Source of the DNA: a virus
Virus record (IMG/VR): IMGVR_UViG_3300010388_000195
Coordinates: 1 to 43,656 of that record
Length of the DNA stretch: 43,656 nt
Reading direction: 5' to 3' (one strand)
Shown here: positions 1 through 43,656 of the stretch, in pieces
Numbering within the stretch: position 1 is the first letter of the stretch
Layout of the letters: the number at the start of each line of letters is the position of its first letter
The notes under the pieces: generated by a model
Told to the model about the DNA's origin: nothing
The model's database searches: none
What the model saw: the letters and a program-made list of their open reading frames with translations, nothing else
Translations under genes and position numbers: made by a program

Positions 1-101
1 AGGTGTATGGGTAGACCCGCTTGACCCACCACCCCCCTCCCCCTGGGCGATCCCCCCCGCCGGGGTCAGCTGCCGTCCGCGCCAGTCTGGGCCGTCCAAA
101 C
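1..101. repeat. Left copy of 101-bp terminal direct repeat
   Basis: The first 25 bases are identical to 43556-43580 and the remaining 76 align without gaps to the window end (84 of 101 identical overall). The segment is C-rich (several runs of 5-7 C at 32-58), so the minus strand has G-runs able to form a quadruplex. It marks either the physical terminal redundancy of the phage or the overlap of a circular assembly. This copy is the more credible one because it keeps a normal base composition. Confidence 0.9.
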
Positions 102-175
102 TTTATTATAGAGTTCTAATAGAAATATTATATTCTCTACAGTAAATATTATATTCCACTGAAAGAATATTATAC
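102..175 (-). promoter_or_regulatory. Array of four TATAAT boxes (minus strand), 21-22 bp apart
   Basis: ATTATA occurs at 105, 127, 148 and 169 on the plus strand, which is TATAAT on the minus strand. Three of the four extend to TATAATATT. Spacing is 22, 21 and 21 bp, so all boxes lie on one face of the helix. No TTGACA-like -35 precedes them. They point left, across the terminal repeat, towards the late operon if the genome is joined end to end. Another TATAATATT lies at 1659-1667. They may be phage-specific promoters, activator sites or an unwinding element; function is inferred from position and sequence only. Confidence 0.5.
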
Positions 176-189
176 AGCCACCAGACCGG

Positions 190-300
190 ACTGTGCAGCA
201 AGTGTAGTGGCGCACTCACTACGCAGTGTAATGACTCGTTAACTACGGCAGTGTAATGACGCACCCACTACACACTGTCATAGGTTATTCAATACGGACA
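190..300. repeat. Short direct and inverted repeats in non-coding left end
   Basis: Non-coding stretch. CAGTGTAATGAC occurs twice about 26 bp apart (224-235 and 249-260), and GTAGTG/CACTAC (204-209 and 217-222) forms a dyad. A variant of the same words recurs in 263-277. Nothing coding is visible from 1 to 420. The repeats could be operator or packaging-protein sites; no function can be assigned. Confidence 0.4.
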
Positions 301-372
301 GACCTGGGTGCAACGGGTTTGAGATCATACATGGCGCATGACATCACACCAGTCCGGCTAGTGAGTAGGCAC

Positions 373-396
373 AAAAAACCCCAGTGCGACCTGGGG
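373..396 (-). terminator. Rho-independent terminator after the left-most gene
   Basis: On the minus strand CCCCAG and CTGGGG pair around a 6-base loop and are followed by TTTTTT and then GTGCCTAC. It ends the minus-strand operon whose last gene is 420-830. The stem, the T-run and the trailing GTGCCTA are shared with the terminators at 2177-2202 and 3946-3969. Confidence 0.85.
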
Positions 397-419
397 TAGT
401 GTGTTACTCTGCGGAGTGT

Positions 420-830
420 TTACTTACATGGAGTAGAGTTGTTAGGTGGCCAGACTCCATAGTGCTCGTCACTGTCTTCCTGCTTCTGCTTCTTCACCAG
501 ACGAGAGCCACGGGCAGACTCATGCATTCGTGCAGTGTAGGCACGGCAGACGGCAGCTAGGGCGCGAGCATGGAAGTCTGCGGACTCTTCCGTTTCGCCT
601 CCTGCACGAATCTCGTCTGACTGTGATGCGAGCATGAGAGCACCGGCAGCGAGTGCGTCGGCATCACATTGCTTTAGGTCTGCGTTCAGACTCATTTCAT
701 TAAGCATGAGTGCGACGAATGACATGGCGCGTGACATAGTCTCTACGGCAGTTCGGTCTGGCTTCTGGAACTGGGTTGCGACCTGGTGCAGACGCCGGTG
801 CAGTTCGGATTCGGATGGGATTTCTTTCAT
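420..830 (-). CDS. Hypothetical left-arm protein, 136 aa
   Basis: I do not recognise the family. The protein is helical and Ala-rich in the middle and ends in a charged then Pro/Asn-rich tail (VWPPNNSTPCK). No signal peptide or membrane segment is visible. The ATG follows a CA-repeat leader (CTCCCACACACACACCC) with no Shine-Dalgarno, the pattern used by most genes of this arm, which supports this start. It is the last gene of the minus-strand operon and is followed by a terminator at 373-396. Confidence 0.75.
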   Translation of the reverse strand: MKEIPSESELHRRLHQVATQFQKPDRTAVETMSRAMSFVALMLNEMSLNADLKQCDADALAAGALMLASQSDEIRAGGETEESADFHARALAAVCRAYTARMHESARGSRLVKKQKQEDSDEHYGVWPPNNSTPCK

Positions 831-865
831 GGGTGTGTGTGTGGGAGAGTTTACTTTCCTGGGTG

Positions 866-1285
866 TTAGGAGTTGGATTCAATTTCCATTTCCAACAGTT
901 CGACTGCGTAGTTCAAGTAATGCAGCTCTGCTTCATACTGTGAGGCAAAGGACTTCATCAACAGTTCGAGAATGTTATAATAACCCGCAAGGTAACCCGC
1001 AGTCTGGCAAATGCCGTGCCGGGTTTGAGTCTTCCAGACATTGTCAGTAGAGTTAAAAATCGGATGACGGCTAGTGACATCAGCAGCGTCCGTAGTCATA
1101 GCAATGTCCCAGGAAATCGAAGTCAGCACTTCGCCCACTGGTACACTGTCCCAGTTTTCTGGCAGTGTGTTAGCCGGACCAGTGATAAGGCGCGTTCGGA
1201 TTTCTAGGACAGTCACCAGTGCCTTACGCAGTGCCTGGGTGTGTGCCTGGGTGCTGACAGTTTTCTCTATTAGGTATTTTTTCAT
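866..1285 (-). CDS. Hypothetical left-arm protein, 139 aa
   Basis: Unrecognised, mostly alpha-helical soluble protein. The N-terminal third is basic (MKKYLIEKTV) and the C-terminal 40 residues are acidic and leucine-rich, suggesting a helical hairpin or coiled-coil tail. The start is set by the leader CCCACCCACACACACACACATG. It is separated by 35 bases from the next gene (420-830) and lies just downstream of the 39-residue membrane protein at 1306-1425; the three are probably one transcript. Confidence 0.75.
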   Translation of the reverse strand: MKKYLIEKTVSTQAHTQALRKALVTVLEIRTRLITGPANTLPENWDSVPVGEVLTSISWDIAMTTDAADVTSRHPIFNSTDNVWKTQTRHGICQTAGYLAGYYNILELLMKSFASQYEAELHYLNYAVELLEMEIESNS

Positions 1286-1305
1286 GTGTGTGTGTGGGTG
1301 GGAAG

Positions 1306-1425
1306 TTACTTGGAAAGGAAGTAGACCAGCAGCAGGGGTATGCCGGTGATGATGCCAGAGATCATAAACATGACCAGCGTGCCGAGTATGGCTTGGCCAA
1401 GGGGTGTGTCAGTGTGCTTATTCAT
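1306..1425 (-). CDS. Small membrane protein, 39 aa
   Basis: A 39-residue reading frame with a short polar N-terminus (MNKHTDTPLGQ) followed by an almost continuous hydrophobic stretch rich in Ile, Leu, Gly and Met (about residues 12-37), then Ser-Lys. It is a predicted single-span membrane protein. The leader TGCACCCACTACCTATG resembles that of the gene at 3647, and the frame fits neatly between the 1285 gene and the non-coding origin-like region. It could be an inhibitor of host membrane function or a small holin-like protein; this is guesswork. Confidence 0.6.
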   Translation of the reverse strand: MNKHTDTPLGQAILGTLVMFMISGIITGIPLLLVYFLSK

Positions 1426-1579
1426 AGGTAGTGGGTGCATCAATTAGAGTAGGCGCGACGCCGGGGTGTGCAAGTAAATCGAGTTAGAAGGGGTAAAATG
1501 GTGAATTTCGCGTCTAAACCCCCTAGAAAGGCCGTAGAAGGCAGTTTACTTTGCCTATGTCCTACTATGGATTACCCCC

Positions 1580-1601
1580 TGCAAGGGCTTCCTAGGGCAT
1601 T
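1580..1601. repeat. Left arm of perfect 22-bp inverted repeat
   Basis: Exact reverse complement of 1923-1944 (core GCAAGGGCTTCCTAGGGCA). Flanking bases out to 1542 also match the right side imperfectly, so the whole arm is about 60 bases. The arms are over 320 bases apart and could form a cruciform or be bound by one dimeric protein. Confidence 0.85.
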
Positions 1602-1658
1602 CTAGACCATACTTTTTGCAAAAGTCATAAGTGCCTGTTTACTAGTGACTTACGAAAC

Positions 1659-1667
1659 AATATTATA
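1659..1667 (-). promoter_or_regulatory. TATAATATT promoter-like box inside origin-like region
   Basis: The minus strand reads CCTTTTATAATATTG. It is the same 9-base word found three times in the left-end array (123-174) and again lacks a TTGACA-like -35 at normal spacing. It lies about 230 bases upstream of the 1425-420 gene block and is the best visible promoter candidate for it, since the terminator at 2177-2202 should block read-through from the right. Confidence 0.35.
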
Positions 1668-1737
1668 AAAGGCCTGGCGCAAGCATGGGCCGTGCCAAGT
1701 CAGTGGTTTACTGTTAGAAAGTTTATAATACTTTAAA

Positions 1738-1866
1738 CTGTTAATCCAGGGTAAGGAAGTCATGTTAAGATCGTCTTAACCTGTAATCCTGGGTAATGTT
1801 ATCATGTTAAGGCCGCGTTAACCTGTAATCATTAGTAATGTAGTCATGTTAAAAGCCGTTTTTTAC
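1738..1866. repeat. Three tandem 42-43 bp iterons with dyads
   Basis: Units start at 1738, 1781 and 1823 with CTGTTAATC or CTGTAATC and continue to TCATGTTAA. Each ends in a dyad: GTTAAGA-TCG-TCTTAAC (1764-1780), GTTAA..TTAAC (1806-1822) and an AAAA-GCCG-TTTT type hairpin (1851-1862). The repeats sit at the centre of the nested palindrome. They may bind a replication initiator or repressor. Confidence 0.7.
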
Positions 1867-1922
1867 ATTTATTTAACACTTTCATAAGTCACTGATAATC
1901 AACAGTTTAGTCACACTCAAAA

Positions 1923-1944
1923 AATGCCCTAGGAAGCCCTTGCA
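1923..1944. repeat. Right arm of perfect 22-bp inverted repeat
   Basis: Exact reverse complement of 1580-1601. The similarity continues outward, ending with GGCAAAAGTAAACTG (1968-1982) against CAGTTTACTTTGCC (1542-1555), with one base of length difference. Confidence 0.85.
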
Positions 1945-2176
1945 GCATTTACAAGGGGGTAGGTAAGGGCAAAAGTAAACTGGGCGCAGTGGACCGGCCA
2001 GGCCTATCTAATGCGATTTTCGGGTTTTCTGTCTTATTTACTTCCTGGGGGTAGACTTGGCGCGGAGTCTGTACGGGTTACCCAGGCAGTGGGTAGAGAT
2101 CATAACGGGCCGACGGCAGTGCGGACGGCAGCTAATAGCAGCTTGGCCCAGACGCCGGGGTGTAGGCAGTAGGCAC

Positions 2177-2202
2177 AAAAAAAGGGCCACTAACGGCCCT
2201 TT
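2177..2202 (-). terminator. Rho-independent terminator after the 2248-2913 gene
   Basis: On the minus strand AAAGGGCC pairs with GGCCCTTT around a 6-base loop and runs into TTTTTTT followed by GTGCCTAC. It should stop leftward transcription before it enters the origin-like region. From here down to 1990 I see no gene. Confidence 0.85.
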
Positions 2203-2247
2203 GCAAAGTAGACTAGTACTAGGACTAGCGTGACTATGGCGCACACA

Positions 2248-2913
2248 TTACCAGTTCCGTCTGTAGAATAGTGAGTGAACTAACTGTGTCTTCCTATCCA
2301 CATACTTAATCAGTCCGTAGTCATGGGACAGGTAGTTTCTCCAGTAGAGTGCCAGGTCGAAACAGTGCTCCACACCGGCCTTTTGTAACTCCTTCAGCAG
2401 CGACCACTGGCAGTTCTCTAGGTAGTCCCAAGCGAACTCATGTTCATTGTCATGCTCCGCATGGAAGACTTCACTCCATACCTTGATGATTTTTTCTGGC
2501 GCGTACTGTTCCCAGTACTTGGAAGAGATTGCTTGGCTTGCCCACTGGAGCACGGCAGCTGGGGGAACTGACTGGCCCTTGTACATAGTACCCAGGTCTG
2601 CCTTGTCTGCCAGTACCTTGAACTGCCGGTGCCAGTCCTTCTCTTCTGGAAACTCCTTACCCAGGAAGTCTTCACTGATAATGAACCCGTACTTTTTCCC
2701 GTACTCGATAAAGGCAATGTCTTCAAAGTACTTATCTGGGGTTACGGCAACACACCAGGGGTTTGAGATCATCACTCCGTCCTGTTTGCACTGGCCTGGT
2801 ACTCGTTTGCACAGTGTACCGGCTGGCAGTGTGTACTCTACCCCTTGCGGAGTTACATAGGTTACTACTTTGGTAGTGTAGCGCACTACCTTGGGTTGTT
2901 TGGGTTTGCTCAT
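2248..2913 (-). CDS. Hypothetical left-arm protein, 221 aa
   Basis: Unrecognised soluble protein. The N-terminus MSKPKQPKV is shared in style with the protein at 4484 (MSKPKNEPKV). It continues into a beta-rich segment and a Trp/Tyr-rich helical C-terminal half with several charged pairs. I took the ATG at 2913 rather than the upstream ATG at 2952 because it sits behind the recurrent leader AACCCACACACACATG. A terminator follows at 2177-2202. No catalytic motif is evident. Confidence 0.75.
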   Translation of the reverse strand: MSKPKQPKVVRYTTKVVTYVTPQGVEYTLPAGTLCKRVPGQCKQDGVMISNPWCVAVTPDKYFEDIAFIEYGKKYGFIISEDFLGKEFPEEKDWHRQFKVLADKADLGTMYKGQSVPPAAVLQWASQAISSKYWEQYAPEKIIKVWSEVFHAEHDNEHEFAWDYLENCQWSLLKELQKAGVEHCFDLALYWRNYLSHDYGLIKYVDRKTQLVHSLFYRRNW

Positions 2914-2935
2914 GTGTGTGTGGGTTTGGGGGAAA

Positions 2936-3292
2936 TTAAGACAGTGGCACATTACCGGCTACTTCATCACGGGCCGACTGGAGTGCCTTATCGAAATCCT
3001 TGATGAAGGGCAGGAGTGACAGCACTTCATCATCAGTGCCTTTATATTGTGCGTTAACCTTGTCTTCGTACTTTGCAGCGTACTCGGCATTCTCTAGGAC
3101 AATCTGGGCCAAGTATACCAGGTTCCATGCAATGTTAAGCAAACCCTGCGGGCAGCTAGACTGGTCACGGGTTGCATTCAGAAATGCCAACCGAATGGAG
3201 TGGTCTGCACCTTCTACCTCCAGGTGCCGTGCCAGGTTCTCGGCAATGGTGTCAACTTTGGGTGTGCGTACTTTTGTGCGTTTGATTTTCAT
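2936..3292 (-). CDS. Hypothetical left-arm protein, 118 aa
   Basis: Unrecognised. The first 12 residues are strongly basic (MKIKRTKVRTPK), which suggests nucleic-acid binding, and the remainder is helical with a hydrophobic centre (LLNIAWNLVYLAQIVLENA). No signal peptide is seen. The start lies behind TTCCCACACACACACATG. It is followed after 22 bases by the 2913 gene in the same operon. Confidence 0.75.
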   Translation of the reverse strand: MKIKRTKVRTPKVDTIAENLARHLEVEGADHSIRLAFLNATRDQSSCPQGLLNIAWNLVYLAQIVLENAEYAAKYEDKVNAQYKGTDDEVLSLLPFIKDFDKALQSARDEVAGNVPLS

Positions 3293-3347
3293 GTGTGTGT
3301 GTGGGAAGGAAAGAGATTGTTTGGCGCGTACTGTGTGGGGTCAAGTC

Positions 3348-3647
3348 TTACCCTATGTATGCCACTAGGTACTTTACACCGGCTACAGTGACATAGTCAC
3401 TTGGCCCATAAAACTTAAGGGGAGCGTGAAGTAGTTTCGTTACCTTCGCTTCCTCCACAGTTAGCACTGCGAACCTGGCTTCTGGTTCGTGATTGTCTAT
3501 GTAGGCAGTCACTACTCCATCAGTGGAAACCTTCGCTTCCAGTGAAGCAGCGTCACGCAGGGGGAAGCCCTTGGGCCGGCCCTGTCTCTTGTCGGAATTA
3601 TTAACGGCAGCAGTCAGTGCCTTGATGCGTTCAGTGGGTGTAGTCAT
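3348..3647 (-). CDS. Hypothetical protein with AT-hook-like motif, 99 aa
   Basis: The N-terminal part contains KRQGRPKGFP (about residues 19-28), a GRP core like an AT-hook, which binds the A+T-rich minor groove. The C-terminal two thirds look beta-rich. I chose the ATG at 3647 because its leader GCACCCACTAACATG resembles that of the gene at 1425; an open frame extends further upstream to 3854 but over repeat DNA. Function is unknown, but DNA binding is a reasonable guess. Confidence 0.65.
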   Translation of the reverse strand: MTTPTERIKALTAAVNNSDKRQGRPKGFPLRDAASLEAKVSTDGVVTAYIDNHEPEARFAVLTVEEAKVTKLLHAPLKFYGPSDYVTVAGVKYLVAYIG

Positions 3648-3721
3648 GTTAGTGGGTGCATCAGTGAAGGTAGGTAGGCGCATACCATAGTAAAGGGAAA
3701 TGTTCCAGGCACTGGCCAGGT

Positions 3722-3740
3722 CCGGGCAGGAGATCGGCAC
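3722..3740. repeat. Direct repeat, copy 1 (19 bp)
   Basis: CCGGGCAGGAGATCGGCAC, identical to 3785-3803, 63 bp apart (six helical turns). The pair lies between the 3946-3969 terminator and the gene at 3647 and may be an operator pair. Confidence 0.8.
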
Positions 3741-3784
3741 GGCAGACTGTATGCATAAAACTGATACAGACTCCAGGGCATACA

Positions 3785-3803
3785 CCGGGCAGGAGATCGG
3801 CAC
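3785..3803. repeat. Direct repeat, copy 2 (19 bp)
   Basis: Identical to 3722-3740. Its flanks differ from those of copy 1, so the repeat is limited to the 19-base core. Confidence 0.8.
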
Positions 3804-3888
3804 ATGGCGCATGAGCCTGGAGCCTGGAGGGATTGCACTCGCAGCTCGGCCCACTGGCCCGTGATCGTGCAGTGCAGCTTTATATGTA

Positions 3889-3941
3889 TGTGCGTGCGTG
3901 CGTGCGTGCGTATGTGTGTACCTACCTACCTACCTACCTAG
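3889..3941. repeat. Tetranucleotide microsatellites (TGCG)n and (CTAC)n
   Basis: About five copies of GTGC/TGCG are followed by TATGTGTG and then five copies of CTAC. Such perfect short tandem repeats are unusual in a phage. They lie in the non-coding leader between a terminator and the 3647 gene and may have arisen by slippage. Confidence 0.8.
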
Positions 3942-3945
3942 GCAC

Positions 3946-3969
3946 AAAAAAGGCCGGGGTTACCGGCCT
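3946..3969 (-). terminator. Rho-independent terminator after the 3990-4211 gene
   Basis: On the minus strand AGGCCGG and CCGGCCT pair around 5 bases and run into TTTTTT then GTGCCTAG. Third member of the matching terminator set with 373-396 and 2177-2202. Confidence 0.85.
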
Positions 3970-3989
3970 GTGTACCTTGGCAGTGTGCT

Positions 3990-4211
3990 CTACCCTACCT
4001 CATTATGCTCCAGTAGGATTCCATACCCATGATACAGTCCCAGGAAGTCATAGTCCTTCCTGTACTGTGGAGGGATTTGCTTTAACCAGTAACGGGGTTT
4101 CCCTTCCTTCAGTCCTATGTTACTGGCGCGTACTACCCACATACCTTTGGGTATGGTGAATACCTTCAATTGACCGGCTAGTCCGTAACCCGTTTCTTTT
4201 AAGGTACGCAT
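3990..4211 (-). CDS. Hypothetical left-arm protein, 73 aa
   Basis: Small, Gly- and aromatic-rich protein with alternating hydrophobic residues (AGQLKVFTIPKGMWVVRASNI), which suggests a compact beta fold. No motif is recognised. The start at 4211 is preceded by AGAAGGTTAACCC, one of the few SD-like purine stretches in this arm, provided by the end of the upstream gene 3 bases away; translational coupling is likely. It is the last gene before the 3946-3969 terminator. Confidence 0.7.
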   Translation of the reverse strand: MRTLKETGYGLAGQLKVFTIPKGMWVVRASNIGLKEGKPRYWLKQIPPQYRKDYDFLGLYHGYGILLEHNEVG

Positions 4212-4214
4212 GGG

Positions 4215-4484
4215 TTAACCTTCTGGTAGGTTTTCACTGATATACTTTTTTGCCTTATCAGTCATGGGGTAGTCACCTTCGTGATCGTACTCTTCCTCGT
4301 TAGTTACCTCGTCGTCGCAGTAGTTATTCGACGCAGCTTCTGCTACCAGTTCATCCCATTTTTCAGTGGGTAGAGTCCGGTATGCTTCCTGTGCGTCGTT
4401 TTCCGACATTGCGACTACCTGGTAGGACACATAAATCGTTTCCGAGATCGTGTATACCTTGGGTTCATTTTTGGGTTTGCTCAT
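4215..4484 (-). CDS. DpnD/PcfM-like small acidic protein, copy 1 (89 aa)
   Basis: The stretch YTISETIYVSYQVVAMSEND, then AQEAY, around residues 11-38 has the beta-strand/alanine-rich helix pattern of DpnD/PcfM-like proteins found in phages and plasmids (function unknown). It is clearly related to the product of 5557-5784, which has YVVTETITIEYRIPARSATD then AQESY. The rest is very acidic. The leader is CCCACACACACACACATG. Family assignment is from pattern only. Confidence 0.7.
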   Translation of the reverse strand: MSKPKNEPKVYTISETIYVSYQVVAMSENDAQEAYRTLPTEKWDELVAEAASNNYCDDEVTNEEEYDHEGDYPMTDKAKKYISENLPEG

Positions 4485-4502
4485 GTGTGTGTGTGTGGGA
4501 AA

Positions 4503-4802
4503 TTAGTTTCCGTATGCGGAAGGGATTTGCTTATTACATTCGTCACATAGAAGTGAACTGTCTTCCCAGTTGATGTCTACATAATTCACTTCCCAGGCTT
4601 TGTCTGAATTCGGATTATCGAGTGCGTCTATGGCGCGTGATTCAATATCAGTTTCAGATTCAACCCGGCCCTTTGGCACTAGGCAGTCATAACAAATGCA
4701 GCTCATGTCCTTTGCCACAAAGTACCTAGGGTAACCACCGGGAAAAGCGAACTGCCCATACTTCAACTGTTCAACCAATTCGGATTTAGTCTTGATAAAC
4801 AT
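4503..4802 (-). CDS. Putative zinc-binding phage protein, 99 aa
   Basis: Two cysteine pairs, CICYDC (about residues 35-40) and LCDECNKQIPSAYG near the C-terminus, could bind one zinc ion. The motif set FAFPGGYPRYFV...CxxC...CDEC...PSAYG recurs in small phage accessory proteins of unknown function as I remember them. The leader CCTTAAACACACACTATG is a variant of the CA-repeat leader. It could be a small DNA- or protein-binding host-takeover factor. Confidence 0.7.
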   Translation of the reverse strand: MFIKTKSELVEQLKYGQFAFPGGYPRYFVAKDMSCICYDCLVPKGRVESETDIESRAIDALDNPNSDKAWEVNYVDINWEDSSLLCDECNKQIPSAYGN

Positions 4803-4854
4803 AGTGTGTGTTTAAGGAGAAGTTACTGTGTGATGTGCAGCGCGGAAAGTAAAC

Positions 4855-5127
4855 TCATTTCGCATACTCATCAGTCAGAAGTTTGTACATGAAATGTACT
4901 TCCTCGTCTGGTTCGTCTTCCAGTTCCATTTCATTCGGGGTATGGTAATCAATACTGCATATGGCCTGGTACAGGTTTGAAAACTGACCGGCATAGTGAT
5001 GTGATGCGAAGTAGTGAATGGCAATACGGGCCATGCATTCAGTTTGCCATTCTCTCCAGTCTGACAGACCGGCAGTCTTCTGGCGCAGGAAGGCAGTCAT
5101 GTCTTCCAGTGTGGGATCGAGTGCCAT
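4855..5127 (-). CDS. Hypothetical left-arm protein, 90 aa
   Basis: Unrecognised, with an acidic C-terminus (MELEDEPDEEVHF) and a His/Tyr-rich centre (IAIHYFASHHYAGQF). I took the ATG at 5127 because it lies 4 bases past the stop of the upstream gene; the longer frame to 5178 overlaps that gene. It has no CA leader and probably relies on coupling to the gene at 5132-5539. Confidence 0.65.
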   Translation of the reverse strand: MALDPTLEDMTAFLRQKTAGLSDWREWQTECMARIAIHYFASHHYAGQFSNLYQAICSIDYHTPNEMELEDEPDEEVHFMYKLLTDEYAK

Positions 5128-5131
5128 GTGA

Positions 5132-5539
5132 TTATTCTTTAATCGCTTCAGTGGCAAGCCGGTGCAGCTCGCACTCAAATCCAGACTGCACGCCCAGTGA
5201 CCATTCGTTACAGAGATCGTCTAGAAACTCTTCGATATGTTCTGCCTGTTTAGTGCCAGGCTTCACATCAAGCGCGTGAAGTACATCACCCAGGACTGAC
5301 TGTGGAGTAGGGCCGTCGGCCCATTCACCAGACAAGTCTGGCAACCCGTCGTACAGTCCCAGATCGTACCCTTCATCAATTGCCCGGAGTACTTCCCGTG
5401 CAGCTTTACGCTGGTCACCAGTGTGCCTTCCCCCAAACAAATATTGCTCCTGCCAGTTGGCATGATTCTCGCCCACCTTCATGCCCAGGTCGTAAGCGAA
5501 TCCCAAAGCGCGTACCATTAGTTTATCTAGTTTGCTCAT
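5132..5539 (-). CDS. Hypothetical left-arm protein, 135 aa
   Basis: Unrecognised helical protein. The N-terminus (MSKLDKLMVRALGFAYDLGM) forms an amphipathic helix, followed by a basic segment (GGRHTGDQRKAAREVLRAI) and an acidic C-terminal half. No catalytic motif is visible. The leader is TTTCCACACATACACACATG. It sits between two other CA-leader genes in the same orientation. Confidence 0.72.
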   Translation of the reverse strand: MSKLDKLMVRALGFAYDLGMKVGENHANWQEQYLFGGRHTGDQRKAAREVLRAIDEGYDLGLYDGLPDLSGEWADGPTPQSVLGDVLHALDVKPGTKQAEHIEEFLDDLCNEWSLGVQSGFECELHRLATEAIKE

Positions 5540-5556
5540 GTGTGTATGTGTGGAAA

Positions 5557-5784
5557 TTATTCGGATCGTGCGTCGTACTCTTCGGAAGTTTCGACGATTA
5601 TTTCAGTGGTAGTAGAAGAGGAACAGGTGCAGCCATCAGTAGTGATGAGAACCCGATTGTCTGGATCTTCCATCATGGATTCGTATGACTCCTGTGCGTC
5701 AGTGGCAGACCGGGCTGGGATTCGATATTCGATAGTGATCGTTTCAGTCACTACATAGTCCTTAATGGTATTCTTGTTTTTCAT
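5557..5784 (-). CDS. DpnD/PcfM-like small protein, copy 2 (75 aa)
   Basis: Paralogue of the protein at 4215-4484: both have YxxxETIxxxYxxxA followed by a DAQExY helix at about the same residue position. This copy has a Thr/Ser-rich middle with CTC and an acidic tail. The leader is TTTTCCATACACACATG. I rejected an in-frame start at 5910, because the extension reads back over the neighbouring gene. Role unknown. Confidence 0.7.
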   Translation of the reverse strand: MKNKNTIKDYVVTETITIEYRIPARSATDAQESYESMMEDPDNRVLITTDGCTCSSSTTTEIIVETSEEYDARSE

Positions 5785-5803
5785 GTGTGTATGGAAAATG
5801 TGA

Positions 5804-6571
5804 TTACTCGGCAGTGGCGCGTTTTTCGTATGAAGTCTTAATCCGTTCCAGGTAACCTTCATCAAGCCGGTGTGTGATGTAGGAAATGCCAGTGGCAGTA
5901 GGCACGGCACTATTGAAGCAATCGCAAATGTTGATTACCTTGCCCAGTAGGTTTGCAATCCTGTGTCCCTCATCACTGCACGGGATTTGCATAGAGGAAA
6001 CACTGATGTTATACTGTCCCAGAAATACACTGTTCAAGTCCTTCGCCCTAAAAGTGCGTGCGATTGAGTACCAGGACCGGCTTCCCGTTTCATTCTCTTC
6101 CGTGTTGAACTCCACATCACGCAGCTCGCCCCATGTGCCTAGTGAGAAGCGCACTCGGCAGTGTGCCGACGCAAGGGAAAGGGAGTAGTACTTGTCACTA
6201 AAGAGGGATTCATTCTTGTCACGATTATCCAGGTCCAAGTGATGCAACAGACCGGCAGACTTGAGCACCGGGATAGTGTAGTTATCCATGATGTGCCGAC
6301 GCAAATCAGACTTGATGGAGTCTGCATAGTGCTTGGACAGTGCGTCCAAGTTGGCAGTGACAATTTCCAACTGCCCATTAAGGAAGGCAATCCGTTCACC
6401 TTCGCTTTTCTTTAGGCGCGTCGAATTCCGGGCAGCTTTGTCTGCGTAGATATCAGAAGTCTCTTTCTTGATCGTGATAACCTGTGCCTCCAGGTTGCGG
6501 ATTTGCTCCAGTGCCAGGGCTTGGCCCGGAGTCAGTTCCAACTGTTTCATTTCTGCGAATGTAGTAATCAT
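5804..6571 (-). CDS. Hypothetical protein with N-terminal coiled coil, 255 aa
   Basis: Largest protein of the left arm proper. Residues about 10-80 look like a coiled coil (regular Leu/Ile with many Lys/Glu). The C-terminal 150 residues are a globular mixed domain with three cysteines (NICDCFNSAVP near the end) and no motif that I recognise. I chose ATG 6571 (leader CCTTACTCACACATATG) over ATG 6595. It may be a structural or host-interaction protein. Confidence 0.72.
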   Translation of the reverse strand: MITTFAEMKQLELTPGQALALEQIRNLEAQVITIKKETSDIYADKAARNSTRLKKSEGERIAFLNGQLEIVTANLDALSKHYADSIKSDLRRHIMDNYTIPVLKSAGLLHHLDLDNRDKNESLFSDKYYSLSLASAHCRVRFSLGTWGELRDVEFNTEENETGSRSWYSIARTFRAKDLNSVFLGQYNISVSSMQIPCSDEGHRIANLLGKVINICDCFNSAVPTATGISYITHRLDEGYLERIKTSYEKRATAE

Positions 6572-6633
6572 ATGTGTGAGTAAGGACACACACACAAATG
6601 CCTGGCAGTTAACCCGTCAACACAAAAGTTAAC

Positions 6634-6831
6634 TCATTTATAGATTATTTTAAGGCCGGGTTTTCCCCCTTCGGAAAGGGGTACTACCTTCTCCTGTATC
6701 CAGTCTATCACTACATGACGGGGCTTGCCTGTGTGCCGGTGCAGTGCGTCTACCAGTAGATCGTAATTGTATGCCAGGAGTTGCGAACCTGGAGTGCGGA
6801 CGGCAGCTCCATGCAGTGCGAGCGCACACAC
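6634..6831 (-). CDS. Possible frameshifted C-terminal domain of the 7250 gene
   Basis: This frame is open from 7104 to 6634 but its upstream part is low-complexity. The credible part is the last 45 residues (YNYDLLVDALHRHTGKPRHV then VIDWIQEKVVPL). These resemble residues 27-60 of the neighbouring 6903-7250 product (YDYWGMVRICERLYDL then EWVEYNILGL), as if one small domain had been duplicated. A GTG at 6831 could start a separate 65-residue protein. Alternatively it is reached by a frameshift in the repeat tract at 6850-7020, where both frames are open. I cannot decide. Confidence 0.4.
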   Translation of the reverse strand: MCALALHGAAVRTPGSQLLAYNYDLLVDALHRHTGKPRHVVIDWIQEKVVPLSEGGKPGLKIIYK

Positions 6832-6849
6832 ATGGTGTGGGCATATGTA

Positions 6850-7020
6850 TGCGTACCTACCTGTGCGTACCTTAAGCCTACCTACCGCCCTACCTACCTT
6901 GCCTACCTTGCCCGTCGCTTGCCTACCTTTTTGCCTACCTTGCGTACCCTTCCTGGCTTGCGTACCTTTGCCCGTACCTTGGCTCGTACCTTGAGTTCTC
7001 TGCGTACCCTGCGTACCTTT
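6850..7020. repeat. Low-complexity tract of GCGTACC/CCTACCTTG units
   Basis: About 170 bases built from shuffled short words (GCGTACC, CCTACC, CCTTG). It encodes the Lys/Val/Arg-rich tail of the 6903-7250 protein, and the CTACC word also occurs in the microsatellite at 3921-3941. It is a likely site of replication slippage. Confidence 0.75.
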
Positions 7021-7250
7021 GCCGGGGCATCTACATCCTCGTACCATACCCCGAAGTATGTGTCCATGCTGTCGTTCAGTCCCAAGATGTTGTACTCTAC
7101 CCATTCAAGTGCGCTTTCTGCATTGAGGTCATACAGGCGTTCACATATCCGCACCATACCCCAGTAGTCATATGTGATGTAGCCATCCTTGCGTACCTTG
7201 TGGATGGCCTTATCAAAGTGCTTTCTGGGTTCGATGCGGATATATGACAT
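6903..7250 (-). CDS. Hypothetical protein with low-complexity basic tail, 115 aa
   Basis: Residues 1-75 look like a normal folded protein (MSYIRIEPRKHFDKAIHKVR, then a Trp/Tyr-rich helical domain). From about residue 78 the sequence degenerates into repeats such as KVRAKVRAKVRKPGRVRKV, encoded by the 6850-7020 tract, and ends in KRRAR. The tail might bind nucleic acid or be an accident of slippage. The frame at 6634 could restore a longer protein. The leader GACCACACTGCGGGT is not a clean CA repeat. Function unknown. Confidence 0.6.
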   Translation of the reverse strand: MSYIRIEPRKHFDKAIHKVRKDGYITYDYWGMVRICERLYDLNAESALEWVEYNILGLNDSMDTYFGVWYEDVDAPAKVRRVRRELKVRAKVRAKVRKPGRVRKVGKKVGKRRAR

Positions 7251-7263
7251 ACCCGCAGTGTGG

Positions 7264-8865
7264 TCAGCCCTTGGTCTTGTTCAACTCGGCAACCAAGTCA
7301 TCAACCATTTGGATACGCTGACCGATCCAGTGCATACAGTTCGTAGCCATGCTATTGCCGATGGCCTTGTACCTATGTCCATCTGGCGCTGGCTTACCCT
7401 TCCAGGTGATGTCAGTCCACCCCTTCGGAAACCCCTGCAATGCCTCACACTCTGAAGGTAGAAGCCTTCGTACCGCCATAGGTGTGGCGATGTGTGGAAT
7501 CTGGTCACCCATGCTTGCCTTGAGCGTCGTGGTGGTCTCTGCATTGGGTTCGGCACCGGCATCCCTGCGAAGGTTGCCAGGTTGGAACGAGATGCATTCC
7601 TGCATGACCGCTGGCGCACCATGACCACCGGCAGTACGCAACGGGCAATGGAGATCGCCAGTGAGTGCTTGGTTGTACAGGTCAACGCCTTGGATGTTCT
7701 GGACGAATGGCACATTGCCACCACCCGTACCAAATCGTGCAGCTACAGTAGGTGCTACATCATGTGGGCCGGTGACACGGCTGTCATTCGGATGGTTCTC
7801 ATAGACCAACTGGCTAGGTGTTGCGACGAACTGGTCTTGGGTAGCAGCGACAGTGAAGGTCTTATCCTCATAGTGCAACATACCCGTACCGCCACGCTCT
7901 GTCGGCTTCACCTCTCCACCCTTTGCCCCGGAGTACTCACCACCGCATCGCACCTTGAAGGCGATGGGCGGTTGTACCGCATGAGGGCCACGGGCTACCA
8001 GCGCAGGAACTGAATCCGAATGCTGGATGAGAGGGTCGAACTTTGCGTTGATGCCCTGGGAGTAGGCAGCACGATCTAGGACTACGGGCCGGTTGTCTAC
8101 TCCTCCGTCTCCTCCGTTGGGCTGTCCTCCATCTCCTCCAGTGGCAATGAGGTTGTAATGTTCATCTCCTGCTGGGCCTCCTGTTCCTTTGTGCCACTTT
8201 CTGGTGACTGAGCCAGAGATTCCATCTGGTCGGCAGTTAATCCTGCTTGATGCATCAACGCCTGTAACAGAAGGGGGGGGAGTTCCTTTCCACGTAGTAG
8301 GCTTCGTCGTAGAACCCCCGAAGCTGCCCGGGCCGTCAAGAAGTACCGCTGCGGAATGTCGCCAGTCTCCAGAACTGCACCCAACGAGGAAAATTCTGCG
8401 CCGCCGCTGGGGAAGGCCGTAGAACTGTGAGTCCAGCACTCGGTAGCAGAACCCATACCCGCAGTCAGCCAACGCTGTGAGGAGGGCCGAAAAGTCTGAT
8501 CCAGACTTCGATGACAGGAGTCCTGGGACATTTTCGTACACAATCCACTTTGGCTTAAGTCTCTTAACAAGTCCGAAATAGATGAGGGATAAGTTACCAC
8601 GTGGGTCATCCATTCCTTCTCGCATACCGGCAACTGAGAAGGCTTGGCAAGGTGGGCCTCCGACCAGAACATCAACTGTTCCTGGTTCGATGTCCCACTG
8701 TTTGTAGTTTTCGAGGTTTCCATAATTTTTTACTGTTGGGTAGCGCGTCTTCAATACCTCCGACGGGAACTCCTCAATCTCTGCGAACCCCACTGGAGTC
8801 CAGCCGAGTTTCTCCCAAGCCACGGATGCAGCTTCGATGCCGGAGCATACCGAAAAGTATCGCAT
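7264..8865 (-). CDS. DNA cytosine-C5 methyltransferase, 533 aa
   Basis: Transfers methyl from S-adenosylmethionine to C5 of cytosine. Motif I FSVCSGIEAAS (residues 4-14), motif IV GGPPCQAFS with catalytic Cys73, motif VI ENV (111-113), motif VIII QRRRR (153-157), and a C-terminal RLLPSECEALQGFP and AIGNSM (motifs IX/X) are all visible in order. The target-recognition region (about 165-460) is unusually long and has loosely repeated units such as APTVAARFGTGGGNVPFV. The start ATG overlaps the previous stop (TAATG) with AAGGAGGA upstream. It probably protects phage DNA from host restriction; no partner endonuclease is seen. A shadow frame at 8097-8723 is not a gene. Confidence 0.95.
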   Translation of the reverse strand: MRYFSVCSGIEAASVAWEKLGWTPVGFAEIEEFPSEVLKTRYPTVKNYGNLENYKQWDIEPGTVDVLVGGPPCQAFSVAGMREGMDDPRGNLSLIYFGLVKRLKPKWIVYENVPGLLSSKSGSDFSALLTALADCGYGFCYRVLDSQFYGLPQRRRRIFLVGCSSGDWRHSAAVLLDGPGSFGGSTTKPTTWKGTPPPSVTGVDASSRINCRPDGISGSVTRKWHKGTGGPAGDEHYNLIATGGDGGQPNGGDGGVDNRPVVLDRAAYSQGINAKFDPLIQHSDSVPALVARGPHAVQPPIAFKVRCGGEYSGAKGGEVKPTERGGTGMLHYEDKTFTVAATQDQFVATPSQLVYENHPNDSRVTGPHDVAPTVAARFGTGGGNVPFVQNIQGVDLYNQALTGDLHCPLRTAGGHGAPAVMQECISFQPGNLRRDAGAEPNAETTTTLKASMGDQIPHIATPMAVRRLLPSECEALQGFPKGWTDITWKGKPAPDGHRYKAIGNSMATNCMHWIGQRIQMVDDLVAELNKTKG

Positions 8866-9098
8866 TAGACGATTTCCTCCTTGCTCATCTTCTTCTTGAG
8901 GGTGCGCCACTTCTTGATGGTGGCGACCATCGGGTCGGAAGCCCTGCCGGAGCAAATCGTCTCAAACTGGTTGAGCAGTTTCTTCATTGCATCGATGTGC
9001 TTCTGGAGGATTTCTTTCTCCTCGCATTGGATTTGGATTTCCATTTCGAGTTCTTCGTTTTGTGCGTGTAAGGAATTAAGGTATTCCTCGTCGTTCAC
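8865..9098 (-). CDS. Small coiled-coil protein, 77 aa
   Basis: Residues 1-45 are heptad-like (EYLNSLHAQNEELEMEIQIQ..EEKEILQKHI), followed by a basic C-terminus. The start is GTG at 9098, overlapping the upstream stop as GTGA; its own stop overlaps the methyltransferase start. The tight packing suggests co-translation with the methyltransferase, but no functional link is known. Confidence 0.75.
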   Translation of the reverse strand: MNDEEYLNSLHAQNEELEMEIQIQCEEKEILQKHIDAMKKLLNQFETICSGRASDPMVATIKKWRTLKKKMSKEEIV

Positions 9099-9469
9099 TT
9101 GGTCAGTCCAAGCACAGCCTGGAGGTAACGGGTGCGGAAGGATGCGACATCTTCACCGATCTCTGGCTGGCACTTCACATCGTTGATGTTGCTACCATAG
9201 ACCTTGACGGCTTCGGAGATGGACTCCCAGAGTTTGTCGTACTTGCGGTACATCATAACCTTCTGGGACAGCGTGATGCCTTTGGCGCTGGTCTTCGGGT
9301 CACGACAGGCGAAGGCGAGGGAACGCAGGGTAGTCCACGACAACTTGCTCACGACATCGTCGGTGATGGCAGCCTTGAGGCGGTCAGCCGGACGCTTGTT
9401 GAGGTCGAAGTACTCGACTACCTCGATGGTAGTCTGGGGCTTCTGCTTGGTTTGGTTTTCTTGGGTCAT
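9095..9469 (-). CDS. Hypothetical protein, 124 aa
   Basis: Unrecognised, soluble and helical, with a polar Gln/Thr-rich start (MTQENQTKQKPQTTIEVVEY). It overlaps the next gene by 4 bases and follows the upstream gene after 3 bases, so it belongs to the methyltransferase operon. No metal or nucleotide-binding motif is apparent. Confidence 0.75.
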   Translation of the reverse strand: MTQENQTKQKPQTTIEVVEYFDLNKRPADRLKAAITDDVVSKLSWTTLRSLAFACRDPKTSAKGITLSQKVMMYRKYDKLWESISEAVKVYGSNINDVKCQPEIGEDVASFRTRYLQAVLGLTK

Positions 9470-9472
9470 ATG

Positions 9473-9802
9473 TTACTTGGTTTGAGGGAGAATGTATTGG
9501 TCGTGAAGCGGGTGCTTCTGGTTGAAGATGATGCCTTCCTCGCTGGTGTAAGCCAACGGGATGTTGTAGGCAGAGTCGAGATCGGTGTAGACCCTGTTCT
9601 CGCTGCCGATGCGAGTGACACAGACAGGACGTACATACCATTCGTGGTCGATTAACTCCGGGAATCGCTCGGTCTTGCCGATGCGGTTGATGAAGTCAGT
9701 CGGGTCACGCAGGATGCTGACGACCTGGCTGTGACAACCGGGGAGGTGGATTCCCCGAATGTTGATTGCACAAATGAAGTGCGTGTTTTCTGGATTGCTC
9801 AT
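9473..9802 (-). CDS. Hypothetical protein, 109 aa
   Basis: Unrecognised, beta-rich pattern with scattered Cys and His (HFICAINIRGIHLPGCHSQ; WYVRPVCVTRIGS) that do not form an obvious zinc site. ATG at 9802 is preceded by CCTTCCT, not by a purine SD. It lies downstream of the 9870-10346 gene with a 67-base gap containing an imperfect GGAAGG/CCTTCC dyad. Confidence 0.72.
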   Translation of the reverse strand: MSNPENTHFICAINIRGIHLPGCHSQVVSILRDPTDFINRIGKTERFPELIDHEWYVRPVCVTRIGSENRVYTDLDSAYNIPLAYTSEEGIIFNQKHPLHDQYILPQTK

Positions 9803-9869
9803 AGGAAGGACTGCCAGTGATGGCGAACCCCCTTCCTTCAGTCAACGGCAAAATAACTCTTTTGTGATT

Positions 9870-10346
9870 TTATTCCGGCTTGGGTGGGTCAACTGGCTCG
9901 GCATCGATAATCAAACTCTTGGTATCCAGCAACTTATTGATGTCGTCCGCAGAGATACGAAGTTCTGCTTTGATGTTCACAGTAGGGGTAGGGTCTACCA
10001 GTTTGTCCAACTTATCGATGGCAATGGCAGCTGAAAGCATCAGTTGACCAAGGGGGATTCCGTCTACCTCATTCTCAAGTCGCTCGGTTGCCTTGTCTAC
10101 AAACGATGCAAGGCGGTGTGCGGTCTTGCGCTTGAACGCCAGGACATCGAGTTGTCCTGTATCCTGTAAGTTATTACGAATCTCCCCGACGATCCGTGGC
10201 TCGACTGCGGTCATCTTGGCTGTGTCGGCAGGGGCTGTGCCTTGCTTCAGCAGTTGCTCGATACGCTTCACAGTATGCTTGGGCAACTTCTTGCCGGCCT
10301 CTGGGTTCGTGCCATCCAATCGTTCAAACTTCGGGTCTGTATCCAT
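9870..10346 (-). CDS. Putative DNA-binding (HTH) protein, 158 aa
   Basis: Residues about 20-60 (LPKHTVKRIEQLLKQGTAPA then TAKMTAVEPRIVGEIRNNL) fit a helix-turn-helix. The middle is helical and the C-terminus is Pro/Asp-rich. It is the first gene of the minus operon and faces the divergent plus operon. Its position fits a regulator or a small-terminase-like protein, but neither is shown. The ATG at 10346 is only about 6 bases from a -10-like TATACT, so the transcript may be leaderless. Confidence 0.7.
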   Translation of the reverse strand: MDTDPKFERLDGTNPEAGKKLPKHTVKRIEQLLKQGTAPADTAKMTAVEPRIVGEIRNNLQDTGQLDVLAFKRKTAHRLASFVDKATERLENEVDGIPLGQLMLSAAIAIDKLDKLVDPTPTVNIKAELRISADDINKLLDTKSLIIDAEPVDPPKPE

Positions 10347-10399
10347 TAAATAAGTATACACAGTTGACCCAGTTAATCAAGGGTGGTAACCCAATAGTT
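10347..10399. promoter_or_regulatory. Divergent promoter region
   Basis: On the minus strand TTGATT and TATACT are separated by 16 bases and the -10 ends 6 bases before the ATG of the 9870-10346 gene, so initiation would be at or next to the start codon. On the plus strand TTGACC lies at 10364-10369, but no good -10 follows at normal spacing. Both operons must start here or be fed from elsewhere. Confidence 0.45.
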
Positions 10400-10840
10400 A
10401 TGTTGTTCCACATCAAGATCGAGCCACCGCCCACGCATCAAGCTGCACTTCGCATCCTCAAGAACAAGAAGACCGGACAGATGTTCGTGGGTAAGATGGC
10501 TAAGTCCTCCGCAAAGAAGTGGAGTCTTGAGGCTACCAGTATGATGAAGACGCTGGCGCAGGAAGCCAAGGTCACCCCCCTTGACGAGCCGTGCCAGGTT
10601 GGTATAGTGTTCATCTATCCCCACACCAAGGAGAGCAAGCGTATCGCTGACAAGACCGGGGCAGATGTAGTGAACAAATCGACACGACCAGACCTGGATA
10701 ACCTGTCCAAGTCCGTGCTGGATTGCCTTGTGGATTCGGGCTGGATTAAGGATGACGGGCTTATCTTTGAACTCATTCTCCGTAAGGGTCACGGTGAAAC
10801 TCCTATGGTTATTGTTGACATTACTCCCGCCCAAGAGTAA
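10400..10840 (+). CDS. RusA-like Holliday junction resolvase, 146 aa
   Basis: RusA-family enzymes cut four-way DNA junctions as dimers. The family signature is present: RPDLDNLSKSVLDCL at residues 96-110 followed by WIKDDG at 115-120, giving the conserved acidic residues (D98, D100, D118/D119). The length is slightly above E. coli RusA. I started at ATG 10400, since the longer open frame extends into the divergent promoter. It begins the plus-strand recombination/replication operon and would resolve branched DNA made by the exonuclease and Rad52-like protein downstream, before packaging. Confidence 0.88.
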   Translation: MLFHIKIEPPPTHQAALRILKNKKTGQMFVGKMAKSSAKKWSLEATSMMKTLAQEAKVTPLDEPCQVGIVFIYPHTKESKRIADKTGADVVNKSTRPDLDNLSKSVLDCLVDSGWIKDDGLIFELILRKGHGETPMVIVDITPAQE

Positions 10841-10857
10841 CCCACCTTCCCTCACCT

Positions 10858-11661
10858 ATGAGTACCACATCCCAAATCATCCACGATCTGTCCTTCGCAG
10901 ATTACAAGAAGAACCCCGGCGTGAACGCATCCTTCCTCAAGAAGTTTGCTGTCTCGCCTCTGTACGCCAAGACCGACACGTTTGAGTCTTCGGCTGCCAC
11001 CGACCTCGGCAACTACGTCCACGCTCTCCTCATTGACCGGGGTACGCTGGACAACTTCGCCTGTCTCCCGACCACGGGTGAAGGTAGCAAGACCGCCCGT
11101 GCCAAGTGGCGCGAGGAACATCCCGATGGCGTTCTGCTGTCTCCCTCCCAGATGGAGCAAGGCAAGGCTACGGCTGAGTCCCTCGCCAACTATCCGTACT
11201 ACGACGAGCTGCTGAAGCGTGGCAAGGTGGATACGGAAGTTACTATCTTCGTCAAGCATCCCAAGTACGGCTTCCCTATGAAGGCTCGTATCGACATCTT
11301 GGTTACCGATGGCGACAAGATGTATCTCGGTGACGTGAAGACCTACGGCAAGGCTCTCACCAAGAAGCAACTCTTCTGGGATATCCGTGACCGGGGTTAC
11401 GACATCCAACTCGCACACTATCGTCGCTGTCTCCAGATCGCCCTCAATCGCTCCCCGGAGGAGATGGCTCTGTACTTCGCTGAAACGGAGACGGCAGCTC
11501 ACGACAGTTGCAAGGTCATCCTCGACGAAGGCTGGCTCGCCCACGCTGAACTGCGCCTCGACGAGTACTATCGCATCTACAACGAGTGCTACGAGTCCGA
11601 TGTGTATCCAGGCTTCAACTTCGGCAAGCCGTTGACCCTCTCGCTGGGCGATAACGTCTAA
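10858..11661 (+). CDS. PDDEXK-type (RecE/exonuclease VIII-like) exonuclease, 267 aa
   Basis: The motif series fits phage recombination nucleases of the RecB/RecE PDDEXK fold: LGNYVHALLID (50-60), KARIDILV with D146, LGDVKT with D159 and K161, and YDIQLAHYRR (181-190). Such enzymes resect DNA ends to give single strands that the Rad52-like annealer (14351-15262) can pair. It lies 17 bases after the RusA gene and 5 before the next gene. A Cas4-like function is conceivable but no cysteine cluster is present. Confidence 0.87.
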   Translation: MSTTSQIIHDLSFADYKKNPGVNASFLKKFAVSPLYAKTDTFESSAATDLGNYVHALLIDRGTLDNFACLPTTGEGSKTARAKWREEHPDGVLLSPSQMEQGKATAESLANYPYYDELLKRGKVDTEVTIFVKHPKYGFPMKARIDILVTDGDKMYLGDVKTYGKALTKKQLFWDIRDRGYDIQLAHYRRCLQIALNRSPEEMALYFAETETAAHDSCKVILDEGWLAHAELRLDEYYRIYNECYESDVYPGFNFGKPLTLSLGDNV

Positions 11662-11666
11662 CAGTT

Positions 11667-12308
11667 ATGACACACGGCACTTGGATTCCCAAGGCCGTAT
11701 TGGAACGGGTGGACATTCCTTTGTCTGCCCGTGTCCTTTACGGACTAATCGATGCCCTCGATGGTGACGAGGGATGCTATGCTTCCAACGGGTGGATCGC
11801 CACGAACCTGGCGTTGACCCCCAGACAGGTACAGAACCTCCTCAAGATGCTGGTCGATGCCGGCCTTGTGGTACGCATCGAGACCGATGGGAAACGCATC
11901 CTGCGGACGGTGGAGAAGCAAGCACTTGTGGCGCTGAAGGGGGATGCAGTCAATTTCGTCCCCCCCACGAAGCCCATTTCATCCCCCCCACGAAGTAGAC
12001 TTCGTACAGATAATACAGAGGATAACAAAGAGGATAATAATAACCCCTTACCCCTTCCTCACAGTCCTATGTTCCGTAGGGTCTGGGACGAGTGGGTTGC
12101 CTATCGTCGAGCGTCGAAGAAGAAGTTGTCGGAGTTAGCCAAGCAGAAGCAGCTCGCTATGCTGGCTGGGCTGACCGAAGCGGAAGCCATCGAGTGCATC
12201 AACCGATCCATCTCCAACGACTGGCAAGGACTGTTCCCAGAGAAGCAGAAGAACAGTAAACCCTTTTCCAAAATCTTAACCAGAGATGACCACGCCAATG
12301 GATTCTGA
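11667..12308 (+). CDS. Winged-helix replication protein, 213 aa
   Basis: The N-terminal 90 residues have a winged HTH (YASNGWIATNLALTPRQVQN then LLKMLVDAGLV), a fold used by phage replication initiators and DnaD/primosomal proteins. A Pro/Asn-rich low-complexity linker (about 110-135) leads to a C-terminal helical domain (residues 145-200) with GLTEAEAIECINRSISNDWQ, typical of DnaD-type C-termini. It is followed, with a 23-base overlap, by a helicase loader. It probably binds the origin or recruits the helicase; the origin itself is not identified here. Confidence 0.78.
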   Translation: MTHGTWIPKAVLERVDIPLSARVLYGLIDALDGDEGCYASNGWIATNLALTPRQVQNLLKMLVDAGLVVRIETDGKRILRTVEKQALVALKGDAVNFVPPTKPISSPPRSRLRTDNTEDNKEDNNNPLPLPHSPMFRRVWDEWVAYRRASKKKLSELAKQKQLAMLAGLTEAEAIECINRSISNDWQGLFPEKQKNSKPFSKILTRDDHANGF

Positions 12309-12993
12309 CCGCCCATTCTGCCGGGGATGCAAGGGACAGGTAACCGCTGTCCTCGACACGAACAAGAACCAGTTGCTGAACTTCTACACCTGTGAGCCTT
12401 GCGCTGTCAGCGGGAAGACCAGCCACTTCACCCACCCCTTTGACTACACGGAGATGTTCGCTGGCAAGGGCTACAAGTTCATCAAGCATCACCCAGACCA
12501 TCCCAAGGGCTTCTACGATACAGACCTCGCCCTGCTCCCACAGAGCCTCCAGGTCGCCAGCCAATGGTCTCCGTCCACCAAGGTAAGCATCCTGCTCCAC
12601 GGGACGACTGGGACGGGTAAGACGAGAACCGCTTGGCTCATCTTCAATCGACTGTGGATGCTGAACTTCCCGGCACGGGCGGTCTGGTTGCCTATGCGGA
12701 AGTTGGAAGCGTCCATCGAGAAGGGCTTTGAAGACCACAAGCACGGCAAGGTGCTGGACTTCTTCTGCACCGTTCCGCTTCTCGCCTTCGACGATCTGGG
12801 GAAAGAGCGACTGACCCCACGTCTTGAAGCCGACCTGTTCGCCATCCTGGATGAACGCACCAGCAATCTCCGACCCACAATCATCACGACCAACTACAAT
12901 GGAACAACCCTCCTCGACAGGTTCAACAACAAGGAAACAGGTGAAGCCTTCCTGCGCCGACTCCGTGAATACTTCCACCCAGTTCACTCTTGA
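12286..12993 (+). CDS. DnaC-like helicase loader ATPase, 235 aa
   Basis: Loads the replicative helicase. A zinc-binding N-terminus (C12, C15, C36, C39) is followed by an AAA+ ATPase: Walker A GTTGTGKT (106-113), Walker B LLAFDDLG (165-172), sensor-like IITTNYNG (199-206) and an arginine-rich RRLREYF near the end. Length matches DnaC/IstB-type loaders. No phage helicase is present, so it presumably hijacks the host DnaB. The start at 12286 overlaps the upstream gene; ATG at 12298 is an alternative. Confidence 0.88.
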   Translation: MTTPMDSDRPFCRGCKGQVTAVLDTNKNQLLNFYTCEPCAVSGKTSHFTHPFDYTEMFAGKGYKFIKHHPDHPKGFYDTDLALLPQSLQVASQWSPSTKVSILLHGTTGTGKTRTAWLIFNRLWMLNFPARAVWLPMRKLEASIEKGFEDHKHGKVLDFFCTVPLLAFDDLGKERLTPRLEADLFAILDERTSNLRPTIITTNYNGTTLLDRFNNKETGEAFLRRLREYFHPVHS

Positions 12994-13213
12994 GTTGCTG
13001 GACTGTCGGTATCCGCTGACCCTCTGGAAAGTTAAGAGCCAGTCGAGCAGCTCCTACTACACGACCAACATCCTCACGAACCAATGCACCTGTGAACATT
13101 GGATGCGTCGCCTGTGGGACAAGCCGGAGGAGCAACGGGTCTGCAAGCACATCCGGGCAGCCCGTGAACAGGCGTTAAACGAATATTTGCGGGACTTGAA
13201 AAAAAGATATTGA
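12965..13213 (+). CDS. SWIM zinc-finger small protein, 82 aa
   Basis: CTCEHW (C41, C43) and CKH (C60, H62) form the CxC..CxH pattern of a SWIM finger, a zinc site found in recombination and DNA-binding proteins. No ATG is available at this position. The GTG at 12965, inside the end of the helicase-loader gene, gives the longest plausible protein; a TTG at 12995 would remove ten residues. It may assist the recombination proteins around it. Confidence 0.7.
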   Translation: MNTSTQFTLELLDCRYPLTLWKVKSQSSSSYYTTNILTNQCTCEHWMRRLWDKPEEQRVCKHIRAAREQALNEYLRDLKKRY

Positions 13214-13250
13214 CCTTAGACATTTAAGTACACATACCATTCACATCCTT
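13210..13250 (+). promoter_or_regulatory. Possible internal promoter before the lysozyme-like gene
   Basis: TTGACC at 13210-13215 has five of six -35 consensus bases, but the hexamer 17 bases downstream is CATACC, a weak -10. A 37-base gap here breaks the run of overlapping genes, which fits separate control of the lysozyme-like gene. Confidence 0.3.
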
Positions 13251-13715
13251 ATGAAACGTATCCTATCACTGCTCCTGGCTTTCGCCTCCTGCGAAGCCAA
13301 GTCCATCGTAACCGACGATCTCGTACACAAGGTCGCCATCATTGAATCCAACATCAACGACGATGCTGTTGGCGACAATGGTCGTAGCCGTGGCGCGTTC
13401 CAGATTTCGCAGGAAGCCTGGACTGATGCCGTAGCCTATCACCGTGTCATTGCCGGCCCTCACGAATACACGCTGGCAACCGACTGGAAGGTCTACGCAC
13501 ACGACTACACGATTGCCCGTCACGCAGCTGAACTCATCCTCAAGATGCACGAAGAGCGTATGATTAAGAACCGCATCAAGCCCACTCCTTTCAAGTTGTA
13601 TATGGCTTACAATATGGGCTACTCTGGGGCTTCCCAGTTCGGGTTCAACATCAACGCCACCTACGGGCGACGCAAAGCAATCCTGCTCCGCGCCCAGAAC
13701 ATCCTGTCCAAGTAA
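13251..13715 (+). CDS. Secreted lysozyme / transglycosylase-like protein, 154 aa
   Basis: Residues 27-53 read HKVAIIESNINDDAVGDNGR then SRGAFQIS, the lytic-transglycosylase/goose-lysozyme signature with candidate catalytic Glu32, and AYNMG at 119-123 is the usual third motif. It cleaves peptidoglycan glycan strands. The N-terminus MKRILSLLLAFASCEAKS is a Sec signal; the Cys at 14 lacks a canonical lipobox. It is probably the endolysin or a virion entry enzyme, exported without holin help. Its place inside the replication operon, far from the holin at 19057-19437, is unusual. Confidence 0.8.
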   Translation: MKRILSLLLAFASCEAKSIVTDDLVHKVAIIESNINDDAVGDNGRSRGAFQISQEAWTDAVAYHRVIAGPHEYTLATDWKVYAHDYTIARHAAELILKMHEERMIKNRIKPTPFKLYMAYNMGYSGASQFGFNINATYGRRKAILLRAQNILSK

Positions 13716-13732
13716 TTTCCCCACACACCACA

Positions 13733-14044
13733 ATGTATAAACACAACCACATCGGACTCGACAAAATCGATTCTGAAATCAACACGATAAAGAGCCGTCT
13801 CAACTGGCTCTACGAAACGGTCTCCGGCAACACCAAGCGCAAGCCTGGTCGTCCCCCGAAGACCGAGAAGTCCGCACACGACATCATTGGCACGGCTTAC
13901 ATCGTGCTGACCGATGGCACTGTCGCTCGTCGCCTCAAGCCCAGCAAGGCCGGTAACAAGAAGTACTTCAACCTCGTCATCAACGGCAAGTTGAAGGCTT
14001 ACGATGCCGAAATCTTCAAGCGTTACGCCAACAGCAAATCCTAA
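13733..14044 (+). CDS. AT-hook-containing small DNA-binding protein, 103 aa
   Basis: Residues about 36-44 read KRKPGRPPK, a strong AT-hook for A+T-rich minor-groove binding. Before it lies a short coiled-coil-like segment, after it a beta-rich module (GTAYIVLTDGTVARRL..KKYFNLVINGKLKAYDAEI). The latter recalls the DNA-contact modules of homing-endonuclease-associated proteins, but no nuclease motif is seen. It may bind the phage origin or bend DNA. The stop overlaps the next ATG by 1 base. Confidence 0.72.
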   Translation: MYKHNHIGLDKIDSEINTIKSRLNWLYETVSGNTKRKPGRPPKTEKSAHDIIGTAYIVLTDGTVARRLKPSKAGNKKYFNLVINGKLKAYDAEIFKRYANSKS

Positions 14045-14346
14045 TGAGCGACCCCATCAAGGACATCCGTTCCCTGCTCCGCATCACCAATGCGGAAGTA
14101 GATCGTGCCGAGGCTATGTCCCAGGCACACCAGCAACAGGTGGTCTACCTGTCCGACAAACTCGCCAAGGTCTTCCACGCCTTGCGTGAGTTCAATGCCC
14201 AGCACGGGCGAGACCTCCACCCGGATGTCCAAGATGCCTTCAATGCAGCTTGGCGTTCCCAAGAAGCGTCCTTTGACGTGTGGAAGTCCTACAGCCAAGA
14301 AACCCCTCTCATCCAATACATCAATACTAACCTCGATATCGAATAA
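14044..14346 (+). CDS. Hypothetical protein, 100 aa
   Basis: Unrecognised helical acidic protein with no motif. It begins on the last base of the upstream stop codon (TAATG) and lies 4 bases before the Rad52-like gene, suggesting a role as a recombination accessory or simply co-expression. Confidence 0.75.
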   Translation: MSDPIKDIRSLLRITNAEVDRAEAMSQAHQQQVVYLSDKLAKVFHALREFNAQHGRDLHPDVQDAFNAAWRSQEASFDVWKSYSQETPLIQYINTNLDIE

Positions 14347-14350
14347 TACT

Positions 14351-15262
14351 ATGACCCCCGAAAAACAGACAGAAATCCTCAAGCAACTCCGCGCCCCGTT
14401 CTCCGCTGAACACATCGAGTGGCGACTCCAGTCCTCCGGCGACAAGCAGGACGGCAGCATCTGGGCGAAGTGCCTGTGCTACATCGACAACCGTGCTGCT
14501 ATGGAACGCCTCGACGAAGTGTTCGGCACTTCTTGGTCGCACGAAGAGAAGTTCATCCAGATCGGTACGCAAGCCGTCTGCACGGTGACCATCACCATCG
14601 ACATCAACTCGCTTGAAGGTGAGACCCGTATGTTCAACAGCCGTAGCGTCTCTGGCTCTTGTGCCGTGGAAGCCAACGGTGATATTGACCCGTTCAAGTC
14701 CGCTGCCTCTGGCGCTATGAAGCGAGCCGTGGTGAACCTGGGCATCGGCCGGTATCTGTACTCCTTGCCAGAGGCTTGGGCTATCGTGACCAACGATGGT
14801 AAGTATGACGGCAAGACCAAGAACGGTACTCGCTTCCGCTGGAATCCTCCGCAGCTCCCCGCTTGGGCCGGTGGCACTGGCGAATCTGCTCCCCAGCAGT
14901 CCTATGCCCAAGTCGAGTATGTGTCTGGCGTAGCCCCTGTAGCCAAGGCTTCCTATCAGCCTGTCCCTGCCCCTACTCCTGTGGAGTCTGACGGCACGTG
15001 GCGTACGGTGGTCATCCCCTTCGGCAAGCAAAAGGGTCAGACCCTTGGTCAGTTGCCTCCTGCCTCCCTCAAGTGGTGGCGCGAGAACTACCAGCCGAAG
15101 CCTTACAACGGTAAGATTTCTGCCAAGGACAAGGCGTTCCGTGATGCCCTCGACCAGTCCGCTGAAGCCTACAAGCCGATGCCAGGTCTGCCGGGTGTCT
15201 CCGTTGGCGATGCCATCGACCAAGCCTTGACCGACGCACCCATCGACGACGTACCGTTCTAA
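14351..15262 (+). CDS. Rad52/Rad22-like single-strand annealing protein, 303 aa
   Basis: Residues about 10-145 match the Rad52 annealing core: FSAEHIEWRL, a beta-rich middle, SGSCAVEANGDIDPFKSAAS and GAMKRAVVNLGIGRYLYSLP. The protein anneals complementary single strands, working with the exonuclease at 10858-11661. A Pro/Gln-rich linker (about 165-215) leads to a second small domain, VVIPFGKQKGQTLGQLPPAS (about 222-241), like the DUF3820-type module found behind phage exonucleases, here fused to the annealer. The upstream in-frame extension to 14105 is not used, as it overlaps the preceding gene. Confidence 0.88.
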   Translation: MTPEKQTEILKQLRAPFSAEHIEWRLQSSGDKQDGSIWAKCLCYIDNRAAMERLDEVFGTSWSHEEKFIQIGTQAVCTVTITIDINSLEGETRMFNSRSVSGSCAVEANGDIDPFKSAASGAMKRAVVNLGIGRYLYSLPEAWAIVTNDGKYDGKTKNGTRFRWNPPQLPAWAGGTGESAPQQSYAQVEYVSGVAPVAKASYQPVPAPTPVESDGTWRTVVIPFGKQKGQTLGQLPPASLKWWRENYQPKPYNGKISAKDKAFRDALDQSAEAYKPMPGLPGVSVGDAIDQALTDAPIDDVPF

Positions 15263-15263
15263 T

Positions 15264-15431
15264 ATGAAAGACGCACACATCGACGAAGACGAGTGGGAAG
15301 CCCTCGACGAAAAGACCGGGTCTAAGACCAAGACCGAGTTCATCATCAAGCAGGAGGTTCGGGTAAGTCCCGACCTCTCTGATGACGAGATTATGGAAAT
15401 CCTCAACTACGCTCTGCGTATTAACAAGTGA
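15264..15431 (+). CDS. Small acidic protein, 55 aa
   Basis: Short acidic frame (MKDAHIDEDEWEALDEKTGS) with a helical C-terminus, starting 1 base after the Rad52-like stop and overlapping the next gene's GTG by 4 bases. Fully consistent spacing makes it a real gene. No family recognised; it may be a partner or inhibitor of the annealer. Confidence 0.65.
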   Translation: MKDAHIDEDEWEALDEKTGSKTKTEFIIKQEVRVSPDLSDDEIMEILNYALRINK

Positions 15432-15877
15432 GCAAAATCCTGTCTCCAGATCGTGTACGGGCTTTGATGTCCCAGTACGCCAAGCCTGTGGTGGTTGAGA
15501 GGAAGCCACGCTCAAAGGCCGGCAAGATTAAGTCCGCTTACGAGATGCTTATTAAGAGCAACTCCACCCTGCGAGCTGCATCCCAGTCTTGGGGTGTGGC
15601 TATCTCCAGTATCCGCAACTATGCCATCGAGAATAAACTCCCGCTGGTGTGGAATGCGGACGGGCTGGTCGAGCAAGCCAAGCAACTCGTAGACGAGGGC
15701 AAGTACCAGAACGCTAGGCACGGCTTGCGTACACGGGTAGCCTATGAGTTGGCTAAGAAGCACGGTGTGAGCCAGGCTTGCCGTATGGCTGGCACGACCC
15801 GGCGCGGACTGTACTACTACTGCCAGCGGTACGATCTACCGACCCCTATTCGTTTCCAAATCGCAAACCACGAATGA
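15428..15877 (+). CDS. Double HTH protein, 149 aa
   Basis: Two tandem helix-turn-helix units: STLRAASQSWGVAISSIRNY followed by AIENKLPL, and GVSQACRMAGTTRRGLYYYC followed by QRYDLP. The same unit, ending in a short basic word and L-P, recurs in the genes at 15874 and 16619. The N-terminus is basic. Start is GTG (GTGA overlap). It is probably sequence-specific and may regulate the phage or its host. Confidence 0.75.
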   Translation: MSKILSPDRVRALMSQYAKPVVVERKPRSKAGKIKSAYEMLIKSNSTLRAASQSWGVAISSIRNYAIENKLPLVWNADGLVEQAKQLVDEGKYQNARHGLRTRVAYELAKKHGVSQACRMAGTTRRGLYYYCQRYDLPTPIRFQIANHE

Positions 15878-16158
15878 GAATCCAAGACATCTATCGCTTG
15901 GCTCTCGCAAGGGGCTTGACCGCTAAACAGGCTGGCGCTGAGTACAAGGTCAACCACCAGAGCCTTGCCAAGTGCAAAGGCAGATACGATCTACCAAGCC
16001 TAATCAGCGAGTACGAGAAGGCTGACCGGGAGTCTTTCGCCCGGATGAGCGACAGCGAGTTGGCATCTTACATCAAAGTCCTCAAGCAAGATGATTACTC
16101 CGAGAGCAAGGAGTTCCGTTACGCAAGCGAGGAACTAGCCAAACGCCAAAAGAAATGA
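15874..16158 (+). CDS. Small HTH protein, 94 aa
   Basis: The unit GLTAKQAGAEYKVNHQSLAK then CKGRYDLPSL is paralogous to the second HTH of the preceding gene (CQRYDLP). The remainder is an acidic helical tail (YEKADRESFARMSDSELASY). It starts ATGA over the previous stop. I rejected the longer frame to 15778. Confidence 0.75.
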   Translation: MRIQDIYRLALARGLTAKQAGAEYKVNHQSLAKCKGRYDLPSLISEYEKADRESFARMSDSELASYIKVLKQDDYSESKEFRYASEELAKRQKK

Positions 16159-16622
16159 GAAACCTAAACAAGCCTCCCCGCTACAATGTAGCGAGCATCC
16201 AAGCCCAGCAGACGATGGGCGGTGATGTGATGCAAGCGGACGAGAACGGACAGTATGTCGAGTGGCGTGATTACAAACGAGCGTTGGATGAAATCGAGAT
16301 GCTCAAGCACACTATCAAGTACTGGGAGATTGAGGCGAAGACCGACAACGACAGGTGGCTGCGATGCCTTGAAGACAACGAGAAACTCAAGGCCGAGGTA
16401 GAGCGGCTGACCGCTATGGCAAACGAATGCGAACATCTTCACAAAGGGATTTACTCGCTGTCTCTCAATGTATTGCAGTTGAAAGACGAGGTCGAGCGTC
16501 TCCGCAAGGCCGGGGATGCGATGGCAAAGCGAACCGAGTTTTTTCAAAAGCGATGGGATGCAGACGAACTTTGCCAAGAGGTCGAAGCGTGGAACGCCGC
16601 CAAGGAGGGCAAGCAGTCGTGA
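16155..16622 (+). CDS. Coiled-coil protein, 155 aa
   Basis: After a polar N-terminus, residues about 38-135 show long heptad runs (YKRALDEIEMLKHTIKYWEI; LKAEVERLTAMANECEH; LKDEVERLRKAGDAMAKR), so a parallel or antiparallel coiled coil is likely. No catalytic motif. It overlaps its neighbours by 4 bases on both sides. Confidence 0.78.
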   Translation: MRNLNKPPRYNVASIQAQQTMGGDVMQADENGQYVEWRDYKRALDEIEMLKHTIKYWEIEAKTDNDRWLRCLEDNEKLKAEVERLTAMANECEHLHKGIYSLSLNVLQLKDEVERLRKAGDAMAKRTEFFQKRWDADELCQEVEAWNAAKEGKQS

Positions 16623-16954
16623 GTTCCTCCGGTCACAACACCCTTGGCTACGGCAAGACCAAGGCAGCCATCCACGAAGCCCTGGCTAAAGGGATGAACC
16701 TACGGGAAGCTGCGTCCCACTATGGCATCTCCTACGCCTCCGCATACGGTGCAGCCCACCGGGATAAACTCAAGTTCAAGCCCCACAACAACCGCGCCAA
16801 GTACGGACACGTCAAGTTGATGGTCATCTACGAGTCCCAGTCTGGCTTAACCGTGAGCCAAATTGCAAAGAAGCACGGGTTCAGTTACAGTTCTGTACGA
16901 TCTGTAAACAGAGTGTGCAGTCTTAACATCCCCCTTACACGAAAAAAGAAATGA
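16619..16954 (+). CDS. Double HTH protein, 111 aa
   Basis: Two HTH units, GMNLREAASHYGISYASAYG and GLTVSQIAKKHGFSYSSVRS, followed by a basic tail ending RKKK. Both resemble the units at 15428 and 15874. The start is GTG at 16619 (GTGA overlap with the stop of the coiled-coil gene); the open frame upstream to 16427 overlaps that gene and is not used. Confidence 0.75.
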   Translation: MSSSGHNTLGYGKTKAAIHEALAKGMNLREAASHYGISYASAYGAAHRDKLKFKPHNNRAKYGHVKLMVIYESQSGLTVSQIAKKHGFSYSSVRSVNRVCSLNIPLTRKKK

Positions 16955-17703
16955 GCGAACAATACGACATCGTCGCAATGGGCGACAACCACGGCGACCT
17001 TGCTTGCGAAGATACTCTCGACGCAATTATGGAGTTCGTCTCCACCGTAAAACCAAAGTACCGGGTACACCTTGGCGACAACTGGGACTTCCGATGGGCA
17101 AGGCGCGGGGTGGACAAGTCCTCCTCCGAAGCCAAGCAGGGTCTTGAGGACGATCTCCAGGCGGGTATCAGTTGGATTAAGCGATACAAGCCCACCCATT
17201 TCCTCTTCGGAAACCACGACGACAGAATCCGGCAAATCATCCACAGCACCGACTCCATCAAGGACAAGGATGATATGCAGAAACTCCAAGACCTTATGAT
17301 GCGTACGCTCCGTGATGTCGGATGCAAGGTCATCAAGCCCTATAACGTGAAGAAAGGTCGTGTGCGTATCGGCCCTATCACCTTCATCCACGGCTTCTCC
17401 CACGGGCAGAACGCCTTGCTCAAGGATGCCCGTATCTTCGGTGTCCCCGGTGGTGGCTTCTGTATGGGTCACCTACACCGCCTTGAGCAGTTGAACATCG
17501 AAGCCTTCGACGGAGGTGCAGCTTGGCTCTGTGGCTGGGCCGGTCGGCAGGAGGATACTGACTACGCCTTCCGTATGCCTGGAAGCCTACGCTGGCAGAA
17601 CGGCTTTATGTACTTCAAGGTCGATGGAGACAACTACATCGGCAAGCAAGCCCACCGCTTCGGTGACGGCTGGTATTTCCCCAACAAAGAACTCCACAAA
17701 TGA
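16951..17703 (+). CDS. Calcineurin-like metallophosphoesterase, 250 aa
   Basis: All five metal-binding blocks are present: MGDNHGD (10-16), LGDNWD (41-46), GNHD (87-90), FIHGFSH (145-151) and GHLH (173-176). The family hydrolyses phosphomonoesters or diesters, including DNA, with two metal ions. In a recombination operon it could act as a nuclease (SbcD/Mre11-like) or remove phosphates, but it lacks the Mre11 capping domain. Overlaps its neighbours by 4 bases on both sides. Confidence 0.85.
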   Translation: MSEQYDIVAMGDNHGDLACEDTLDAIMEFVSTVKPKYRVHLGDNWDFRWARRGVDKSSSEAKQGLEDDLQAGISWIKRYKPTHFLFGNHDDRIRQIIHSTDSIKDKDDMQKLQDLMMRTLRDVGCKVIKPYNVKKGRVRIGPITFIHGFSHGQNALLKDARIFGVPGGGFCMGHLHRLEQLNIEAFDGGAAWLCGWAGRQEDTDYAFRMPGSLRWQNGFMYFKVDGDNYIGKQAHRFGDGWYFPNKELHK

Positions 17704-17990
17704 ACGAACCAGAAGAACTAGAATCACGCGCCAAGTCGTTAGGTATGGATATCGGACGACTGCGTGAAGTACTCAAGGCCGGCTTCACAGAGCCGTCATA
17801 CGATCTGATGCCCAAGTCCAACTTCAAGGACAGCCCCAATCGTAACTTGCATAATCCCAAGGGAGGCTACTGGTACGTCAAGTACACGCAGGACGGCATC
17901 CGCAAGTCTATGCAGCTCTCCCGTGACATCGAGGAGGCTCGTAAGATGCGTGACGAGTTCTTCGCCTCCATCAACTACGGCAAGAAATGA
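17700..17990 (+). CDS. Putative AP2/integrase-arm-like DNA-binding protein, 96 aa
   Basis: The C-terminal 45 residues (GGYWYVKYTQDGIRKSMQLS then RDIEEARKMRDEFFASI) look like the three-strand-plus-helix fold of AP2 or integrase arm-binding domains, which read DNA through a beta-sheet. No integrase catalytic part is present. Overlaps both neighbours by 4 bases. Confidence 0.6.
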   Translation: MNEPEELESRAKSLGMDIGRLREVLKAGFTEPSYDLMPKSNFKDSPNRNLHNPKGGYWYVKYTQDGIRKSMQLSRDIEEARKMRDEFFASINYGKK

Positions 17991-18187
17991 TTCACGAATT
18001 CAACAGACCCATCCCGGTGAAGACCGCCATCGGCTATGGGTATCTGCTGTATGTCCAGCCGTCCGGCATCTTCTGCAACGACATCTTTGCCGTAGTCTTG
18101 GAGAAGGACGGTATGATTCGGCATATGCTGACAGACCAGTTCGCAGTCATCCGCAACGACACCTTCGACATCAAGAACGATGAATGA
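17987..18187 (+). CDS. Hypothetical protein, 66 aa
   Basis: Small beta-rich, unrecognised protein with alternating hydrophobic residues (TAIGYGYLLYVQPSGIF). It overlaps the 17700-17990 gene by 4 bases and the next gene by 8 bases, so it is part of the same transcript. Confidence 0.7.
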   Translation: MIHEFNRPIPVKTAIGYGYLLYVQPSGIFCNDIFAVVLEKDGMIRHMLTDQFAVIRNDTFDIKNDE

Positions 18188-18365
18188 CATCTCCAAGTGC
18201 GACGGGTTCATCAAGGATGTGATGTGTCCCAACAAGGACAATTGCTTGCGCTACAACATCAAGGCTGACGATCTCTGGCAGTCCTGGCTCAAGCCAGACG
18301 TGAAGGACAACGGTCAGTGTCGCTCATTCCTCAAGGACTATGGAAAAGACAAAAAGCGTAATTGA
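18180..18365 (+). CDS. Small cysteine-containing protein, 61 aa
   Basis: Four cysteines (C7, C16, C22 and C46) spaced as C-x8-C-x5-C..C could bind a metal ion, but the C46 spacing is unlike any family I know. C-terminus is Lys-rich (KDYGKDKKRN). It overlaps the upstream gene by 8 bases and the downstream gene by 26. Confidence 0.65.
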   Translation: MNDISKCDGFIKDVMCPNKDNCLRYNIKADDLWQSWLKPDVKDNGQCRSFLKDYGKDKKRN

Positions 18366-18612
18366 AGCCCTGCGGGAGTACGTCAACCGCAACTCCGACG
18401 AGGAGGATATTCCTGCCGGGTTCTACAGTGCAGCTGACTGTACGAAGATGATGAAGTGTAGCAAGAAGCAGTTCCTGTGCTTGGCGCGTAAGATGATTAA
18501 GGAAGGCGTATGCAAGGTTCGTCACGTCAAACGCTACAAGGCGAAACGCATCTACAGCATCCCGCACTATTCATTCGACCCGATTGCCCGTAAGTTGATG
18601 GGCTTGAAATAG
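18340..18612 (+). CDS. Small HTH-like basic protein, 90 aa
   Basis: Last gene of the plus operon. After an acidic start, residues 27-60 (FYSAADCTKMMKCSKKQFLC then LARKMIKEGV) fit an HTH, with an Arg/Lys-rich wing (RHVKRYKAKRIYSI). Its ATG lies inside the preceding gene by 26 bases, which is a large overlap but both frames look coding. Confidence 0.65.
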   Translation: MEKTKSVIEALREYVNRNSDEEDIPAGFYSAADCTKMMKCSKKQFLCLARKMIKEGVCKVRHVKRYKAKRIYSIPHYSFDPIARKLMGLK

Positions 18613-18613
18613 C

Positions 18614-18645
18614 GACCATTCCCGCTGGTGGGCCACAGGATGGTC
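18614..18645. terminator. Possible terminator hairpin at end of plus operon
   Basis: GACCAT and ATGGTC (6-base stem) enclose about 20 bases with a smaller TGG-TGGG-CCA hairpin, starting just after the stop at 18612. There is no T-run, so termination is not certain; the stretch 18613-18764 contains no gene. Confidence 0.35.
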
Positions 18646-18732
18646 TCTCTTGATAGATGTCCTTATATGAGACACGCACAACATCAACACCCACCCACCC
18701 ATCAAGATGAGGTACTGTGCGTCATATAGGTC

Positions 18733-18754
18733 AGTCCGTCAAGCGTCACGGACT
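18733..18754. terminator. Hairpin between converging operons
   Basis: AGTCCGT and ACGGACT (perfect 7-base stem) with an 8-base loop lie between the converging 18612 and 18765 ends. A bidirectional terminator is the likely role; no T-run on either side. Confidence 0.4.
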
Positions 18755-18764
18755 AGTGCTTAGT

Positions 18765-19091
18765 TCACGGCTTCTTCACAATGCGGATGATGAGGCCGGT
18801 AGCCATCACCAACGAGGAGACCGCCATAGCATAGGCGACCTCGACGGAAACCCGCAGGGCAAGCGTAGCGTTGTTCAAGTCACGCTCAAGGGTGGCATCG
18901 TCGGACTTGAATGAACTCCCGCCATCGACGATAATCAGCGCCATCATCTTGGACGATCCAAGGCTATCCAGCGTCATCTGGATGATGTATGCCGTGTAAA
19001 GGGCGCAGAGGCAGGACATCAACAGGATGATGCCCACAGACCAGAGAAGATTGCGTTCACTTCTTACGCTTGATTCGCTTTGGTTTTCCAT
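18765..19091 (-). CDS. Small membrane protein with two predicted spans, 108 aa
   Basis: Residues 14-37 (LLWSVGIILLMSCLCALYTA...) and about 82-103 (VEVAYAMAVSSLVMATGLII) are hydrophobic enough to span the membrane. The loop between is polar (LDSLGSSKMM...SDDATLERDL) and the C-terminus RIVKKP is basic. Last gene of the late operon, overlapping the holin-like gene by 35 bases. It may be an antiholin or lysis regulator. Confidence 0.72.
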   Translation of the reverse strand: MENQSESSVRSERNLLWSVGIILLMSCLCALYTAYIIQMTLDSLGSSKMMALIIVDGGSSFKSDDATLERDLNNATLALRVSVEVAYAMAVSSLVMATGLIIRIVKKP

Positions 19092-19437
19092 TGGTTGCTC
19101 CTTTGGTTACCTTGCTTACTTCGTTGTTAATCTTCCCCTTAACCCACTTGATTGCACCTTCCATAATCTCGTTGGCAGCAGCTCCGGCAAGACCGATACA
19201 GGCGAAACGCATCACCAAGGATGTAACGTGTTCCTGTAGGGCGAACCCTGCGAAGATACCGATGATGGATGCAGCGACCAGCCGTCGCACGATCCAGCCA
19301 AAGGTCAAAGGCTCTGTACTGAGGAGCATACGAGCGACCATCCCGCCACCGCCAAGTACGCTTGCGATAAGCGAGTCCTTGACGATAGCCTGGTAGTCTT
19401 CGGGATTAGTCGGGCTGGGAGGGGGAGGAGGACTCAT
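19057..19437 (-). CDS. Putative holin, 126 aa
   Basis: Three hydrophobic segments, about 20-40, 48-68 (IVRRLVAASIIGIFAGFA) and 74-93 (VMRFACIGLAGAAANEIM), follow a Pro-rich N-terminus (MSPPPPPSPTNP). The C-terminus is strongly basic (KPKRIKRKK). Size, topology and the basic tail fit phage holins, which form pores timed for lysis. Next to a spanin-like lipoprotein gene (32-base overlap). The peptidoglycan enzyme is elsewhere (13251-13715). No family motif specific to one holin class is seen. Confidence 0.62.
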   Translation of the reverse strand: MSPPPPPSPTNPEDYQAIVKDSLIASVLGGGGMVARMLLSTEPLTFGWIVRRLVAASIIGIFAGFALQEHVTSLVMRFACIGLAGAAANEIMEGAIKWVKGKINNEVSKVTKGATNGKPKRIKRKK

Positions 19438-20110
19438 TTACTTTGTCACGGGCTTTATCCCAGAGAACCCACAGACCAAACGACAAAGCGATGCCGATGG
19501 CTGTGAGGACGATGGGTAGGAAGTAGGGAGAGCCTTGGATGACCGGGATAGACCCAGCCACGGTGGACAGGAAGATGAGGGTAGCGCCAGTCTTCCACGA
19601 CAGGAAGGCACAGACGACAGCCCCCAGGACGAACATCCCGCCAGCCAGCATAGTCCAGAAATTGCGGTCAGCGTCGGTCTTGACCTTCTCCACCTCTTGG
19701 GCGAGCTGCTCGTTGCGTAGTTTAAGGGCTTTAATCTCCGCAAGATTGCGGACATTGTCGGACTCCATCTTATCCCACATCTTGTTTACTTCTGCTTGTA
19801 GACCCTTGGCGTAGGCAATCTGAGCCTTGTAAGCCTCTGGGTCGCCCTTGGAAGCCCGTTCACGGGCGAAGGCGATGTCAGCCTCAGACGGGGCAGGAAG
19901 ATAAGCCAGAGCCACCTTTCCTTCAGCCTTTACCACCTCCGGCTCGTCAGCCCTCTCCACCGCCACGGTTACGGCAGCCGCCGCCCGTGCTTCAGTGGTA
20001 TCAATCTTGTCCCCCAGTTTACTAACATTGGCTGGATCGGTAGCCGATACCGGGGGCTTGTCCGTAGTCACACAGGAAGCCAAGAAGACGATGCAGAATA
20101 GGTACTTCAT
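19406..20110 (-). CDS. Spanin-like lipoprotein with C-terminal membrane spans, 234 aa
   Basis: The N-terminus has a lipoprotein signal with canonical lipobox LASC (cysteine 13), so it would be anchored by lipid, probably in the outer membrane. Residues about 95-150 form a coiled coil (KALKLRNEQLAQEVEKVKTD). Three hydrophobic segments follow at about 151-171, 174-190 and 195-216. Outer-membrane anchor, periplasmic coil and inner-membrane spans resemble a u-spanin, which fuses the two membranes at lysis. Normal u-spanins have one C-terminal span, so this is enlarged. The gene lies next to the holin candidate. Confidence 0.6.
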   Translation of the reverse strand: MKYLFCIVFLASCVTTDKPPVSATDPANVSKLGDKIDTTEARAAAAVTVAVERADEPEVVKAEGKVALAYLPAPSEADIAFARERASKGDPEAYKAQIAYAKGLQAEVNKMWDKMESDNVRNLAEIKALKLRNEQLAQEVEKVKTDADRNFWTMLAGGMFVLGAVVCAFLSWKTGATLIFLSTVAGSIPVIQGSPYFLPIVLTAIGIALSFGLWVLWDKARDKVNESSSPSQPD

Positions 20111-23100
20111 TTGTTGCGGTAGCGATTGGCGGTCTCGGATTCGGCTTGGCGCTGGATGGTCGTCTTCTGGCTCTGGAGGTAGGTGTTGGGGGTCATCTGA
20201 CGCATCACCTCTCCCTGCAACTTCTCAGCCTCTTCCTTGGTCTTCGGGGCTTTGGAGGTTGTCTGCCCACGGAGACGCTGTTCCTGGACGAGCATATTGT
20301 TGTACATAGCCACGGCATTCTCCGTGCGGTACAGTTCCTGTCCGTTCACACCATACAGTCGGTAGACATATCTGGGCTTACCATAGTTATCCAAGCCTTG
20401 GTAGACGGCGTGGAGTTGATTGCCCAGTTCGGTCTTCCAGACATCATTGATGGCTCGCATCACTTCCTGCCCTGCTCGCATCTCACGGTTGAGATACTTG
20501 TTGAGATCGGGGGCGGCTGCACGGGCTTCTGGAGAACCAAGAGCCAAGGCTACACGGGCATTGCCTTCGGCTTGCTGGACAAGTGGGCCGGTCTGCTGTT
20601 GAGCGTTCAACGTCTGGGTGACGATGGGCTTGCGGTCAAGGATGCGACGGACGACCAATCGATTATCCCCGGCAACTGGCAAGCCAGCAGGGTCAACCCC
20701 TAGACTGCCACGCAGGATGTTGCCGATGTCAAGTTCTGGGGTATTAGAACGAAGTGCCGTAGCCAAGGCATTGGCATCCTCCACCTCACGCTCCTTTGCA
20801 CGAGTCTCGATGTCACGACGCAGTTGCTCGGCTTGCAGCTTGGCTTCATTGTCACGACGCTCCTGTTCAAGTTTCTGTTTCTCACGCAGTTTCTCGGCTG
20901 CCTCCTTGTTCTTGCGTTCTTCTTCCAACAGGCGATTCCAGTCGTCATCATACTTCTTCTTGTCCGCATCGATACGACGCTGTTCGGCTTCAATACGACG
21001 TTGTTCGGCAATCTGGTTCTTCTTGTCGATGCGAGCCTGGTTCTTGGCATCTTGATCGACTAGGCGCTGGAAGTCCGCTTCGTACTTAGCCTTTTCCTTT
21101 TCGATACGCTTTTGTTCCTTTTCGTATACGGCAAGTGCTTCGGCATCTGCCTTGGCTTGGGCTTCGGCTTGCTTCTTCCATTCCTTCTGTTGAGCCTGTG
21201 TTTCCTTGAGCAAGGCGGCTTCAGCCATTGTGCGTTCCTTCTCGACCTTCTTCCGGGCTGCTTCTTCCGTGGCATCATTGAGAGCCTTCTCACGGGCAAC
21301 ACGGGCCGCCTCATCCTTGATTACCTTCTCGGCATACTGACGGGCATCAGCCATATTCTGAGCATCAAGGATGGCATCGACGGAAGCCTTCTGAGCCTCT
21401 TCGATGGTTCGTGCGTTGTTGGGTACGTTCTCACCATCAACATAGATGTCGTACGTTCTCCCGTTGAACTCGTGAATATATGTATTCGGGATGTTCGGGT
21501 GAACGTATGATGCCGTAAGGGTGTTGGCTGGGTTAACCTTTAGGAAGTTGGCGCGAAGGCCGGCAATGACCTCCTTGCTACGCAAAGCCCAAGCACCAGG
21601 TGCCATATTGAACTGACCATAGATGGTCGCAGTCTGGGACATTTGGGTGGTAGTCCCGGTCTGGGACAACTCGCCCATCGAGGAGACGGACAGGTTCTCG
21701 TACGGGAACGCAAGACCACGGACGGCTTGATTGGTGAAGGTCGTAGGGTTGACCACGACACGCCCATTGCGAACCGTCATCCCGTGAGCAGCACGAAGAA
21801 CCGTCAAGCGAGCCTCACCACGCGCCCGATCTCCACGACCAAGGCTGATAGCGGAAGGTTCGATGATGGCACTAGCCGGAGCCTGGAGGGTGGAAGGCGA
21901 AATCGGCTCACCGCTGTTGTATCGCTGCATCCACTCGTTAGCCATCGTGTAGAACTCCTTGTCGTCGTTGAACAACTCACGGATGGTCGTCGGGTTGAGT
22001 TCACGTCCGTTGACATCCTTGAGGTAGGTGAAACTACCGTCTTCATTATAAACACGGACACCCTCGGAGAAGATGATGTTCTTGTTGTCGTGGAATGCGG
22101 TGACGTTGAAGACCTTGGTCGTGAGGTTGTTTCTCGGAGTATACAGACCCTTCTTCGTAGGGGACAGTTTCTCGTACTCGCTCTCGGAGATGACCCGGTT
22201 CGGTTCGGTGTTGTGCCAGTACTGGACTTGAGTCTCGAAGTACAGCGGGACGAACACTCGGTCAGAGACGTACTGGAAGCCGTCCTTCATATAGTAACGA
22301 CCTTCGGAATGCGTGTCCTTGCCGTGCGAGAACAGGTTCACATAGCGACCAGTGATGATAGGACGCTCGCCACCTTGCGCCATAATCTGAGCCATCATCA
22401 CCATATTGTTGCGGATGGTGTCTGGCAGACCTTGCGAATTGGCTAGTGCGTTGATTTCAGCTGCCGTTGGCTTACCCCAGATTGCCGTCTTAATTCCACC
22501 CTTTGGGCCAGCCTTATCATTCGTGAACGTAAGACCACGCTGGGACTCCGGTACATTGGTAAGCGTATCCAGGACGACTTGTGCGTGACCACCAATGACC
22601 ACGCCAACGGGAGGAAGTGTGGATGGGTTTACGACAGGCGAAGGAACAGGGGTTGTCGGAGCAGGAGCAACTGGCTGGATCGGAACTGCCGTAGGCGTAG
22701 GTGCAGGAGCAGTAGGCGTAGGTGCAGCTGGCTGAACTGGAGCAGGAGGGGGCGGTGGGATTGGAGTCCCAGCCGGAGTCTGCGTTGCTGGCTTCGGAGT
22801 AGGCGTGACAGGGGTCGGCGCTGGAGCAGTAGGGGCTGGTGTAGCGGGAGCAGGGGTAGCCGTGCCAGTAGGAGCAGGAGTAGGGGCAGGAGTGCCAGCA
22901 GGAGGCGGGTAGACACCGGGAACGATGGGTTGACCATTGTAGGTGTTAATCGTCGTAGTACCAGGTGCTGGCTGACCAGCCGTAGGTGCAGGAGTAGGAG
23001 CAGTCGGCTTGCCTTGAGGCTTGGGCGGGTCGATGCCTGGGATTGGAGTACCCGTAGATTGGTCGGTGAACCAAGGAAGACCAGCAGAGTTGAGCAACTC

Positions 23101-26100
23101 AGCCTGTTGGGTATGGTTCATCTCAGAGAAGTTTAGTTCTGTGAGACGGGGAGAACCCTTACCGCCAGTCATCCGATAGATGGCATCGTAGAGGCTATTG
23201 ACCACAGGGTCACGGACGATTTCCCCACGGCTATTTAGGAAGAAGCCACGGACAGTACCATCGGACTGCTTGATGAAACGCATCCCAGACTCACGCAGGG
23301 ACTGCACCATCGATGCTGTGTACTGACGAGGGAAGATGCCGATCTGTGGGTCGAACATCGAAGCGAACTGCAAACGCACGTTATCCGTGCTGAGTACATC
23401 GTACAGGCTACGCTCACCGACCATAATGCGACGCAGGGTATCAAACGCCCCAGAGCCACGCACATTGGTCAGACCCTTGTTCGGGCCGACACCACCGTAA
23501 CCGATGGGCTTTGTGGAGTCGATTGTAGCCATCCACCAAGCCATAGCCTCACGGGTGAAGCGTTCGATTGGCTGGCTTACGCCTGTGGACTCATACTGCT
23601 TCTGGGCGGCTGCAAGTTCATCACGGAAACGCTTACCGGCCTCAAGCGTAAGGCTGGCTGCATAGGCATCGAAGAACGCAGTGCGAGCAGCTGGGGACAT
23701 ACGACCACCCTCTGATGCAGAGTTCCACAGCACCTTGTTGAGTTGAGGGATGACGGACTTGACCGCATCGTGGTGGAGCAACGCTTCCCAGGCTTCGTGG
23801 TTGACGGTGAAAGCGTCTGCCTTGCTGATGTCGAAGTACACGCTACGAGCCTGTGGGCCGGACTCGATGTACATACCCTCACGAACCATCGTCAACTGAT
23901 TGCCAGCAGCGTTGGTACGGGTTTCTCCCTTACGGAAGGTGATGGGAGCATCGACATTCCGGGAAGCCTCCGACAACTGGGCGCGGAGTTGATTGCCTTC
24001 TGCGGAATAGACCTGGAGTTTGACGTTCTCGTTGTTGAGATCGTTCTTCAGACGCTCAAGGACTACGGATGTCTGTTTGCCAGCGGCCTTTAGGTTAGCC
24101 TCTTCAACGGAGATTTGACCGCTGATACGCTGGATGAGACCGACGGTTGCCTTGGCGCGACGCTCGGATTCGTTGACCTTGGTCTGGAGGTCATCACGCT
24201 TTACGATGTTCTGCTTCTTGGCTTCGATTTCCTTTACGCTCTTCTCGGCGTGGATTGCAGCTTGGGTAGGAGTCATACCCATTGCGATGGCTTCATCACG
24301 GATACGGGCTACATCCTTCGGGTCTGCATTGACCGTGTAGTTGGCGATCTGCATCTCCTCCGGTGTGACGGCAAAGACACGACCACCCGTGGCATCATAG
24401 GAGCGACGGAAGGAATCAGCACGACGCAGATACTCGGCAAAGTCCTTTGAGCCATTGAGCCATTCACGCACCTTGGCGGCCTGTTCTGGCTGGAGACTTT
24501 CAAGGATACCAAGTGATTCAGCGATAACATCCTTGCCACGAAGAGCCTCATTGCCCTTCTGCGTGAAGCGATTGGCTGTCTGGGTGACTCGATTGAGTCC
24601 AGACATCGAGATGGACGCAGCAGCCCCGATGCCGAAGCCTGTCCCTGCGGCTGCTTGGTCATTAGCCCAAGCCATAGTCATACCGACTGTACCACCGTGA
24701 ATCACGTCATCAATGGCTACGTGGAAACCGGCCTGTGCAGCCGCATCAAACCCGGACTCAGACATCCAGTTGAGCATATTCATCTCGGACTCGATGGCTG
24801 CTCGTTGGGCTACATCCTGCGTAAGACCAAGTTCCTTACGGGTTGCGTTCAAGGCAGACTGGATCGCAGAACCGCTGACTCGTTCTCCAGAAAATGCAGC
24901 CTTGGCAACACGACGCTGAACCTTGAAGTAAGTCTCAGCCTTAGCGCCAGCAACGGTAAGCACGTCTGGACGCATCATCCCTCCAATACCAAAGATGGCA
25001 AGACCAGCACCGTAGCCCCAGTCGCCACCCTGCACGGCACTCCAAGTTCCGATAGCACCGCCAGCAGCGACGGTAGTCCAGCCAGAGGTCAATTGGGCTG
25101 GCTGTAGTGCAATGAGGCGACGGAGAGACCATTTACCCAAGGCTCGTTCCTTACCGCCTTCAGCCATAAACTCACCCATCTTACGGACACCTTTGCCAAG
25201 AACCTCGCCAGGTGCGCCAACGATGTAGTTTCCAACGAAACCGCTGATGACACGCTTAGGGCCGGTCATACCAGGCATAGCCTTCTTGACCTCGGCGGCG
25301 TGGCTGATGGCATCTGCATTCAACTTATTAATGCGGGTGACCATATCATCCGACAGACCAGATGTGTTGATCGTGGTGCGAATCTTCTCGGATGCCTTCT
25401 TCCCTGCATTTGTAAGCATATCTTCTCCAGACTGAGATAGGCTGATGAGCATAGCCTCCTCTTCTGTGAGTGTGCGACCAGTGGCACGATACACGTCGTC
25501 GATGACCTTCGTGATGCTGTCCTTGGGGATGGACTTGTTGACGTTCTTGATTTCCGTTAGGATTGCCTTGCCCTCTTGGACAAGAGCAGCTCCACGGGCT
25601 GTGATTTCAGCGGGAAGGGTAGCCTTACCAGCCAAGCCAAGAGCCTTGCCCAACATACCCGCGCCACCAGCGACAAGGGTAATCGGGTCATAAATCATTG
25701 AAGCCTGTTCTGCCAACTTCTCGTCACCGTATGCGGTACGAGCCTCCTTCGCCCGATTGGGCATACCAAGGGCATCATACGCACGGGCTACGACATTGTC
25801 GTGAGAGCCAGTAACATTACGGTAGTTGCTCGACCAAGTCTTGATGGCTGCGTCGATTTCCTCGTCGCTCTTGTTCTCCCAGAAGTCATCCGTGAAAGCA
25901 CCGAAGGCTGCCTTTACAGCGGAGATTCCAGCACCAGCAACCTTGGTCTGACCCGTGTATCTGTCGCCAAGAGCCTCATTGATGAACAGGAACGAATTGG
26001 GGTCTGTAGAGTCGCTGACGAAGTGCTTGAAGTTGACCGTAGACTGAAGGACGCCAGAACCAAACGAAGCCAACTTCTCGAATGGCTTGCCCGGAATGAA

Positions 26101-27204
26101 AGCACCATCTTCACGGAGAGCCTGGAGTTCTGCGATTGCGGACAGGAACTCTTGGTTGCTCGGCTCGTTTGCATTCGTGTAAGCATCCAGTGTTCTCATC
26201 AACGCCTCTGAATTGCCCATACGCTGGACTTCCTTGAGGCGCTCAATCGGACGACGGGTCGCAGCGGAAGCACGGACGATTACCTGTTGAGCCTTCTCAC
26301 GCAGTGCCGAATCGTTGCGGTAACGCTGGGATAGGTACTCATCAGCACCGCTGAACGGATTGACCGCATCAACGAACCCGGCAATAGCCTCGACACCATC
26401 CTGCACGAACACGGCAGCTGCATTGAACCCGTCACCCATAATGGAGGTACTCTGGGTGGAGTGGAAGCGAGCAGCGGCTCTGAAGGCATCACGCTGTTCT
26501 TGGATGGAAAGACCCTGCAAGTAGTCCGGCCCTTGCTGTGAAACGACACGACCAACTTCAAGTTGATTGTCTACCGGGGCGATGGACTTACGGATACGCG
26601 CCACAAGGCTAGTGCCGATGGAACGCTTCTGTTCGGCATATCCAGGCTGGGTCAGTTCAGCGATAACTTCGGATGCTACGGCTGTCGGTACTTTGTTGTT
26701 AGGGTTGATGACAAACTCCTGTAGTTCGTCGTCGCTCATACCGAATGCCTTCGGATGACGAACACCCTTCAGCAAGGACTCCTCCATCTTCAACTTGGAG
26801 AACGGGAGCAACTTGTTCGCTACGATCTGGGCATTGTGTTCGGACTCCGGGATTTTGACCTTAAGCACACCCCAAGCAGCATCATTGACTTGCTTGGTAC
26901 GCTCCTCGGAGTTTGCGGACAACTGCGTGGCAGGAATGCCGAAGATAGCCATCGAGGTATCATTGTTGTAGATACCCACGCTGGTGGCTTTATCCCAGAG
27001 CCAAGAGTTCATATCACGAACACGGGTAATCTTGGTCACCTCGTATTCGGGAGTGCCTGGGATGTTCTCCGGCAACTCAGCGCCCTTGCCCATCCAGTTA
27101 CCCTTATCGTCTCTATACAACCACGGTTGGGTCGCTAGATCGATTACGGGTGCTTCTGGTTGAGGGGTTGTTGGGGCAGTGAGTGCGGGTGTTTCTTCAG
27201 CCAT
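20107..27204 (-). CDS. Giant internal virion / ejection protein candidate, 2365 aa
   Basis: Longest gene in the window. The organisation is a large N-terminal helical region (1-1380) with Gly/Ala-rich hydrophobic patches (about 710-745 and 825-865) and a ProAlaThr-rich linker (about 1385-1525). After a beta-rich region (about 1530-1900) it is followed by a long Lys/Glu/Ala coiled coil (about 1950-2150) and a polar C-terminus. Such giant proteins directly before two other virion proteins resemble podovirus internal core proteins that are injected with the DNA. I saw no intact lysozyme, protease or polymerase motif. It might also be a large polyvalent protein delivering enzymatic domains. Confidence 0.7.
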   Translation of the reverse strand: MAEETPALTAPTTPQPEAPVIDLATQPWLYRDDKGNWMGKGAELPENIPGTPEYEVTKITRVRDMNSWLWDKATSVGIYNNDTSMAIFGIPATQLSANSEERTKQVNDAAWGVLKVKIPESEHNAQIVANKLLPFSKLKMEESLLKGVRHPKAFGMSDDELQEFVINPNNKVPTAVASEVIAELTQPGYAEQKRSIGTSLVARIRKSIAPVDNQLEVGRVVSQQGPDYLQGLSIQEQRDAFRAAARFHSTQSTSIMGDGFNAAAVFVQDGVEAIAGFVDAVNPFSGADEYLSQRYRNDSALREKAQQVIVRASAATRRPIERLKEVQRMGNSEALMRTLDAYTNANEPSNQEFLSAIAELQALREDGAFIPGKPFEKLASFGSGVLQSTVNFKHFVSDSTDPNSFLFINEALGDRYTGQTKVAGAGISAVKAAFGAFTDDFWENKSDEEIDAAIKTWSSNYRNVTGSHDNVVARAYDALGMPNRAKEARTAYGDEKLAEQASMIYDPITLVAGGAGMLGKALGLAGKATLPAEITARGAALVQEGKAILTEIKNVNKSIPKDSITKVIDDVYRATGRTLTEEEAMLISLSQSGEDMLTNAGKKASEKIRTTINTSGLSDDMVTRINKLNADAISHAAEVKKAMPGMTGPKRVISGFVGNYIVGAPGEVLGKGVRKMGEFMAEGGKERALGKWSLRRLIALQPAQLTSGWTTVAAGGAIGTWSAVQGGDWGYGAGLAIFGIGGMMRPDVLTVAGAKAETYFKVQRRVAKAAFSGERVSGSAIQSALNATRKELGLTQDVAQRAAIESEMNMLNWMSESGFDAAAQAGFHVAIDDVIHGGTVGMTMAWANDQAAAGTGFGIGAAASISMSGLNRVTQTANRFTQKGNEALRGKDVIAESLGILESLQPEQAAKVREWLNGSKDFAEYLRRADSFRRSYDATGGRVFAVTPEEMQIANYTVNADPKDVARIRDEAIAMGMTPTQAAIHAEKSVKEIEAKKQNIVKRDDLQTKVNESERRAKATVGLIQRISGQISVEEANLKAAGKQTSVVLERLKNDLNNENVKLQVYSAEGNQLRAQLSEASRNVDAPITFRKGETRTNAAGNQLTMVREGMYIESGPQARSVYFDISKADAFTVNHEAWEALLHHDAVKSVIPQLNKVLWNSASEGGRMSPAARTAFFDAYAASLTLEAGKRFRDELAAAQKQYESTGVSQPIERFTREAMAWWMATIDSTKPIGYGGVGPNKGLTNVRGSGAFDTLRRIMVGERSLYDVLSTDNVRLQFASMFDPQIGIFPRQYTASMVQSLRESGMRFIKQSDGTVRGFFLNSRGEIVRDPVVNSLYDAIYRMTGGKGSPRLTELNFSEMNHTQQAELLNSAGLPWFTDQSTGTPIPGIDPPKPQGKPTAPTPAPTAGQPAPGTTTINTYNGQPIVPGVYPPPAGTPAPTPAPTGTATPAPATPAPTAPAPTPVTPTPKPATQTPAGTPIPPPPPAPVQPAAPTPTAPAPTPTAVPIQPVAPAPTTPVPSPVVNPSTLPPVGVVIGGHAQVVLDTLTNVPESQRGLTFTNDKAGPKGGIKTAIWGKPTAAEINALANSQGLPDTIRNNMVMMAQIMAQGGERPIITGRYVNLFSHGKDTHSEGRYYMKDGFQYVSDRVFVPLYFETQVQYWHNTEPNRVISESEYEKLSPTKKGLYTPRNNLTTKVFNVTAFHDNKNIIFSEGVRVYNEDGSFTYLKDVNGRELNPTTIRELFNDDKEFYTMANEWMQRYNSGEPISPSTLQAPASAIIEPSAISLGRGDRARGEARLTVLRAAHGMTVRNGRVVVNPTTFTNQAVRGLAFPYENLSVSSMGELSQTGTTTQMSQTATIYGQFNMAPGAWALRSKEVIAGLRANFLKVNPANTLTASYVHPNIPNTYIHEFNGRTYDIYVDGENVPNNARTIEEAQKASVDAILDAQNMADARQYAEKVIKDEAARVAREKALNDATEEAARKKVEKERTMAEAALLKETQAQQKEWKKQAEAQAKADAEALAVYEKEQKRIEKEKAKYEADFQRLVDQDAKNQARIDKKNQIAEQRRIEAEQRRIDADKKKYDDDWNRLLEEERKNKEAAEKLREKQKLEQERRDNEAKLQAEQLRRDIETRAKEREVEDANALATALRSNTPELDIGNILRGSLGVDPAGLPVAGDNRLVVRRILDRKPIVTQTLNAQQQTGPLVQQAEGNARVALALGSPEARAAAPDLNKYLNREMRAGQEVMRAINDVWKTELGNQLHAVYQGLDNYGKPRYVYRLYGVNGQELYRTENAVAMYNNMLVQEQRLRGQTTSKAPKTKEEAEKLQGEVMRQMTPNTYLQSQKTTIQRQAESETANRYRNK

Positions 27205-27209
27205 TATAG

Positions 27210-29405
27210 TTATTTCTTGGATGCTTCTTCCTTACGCTTCGCTTCCTCTGATGCAGTCTTAAAATTGTCACGTTGAGCCTGTGCGTCCTTCCTCAATTGC
27301 TTGGCGAGGTCTGGGTTGTTGTTCTTTTCTGCATTTGCAGCCAATGCCTCAAGTTTTCCAGGCAGTTCTTCAGTCTTGATATTCGTGTTGTTGCTGGAGT
27401 CGATATTGAACGTGCGAATGTATCGCTCGGTCTTACTGAGACGACCTAGACCATCGGTGTCACCTTCACGCTCAAGGAATGAACGAGACACCTTGGGGTT
27501 GAAATTGATGCCATACGACGAAAGGCCGGCACGGTACTTCTGGTCAATGAACTGAGCCAGAGCCTGTGTCTGGTCTAGGAAGAGCTGCTTGTCCTTGAGG
27601 GGATTAAGCGAGTTGATGTTCGTAATTAACTTTGCGACATACTCTCGGTCAGCGTCAGAGAAGTTACCACCAGAGACGATGGCTCGACGGAAGGCTGCGA
27701 CACCGAACTGGTTCATCATATCACCAGTGATGATGTTGGATTTCGCATCACGTGTAGCCGTAGCAAGCATACGGTTGAAGTAATTGCGAACAGCACCTGG
27801 GTCTGTGCTTTCGACTAGATCGTTCAACTGCTGGAGGAACGACTGAGCCTCGATGTAACCAGTGATTTCGTCTTGAACCTTGGCTTGAACGCCGGGGCTG
27901 ATTGCCTTGACAGTAGGATTATCACGCAAATCAAGTTGCAACTGTCTAGCGCCTTCGTGGTAGAGACCGCTGCTCCATTCGGCTGGGTAGTCGATAAGCA
28001 TCCCCTTGATTTCTTCCTTAACTTCCTTTTGAATCTTGTAGGACTCGTAGCCAGGCATACGACCGGGAATAAGTCCAGCATTTGCAATCTTGGTATCAAC
28101 CTTGTTTGCCCAAGTGCCAGGCGTAGATGTGACCGTAGGAGTATATGCTGGCTTACCTTTCTCAACTGGTTGACCCCATCGTGCATTGAACTCTTCCTTC
28201 TTCATCTTGCCTTCTTCAACGGCTCTAGCGTCAGCATCCTTGGCTAGTTGAAGTTGGGCTTCAGAGCGAGTTTCCCCGGCAGCAGCTCTTCCTTCGGCGC
28301 TAACCGTAGTGGCGGCCTTGATACGCTCATTCACGGAGTTCATATTGGCGGTATGAATTGCGTCCAAGTTCTCGGACTCGACCTTGAATGTATTGTCGAT
28401 GGACTTGCTGAACTCCGGGGTTAATGCACCAGCGGCTTGCGCTCGCTGAAGGCGAATTGAACGACTTGCGGACAGAGAGTCCTTCTTGCGATTATAGTCC
28501 GTCAGCAGACGACCACGCTCGGCTTCGGCTGTCTGGATAATCTCAATCGTGTTCTGTTGCGTCGGGATGGATACAGCAGTGAGGGCATTCTTGGCTGGCT
28601 GGATCGCAGGAGCAGGGGCTGTGGGCTTAACTCCTTCGCCGGAGGCAGCGTTCAGTTCCGTGGCTAGGGGCTTGCCAGCGTTATAACGGTTAACGTCATA
28701 ACCAGAAGGCATCGACGACTTGATGTCGCCAAGGGTAATTCCACCTGTAGCGTTGGCAGGAACGATTTGACCTTGGGTCGGCTGACCAGGCTGTGCTTGA
28801 GGCGAATAGCCCGAAGGTACAGATGCAGGAACAGCAGAGCCAAATGGGTCGGCAGCGAACTCACCAAGGATTCTATTCCCGGTCGCTGTGGTAAGTTTCT
28901 CCGTTGCTTCAGCCCGTAACTTATCGATTTTAGCCTGCATTTCAGCACGTGCCAACTTTGCATCTTCCTTGGCAGCCTGTGCTGAATCGTACTTCTGTTG
29001 AGCCTCCAACTCGGTGGCAAACCTAGTTAATGCAGTACCAGTCAACTTAGAGCCGTCACCACCTGTCTGGTTATAGAAGTCGATAATTGGCTTTGCCTTG
29101 GACGAATCCCATACGCCCTCGTATTGCGGTGCAACGCCTACAGTGCCGTCATCCTTCTTTACGAGCGTACCTTCATAAATCATCCCTTCAACGGTTTGGA
29201 TGCGTGAGTCGTTCTTAATGTAAGGGGCTAACGCACCTTGAATCTTGGCTTCTTCCTGTGACCGCTTATCAGCCTCCTGGATGCCACCAGCGATGGATGC
29301 ACCAATCTGCTGGTAAGCCTTGCCCATCGATCCCATAGCCTCGACATAGCCAGCCGGGATTTGGTTGATTTGCTCGCTTTGATACTTCTGGAAGGGGGAT
29401 GCCAT
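27210..29405 (-). CDS. Internal virion protein candidate, 731 aa
   Basis: Helical, polar, Ala/Gln/Lys-rich protein without transmembrane segments, with an N-terminal coil (KAYQQIGASIAGGIQEADKR) and long coiled stretches about 310-400 and at the C-terminus. It lies between a 331-residue and the 2365-residue protein at the head-interior position of podovirus late operons, comparable to the T7 gp14/15/16 set; no sequence homology claim is made. Confidence 0.68.
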   Translation of the reverse strand: MASPFQKYQSEQINQIPAGYVEAMGSMGKAYQQIGASIAGGIQEADKRSQEEAKIQGALAPYIKNDSRIQTVEGMIYEGTLVKKDDGTVGVAPQYEGVWDSSKAKPIIDFYNQTGGDGSKLTGTALTRFATELEAQQKYDSAQAAKEDAKLARAEMQAKIDKLRAEATEKLTTATGNRILGEFAADPFGSAVPASVPSGYSPQAQPGQPTQGQIVPANATGGITLGDIKSSMPSGYDVNRYNAGKPLATELNAASGEGVKPTAPAPAIQPAKNALTAVSIPTQQNTIEIIQTAEAERGRLLTDYNRKKDSLSASRSIRLQRAQAAGALTPEFSKSIDNTFKVESENLDAIHTANMNSVNERIKAATTVSAEGRAAAGETRSEAQLQLAKDADARAVEEGKMKKEEFNARWGQPVEKGKPAYTPTVTSTPGTWANKVDTKIANAGLIPGRMPGYESYKIQKEVKEEIKGMLIDYPAEWSSGLYHEGARQLQLDLRDNPTVKAISPGVQAKVQDEITGYIEAQSFLQQLNDLVESTDPGAVRNYFNRMLATATRDAKSNIITGDMMNQFGVAAFRRAIVSGGNFSDADREYVAKLITNINSLNPLKDKQLFLDQTQALAQFIDQKYRAGLSSYGINFNPKVSRSFLEREGDTDGLGRLSKTERYIRTFNIDSSNNTNIKTEELPGKLEALAANAEKNNNPDLAKQLRKDAQAQRDNFKTASEEAKRKEEASKK

Positions 29406-29408
29406 AGA

Positions 29409-30404
29409 TTAGCCGATCACGAAGTCCATAGCCTTACGGACAACGTTCTTGAGGATAGGTTTGTTGGAGATGAACTTGGCGAAACGCTCGCCTTCCTGCT
29501 CGTACAGTTCGTCAAGCCAGGACGGTGCTTCGGACTCAAGCCAGTCACGGAAGAACACCCACTTGGCGTTGTCAGCACCGTAGACTTCACGGGCTACCCA
29601 GCACTTCGTGAGAAGAGCGCCAGCAATAGCACCAAGACCACTTGCCAAGCCAGAGGAGCGTTGTGCAGAAGCAGCAGCGTCAGCATTCTCCTGCTGGATA
29701 CGATTGGCTCGGATGTTGGCAAGGTACTGGGATTCCGGGGTAAGGAATGAAGTGCCAAGGTTAGCGTAACCGGCCTGTGCGGAGTTATACAAACCAGCCA
29801 AACCAAACGGCTGGGATGCGTTATAAGCAGGGGTGAGATAAGTTTGAGCGCCGAATGCCTGTTGGTTAGCACCCATCTGGTAGGCTTGAACGGCTGTAGC
29901 CTGGCGTTCCTTGAGTCGCTTCTGACCCATATTGTAGGTGGTAAGGACTTCCAGATCGCCACCTTGACGGCTGAACTGAAGACCACGGGCTTGAGCTGCG
30001 GCACGTGCAGCTTGCTGGGCTTGCTCCGTTTCCTGTGCGGAAAGGCCAGTACCGTACTGTAGGTCGCTCAGAGCCTGGTTGCCGAAGGTGCTGTAGATGC
30101 CACGGGTCGTAGCGTCGAGCGAGCCAATGGCAGCCCCGGTAGCACCAGCACCCAAAGCACCAAGCATCCCAAGTTGACCTTGGGCGTACTGGGTTTGGAA
30201 TTGCTGGGTAGGAGCATACTGGTTGCTGTACTGCCCAAGGAGGCCGGTCACATATTGACCATAGCCACCAAGTTGGGTCTGCTGGAGTTGAGGAGCGAGT
30301 AATCGTTCCTGCTCCGTCATCAAGGGGTAGATATTGGCTTGGGCGCGTAGTGCGCCAGCCATCTCGCCTTGGTACTGTGAAGAGTCTGGGGTTGCGTCAG
30401 CCAT
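29409..30404 (-). CDS. Internal virion or tail-associated protein, 331 aa
   Basis: Ala/Gln/Gly-rich protein with many repeats (QYGTGLSAQETEQAQQAARA; QAYQMGANQQAFGAQ). Near the C-terminus are a Gly/Ala stretch (SGLASGLGAIAGALL) and a compact acidic domain with two Trp (KWVFFRDWLESEAPSWLDEL). The ATG at 30404 was chosen because the frame further upstream overlaps the preceding gene. The Ala/Gln-rich style is common in ejection proteins, similar to T7 gp14-type proteins. Confidence 0.65.
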   Translation of the reverse strand: MADATPDSSQYQGEMAGALRAQANIYPLMTEQERLLAPQLQQTQLGGYGQYVTGLLGQYSNQYAPTQQFQTQYAQGQLGMLGALGAGATGAAIGSLDATTRGIYSTFGNQALSDLQYGTGLSAQETEQAQQAARAAAQARGLQFSRQGGDLEVLTTYNMGQKRLKERQATAVQAYQMGANQQAFGAQTYLTPAYNASQPFGLAGLYNSAQAGYANLGTSFLTPESQYLANIRANRIQQENADAAASAQRSSGLASGLGAIAGALLTKCWVAREVYGADNAKWVFFRDWLESEAPSWLDELYEQEGERFAKFISNKPILKNVVRKAMDFVIG

Positions 30405-30408
30405 AAGA

Positions 30409-31428
30409 TTAAGCGGTGCGGTACTTGTAGATGCGGAACTTGTTGGGCGGGTAAGAGCCAGAGGATACCTGACCTCCAAGTGAACTATTCGTGAAGCGAA
30501 GACGGACAGTCTCAACGGTCAGAGTAGTTCCGGTATTCACAATAAATCGCTCGGAAATCTTAGAGCCGTCAGTTGTTTGCTGTGAGGCTTTTAGTGTAGC
30601 ATATGATGTGCCAGATGTATCAAGCAAATCGAATGTGCCTACAGCACTTACATTTGAAATGATTGAGCAATCAAACTCAAACACCCAGATTTCATCGGAA
30701 GGCTTCGTAAATGGATTGGATGTAAATGCAGTACCACCGACCCCGATGGCAGAAAATGTGATAGTCTCTTCTACGATGGCTGTTAGGCCATAGACAGGAG
30801 TACCGTTGTACTGAATAACCCCCGTGAAGTTGACCGTATTGGGAAGCGTAAGGTTCGTGCCAGCGACAGGGACGGCATCCCAAGTAGTGCCGTTGTAAAT
30901 CTCGGTAGCCTGTAAGGTTGAGTTATAACGAATCTGACCAGTTGCAGGACTGGCAGGACGCTGAACCGTAGTACCTACCGGAATCTTGAGGGCATCCGTA
31001 GAGTTAAATGTAGGCAAAGTACCAAGCACCGCAAACGAGTTAACTACAGTAACAGTTCCATTGAAGATAGATGTCGTGCCAACATTCAATGATCCAGAGG
31101 TCGTAAGGTCACCACTAACAGCCACGGCATAACCAGAAGCAGGAGTGATGGCAAGATTCTGACCAGCCTTACCGCTGATGTTGTCGAACTTGGCAATCTG
31201 ACCAGACCGCATCAAGTCATCCACCGTAGCCTTCCGAAGCACAGCCCCAGAAGAGTCGTAGATATTGAAGGTATCCGTGGACTGGATGTCGAAGGCCGTG
31301 ATAGCCGTCTGGTCGTTGATAGAGCCAGCCAACAATGTTGCGCTACTTACGTGGGAGTTGAGGTCAGCTGCCGTAAGGACTTGACCGGAAGTAAATGGGG
31401 ATGGATTCCCAGATTGGATTTGAGCCAT
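30409..31428 (-). CDS. Putative tail fibre or spike protein, 339 aa
   Basis: Beta-rich Thr/Ser/Gly sequence with the virion-protein motif GQIRYNSTLQATEIYNGTTW about residues 166-185, used in many phage fibre/head-decoration proteins. The N-terminal part (residues 1-60) may attach to the particle, and the C-terminal 110 residues (EIWVFEFDCSIIS...LGGQVSSGSYPPNKFRIYKY) look like a receptor-binding beta-sandwich. The start overlaps the preceding gene's stop. Confidence 0.72.
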   Translation of the reverse strand: MAQIQSGNPSPFTSGQVLTAADLNSHVSSATLLAGSINDQTAITAFDIQSTDTFNIYDSSGAVLRKATVDDLMRSGQIAKFDNISGKAGQNLAITPASGYAVAVSGDLTTSGSLNVGTTSIFNGTVTVVNSFAVLGTLPTFNSTDALKIPVGTTVQRPASPATGQIRYNSTLQATEIYNGTTWDAVPVAGTNLTLPNTVNFTGVIQYNGTPVYGLTAIVEETITFSAIGVGGTAFTSNPFTKPSDEIWVFEFDCSIISNVSAVGTFDLLDTSGTSYATLKASQQTTDGSKISERFIVNTGTTLTVETVRLRFTNSSLGGQVSSGSYPPNKFRIYKYRTA

Positions 31429-33068
31429 TATTTTTTAGATGCGGTCATCTGTCCTGGGACGATGGCCTGGATTGTTGTAGATCGGATGGAAGGTCTGTAA
31501 GCGTTTACTGTATACTGAACTTGAGCGTAATACCCGGATTTGCGAGCAGGGAGGCGAAGAAGATAATCCTCGTCCGCTTGAGCATAGAAAGAGTTAAGGC
31601 GGGTGGTGCTGTCTGGATTTACTACCAGAAGGTCGATGTACATATCCGCGCCAACGGTCATAGAGGTATCTACCTGTACGCTGGAGAACCTCTTCTCACG
31701 GTTAGTTTCAAAGGCATACGCACGGGTCGTAAGGATGCCGTTGATTGAATACGGAGTAAATGTAGAGGAAGACAACTTAGCCCCGATTGAGTCCAACTTG
31801 CAGAGGGGGTCATCTAGAACCGGAGTTCCAGGATTAGCGTCGCCATACTCATCCCAGTCTAGGCTCTCCATAAGGAAGACACCCTGTTGCTGGTCGATGG
31901 CGAACAGGCGACGACGGTTGCCCTTCTTGGCTACGTGGAACGCCTTGATATCGAATCCGCTAGTATAGGTATCAACGGACTCCCAAGCCTTGTTGATGAA
32001 GTTGTACACCAAGACCGCATTGTTAACGGTAGAGGAGTCCAGAGGCACAGCCAGGTAGTAGCGGTTCTCGAAGTAGGCTGCTACGGCATTGCTGACGTAG
32101 TTATAATTGATACGCTCGATTACATCCGAAATCGGGGACGACAAAGGCTCGGCAATGGTCAACAGACGCATCCCTTCCGGGGTAGAAGCGTTAGTGCCAG
32201 CCGATCCAGCGGAAGCCGGGTTAGCCACATAGACACCATTATCCGACAGGAAGAAGATACCGCCACCGGCCTGTACAACGGACTTCTTGGCGATACAGCC
32301 GATGTCCGTAGCCAAGGACTTCACATAGGAGTCTGGCTCGTTAGCTGCATCACCAGCATTATACGACCCTACGCCAACGTTAGCGTAGAAGATACTGTTC
32401 CGCATAAACACCACGAACTCATTCAGAGTCCAAGGTGTGATGGCAATCAGACGGTCATTGCCACCATCATTGATGCTGAACATATCCAGCGCCGTCCAGC
32501 CATCGTCCTTTAGGTAATGGCTTACACGGAAGGTATTGCCGTCAGTCTGGACGATATGACGGTTTCCGTAGTAGATGGCGTGACGGCTATTTGGATAGTT
32601 GACGTGTACGCTAACGCCAGGAATTACGATGGTCGTAGCCCCATCCCAACGGAGGGTCGTCTTACTGAAACCACGGCAGATGTAGACATAGCCGTTACCT
32701 TGGGCTTGGTAGGCATCCACCTCGTCGGAAGCCGTGATAACCTCGCTACCGGGGAAGGCTACAAAGGCAGCCGCGAAAGACTCAGTCTCTTGGTTGAACT
32801 TATACAGGCCATCACCACAGATAAGGATGATGTACTCTACGCCTGTCGTATCCGTATAGGTGCAGCTGGCGTATACAACCCTTCCCGTAGCAGAGAATGC
32901 CACAGGGGTGATACGTTCAGCACCTTTCCGCAGGGTGGCAACGCCACGATCCATACGGAAGTTCTGTGACTTGGAGACGAAGTTCTTCCCCAAGTTGACC
33001 GGGTTATCCCGTGAGTTCAAGCCGATGAACCCCTGGTCACCATCGACTAGATACTCACGTGCTGGCAT
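31428..33068 (-). CDS. Tail tubular protein B / nozzle-like protein, 546 aa
   Basis: The N-terminus (MPAREYLVDGDQGFIGLNSR then NPVNL..FVSKSQNFRMDRG) is typical of podovirus tail nozzle and stabilisation proteins. The rest is beta-propeller-like with repeated beta strands and SVDTYTSGFD. It would form the distal part of the short tail, distal to the gatekeeper at 34052-34816. Assignment rests on N-terminal pattern, length and gene order. Confidence 0.7.
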   Translation of the reverse strand: MPAREYLVDGDQGFIGLNSRDNPVNLGKNFVSKSQNFRMDRGVATLRKGAERITPVAFSATGRVVYASCTYTDTTGVEYIILICGDGLYKFNQETESFAAAFVAFPGSEVITASDEVDAYQAQGNGYVYICRGFSKTTLRWDGATTIVIPGVSVHVNYPNSRHAIYYGNRHIVQTDGNTFRVSHYLKDDGWTALDMFSINDGGNDRLIAITPWTLNEFVVFMRNSIFYANVGVGSYNAGDAANEPDSYVKSLATDIGCIAKKSVVQAGGGIFFLSDNGVYVANPASAGSAGTNASTPEGMRLLTIAEPLSSPISDVIERINYNYVSNAVAAYFENRYYLAVPLDSSTVNNAVLVYNFINKAWESVDTYTSGFDIKAFHVAKKGNRRRLFAIDQQQGVFLMESLDWDEYGDANPGTPVLDDPLCKLDSIGAKLSSSTFTPYSINGILTTRAYAFETNREKRFSSVQVDTSMTVGADMYIDLLVVNPDSTTRLNSFYAQADEDYLLRLPARKSGYYAQVQYTVNAYRPSIRSTTIQAIVPGQMTASKK

Positions 33069-33199
33069 TACTTCTTGAGCGAGTCTTCGATGTCCTTGAG
33101 TTTGGCGACCTTGGACGAGCCAGCGTTCTTAACGCCAGCCCAGAAGCCGACTGCGCCAGCAATGCCAACGCCAATGAGGAAGAGTAGGAAGGAGAACAT
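33068..33199 (-). CDS. Small membrane-anchored protein, 43 aa
   Basis: A 43-codon frame, MFSFLLFLIGVGIAGAVGFW then AGVKNAGSSK and a basic/acidic tail. It is a single hydrophobic span of about 20 residues with a charged C-terminus. The stop overlaps the next ATG by 1 base (TAATG), consistent with translational coupling. It lies inside the tail-gene cluster and could be a holin-like, lysis or virion-associated peptide. Confidence 0.6.
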   Translation of the reverse strand: MFSFLLFLIGVGIAGAVGFWAGVKNAGSSKVAKLKDIEDSLKK

Positions 33200-33203
33200 A
33201 AAG

Positions 33204-33671
33204 TTAGATTACCGGGATACCACCGTTGGCGCTGTTCCACTTGATCGTGAACGACTCACCAGACCCGGTAGTGGTGTAAGAGGAGTCATCAGATACGCCA
33301 GAAAGAGAAAAAGAAGTTCCAGACCAAGTAGGCGTAAAATCATAGGAGTTGTTCACCAAGAACTTGAAGTTACTTGCCTTATTGGTGGAGAAGTACGGAG
33401 TCTCGCTGGCAATAGCACCACTCCAATTAGAACCACCCCAAGTGAATGATGTGATGTTGCTTGTGAGTGCGATGGCGTAGACGGCATCTTGGCTAATGCC
33501 GGAGGATGTTGTGTAGCCTTGAGAGCCGACCCAAGACTGGGTAGCAAACGGGTTGCCAGTAGACGGTGTGCTGGCGGCCTGGATAGCAGCCAACTGGTCT
33601 GTGCTGATTTCATTGCCGACCTCTACGACATTCGTAGGGATCTGGAATCCGACTGATGCTTGTAGGCTCAT
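33204..33671 (-). CDS. Virion structural protein, beta-rich, 155 aa
   Basis: Thr/Ser/Asn-rich sequence with Gly-Ser-rich loops (GYTTSSGISQDAVYAIALTS; SFTWGGSNWSGAIASETPYF). No cysteine or catalytic motif. Location between tail genes suggests a fibre, tail-tip or decoration subunit. The stop lies 5 bases from the 43-residue protein's start. Confidence 0.68.
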   Translation of the reverse strand: MSLQASVGFQIPTNVVEVGNEISTDQLAAIQAASTPSTGNPFATQSWVGSQGYTTSSGISQDAVYAIALTSNITSFTWGGSNWSGAIASETPYFSTNKASNFKFLVNNSYDFTPTWSGTSFSLSGVSDDSSYTTTGSGESFTIKWNSANGGIPVI

Positions 33672-33745
33672 TTCATCTTACCCTTTCCAATTCTGGAAGA
33701 CTTGCGTTTTCCGTGTTGGGTGTGGACTGTGGCGCTTAGTGCCAT
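33668..33745 (-). CDS. Very short basic peptide gene, 25 aa
   Basis: A frame of 25 codons, MALSATVHTQHGKRKSSRIG then KGKMK, with no stop inside. Its ATG overlaps the upstream stop by 1 base (TGATG) and its stop overlaps the next ATG by 4 bases (ATGA). Such exact coupling on both sides is unlikely by chance, and the gap would otherwise be unexplained. The peptide is highly basic and might bind DNA or the head. It is too small for normal gene calling. Confidence 0.5.
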   Translation of the reverse strand: MALSATVHTQHGKRKSSRIGKGKMK

Positions 33746-34050
33746 CAGACCGTGGCGTAAGCAAGATGGACGGTGGAAGGCGTAGCGGAGTCCGTAGTCA
33801 CACGGACAGCGCCAGTGTAGTTCTCGATGCTCGTATTCGACAAGGGAGGGACAAGGATGCCAACGCTGCCGGAAGCATTGAAGATGACATACAAGTTAGC
33901 AGTAGCCGACTTGTTCTGGACGAAGACGATGATACGCTTCTCAGTCGCAGAGGTAGGAGCGAGAATCTGCGTGATGGCAGTATTATCAACGGACGAGTCC
34001 GAATGCACCATACTGCGGATAAACGGAGAGGATGTGGAGATATAGCCCAT
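33745..34050 (-). CDS. Small virion protein, 101 aa
   Basis: Beta-rich small protein (TAITQILAPTSATEKRIIVF; NLYVIFNASGSVGILVPPL) ending in VHLAYATV. No motif. Probably a head or tail decoration protein by position; family not recognised. Confidence 0.68.
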   Translation of the reverse strand: MGYISTSSPFIRSMVHSDSSVDNTAITQILAPTSATEKRIIVFVQNKSATANLYVIFNASGSVGILVPPLSNTSIENYTGAVRVTTDSATPSTVHLAYATV

Positions 34051-34051
34051 T

Positions 34052-34816
34052 TTAGTAAGTTTGGTTCATATTGATTCGGTTCACCTGTTTCTGCTGGCGA
34101 AGCACGATGTCGATGGCATCCGTGATGTATCGCTCCGCTTCCGCTTCTGCGACCTGTGCAGCTTCAATCTGGAGTTCAGAACGAAGCCAGTCGGCATAAG
34201 CACCACGCGCCACATACGCTGAGAACAGGTACGGGATGGTTACGATCTGCCACTTGGCAGGGTGAGTAGAGGGGGACTGCCCAGCGGTGGTATCGCTGAT
34301 ACAGGTGTAGAAGTTGCCGTAGTGAGGCTTCCCGGCTACGGGAGTATAAGTGCCAGTGTTACTGCCAGAATCAAAGTAGCACTGAGCGCCAATAGAATAT
34401 GCAACGCTTGACGCATAGAGATCGCCAGTCAGTTCGGTACGCTTGATGCGGTACTCGGCATAGACAGTGCCAGGGTCAGACCCGAAGACCAACTTCTGTG
34501 TAGTACCGTCGTCATACAGACGGAACGTAAGGTAGACCGCCTTCGTGGTTACGAGAGGGTCTCTGTCGTAACAGGCAAACACTTCGCCAGCAACAGCAGG
34601 AATGGCAGCAGTAACCAAGCCAGCACCATCATTGGTGACTGTCAGTTGGGCGACACGGGTGAGGTCGGGCCAGTCCTGTAACTCCCAGGCGACACGAAGA
34701 CGCTCATTGATGAAGTCACGGAATTGAGCGAATGTTTCTTCCGTGATGTAATGCCTGTCCTGCCCTGCGAGTTGCAAGGCGTTGAACAGGATTGGGGAAA
34801 AGTGGGTGGTTCTCAT
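34052..34816 (-). CDS. Tail tubular protein A / gatekeeper-like protein, 254 aa
   Basis: Helical N-terminus (FAQFRDFINERLRVAWELQD then WPDL) followed by a beta-rich domain, then AQVAEAEAERYITDAIDIVL at the C-terminus; this organisation fits the podovirus protein that sits below the portal and starts the tail (TtpA). The start overlaps the upstream stop (ATGA). The neighbouring nozzle-like protein is at 31428-33068. Confidence 0.68.
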   Translation of the reverse strand: MRTTHFSPILFNALQLAGQDRHYITEETFAQFRDFINERLRVAWELQDWPDLTRVAQLTVTNDGAGLVTAAIPAVAGEVFACYDRDPLVTTKAVYLTFRLYDDGTTQKLVFGSDPGTVYAEYRIKRTELTGDLYASSVAYSIGAQCYFDSGSNTGTYTPVAGKPHYGNFYTCISDTTAGQSPSTHPAKWQIVTIPYLFSAYVARGAYADWLRSELQIEAAQVAEAEAERYITDAIDIVLRQQKQVNRINMNQTY

Positions 34817-35178
34817 TTGGTGAGGAAACCGTCTGCTGTAAAGATAGCGCCGTTCACGACGGTACGCTTGACCCGGTTATTAACAGCGATTTCCGGGTTG
34901 TGCTTGATGAAGTCGTTGGTGAACGCTTCGTCATTCCAGCACTCATAACCAAGGCGTTGACCCCAGTAATGATAGGCAGAAATGGGGATACGAGCCTTCA
35001 ACTCGCCTACCCCATCGATTGATTTAGCTGCGTTTGCGTGATTGAAGGCCGCAAACTGCTTTGCCTGTGTGTAAGAAGCCGCCTCCTGCATCCTCCAACC
35101 TGTGAGGAGTTCCCTCTCCATCGCCTTGCGGAGATGGGAAGGAACAACCTCAGAGATCGATTGGATGATGTCGGACAA
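34813..35178 (-). CDS. Small protein between capsid and tail genes, up to 121 aa
   Basis: The conserved-looking core IDGVGELKARIPISAYHYWG and QRLGYECWNDEAF suggests a virion protein, perhaps a head-completion factor. No unambiguous start exists. TTG at 35178 gives 121 residues and lies just past the capsid stop; ATG at 35121, behind AAGG, would give 102. The open frame continues further into the capsid gene and is not counted. The stop overlaps the tail-tube gene start. Confidence 0.6.
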   Translation of the reverse strand: MSDIIQSISEVVPSHLRKAMERELLTGWRMQEAASYTQAKQFAAFNHANAAKSIDGVGELKARIPISAYHYWGQRLGYECWNDEAFTNDFIKHNPEIAVNNRVKRTVVNGAIFTADGFLTK

Positions 35179-35188
35179 GCGACTGCTA

Positions 35189-36220
35189 TTAGGCGGTGAA
35201 GTCGAACTTACCGAAGGCGAGCGGGTTGTAGACGCAGAGGCCGGCAACCGCTTCGATAAGACGAGCAGGGCCACCACCGTTGTCCGTCAACTCAGTCACC
35301 TGGGCAACGTTACCACCGTAGCGAACTTCGACCATATCAAACGGGATGATATAACCGGAGAAGTTGTTCTTGAGGAACAGCGACGGGTGGAGACGAATCT
35401 GACCGAAGTCGCCCTGGAACACATCGACAGACGAGATGTACGCTTCCGAATCAGACTCACGGTTGAGTGTGCGGATGGCGGTCATCGGGGCTGTGCCAGT
35501 ACCCTGCGTCGTGGTGAACACCAGGTTGGTGAACGCACGCTTGAGGGTCGGGCCGACGATGGCGTCGTAGTTCTTGAACTGACCAGTCTGGCTGTAGATA
35601 CCCGTGAGGATATCCTGCACGACGGTTTCCGTGAGGGCAGCAGTGCCGACAGTGGAAATCTGCGAAGCAGACAAGCAGAAGGCAGACGCAGCAGCCGGGA
35701 GGTCAACCGTGTCGATGTTGGCAGCGGCGACGAGCCACTTGTCGAGACCACGGGTGCGGTAACCGACAGTGCCGTTATCGACTTGAGCGCCTTGGTTGGC
35801 ACACATAGCGACTTCCATATCACGCTTCACAAGGGTGATAGCCTTGGAGACGTTGTTGGAGAGTTCGTCACGGACACCAGCGATGTTGGCGACGTCCTGG
35901 GTCAACTTGGACACACGGACAGCCTTACGGAAGATCTGGATACGGTTCGACAGTTCGACACGGTACTGAGTACCGCCATCGTTGACGAAGTTGGACGTAC
36001 CAGTGTTGGGATCGACATCCGTGCCATCAACGACAGGGGTCGGAGTGGTGGTGGTCGGGAGACGGTCTGCTTGCCAGCGGAAGATGGTGTTTCCGGGCTG
36101 AGCGCCCTTCTTCGCCATCGAGGTGAAGGGGGTGTCCTTCGCATCGACGAGGGCGATGAGGTTAGCCAGGTCTTCACGCTTACCAGCGTTGACGATGTCT
36201 TTTTCGAGTAGTTTAGCCAT
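35189..36220 (-). CDS. Major capsid protein, SU10/DUF5309-like, 343 aa
   Basis: The N-terminal half (REDLANLIALVDAKDTPFTS then GNTIFRWQAD) and the C-terminal ending (VYNPLAFGKFDFTA) fit the SU10-type HK97-fold capsid protein family (PF17236-like). Length is normal for that family. No head protease gene is seen and the protein does not appear to have a long cleaved delta domain; the scaffold is immediately upstream in transcription order. The leader has no SD (CATATAAACAATG). Very likely the most abundant late product. Confidence 0.85.
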   Translation of the reverse strand: MAKLLEKDIVNAGKREDLANLIALVDAKDTPFTSMAKKGAQPGNTIFRWQADRLPTTTTPTPVVDGTDVDPNTGTSNFVNDGGTQYRVELSNRIQIFRKAVRVSKLTQDVANIAGVRDELSNNVSKAITLVKRDMEVAMCANQGAQVDNGTVGYRTRGLDKWLVAAANIDTVDLPAAASAFCLSASQISTVGTAALTETVVQDILTGIYSQTGQFKNYDAIVGPTLKRAFTNLVFTTTQGTGTAPMTAIRTLNRESDSEAYISSVDVFQGDFGQIRLHPSLFLKNNFSGYIIPFDMVEVRYGGNVAQVTELTDNGGGPARLIEAVAGLCVYNPLAFGKFDFTA

Positions 36221-36251
36221 TGTTTATATGGGTATGGGGTGGGGAGGGGGT

Positions 36252-37283
36252 TTAGATGAAGCCCTTAGCGAGTAGCACTTTGGCGAGGTCATCTGCGGAG
36301 TTCGATTTTGCGAATCGACTTTCAGCCTGTTTCGCCCTTGCTTCAGAAGGGTTACTCTTGGCCGGTGTAGCAGTAGGACGGACGGGCGGTAATGACTTCT
36401 TGGCTGCATTTGCGGGATTGGCTTTCGCCTGTCCCTCACGTGCTTGCATTCCCCGGATGGCATCACCGATAAAGATTTGCCAATCTGGGAAGTTACGCAG
36501 CTGTGGTGCAGTCTTGAGCATCTGTTGCGCCATATTGTACTCCTTTGAGGAGGGGTTCTTCCACCACGGGTAGTTGGACTCTGCGATGGGTCGGATTTGC
36601 TCCTCCGTGTTGATTCGGGCAAGCTGCTTGGGCAGATGCTCCTCAATCGCCTTGGTGGAGTTAACCAACATTCGCTTAACGTCGTCCGGGCCGTAATGAC
36701 TTTCACCCAAGGAGAAACCTTCCGGGTTCTCCATACACTTATAACGCAGCCAACGGGCTTGTTCGGTTTCCTTATCAACTTCAGCCTTCGATTTCAACGA
36801 ACTGAACGGATTATCTGCGTCTGTGACGCTCTTTGCGCTCTGTTCGCTCGCTTGCTGTGACTCGGTTACCGTCTGCTTCAGCGCCTCAAGTTCCTTACGG
36901 AGATTGGAGACTTCCTCTTCCGCTTGCTTTCGCTTGGCGGTGAGTTTGTCGATACGCTTCTGCACACCCTTAGAGAGATCGCTGTCTCCCTCGTCGTCTG
37001 TTGCTTCCTGTGAATGAACATCGTCGCCATCCTCGGCCTGGGGGATTTCCTCCGTGCTTTCAGCGTTATCCGCTTCAGCGACAGGCTCGTCCTTGACCTC
37101 CGTCTGGTCTTCACCCTCAGTTGCGGACTGGGTTTCATCCGTCTGCTCCACCGGATCGGCGAACAGAGTCTTACGGAGTGCATCCGCAAGAGATTCCTCG
37201 TTTAGCCCCGTGGAATAGGCGTTAGACTGTACCTCGGTGTTGTTTTGAGCCGTTCCGATATCGGCATTTTGATTGTCTGGCAT
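36252..37283 (-). CDS. Scaffolding protein, 343 aa
   Basis: Highly acidic N-terminal half (EGEDQTEVKDEPVAEADNAE), a central coiled coil about residues 95-135 (QKRIDKLTAKRKQAEEEVSN), and a basic C-terminus (ARAKQAESRFAKSNSADDLA), which is the usual architecture of capsid scaffolds. It directly precedes the capsid gene. The ATG at 37283 was chosen over the frame reaching 37325. It guides procapsid assembly and leaves before maturation. Confidence 0.8.
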   Translation of the reverse strand: MPDNQNADIGTAQNNTEVQSNAYSTGLNEESLADALRKTLFADPVEQTDETQSATEGEDQTEVKDEPVAEADNAESTEEIPQAEDGDDVHSQEATDDEGDSDLSKGVQKRIDKLTAKRKQAEEEVSNLRKELEALKQTVTESQQASEQSAKSVTDADNPFSSLKSKAEVDKETEQARWLRYKCMENPEGFSLGESHYGPDDVKRMLVNSTKAIEEHLPKQLARINTEEQIRPIAESNYPWWKNPSSKEYNMAQQMLKTAPQLRNFPDWQIFIGDAIRGMQAREGQAKANPANAAKKSLPPVRPTATPAKSNPSEARAKQAESRFAKSNSADDLAKVLLAKGFI

Positions 37284-37339
37284 AACAGGGATGGGTCGCT
37301 CCCAGGGGCGTATGAGCAGTAACACCTCGTTTCAAGAAG

Positions 37340-37362
37340 TGTCAACGGGCTGCACCCCCGTT
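37340..37362 (-). promoter_or_regulatory. Possible promoter/hairpin before the scaffold gene
   Basis: A perfect -35 word TTGACA (minus strand, 37340-37345) overlaps a hairpin AACGGG..CCCGTT (37344-37362). No good -10 lies 16-18 bases on (TTACTG). The 107-base gap 37284-37390 is one of the few spaces in the late operon, so a booster promoter or a processing site for capsid genes is possible. Confidence 0.25.
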
Positions 37363-37390
37363 TGTAAGTTTTGGCAACTTCTGGTCTAAC

Positions 37391-37630
37391 TCACGACCCG
37401 TTCTTACCGGCCTTGGCTTCCTGCTGCTCGCTTAGGAGCAAGTCCTTGAAGTCACGTAGGCTTTCGGCACGACCACAGCCGTGGATACGCTTTTCGCCCT
37501 CAATGCTGTAGGAGATGGCGCGGTCTACCTCGCCCTCGATGTTGAGATCGAGATAGGCAATGACGGCATCGAAGACATCGTTCTTATCGAAGCCCAGAGC
37601 CAGTTTATGTTCGTTGATGGTCTTAGCCAT
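37391..37630 (-). CDS. Hypothetical protein between portal and scaffold, 79 aa
   Basis: Small acidic/helical protein (VFDAVIAYLDLNIEGEVDRA) with Cys-Gly near residue 52 and Lys-rich C-terminus. Starts 3 bases after the portal stop. Unrecognised; perhaps a portal-associated or head-assembly factor. Confidence 0.7.
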   Translation of the reverse strand: MAKTINEHKLALGFDKNDVFDAVIAYLDLNIEGEVDRAISYSIEGEKRIHGCGRAESLRDFKDLLLSEQQEAKAGKNGS

Positions 37631-37633
37631 AAG

Positions 37634-39763
37634 TTACATCATCCCCTGTTGACCCTGCTGTTGGGCGAACTGGTCAGATACCGGGGTGACACCCAGACGA
37701 CCAATGGTCTTGTTCTCCTGCTGGCTGACGCTCATCTGGAGGTTCTGGAAGTAGTTCTTGAGCAGAGCCTGGAACTGCGGGTCTTGCTGGGCAGCCTGTT
37801 GAGCCTTCGGGTTCTTCTGGAGGATGTCCTGTGCGTATTGCAGCTTGGTCTTAGCCGACGGGTCGTTTTCGACGTAGTTGGCTTCCATCCCAAGCATCAT
37901 CTTGGCGAAGTCCGTTTGGACTTGCTCGTACATCTTTTGCGAGGCAGCTGCTTGGTCGAGGATGAGCGACTTGGACGCTTCCGGGCTGATGGCTTCGACG
38001 AAGCGGGTAACCAACTCATTACGGTTGAGTACACCACCGGCATCCATCGGGACAACAAAGGAAGCCATTGCTTTAAGTTTTTCCAAGACATAGTCGGTGT
38101 CGAGTTCCTTGATGTTGTACGAGATGTTGAAGTCATAGGCGTGGCAGATGTCGTTAGGTGTGACTACGATAGGCTGACCGCAGACACGCTCGATTTCAGC
38201 GCCATCCATATACTGGAGTGCGAGCGAGATGACTTGCTTGAGAACCTTGCTCCAGGCTGTGAGCCAGTTGTTCACCAGGAACTGCTGGGTGGTCTGGGTC
38301 TTGACGGGCGGGATGCTTGCGTGGTACAAGCCGAAGTAAGCCGCGTTTCTGGCTTCTACACGATCAATGAGGTTGAAGGCGAGTGCAGGATTTCCAGTAG
38401 GCGGCGAGAGGAACGTATAATCATCTGGCGTGGTGACAGGCAGGAGACCACCCGGCTGGATGAGGTTCTGAGTGCCAAGACGCTTCTTGACCTTGATGGG
38501 AGGCAGGGTCTCGAAAGCCGTGCGGTCACGGATGGAGTCGTGCTGTGCCTTGATTTCCAACTGGTCGGTGTAGGCGAGTTCGGGAACGCCACGGGACTCG
38601 ATGATGGAGCGACGCAGATGCTCACGACGCATCTCGACGAAGGGGTACTGACCGTGGGCGTACTCCAGCATTTCGTGCTTGGCGAACAGTTCGGAACGCA
38701 CTTGCGGACAGAACACGGTGTAGTAGATCGACGGAATGCCGTCCGGCCCAATCTGGCGCGTATAGGCGTAGACGAGTTCGATTAGGTTCTCGGCACGATG
38801 GAGCGTATTGGTGACGTTGGTCGTGGTCGGGATGAGGTTCGGGTCTGCATACCAAGACGACTTGCCAGCGACTACTTCCGCTTCCTCGACGAACTGTTCA
38901 TCCCAGCCGTCCGTTTCGATACGCTCACGCATCTCGACTGCGGTCATATGGACACGACGGAAGATGACACGGGCATCTTGGAGGTCGAGGGTTTCCGGCG
39001 GGAAGGCGATTTCGTCGAAGGGCTTAAGCGCAGCTACGGCCGGTTGGCTGGAAACCGTGTATTGCTCACGGTACTCGGAAGTCCCGGCACGGACAAGTTC
39101 TTGGGCGACTCGATCCACCTCGGATTCGGCTACGTTATAGGTAGCCCTTAACAACGACTTTGTGAGGTCGGATGCACCCGTATTTTGAATCGAGCCGTAA
39201 AGTTCTAGAGCCATCTGGTCACCGTTCATCCCCTTGGCTTGGATTTCCCCGGTGGTGATGACGGAGTTGCGAATGCCCAACTTGCGTTCCCAACCGATGT
39301 GGACGGCAGACCAACCGAACTGTTGAGCGTACTGCGCCCAGAGTTCAGCCTCACGTGCGAGTTCAGCCTTCATCCGATTGTTCACGACCCAGTTAGCCAG
39401 GTTCTGGATGGAGGCAGCCGTACCAGCGTCGTTGTACTCCGTGCCGGAGACACGCAGACGAGCGAGATTCCAAGACGACACCATCAGCACCACAAGTTCA
39501 TTGATGGTCTGGTCAACGAGACGGCAGCGGACATCGGACGCACCCTCAAACGGGAAAGCGGTCACGCCTTCGTTGTTGGAGTATTTCTTGCCGTCGTCGG
39601 TCTGACCGTCCCAACGAGCGAGACGGATGTCGTCATTGCTGTTCAGACGGGCTACATTGCCACCGTTATACAGCGAGCGTTCCAGTTCCTTGCGGAGATA
39701 CACCACATCTGGCGTATCGGTGTGAAAAGTCAGTTTGTCTCGTCGGGAGTCTTCGGGGAGCAT
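37634..39763 (-). CDS. Portal protein, 709 aa
   Basis: Forms the dodecameric DNA entry pore. Length and position directly after terminase fit podovirus portals, with NEGVTAFPFEGASDVRCRLV and the helical ELWAQYAQQFGWSAVHIGWE, plus a Gln-rich C-terminal helix (QQAAQQDPQFQALLKNYFQN). It starts 34 bases inside the end of the HTH gene at 39730-39954. Confidence 0.85.
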   Translation of the reverse strand: MLPEDSRRDKLTFHTDTPDVVYLRKELERSLYNGGNVARLNSNDDIRLARWDGQTDDGKKYSNNEGVTAFPFEGASDVRCRLVDQTINELVVLMVSSWNLARLRVSGTEYNDAGTAASIQNLANWVVNNRMKAELAREAELWAQYAQQFGWSAVHIGWERKLGIRNSVITTGEIQAKGMNGDQMALELYGSIQNTGASDLTKSLLRATYNVAESEVDRVAQELVRAGTSEYREQYTVSSQPAVAALKPFDEIAFPPETLDLQDARVIFRRVHMTAVEMRERIETDGWDEQFVEEAEVVAGKSSWYADPNLIPTTTNVTNTLHRAENLIELVYAYTRQIGPDGIPSIYYTVFCPQVRSELFAKHEMLEYAHGQYPFVEMRREHLRRSIIESRGVPELAYTDQLEIKAQHDSIRDRTAFETLPPIKVKKRLGTQNLIQPGGLLPVTTPDDYTFLSPPTGNPALAFNLIDRVEARNAAYFGLYHASIPPVKTQTTQQFLVNNWLTAWSKVLKQVISLALQYMDGAEIERVCGQPIVVTPNDICHAYDFNISYNIKELDTDYVLEKLKAMASFVVPMDAGGVLNRNELVTRFVEAISPEASKSLILDQAAASQKMYEQVQTDFAKMMLGMEANYVENDPSAKTKLQYAQDILQKNPKAQQAAQQDPQFQALLKNYFQNLQMSVSQQENKTIGRLGVTPVSDQFAQQQGQQGMM

Positions 39764-39954
39764 TGGGATGTTGATTTGCTTTCGATATATTGTAAAAGTG
39801 AGTCCTTATGGAAGCGGGACTGGCCTCCAAGGGTTGTATAACACCGGATACTGCCAGATTTACGCAGTTTGTCCAATTCTCGGACATTAATGCCCGTCAT
39901 TTCCTCTGCCAGCGATCTGGAGAGCAGGATTGGGTAGTCTTCCGGGTTACGCAT
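39730..39954 (-). CDS. MerR/excisionase-like HTH protein, 74 aa
   Basis: Residues about 8-50 (LLSRSLAEEMTGINVRELDK then LRKSGSIRCYTTLGG, SRFHKDSLLQYI) match a MerR/excisionase-type winged HTH. Its ATG overlaps the terminase stop (TGATG). A regulator between terminase and portal is unusual. It could be a small terminase-like DNA-recognition protein or a transcription factor; no integrase is present, so an excision function is unlikely. Confidence 0.7.
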   Translation of the reverse strand: MRNPEDYPILLSRSLAEEMTGINVRELDKLRKSGSIRCYTTLGGQSRFHKDSLLQYIESKSTSQCSPKTPDETN

Positions 39955-41564
39955 CAGTATGAGCCGCCTCCCTTGCATTTGAACGCCTGGTCGTCATATT
40001 GTTCGGGCTGAATGGTAGCCAAATACCGCAGACAGTCGATTGGGTCTTTGGATGCTCCCTTCTCACCGTCAGCGCCAGTCCACTCTCTTAAAGAGTAAAT
40101 AAGATTCTCGCAGGACTTGGCGACGTACAGTTTTGGCTCGTTGATGGGAGATAACGGCTGTCCAGGGTCGTGTGCCAGTGCGTCGTTGATGACGGACACG
40201 CCATCGTCGATGCGAATGCCTGGGGCTGGATCGAAAAACATCGGTTCTGGGTCTTCAGCCAGCAGCTCGATAAGGGAACTGCCACCTTCTTGGGTAGCAG
40301 CCTGTGTCGCCCCTGCACGGGGGTCGATACGACGTTCTTCAACGATTTCATCACCTTCAAGTTCTCGGATTAGGGCTTTATAGTCTGCGATGCCTCTTCC
40401 AGCCCCTGCTCGCTGTGCTGGGCCGGCTTTACCGTCAAGTTTGGTGTCTGGTAGCGCCCACTCACCGTAAGAAGCGTCGGGCCACTCACGATAGACGAAC
40501 CACTTGGTGCTTTCGCCCGTTCCGACTGCCCGTAGCCAAAGCATAAACCAGTTTCTCGCCCCGGCAGGGTCAACGACCATATAGTTAGTCCCTTCTTCGG
40601 GGATTTTGTCGTCGTCAATCTCATTGAGGTCACCGAAGCGTGGGAATTGAGCGCCAGCCAGTCCATCAGCCCAGCCGTAGGCTCGGATTTTCTTTTCGTA
40701 CGTGGTTTTGCCGTCCAGAGTGCGACGCAGCTCGTCGAAAGGGTTGTACGGGTTGAACTCGGAGTGAAACCAGACTACCCCGGCATCCTTACCACGGGAT
40801 TTAGCCCGATAAGGCATATGACCGTTGGGAACGCCAGGTACGTGCTGGATTTTCTGGTCAAGGATGCTGGCGACACGGCTTTCCAGCACCTTACAGCCGG
40901 AGATGTACTCCTTTACGACGTTAGTGTAGCCAGAAACCGGGGTGAAAGTGACAAGCAGCTTACCACGTCTGGTAACCACACGATATCTGAGTGTTTCGAT
41001 CCAATCCAGAGGTACAAGTTCGTCGCACCAGATGATATCGCACTCACCACCTTCAATGACTCGTTTTTCTTGGGCATAATTCATAAAATGGCATTGGCTG
41101 CCATTCGGGAAGATGAAAGTACCGTCCGAAAATCCGTTTTTCTGGGAATACTGGATGTTCGTGACGCGCCCTTTCTTCAGAGTCTTGAACTCCGGGGGGA
41201 TATACTTCCAGATTACGTTCTGTTGCATCTGGATCGACGACTGCGAGGTGGTGTGGAGACACCACACACGGGCATTCGGTGTGTTTACGAGTGCTGAAAC
41301 TACCCTTTTGGCAGCCCATTCAGTCTTACCCGCACGATTACCACCCAACACGCACAGTTCCTGGTGGGTCTTAAGGAGATTGTCCGCATCCCTCCAGTGG
41401 AACGGCTCGTAACCGTGGCGATATGGGTCAGTTTTTTCGGCAAGAATCTTTTCCTCACGGATACGCAGTACTTCTGCGAGTTTTTCAGAACCCAGTTTCT
41501 GCTGAAGTACCTTCAACTCCTCCGTCGAGGGGAGTTTGATGACTGGATGCTGGGTGAGTTTCAC
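39954..41564 (-). CDS. terL: Terminase large subunit, 536 aa
   Basis: Packaging motor. Walker A GGNRAGKT (residues 74-81), Walker B DIIWCDE (176-182) and a nuclease-domain motif MVVDPAGARNWF with Asp332 are all present; a C-terminal acidic patch completes the RNase H-like nuclease. The start is GTG at 41564, whose GTGA overlaps the upstream stop; TTG at 41567 is an in-frame alternative. No small terminase subunit is recognised with certainty. Confidence 0.92.
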   Translation of the reverse strand: MKLTQHPVIKLPSTEELKVLQQKLGSEKLAEVLRIREEKILAEKTDPYRHGYEPFHWRDADNLLKTHQELCVLGGNRAGKTEWAAKRVVSALVNTPNARVWCLHTTSQSSIQMQQNVIWKYIPPEFKTLKKGRVTNIQYSQKNGFSDGTFIFPNGSQCHFMNYAQEKRVIEGGECDIIWCDELVPLDWIETLRYRVVTRRGKLLVTFTPVSGYTNVVKEYISGCKVLESRVASILDQKIQHVPGVPNGHMPYRAKSRGKDAGVVWFHSEFNPYNPFDELRRTLDGKTTYEKKIRAYGWADGLAGAQFPRFGDLNEIDDDKIPEEGTNYMVVDPAGARNWFMLWLRAVGTGESTKWFVYREWPDASYGEWALPDTKLDGKAGPAQRAGAGRGIADYKALIRELEGDEIVEERRIDPRAGATQAATQEGGSSLIELLAEDPEPMFFDPAPGIRIDDGVSVINDALAHDPGQPLSPINEPKLYVAKSCENLIYSLREWTGADGEKGASKDPIDCLRYLATIQPEQYDDQAFKCKGGGSY

Positions 41565-41806
41565 CAAGCCTTACAAGACCAGTATCTCGGAGTAGTCTTG
41601 TCCTTGGCGGTGGCGCAGTTGTGCCTTGCCCGGAAACTCTTCCGTCGTGCAGGGATGTTCTTCTTGATCGTCATATTCGGGTCACCGAAACGGACGATCT
41701 TGGCGTTGCCGTTAGCACCCTTGACGTAGACGGCAGACTTCTTCGGGCCGCCTGGAGTGCGGAATGGCTTGTTGAGCGATACGCTTCGACCTTTGTAGTT
41801 TGCCAT
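41561..41806 (-). CDS. Small basic conserved-type phage protein, 81 aa
   Basis: Very basic protein: SVSLNKPFRTPGGPKKSAVY and FGDPNMTIKKNIPARRKSFR. The pattern NKPFRTPGG and GDPNM and RRKSFRARHNC appears, as far as I recall, in small proteins of many marine and podo-like phages next to terminase or head genes, with no assigned role. It overlaps terL by 4 bases. Confidence 0.7.
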   Translation of the reverse strand: MANYKGRSVSLNKPFRTPGGPKKSAVYVKGANGNAKIVRFGDPNMTIKKNIPARRKSFRARHNCATAKDKTTPRYWSCKAW

Positions 41807-41896
41807 AGTGATGCAGAAAAATGATGGACGCAATGTCACTTGCATCCGGCTCTTCCCATTCTTCGTCTTCTTGAGAGTCGAATGGGAACATTGCCG

Positions 41897-42067
41897 TTAC
41901 ATCCCGCCCTTGGACTTGCCGTAGGACTTGAAGCCAGCGCCACGGTTCTTGCCGTGCATAGCCTTCTCAAAGCCTTCCATCTTGGAGTAGCCTGGACGCT
42001 TGTGTTCGCCACGCTCCTTGCCCTTGGATTCCTTACCTTCGTGCTTCTTGGACTTCATAATGGACAT
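41897..42067 (-). CDS. Lys/Gly-rich small protein, 56 aa
   Basis: A 56-residue frame of low complexity (MKSKKHEGKESKGKERGEHK, then GKSKGGM at the end). Its composition suggests nucleic-acid binding or a disordered tag. ATG at 42067 or, three codons in, at 42058. The 90-base gap to the next gene has nothing visible. Confidence 0.55.
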   Translation of the reverse strand: MSIMKSKKHEGKESKGKERGEHKRPGYSKMEGFEKAMHGKNRGAGFKSYGKSKGGM

Positions 42068-42090
42068 AACTTCCGCTAATGTGCATAAGT

Positions 42091-42096
42091 TGTCAA
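42091..42096 (-). promoter_or_regulatory. Isolated TTGACA box between tRNA and 42067 gene
   Basis: Perfect -35 word on the minus strand, but no -10-like hexamer lies 16-18 bases downstream. It is listed because the 55-base gap has no other content. Confidence 0.2.
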
Positions 42097-42122
42097 GTAG
42101 TCCACCTTATTAACAGTAAATG

Positions 42123-42194
42123 AGCCTTGGGTCGGAGTCGAACCGACAACCCCATGTTTACAAAACAGGCGCACTGCCATTGTGCTACCAAGGC
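42123..42194 (-). tRNA. tRNA-Thr (anticodon UGU)
   Basis: The 72-base sequence folds into a cloverleaf: acceptor GCCTTGG/CCAAGGC (7 pairs), D stem GCAC/GTGC, anticodon loop TTTGTAA with anticodon TGT, and T stem GTCGG/CCGAC with loop TTCGACT. The anticodon stem has one C-T mismatch. CCA is not encoded. It would supply ACA-reading tRNA to help late-gene translation. Confidence 0.88.
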
Positions 42195-42199
42195 AAATA

Positions 42200-42268
42200 G
42201 AGACGACAGGACTCTCACCTGTACCTCCCCCGCTACGCAGGGGTGTGCATCTGCTAGCACCTCGTCCC
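42200..42268 (-). tRNA. tRNA-like element or degenerate tRNA
   Basis: Spaced 5 bases from tRNA-Thr, GGGACGA and TCGTCTC pair (one G-U) as an acceptor stem at about 70 bases apart. CAGG/CCTG forms a T-like stem with loop TGAGAGT, and CCCC/GGGG makes an anticodon-like arm. The D loop lacks GG and the T loop lacks TTC, and the anticodon-type loop has 8 bases, so a functional tRNA is doubtful. A decayed tRNA gene or another structured RNA fits better. Confidence 0.3.
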
Positions 42269-42550
42269 GAAAAACACCACCCCTCGTCTCTTCGGGGCAT
42301 TACTCACAGCACATACTATCGGGTGACATACTGCCGGTTAAGCACCTTTGGAGGCGCAAGGATCGAGAGTTCCCAACCCTCCGACAAACGGCATCGAGCC
42401 GAACCTATCCTCTATGCTGCTTTCGCTGGACTTCCACCAGCTGCTCCAGCGTCCTGGAGTGGATAAGACTTTCAAAGTGATGACCCTACCTTGTCTTCCG
42501 ACAGCGGGTAGAGCCGTTGTCCGACCAAACTACACCCGCTCCAGCCCGTG
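42269..42550 (-). ncRNA. Structured non-coding stretch, candidate RNA
   Basis: About 280 bases without a supported gene but with several strong hairpins: CTCCAG-4 bases-CTGGAG (42444-42459); AGCGGGT/ACCCGCT with an inner GTAG/CTAC (42503-42540); GGAGG/CCTCC (about 42350-42382); and CGGC/GCCG (about 42379-42391). The hairpin at 42503-42540 begins 10 bases after the stop of the 42551 gene. Possibilities are an mRNA terminator/processing block, a decayed tRNA cluster or a novel phage RNA. Confidence 0.35.
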
Positions 42551-42835
42551 TCAAGCATCCCATTCCGTGGCATTCTCTGGCCCACTCTCCAGGGCTACTA
42601 CCCCGGCTGCAAGAGCAGCTCCCAGTACCGTATGGAAGTTCTCTTTACTGTTGCCACCCCCAAAAGCCAAGACCTTCCACTTGTCCGAAGTCGAGTTCAA
42701 GATAATCACCCCCTGCGGACAATACCCCTTCAACTTGGTCAACGCATCCAGCATCGCCCCTTCCAGCTGCTCGTCGTTGTGGGTAACGACCATAGCCTTA
42801 GCCTTACGCTTCCGCTTCTTCGGCTTGTCGTCCAT
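42551..42835 (-). CDS. Hypothetical protein with basic N-terminus, 94 aa
   Basis: The first 15 residues are Lys/Arg-rich (MDDKPKKRKRKAKAMVVTHN), followed by a compact alpha/beta protein (GVIILNSTSDKWKVLAFGGG) with Gly-Gly-rich turns. The ATG at 42835 overlaps the preceding stop (TAATG). Second gene of the late operon; role unknown, possibly nucleic-acid binding. Confidence 0.7.
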   Translation of the reverse strand: MDDKPKKRKRKAKAMVVTHNDEQLEGAMLDALTKLKGYCPQGVIILNSTSDKWKVLAFGGGNSKENFHTVLGAALAAGVVALESGPENATEWDA

Positions 42836-43275
42836 TACCAGCGCCCCCCAAATCGTGGATGCTTCGCCGCCACCCAGCGACCCCCATCCGATCTCAACGG
42901 CACTCGCATACCCACCACAAAGTTCCGGCTGTCCTTGACCAAGACGTTAGCCTCCACCTTGACCTTATCATACTCCACATCGCACAGGATAATCCGGTTG
43001 TTCTTAAACTTGCCCTTCACAATCCCGAAGACCTCCTTCGGCTTCTCCAAACTCCTATCCAGGTCGCCTTGCAGCTCACCCAGGTCAGCGCCCTTACTCA
43101 ACGCCCCAACCCCAGCCTCCGTCCAGCCAACAGCCCATAACTTCTTAGGCCGGTTGCTAGGCACTCTCACCCAATGCTTCCCCTCCTCAAGCCTACCTCG
43201 CCATTCCTTCATCTCCTCCTTACTCAGCCCAGTAAGCCGAATTACCTCCGCTTCCTTGATAATCTTGATGTCCAT
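42835..43275 (-). CDS. First late-operon gene, putative DNA-binding protein, 146 aa
   Basis: N-terminal helical segment EAEVIRLTGLSKEEMKEWRG resembles an HTH; the remainder is beta-rich and basic. It is the first gene after the late promoter region and could be a late regulator or a small terminase subunit, given that no TerS is otherwise seen. An upstream TTG at 43281 would add two residues. The leader has little SD character. Confidence 0.68.
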   Translation of the reverse strand: MDIKIIKEAEVIRLTGLSKEEMKEWRGRLEEGKHWVRVPSNRPKKLWAVGWTEAGVGALSKGADLGELQGDLDRSLEKPKEVFGIVKGKFKNNRIILCDVEYDKVKVEANVLVKDSRNFVVGMRVPLRSDGGRWVAAKHPRFGGRW

Positions 43276-43285
43276 ATCCAACGAT

Positions 43286-43373
43286 CTAACCTTAAGTTAG
43301 GACTTCGTCAACTTGTCTCCCAGAGGTTATCTCTCCGCTTCTCTACGAGAATAACCCCTTCCCCCGCTGGGGG
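43286..43373. repeat. Leader hairpins and palindrome of late operon
   Basis: CTAAC-CTTAA-GTTAG (43286-43300) is a 15-base palindrome immediately upstream of the first late gene. GGTTATCTC pairs imperfectly with GAGAATAACC (about 43325-43356). CCCCC-GCT-GGGGG (43361-43373) is a tight hairpin. These may bind a regulator or form leader structure. Confidence 0.5.
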
Positions 43374-43424
43374 ACTGAGGGGGGAGACAGGGGATTATTA
43401 AGGGGGGACGATACATCCTGTCAA
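43369..43424 (-). promoter_or_regulatory. Late promoter candidate overlapping a G-quadruplex motif
   Basis: On the minus strand a perfect TTGACA (43419-43424) precedes TAATAAT (43394-43400) at 18-19 bases spacing. The plus (template) strand between has four G-runs: GGGGG (43369), GGGGGG (43379), GGGG (43390) and GGGGGG (43402) with loops of 5, 5 and 8. A quadruplex in the template would affect initiation or early elongation. It is the best visible promoter for the late operon. Confidence 0.5.
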
Positions 43425-43555
43425 ACCAGCCAACCACTATCCAATGACCTATTAGATTCCCTTATACCATACATAAGACTACCTCATAGCCTATCAATAT
43501 ACCACTCCATAAGATACTCCACTGGACTCCATAAGACAGGCTTATTGCAGAAAAA
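43425..43555. repeat. Late-operon upstream region with ACTCCATAAGA direct repeats
   Basis: ACTCCATAAGA occurs at 43504-43514 and 43526-43536, exactly 22 bp apart, and a related CATAAGAC word at about 43472. The stretch holds no gene and is A+T-richer than its neighbours. The 22-bp spacing equals that of the ATTATA boxes at 102-175, just across the terminal repeat. Confidence 0.55.
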
Positions 43556-43656
43556 AGGTGTATGGGTAGACCCGCTTGACCCCCCCCCCCCCGCCCCCGG
43601 GGCGCTCCCCCCCGCCGGGGGCCGCGGCCGGGCGCGCCCGGCGGGGCCGGGCCACC
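43556..43656. repeat. Right, degraded copy of 101-bp terminal repeat
   Basis: Aligns gap-free to 1-101. Of 17 differences, seven are A to C and eight are T to G relative to the left copy; none goes the other way. This bias and the extreme G+C content suggest sequencing error at a contig end rather than real divergence. It should not be used as biological sequence. Confidence 0.85.

Follow-up and report, generated by a model that had tools for sequence, protein, structure and literature searches.

The described systems closest to the locus reported here include phage late promoters of two types. In the T4 type the element TATAAATA spans -13 to -6 (PMC1524935), and in the lambda type a sigma-dependent pause occurs at a -10-like element at about +1 to +6, the corresponding position for AlpA being -1 to +5 (PMC9371919 and PMC4604602). 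We analysed a window of 43,656 nucleotides ('the window' is this whole stretch) from a bacterial virus of an uncultured lineage. Among 50,697 phage records, just two match its terminase, at best with 30.5% identity, and Verrucomicrobiota are possible hosts (two MAG matches).

The ends of the window overlap (86% identity between 1-94 and 43556-43649), which closes the record into a circle of about 43555 bp and makes 43556-43577 identical in origin to 1-22. Since the ends overlap and the array region of the relatives continues unbroken into the late genes, the array sits upstream of the late operon. A sequence-only reading had made the array, on the minus strand, point to that operon provided that the ends are joined across a genome junction; the joining and the direction were both borne out, and the junction itself is an assembly break. 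The last ~70 bases of the window seem to be a G/C run that was poorly read. This run by the core (28-68, 43556-43649) seems to defeat assembly: several relatives' contigs end at it, and the window's own right end is garbled. Read on the late strand, the order is upstream terminator, dyads, array, G-run, core, TTGACA site, C/G hairpin and first late gene, and the terminase and head genes come next on the same strand. The features are as follows:

378-397, minus strand: intrinsic terminator closing the upstream operon (scan; same place in relatives)
201-278, no strand assigned: dyad repeats of the type YCAYTAC-N5-GTARTGA with a period of ~24 bp, candidate operators directly upstream of the array
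102-175, minus strand: phased array of four TATAATA boxes (sequence, shuffles, stability)
28-68, minus strand: G-run block in the minus-strand reading, beside the core in relatives, where assembly breaks
43541-43577, minus strand: conserved core AGCGGGTnnACCC...TTTTTnTGCAATAAG, kept in relatives, for which TGCAATAAG served as the selection criterion
43394-43424, minus strand: promoter-like TTGACA (43419-43424) and AATAAT (43394-43399), from a sigma-70 consensus scan
43355-43384, minus strand: conserved leader hairpin CCCCCCTCAGTCCCCC-GGGGGAAGGGG (RNAalifold; relatives)
42835-43275, minus strand: first late-operon gene, encoding a 146-aa protein with a predicted winged HTH and a beta-rich domain (predicted structure, weak matches)
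39954-41567, minus strand: terminase large subunit (sequence matches), the query for relatives
1659-1667, minus strand: single TATAATATT in a second regulatory region, a place shared with L051
1724-1730, plus strand: divergent TATAATA partner, 63 bp from the 1659-1667 copy, also in L051, with a similar site in L010

The terminator had been claimed at 373-396 and is indeed present. Dyads of a similar type were found by pattern search in L003, L004, L007, L011, L051 and L112; the same search gave no match in L009, L010 and L014. Scans revealed no intrinsic terminator on the late strand between the array and the first late ORF, and that interval holds no late-strand ORF of at least 60 aa. The model of the 146-aa protein has a mean pLDDT of 75.9 and a pTM of 0.43. 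Its structure matches are weak (excisionase and OB-type domains, none at E <= 0.001), and comparison of its family with the sequences of solved structures gave nothing convincing (best E 0.01); on the predicted fold, the roles of regulator and of small terminase are both conceivable. A tRNA-Thr(TGT) (42122-42194) separates the leader genes from the terminase; it is the sole match to Rfam, and ARAGORN also found it in 10 of the 12 relatives' loci scanned (three tRNAs in L105). The late operon further encodes a 2365-aa protein (20107-27204) with no PHROG match.

On the minus strand of the full window, TATAAT was confirmed at 169-174, 148-153, 127-132 and 105-110, that is with spacings of 21, 21 and 22 bp in the order of transcription, as the sequence-only reading had described; the first three boxes are TATAATATT and the last is TATAATAAA. 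With the additional copy at 1659-1667, which had also been pointed out and is present, the window contains 4 copies of TATAATATT, where 0.08 would be expected. Dinucleotide-preserving shuffles of the same 120 bp reached neither four TATAAT (0/2000) nor two 21-bp gaps (0/2000), so the excess of boxes is not a by-product of AT richness. No other 75 bp of the circularised genome are as unstable as those of the array (99-173), and the same holds in 8 of 9 distinct relatives' loci.

As -10 elements the boxes are four exact matches to the sigma-70 hexamer. The boxes that start at 174, 153, 132 and 110 reach best -35 scores of 4, 3, 2 and 3 out of 6, respectively; the array has neither a sigma-70-grade -35 at 15-19 bp nor an extended -10, and no TGn precedes the boxes. 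The absence of a -35, as first proposed, is not strict, since a TGCACA lies 17 bp from the box furthest upstream (10/12 matches), but TGCACA is not kept in relatives. The array is probably a cluster of RNA polymerase start sites, judging by its sequence.

An invariant TATAATA without a -35 resembles T4 TATAAATA, and the sequence-only reading had drawn this likeness; the array would then be a T4-late-type promoter read by a sigma-like factor of the phage. A T4-type reading was not supported. Every late-strand box is TATAATA, which departs from the TATAAATA consensus, and a six-frame search of the genome with Pfam sigma region 2 (PF04542) and region 4 (PF04545) gave no match, albeit a strongly diverged factor could escape it. 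Neither a sigma nor a clamp family appears among the PHROG matches of the scanned proteins. A two-HTH protein (16427-16954) matched sigma region 4 below threshold only and, weakly, a 'late transcriptional activator' family. We regard a T4-type promoter as highly improbable.

Relatives were collected with the terminase, the best 80 of the 108 loci found being kept. The TGCAATAAG core and two further searches provided 33 loci with the core aligned (this genome included), of which 28 have at least 100 bp upstream. L080, with a chance TGCAATAAG, was dropped before the counts; L086 repeats the L014 sequence and was left out of motif counts, L045 repeats L043 within the region, and L006, L017 and L027 have too little upstream DNA for an array call. 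Matches to the core pattern in L088, L090, L095, L096, L097, L108 and L109 were rejected, as they have only the pattern in common; their gap is longer and their surroundings differ.

The array was found in 11 rows, 10 of them distinct (this genome, L003, L004, L007, L009, L010, L011, L014, L051 and L112), and is absent from the remaining 17 of the 28 loci, 15 of which also lack a -10-like box at its position. Terminase identity is 89-97% for the carriers where given, whereas L012 (88%), L018 (87%) and loci of lower identity are without the array, which places a sharp boundary inside one lineage. Judged from these sequences, the array is a real, clade-specific control element, since the close relatives keep it and the more distant ones do not have it. 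The sequence-only reading had staked itself on conservation of the boxes or of their spacing; both the boxes and the 21-bp spacing are kept in the nearest relatives, but not in the 17 others. A lineage-wide late promoter was rejected, because these 17 (with enough upstream DNA) retain the core and the late genes. When the 361 bp upstream region was searched against the records of ten relatives, the array was its best-conserved part in comparison to L003, L007 and L112 (94%, 91% and 94% over 32 bp); against L051, however, 173 bp lying upstream of the array matched best. Among viral contigs, two matches to a strict three-box pattern were set aside as unrelated: L083, which lies in ordinary AT-rich sequence, and L084. 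The latter is an AT-rich, apparently unrelated 46.7-kb virus whose contig start (1-110) carries three TATAATATT in 20-bp tandem units.

Over the ten arrays, which come from related genomes and are thus non-independent samples, late-strand TATAAT occurs 34 times; it is TATAATA in 34/34 cases and is followed by two further A/T bases in 33. The boxes are arranged as 21-bp doublets: gaps of 21 bp account for 14 of 24, the others being 26 (four times) and 27, 28, 23, 22, 13 and 8 bp (once each). Against these 34 forward boxes stand 8 reverse TATAATA (4 in L010, 2 in L009, 1 each in L014 and L051). Forward orientation predominates in 8 of the 10 arrays; L010 has four boxes reversed and one forward, and L009 two of each. 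In L010 and L009 the TATAAT count is not above that of shuffles (907 and 109 of 2000, respectively), and a perfect palindrome, TATAATATTATA, is found in L009 and L014. The earlier idea of a phage-specific promoter or activator site fares unevenly: the motif is longer than the -10 hexamer, which is expected of a sequence recognised specifically, but its direction is mixed in L009 and mostly reversed in L010.

The same data bear on a non-promoter function, namely a multi-site platform for a phage DNA-binding protein (a regulator, or the small terminase at a packaging site), which boxes two helical turns apart would load on one face. A motif longer than the -10 hexamer fits this, as does mixed orientation in L009 and L010 where several boxes are still 21-23 bp apart, and the palindrome suits a dimeric protein better than RNA polymerase; moreover, the first late gene encodes the predicted winged-HTH protein and the array region lies upstream of the terminase gene. 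However, forward boxes predominate in most arrays, and an arbitrary protein site has no reason to be exactly TATAAT. For packaging, no cut site is visible, as the relatives' contig ends do not fall on one base. A reading of the ends as cos ends is not supported, since their positions vary and several are garbled G/C runs; they scatter around the G-run in a manner that resembles assembly failure. Such a platform appears rather unlikely, albeit a serious competitor to the cluster of start sites.

Iteron plus AT-rich origins are exemplified by lambda ori and RK2 oriV, and the dyads together with the AT-rich array could form such an origin, the array being the DNA-unwinding element. The repeats adjoin the least stable 75 bp of the genome, and the G-run adjoins the array as well. 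Yet the gene for an O-like initiator has 23-bp repeats of its own (TTCGT/TTCAT-C7-ACGAA), with AT-rich DNA after them, which makes an origin at the array less likely, and GC skew tracks gene direction and so gives no pointer to the array. These C-run dyads and the AT-rich stretch (11948-12046, within the O-like gene) have a lambda-type origin layout. Dyads of the O-gene type occur in 3 of 8 relatives examined (L121-L123), all array-bearing; L125 has one match with shorter spacing, outside the O-like gene. On balance an origin at the array, the other main competitor, is quite unlikely.

Downstream of the array lies a more conventional promoter candidate. The TTGACA-19-AATAAT site is the best of 191 hexamer-pair candidates in the circularised genome (11/12, with a 19-bp spacer), and TTGACW is found downstream of the array position in 33/33 leaders. 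In 20 of these TTARTAAT follows 17-18 bp after TTGACW; there is no good -10 in the other 13, so the site too is a candidate promoter only. From its sequence, it is nevertheless likelier than the array to be the basal late promoter. The leader hairpin is supported by RNAalifold z-scores of about -4 to -5 in sub-regions that contain it, whereas the stretch upstream gave z between +0.7 and -2.0, with little folding signal (rows L045, L086, L027, L006, L017 and L105 were left out of the fold). On the simplest reading, the basal leader transcript would start near 43390, after TTAATAAT. A dependence of late transcription on the array is not supported, given TTGACW in every leader examined and the 17/17 array-free relatives that do without it.

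TATAATA also stands as a single box without a -35 in the second control region, here as in L051 and, partly, in L010. A large imperfect inverted repeat with its centre near 1762 makes up this region (1542-1982); it has arms perfect over 23 bp (1579-1601/1923-1945) and two more arm pairs, and 42-bp repeats with dyads lie inside it at 1733-1852.

The exact consensus, the direction and the place of the array, together with the same -35-less TATAATA in the 1659-1730 region, lead us to favour, tentatively and at somewhat less than even confidence, a clade-specific, -35-less, regulated -10 cluster for the late operon, added to the basal promoter. Host RNA polymerase would use TATAATA plus two A/T bases as start or pause sites for late-operon transcription, beside the basal promoter nearer to the first late gene. 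Because the array is without a -35, we infer the need for a regulator; a phage protein bound to the dyad repeats just upstream may assist RNA polymerase there. The 21-bp spacing could allow polymerases or sigma-dependent pauses to line up on one face of the DNA. Two forms can be envisaged. Transcription may start at more than one box, or it may start once and then undergo sigma-dependent pausing at the boxes that follow; by arithmetic, the second box would occupy about +9 to +14 as counted from the first start. Against the -10 cluster stand the better consensus promoter downstream, the reversed or mixed orientation in L010 and L009, which is awkward for a directional promoter, and the invariant A after the hexamer, which is not a sigma-70 requirement.

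In an unlikely but more distinctive version, 21-bp doublets of TATAATAWW would serve late control as a motif peculiar to the phage and without a -35. It would be read via a regulator that resembles neither the known sigma factors nor Q (for example the dyad-binding protein, or the winged-HTH protein of the first late gene), the module being gained or lost in one lineage over the fixed core. No Q antiterminator was seen among the PHROG matches, many genes having no match at all.

Compared with described systems, iteron origins (lambda ori, RK2 oriV) are similar in that ~24-bp repeats lie here beside AT-rich repeats; the lambda-like repeat block of this genome, however, is within the O-like gene instead. 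T4-type late promoters (TATAAATA) likewise offer a short AT-rich -10-only motif for late genes, whereas here it is TATAATA, in a tandem array at one locus of a genome with no sigma region 2/4 match. Like the lambdoid Q and AlpA systems (PMC9371919 and PMC4604602), the array has further -10-like boxes after a -10-type box, in what would be initially transcribed DNA ahead of the late operon. The known cases have a -35 and a downstream terminator, while the array has no conserved -35 and a 21-bp spacing, and scans found no terminator before the late genes, which argues against the antitermination half of a lambda-type model. The parts of the array are familiar. Their variant use here, as a phased -35-less clade-specific module over a fixed core, was not found in a limited search of open-access literature, which is weak evidence of absence. 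If the proposal is true, such an array coming and going over a fixed core would show how a promoter module is added or swapped by a phage, and the conserved leader is a specific place at which late control can be tested.

Follow-up and report, generated by a model that had tools for sequence, protein, structure and literature searches.

A conserved non-coding element with 27-bp dyad units and an IHF site in uncultivated phages, distinct from the likely main replication origin

Genome context

Is the nested inverted repeat found in a gene-free stretch of the genome of an uncultivated phage an origin of replication and, if not, what is it? The window analysed here is the whole record of the phage (IMG/VR IMGVR_UViG_3300010388_000195; 43,656 bases). 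The preliminary description had seen in this locus a candidate phage origin bound by the protein encoded at 11667-12308.

The ends of the record overlap by about 94 bases, the right-hand copy containing errors, and the molecule therefore probably assembles as a circle. The direct repeats involved (1-94 and 43556-43649; 86%) lie in a C-rich, G-quadruplex-like stretch which relatives conserve, and it is here that the assembly breaks; a circular or a terminally redundant genome is probable. The cumulative GC skew has its minimum at about 19-21 kb and its maximum at about 41 kb, and neither coincides with the palindrome or with the initiator-gene site described below. The closest TerL among named phages is 30% identical (Phage C75C1). 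The most A+T-rich site of the genome is a second non-coding stretch (104-178, up to 80% A+T), in which a repeat resembling AATATTATATTC occurs about three times. CA-repeat leaders (CCCACACACACACATG) take the place of a Shine-Dalgarno sequence directly before leftward gene starts, and similar leaders occur in relatives. At 3881-3945, microsatellites with the tetranucleotides (TGCG)n and (TACC)n immediately precede terminators, and are kept in several relatives. The 2365-aa ORF at 20107-27204 has no Pfam match at E 0.01.

Anatomy of the repeat

The coordinates of the features discussed are collected in Table 1.

Table 1. Features of the window, with positions counted from its first base
Feature	Position	Strand	Remarks
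Non-coding element, type I form	1426-2180		between 39-aa leftward membrane ORF (1306-1425) and leftward terminator
Left outer arm of inverted repeat	1542-1601	+	includes perfect 23-mer 1579-1601
Right outer arm of inverted repeat	1923-1982	-
Left inner arm	1636-1657	+	22 nt, 82%
Right inner arm	1880-1901	-
27-bp dyad unit 1	1742-1768	-	PSSM 34.2
27-bp dyad unit 2	1784-1810	-	PSSM 39.5; 42 bp from unit 1
27-bp dyad unit 3	1826-1852	-	PSSM 37.0; 42 bp from unit 2
Two GTTAA-N7-TTAAC dyads joining units	1764-1780, 1806-1822 (within 1764-1822)		subgroup-specific
Conserved T-rich tract (TTTTTTACA..TTTAACA)	1859-1880	+
Exact IHF consensus AATCAACAGTTTA	1897-1909	+	one of two matches in the 43.7-kb window
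Six TTTACT boxes	1473-, 1545+, 1638+, 1707+, 1974-, 2037+ (1473-2042)		18-fold denser than in the rest of the genome
Intrinsic-terminator-like hairpin	2181-2202	-	predicted to stop leftward transcription before the element
O-like replication initiator gene	11667-12308	+	HTH_36; PHROG 678
Tandem 23-bp iterons inside initiator gene (n=2)	11948-11993	+	proposed core of main, lambda-like origin
A+T-rich stretch adjoining the intragenic iterons	12000-12045	+	67%
DnaC-like helicase loader	12286-12993	+	follows O-like gene
96-aa protein, predicted stand-alone lambda-Int arm-type/AP2-like DNA-binding domain	17700-17990	+	candidate element binder
CA-repeat leaders	824-849, 1279-1304, 2907-2932, 3286-3311, 4476-4501, 5531-5556

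The nested inverted repeat is genuine. Its local score (75) exceeds the maximum reached in 500 dinucleotide shuffles (54), and is the highest of all 475-bp windows genome-wide; exact inverted repeats of at least 12 nt within 500 bp are otherwise restricted to a short palindrome at 8247-8258 and to the low-quality right end. The outer arms lie where the preliminary description had put them, and pair over 24 nt at 75% (1542-1565/1959-1982) and over 23 nt at 100% (1579-1601/1923-1945), the perfect stretch being one base longer than the 22 nt first reported. The inner arms, previously given as 1644-1657 and 1880-1893, extend further than that. The three repeats with dyads, which start at 1742, 1784 and 1826 and are thus spaced by 42 bp, were also found, yet they do not occupy the centre of the structure as had been thought: the palindrome centre (about 1762-1768) falls where the first repeat ends, and the array lies beside it, reaching right to about 1867. 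A 27-bp dyad unit describes the repeat better than a 42-bp iteron does. The spacer is gene-free and A+T-rich, as claimed, with 65% A+T in 1600-1925 and 74% in 1850-1925 versus 47% in the whole genome, and the terminator reported to face leftward transcription has its counterpart in the hairpin spanning 2202-2181. A possible ORF of 18 aa, hydrophobic (MCAIVTLVLVLVYFAKGR; 2190-2246), has its stop codon inside this hairpin, and similar short hydrophobic ORFs are found 5' of the terminator in relatives.

Components conserved among relatives

Searches of IMG/VR with TerL and the initiator yielded more than 100 related loci, and nhmmer models built from the element recovered it in nine other distinct phages, so that ten elements, the window's included, could be compared. 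Collection-wide scans for the T-rich tract and two forms of the unit added no contigs to those already collected, and the element had no match among named phages. Elements of type I have p2248-like neighbours (the window, hereafter W, G005/G008, G006 and G007), those of type II are of the other form (G001, G002, G003, G004, L036 and L043).

A common core is shared by all ten elements, and consists of one to four copies of the 27-bp dyad unit (consensus TAATCATGAGTTCATTACCCAGGATTA), the T-rich tract and the exact IHF consensus. Units scoring above 26 with the PSSM occur in every element and nowhere else, and not even a unit-like site scoring above 18 was found outside the elements in any genome examined. 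Units are spaced by 42-43 bp in each multi-copy element, with the exception of part of G006 (44, 34, 42), and their orientation relative to the flanks varies among phages. The T-rich tract is nearly invariant (TTTTTACAC.TTTTTACA), and the IHF consensus (WATCAANNNNTTR) resides at the corresponding right-hand position in nine elements, and in the left arm in L017. An exact DnaA-box consensus, TTWTNCACA, is found inside 7 of the 10 elements; those of the window, G005/G008 and G006 have no match. TTTACT boxes in both orientations are enriched 6- to 23-fold, and the 600 bp densest in them are the element itself in W, G001, G002, G003 and G004, not in G006. The boxes were considered as -35 hexamers, and discarded because a consistent -10 was not seen downstream when contexts were inspected by eye. 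Likewise, a sigma-54-like TGGCACG-N4-TTGC was spotted by eye in L017 only and is not conserved, and CtrA-like TTAA-N7-TTAA dyads are absent from most relatives. A reading as a mobile element or MITE was also dismissed, as the element is single-copy and its interior is conserved across 10 phages.

The long palindrome is strong in one subgroup only. Folding as ssDNA gave z-scores of -6.6 in the window, -8.6 in L083 and -7.7 in L042, values which might suggest that the functional product is a large structured RNA or a single-stranded DNA hairpin. The other seven elements, however, score only between -1 and -3, the covariation term computed by RNAalifold on four type I elements is unfavourable (+3.06), Rfam gave no match, and the boxes recur in both orientations, as is expected of sites for proteins. 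A conserved RNA or hairpin was hence rejected, and we consider such a product highly improbable. Since strong folding is not universal and covariation is unfavourable, the arms are read as inverted arrays of protein-binding boxes, and not as a hairpin needed for function.

Conservation of the locus in close relatives, on which the preliminary description had made its reading depend, is incomplete. Next to the ten phages carrying it, the element is undetectable in two close relatives with near-full-length contigs, G010 (43.5 kb) and G012 (42.0 kb), and in a shorter contig (3300042544_002473), bearing in mind that the records may be incomplete and that a strongly diverged element could escape detection. 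Inspection of the matching intergenic regions of G010 and G012 showed other, unrelated repeats. As judged from these two near-full-length relatives, members of the group can do without the element.

The initiator gene and the proposed main origin

An initiator-type protein and a helicase loader are encoded elsewhere in the genome, as anticipated, by an O-like and a DnaC-like gene, respectively. The O-like gene contains its own repeats. Tandem repeats are found at the same place of the gene, along with an A+T-rich stretch, in all of the about 25 relatives compared. They fall into two kinds with no relation to each other: the repeats of type A (TTTCRTCCCCCCCACGAA) have a period of 23 bp, those of type B (CCCTCACGCCAAnnTGTCGTGA) one of 22 bp. 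Because the periods are not multiples of 3, and copies are read in different frames, the repeat is a feature of the DNA rather than a protein repeat. In 12 phages the O iterons reside in the O gene only, save for isolated matches with 4 mismatches (one in the window, at 593). The site at 11948-12045 combines iterons inside the initiator gene, an adjacent A+T-rich stretch and a loader gene following the initiator, as lambda-type intragenic origins do. Judged from these features, the primary lytic origin is more likely a lambda-like site of this kind, located about 10 kb from the palindrome.

Does the O-like protein serve the palindrome as well? All combinations of O-iteron type and palindrome type were observed (W, A/I; G007, B/I; G003, A/II; G002, B/II), and the 27-bp unit is unchanged across phages with unrelated O iterons. 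Since the two types assort independently and the unit stays constant, and since the three relatives without a detectable element all keep the O gene and its iterons, the palindrome is probably not a target of the O-like protein. O iterons were sought in the palindrome element, and are not shared by it. The claim that the locus is an origin bound by the 11667-12308 protein is not supported, in view of the conserved iterons of the gene itself, of the independent assortment, and of the relatives in which the protein is not accompanied by a detectable element. The anatomy of the locus does resemble an origin, and more closely than the preliminary description could show, with an IHF site in 10 of 10 elements, a DnaA box in 7 of 10, phased units, a T-rich tract and shielding by a terminator, and initiator and loader genes are present; what lacks support is the notion of a primary, O-dependent origin. 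That the palindrome is not this origin we hold with high confidence, and the opposite reading, with the O-like protein bound to identical units despite unrelated iterons in its own gene, is very unlikely.

A candidate binding protein

Two proteins stand out among those found in element-bearing phages and absent from G010 and G012, encoded at 4215-4484 and 17700-17990. The former (p4215, 89 aa) co-occurs with the element, yet is acidic and not DNA-binding-like, and was set aside; p2248, the neighbour of the element, was discarded as a common binder as it is found with type I elements only. The AlphaFold2 model of the 17700-17990 protein (mean pLDDT 71.5; 84-89 in the C-terminal part) features strands and a C-terminal helix. 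The relevant Foldseek matches were to the arm-binding domain of lambda integrase (2wcc, 1kjk, 1z1b; probability 0.97-0.99, E 0.1-0.3) and also to AP2 domains, and Pfam gave a sub-threshold hit to Arm-DNA-bind_3 (E 0.03). One homologue matches an HNH-endonuclease family (E 1.8e-4). Protein and element are both present in 7 phages and both absent in 3 (Fisher p 0.008), but the association is confounded by clade, and the protein, as modelled, is therefore a lead only as the putative binder of the element.

Discussion

Comparison of the ten elements suggests that region 1426-2180 is best read as a conserved cis-acting nucleoprotein site, plausibly bent by IHF. We are inclined, at somewhat less than even confidence, to regard this site as an accessory replicator, the primary origin residing in the O-like gene. 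The binding events, the strand opening and the role in replication that follow are inferred. The 27-bp dyad units, about four helical turns apart on one helix face, would be the target of a dimeric DNA-binding protein, which would not be the O-like initiator but perhaps a host protein or the arm-type protein. IHF would bend the DNA beside the T-rich tract, and the flanking TTTACT boxes, laid out as palindrome arms in this subgroup, may be bound by a second factor. The assembly could act as a second, plasmid-like origin or as a replication enhancer, opening the T-rich tract, and DnaA might help in relatives endowed with DnaA boxes. Some facts weigh against an accessory replicator: the binder is a candidate only, a Rep_3 initiator was not found in the window, the DnaA-box consensus has no match in the window's copy, two near-full-length relatives do without the element, and the element sits directly upstream of the start of a leftward operon, where regulatory sites are expected.

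This last position gives weight to the strongest rival, in which the element controls transcription, the dyads being operators, and the whole an IHF-bent enhancer or silencer that also supplies the leftward operon 1425-420 with its promoter. Control regions of phages commonly combine IHF with dyad operators for dimeric proteins. As the terminator precedes them, genes 1306-1425, 866-1285 and 420-830 must rely on a promoter within the element or close to it; a -10-like TATAAT is present at 1724, a promoter-like match at 1638-1666, and the downstream operon is small and variable. However, a strong conserved leftward promoter was not found, the units are about 320 bp away from the first gene, and DnaA boxes and T-rich tract would be left unexplained. 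We deem control of the operon possible, though on balance rather unlikely. Distinctly more doubtful is a nucleoprotein site for packaging, partition or recombination (pac/cosB-like, parS-like or attP-like). IHF acts in lambda cosB, P1 parS and attP, the genome encodes a predicted DNA-binding protein resembling a stand-alone Int arm, and the orientation of the units relative to the flanks differs among phages, as noted. Yet the genome is devoid of the tyrosine or serine recombinase that would go with an attP or invertible site, of the ParB that would go with parS, and of the protelomerase that would go with N15-like telomeres (tos/telRL), none of which was found. The 9870-10361 protein, which has a weak HTH-like N-terminus, is possibly the small terminase subunit, distant from TerL; it is present in nearly all relatives with coverage, those without the element included. 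TerL relatives were not found in GTDB genomes.

Origins of iteron plasmids are marked by helically phased repeats, an A+T-rich tract, an IHF site and DnaA boxes. As in pSC101, R6K and P1 oriR, phased direct repeats, an A+T-rich tract and an IHF site are found in the element, along with DnaA boxes in most relatives, the window's copy lacking the latter. In contrast to these origins, a Rep_3-type initiator was not found, no rep gene is shared by all elements in their flanks, and the element has only 1-4 units with an unusual spacing of 42-43 bp. Similarity to IHF-dependent phage regions, such as the Mu operator/enhancer and lambda attP, lies in the coupling of IHF with dyad or arm-type sites, and in the Int-arm-like protein encoded; unlike those systems, no integrase or resolvase was found in the genome, and the ORFs that were scanned included no recognisable transposase. 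The lambda O protein binds four 19-bp iterons (PMC3985674). The window's O-like gene resembles the lambda-type origin in having tandem iterons followed by an A+T-rich stretch, with the helicase loader next; the likeness concerns the site at about 12 kb, while the palindrome units measure 27 bp, follow each other every 42 bp, lie in non-coding DNA and bear no relation to it in sequence. In P1, oriL has been postulated to lie within repL (PMC9948254), and SPP1 has both oriL and oriR, the initiator G38P being described as bound to both (PMC5615212). An origin proposed to lie within the initiator gene, together with a second replicator in non-coding DNA, would correspond to the arrangement in P1, but a RepA-like protein was not found in this phage; SPP1 uses one initiator for its two origins, whereas here the two sites share no iterons. 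Phages with two origins, as P1 and SPP1, and plasmid origins with IHF, DnaA and iterons are thus already known; a described element with this combination was not found in a narrow literature search.

The element represents a previously uncharacterised cis element of uncultivated phages, defined by comparison and separated from the likely main origin. Should it act as a second replicator, two different origins would be in use in these phages, as in P1, and phages could exchange the type of element without exchanging the initiator. The 17700-17990 protein is a testable candidate for an integrase-arm DNA-binding protein standing alone, without a recombinase. It is conceivable, if quite improbable, that the phages hold two unrelated, independently recombining replicators, one being lambda-like and located in the initiator gene, the other an origin with IHF, DnaA and 27-bp units served by the free-standing lambda-integrase arm-like protein. 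If this were true, a DNA-binding module of integrases would have been reused as an origin- or enhancer-binding protein.

Follow-up and report, generated by a model that had tools for sequence, protein, structure and literature searches.

A candidate structured non-coding RNA among tRNA-shaped elements at the tRNA-Thr locus of a tailed phage

What occupies the gene-free DNA beside a phage tRNA-Thr gene: the remains of a decaying tRNA cluster, or a phage RNA that has escaped description? We considered this question for one IMG/VR virus record of 43,656 bases, analysed at its full length and referred to here as the window, which derives from a tailed phage whose capsid protein is of the SU10 type. 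The phage belongs to a poorly described group, since the best match of its terminase is 30.5% identical (among 50,697 phage records) and a 2365-aa ORF on the minus strand (20107-27204) has no PHROG match at E 0.001. The right end of the window (43577-43656) consists of long C and G runs and looks like an assembly or sequencing artefact.

The block lies near the head of the packaging and structural genes, with the terminase gene downstream. Transcription on the minus strand would pass through two small ORFs, E1, R, E2 and tRNA-Thr in that order, and 3' of the block follow a small basic ORF, a conserved 94-aa ORF, the terminase gene and the portal gene, the last named from its position and from annotation in weakly similar phages, with no family match of its own. 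The one site returned by a promoter scan (1.3 were expected by chance) lies on the other strand, and the minus strand gave none. The features are as follows.

43281-42835, minus strand: small ORF, upstream, the 5' neighbour of the 94-aa ORF
42551 to 42835, minus strand: upstream gene, an ORF of 94 aa (no Pfam or PHROG match)
42482 to 42550, minus strand: E1, a hairpin element in its own right (9-bp helix with a GNRA cap), the window's divergent version of an element that 6 relatives also carry
42270 to 42477, minus strand: R, a putative structured non-coding RNA of about 208 nt, based on homologues (L034 661-868; L136 10115-10333), pair counts and a covariance model
42200 to 42268, minus strand: E2, a tRNA-like RNA of 69 nt with a homologue at L034 965-1036
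42122/42123 to 42194, minus strand: tRNA-Thr, anticodon UGU (ARAGORN; Rfam RF00005, 63.1 bits at 42123-42194)
39954 to 41567, minus strand: terminase large subunit (PHROG 2, E 1.5e-14), downstream of the block

Much of the layout in the original prediction, which had been made from the letters of the sequence, held up. The tRNA-Thr(UGU) and a tRNA-like element were confirmed to lie five bases apart (gap 42195-42199; ARAGORN and Rfam), and the latter has a T-loop of TGAGAGT instead of the TTC type and a D-loop without GG, as claimed. The gene-free stretch, put at about 280 bases, measures 282 bases (42269-42550) and holds no credible gene; the stop of the upstream 94-aa ORF lies at 42551. The strong hairpins that had been described are present, but folding energy alone beats chance just modestly, with z -1.46 for the whole 428-nt block (7 of 100 shuffles were equally good) and z -2.22 for the 355 nt without the tRNA (3 of 100 shuffles). 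In our analysis, the structural evidence proper is comparative, in the form of compensatory change in homologues, and not folding energy.

Fold and covariation of R

R spans about 208-220 nt in the window and in two other viral loci, L034 and L136. We counted pairs in an unedited MAFFT alignment of these three copies (A3) over helices P2, P3, P8, P4, P7 and a tentative P1, 33 pairs in all. Standard pairs fill 97.0% of the 99 pair cells (33 pairs in the three-way alignment) and 11 of the 33 pairs are changed on both sides, values neither of which was reached by any of 500 shuffles, although the helices were proposed after both sequences had been viewed, which biases the counts in their favour. 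When the partners were slid by 1-3 columns as a control, pairing fell to 33-50%. Three elements of the fold can be placed in the window as follows.

42425 to 42459, minus strand: hairpins P2 (capped by a GACG tetraloop; compensation at 4 of 6 pairs) and P3 (compensation at 2 of 5)
42420-42413 with 42313-42306, minus strand: long-range helix P8 (8 pairs, 5 compensated), which encloses P4 and the variable P5/P6 region
42280 to 42297, minus strand: 3' hairpin P7, with the conserved loop GAAGNGACGA (window and L136) or GAAGAAACGA (L034)

There are no broken pairs in P2, P3 or P8, and P4 and P7 are almost invariant across the R copies. We do not claim P1, which would form a pseudoknot, as proven, since L136 breaks 3 of its 7 pairs. 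P5 and P6, plausible in themselves, lie where the alignment is too poor to count them. The helix list offered three further pairings, namely P0 (CUUU/AAAG), a kissing pair of P2 and P6 and a loop pair of P6 and P7, which no covariation supported and which we left out.

As a separate check, we built a covariance model (R2) from the window and L034 alone. This model matched L136 over its full length (1-208) with 63.7 bits and E 4.4e-20, its sole match in 278,289 bases, with the caveats that P8 had been picked with L136 in view and that the E-values are rough (short calibration). The most conserved parts of R are its junctions and loops (CGAAAG, GGATAGGTY, the TCGAT loop, GTATGTCACCC and GAGTAAYG), as would be expected for an RNA with a tertiary core. 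Because two of the three members, all from metagenome assemblies, are near-identical, the covariation amounts in effect to one comparison, that of L136 with the other pair.

From the compensatory changes, we conclude that the fold of R is under selection, with P2, P3, P8, P4 and P7 kept in three phages. The original prediction was to be given up if homologues failed to covary and the region made no stable transcript, and on the first of these points the 11 compensated pairs speak against giving it up. Its suggestion of an undescribed phage RNA is supported by the existence of diverged homologues with these compensated pairs and no Rfam match, whereas its other suggestion, a decaying tRNA cluster, finds no support for R, which is not derived from tRNA.

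R at the tRNA-Thr locus of related phages

The R copies of the window and L034 are 98.5% identical over 199 nt, in phages whose terminase/portal stretches are 74.8% identical over 2,581 nt and whose terminase third codon positions agree at 54%. L136 has a strongly diverged R directly upstream of its tRNA-Thr, yet on the terminase side its DNA and that of the window agree at about 76% identity. Since R has diverged this far in L136 despite the similarity of the terminase-side DNA, the 98.5% identity would be explained by recent exchange and not by constraint alone. A recent transfer of R between distant phages is thus very probable.

The surroundings of R differ among the three phages. On the upstream side it is bordered by E1 in the window, by E3 (a hairpin described below) in L034 and, in L136, by the tail of a coding sequence. 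Its 3' end is followed after 11 nt by E2 in the window, after 12 nt by a tRNA with an insert in the anticodon loop in L034, and after 18 nt by tRNA-Thr in L136. The end of the L034 contig (IMGVR_UViG_3300021233_000058) carries Illumina-type adapter sequence at about 130-200, some 470 nt from R; the ordered context of the L034 copy (E2, tRNA-Thr and terminase) and the independent copy in L136 argue against an artefact.

We collected relatives by a terminase search (80 loci), a search with the neighbouring ORF (10 more, in overlapping contigs) and a tRNA-Thr sequence scan (37 contigs). The 37 contigs and the window give 38 tRNA-Thr loci, one of which begins at the tRNA, leaving 37 with an upstream side (L094 is the same contig as L034). 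In 26 of these 37 records, an ORF of at least 50 codons touches tRNA-Thr or ends no more than 17 nt from it, while 11 have an intervening element upstream of the tRNA: E1 in seven (window included), tRNA-Gln in one, another short hairpin in one, and R in L034 and L136. The window has both E1 and R, so that R occurs in 3 of the 37 records and is patchily present among the relatives.

Searches for further copies gave little. An Rfam cmscan with 4227 families found tRNA alone above threshold in the window, and no family for R in the window, L034 or L136. A covariance model of R (R1) found no further convincing copy in 119 sources or 26 virus records; its remaining hits, in L021/L137 and L072, span 17-25 nt and score no more than 9.8 bits. 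A 28-mer of R matched the contig of L034 alone. Two 16-mers led to eight more viral contigs (L101-L108) in which the similarity is the word itself or a few bases beyond, and a 20-mer had three matches in genome contigs (L111-L113) with little similarity beyond it. Neither the 356-nt block nor the R of L136 gave more than short weak blastn matches to phages and plasmids; two Pseudomonas plasmid stretches among them lie inside annotated genes.

In cellular genomes, R1 found nothing in the three genomes of L111-L113 and nothing at E <= 1e-4 in 395 genomes from the phylum of L111's genome. It gave five weak partial matches (at most 22.5 bits) in 369 genomes from the class of L113's genome, and the four of these that we examined (L148-L151) all overlap long open frames. 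These searches say little about cellular homologues, because the sample was small and came without a known positive. A limited literature search turned up no description of R.

E2, E1 and other elements beside the tRNAs

Like a tRNA (RF00005), E2 folds as a cloverleaf, with a 7-bp acceptor stem, a 4-bp D arm and a 5-nt variable loop (AGGTA). Unlike a tRNA, it has an anticodon arm of 7 bp sealed to a GUA triloop, and its T-loop, UGAGAGU, lacks UUC. The acceptor, D and anticodon arms are common to E2 and its homologue in L034, and among their 18 arm pairs 3 are compensated on both sides, 4 are changed on one side and none is broken. All three double changes fall in the acceptor, where 7 of 7 pairs form in both copies. 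Both copies also share the triloop and a T-loop without UUC (TGAGAGT and TAAGAGT), and the D-loop GG is present in L034 alone. If the anticodon arm is read as 5+7, position 33 is C in place of U33. E2 is called by neither ARAGORN nor Rfam and, judged by its sequence, cannot read codons as a normal tRNA.

The acceptor pairing has to be set against chance: when the 3' strand of the L034 acceptor was shuffled 100,000 times, 938 of the shuffles still formed every pair, and with this spacing perfect 7-bp pairings arise about 100 times per 87,000 positions. From two copies, the evidence that the acceptor is kept by compensatory change is suggestive. The description of E2 as a decaying tRNA is at most half right, in that E2 cannot decode, but its arms have been held, the acceptor by compensation. 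Overall, R and E2 look like working RNAs and not like decayed tRNAs. Other matches to an E2 pattern, in L095-L097, are AT-rich, come without tRNAs and are unlike E2 outside the pattern, and we judged them to be chance.

E1 is found just upstream of tRNA-Thr in the window and in L004, L006, L007, L008, L052 and L023. Its 9-bp helix holds a GNRA-capped inner hairpin and is often followed by a T run; the main hairpin has two compensated pairs, and one more lies in a poorly supported 5' helix. E3 is a hairpin motif, CAACAGTACC..CGACTC..GGATCGCACCA, that occurs beside tRNAs at L034 608-655, L026 2616-2665, L032 508-555 and L136 10499-10545, with three compensated pairs among the four copies and no Rfam match in the stretches searched.

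Several relatives have odd tRNAs. A tRNA-Ala-like gene at L004 3371-3440 (also in L006, L007 and L008) has a 6-base anticodon loop and no readable anticodon, is otherwise apparently intact (Rfam 34.4 bits) and does not differ among the copies that we compared. The tRNA at L034 871-958 (35.7 bits) has about 22 extra bases as a hairpin inside its anticodon loop, and a related tRNA at L136 10417-10487, called as Glu, has A instead of U at position 33. L052 has a tRNA-like fold on the downstream side of tRNA-Thr (about 3425-3515); its acceptor is 7 bp long (GTAGGTG/CACCTAC), an AAG triloop caps its 6-bp arm, and here too no anticodon can be read.

Readings of the block and comparison with known systems

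We read the block as an array of RNA genes (E1, R, E2 and tRNA-Thr) in which R would be a phage non-coding RNA of about 210 nt, released by tRNA enzymes, acting in trans and exchanged between phages; we put the probability of this reading at roughly 0.6. R would be transcribed together with the neighbouring late genes, and its 3' end would be set by RNase P as this enzyme trims the next tRNA or tRNA-like RNA (in the window, E2) at the 5' end. We infer this maturation from the position of R, 11-18 nt before a tRNA-shaped RNA in all three phages. The released R would then act in trans, with a protein or an RNA of the host or the phage as its target, although the sequence data here fit action in cis as well. 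E2 is most likely a unit for processing and spacing: a retired tRNA that is maintained for having a tRNA shape and not for decoding. Our first guess is a role in host take-over or counter-defence, because R shares its accessory and mobile character with other genes of that sort. A bolder version, which we hold as a tentative possibility, would make the tRNA-Thr site a landing pad for exchangeable RNA cassettes (R, E1, E2, E3 and decoding-dead tRNAs), with R as a new catalytic or protein-binding class, serving for example in counter-defence, whose release is coupled to tRNA maturation via tRNA-shaped spacers.

Other explanations account for part of these observations. R might be a cis element of the late transcript, controlling the tRNA and terminase genes by antitermination, by attenuation or as a leader, and not a free RNA. 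Its place near the head of the packaging and structural genes would suit such an element, as would the GC-rich hairpin that ends R in the window and L034 and is followed a few bases later by a T run. However, the terminator scan does not call this hairpin, L136 lacks the T run, and in 26 of 37 records a coding stop lies within 17 nt of tRNA-Thr with no such element, indicating that the operon manages without R; thus, we consider control in cis unlikely. It is rather unlikely that R represents a mobile DNA element of the non-autonomous kind, with an RNA fold that matters for movement alone. Near-identity over 199 nt in phages that elsewhere agree at about 75%, together with flanks that differ on both sides, is what such an element might leave behind, but R occupies the same site upstream of tRNA-Thr in all three phages, is present in a single copy per record and has compensated long-range pairs and conserved loops, and homologous exchange at the tRNA locus accounts equally well for its movement.

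A self-processing ribozyme that cuts the array beside the tRNA, in the fashion of theta ribozymes, would be in keeping with the constant proximity of R to tRNA-shaped RNA, with the conservation of its unpaired junctions and with the possible crossing of P1 and P8. No Rfam ribozyme model scored above threshold on R, and we regard this explanation as distinctly improbable. The one candidate that appeared, twister-sister, was rejected, as its partial matches scored 14.4 and 15.2 bits in the window and L034, compared to a gathering score of 34, and were absent in L136. That the block is a decaying tRNA cluster without function is very improbable. The loss of decoding and of the TTC T-loop in E2 and the broken anticodon loops of tRNAs in other relatives do look like decay, but R and the acceptor stem of E2 have both undergone compensatory change, which goes against it, and for R, which did not arise from a tRNA, it is contradicted. 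Finally, a missed protein-coding or pseudogene region is exceedingly improbable. A 45-aa ORF with a TTG start does run through part of R (42475-42338), but it is unconserved in L136, and the indels between the window and L136 (16, 1, 7, 11 and 1 columns) do not keep the reading frame. Since indels break the frame and the overlapping ORF is unconserved, we take R to be non-coding.

If R is indeed a trans-acting RNA of a tRNA-linked array, it joins a short list. Structured phage non-coding RNAs are few and mostly of unknown function, and those best known from the neighbourhood of tRNA islands, GOLLD and ROOL, are very large. GOLLD and ROOL have been described as structured phage and prophage RNAs of unknown function, often near tRNA islands, with lengths of about 600-800 nt or more (PMC12286853). 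R resembles them in being phage-encoded beside tRNA genes, and differs in length (about 208-220 nt, compared to about 600-800 nt or more) and in its set of helices. A further hallmark of GOLLD and ROOL is a multimeric cage built of RNA alone. GOLLD and ROOL covariance models found no match to R in the window, L034 or L136 even at E up to 10, and we consider R comparable to them in setting and unrelated.

HDV-like theta ribozymes have been reported beside phage tRNAs (PMC10879173). They share with R the status of a small structured RNA directly beside phage tRNAs; R, however, lies upstream of the tRNA and has no match among the ribozyme models of Rfam, a collection that may or may not include theta ribozymes. 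In the eukaryotic MALAT1/mascRNA arrangement, a longer non-coding RNA obtains its 3' end from an RNase P cut at the tRNA-like RNA that follows it. The maturation proposed for R and E2 would resemble that arrangement by analogy, and the sequences are unrelated.

Phage non-coding RNAs can be prominent, as the most abundant transcript of phage ICP1 is reported to be non-coding (PMC7567579). Changes in the anticodon loops of phage tRNAs have been proposed to confer resistance to host tRNA nucleases (PMC10264068). The dead tRNAs of the phage group studied here would exceed that case, because they cannot decode.

Since R is shorter than GOLLD and ROOL and matches neither of their Rfam models nor any ribozyme model, we place it in a new, small and apparently undescribed family of tRNA-island phage RNA. 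This family would be compact, small enough for synthesis, probing and structure solution. Moreover, the array pairs R with a decoding-dead E2 whose acceptor stem appears to persist by compensation, and so offers a concrete and testable case of whether tRNA shape is used for RNA processing, or otherwise, in a phage. To judge from the patchy presence of R and its recent swap, tRNA loci may be places where phages trade RNAs much as they trade accessory protein genes.
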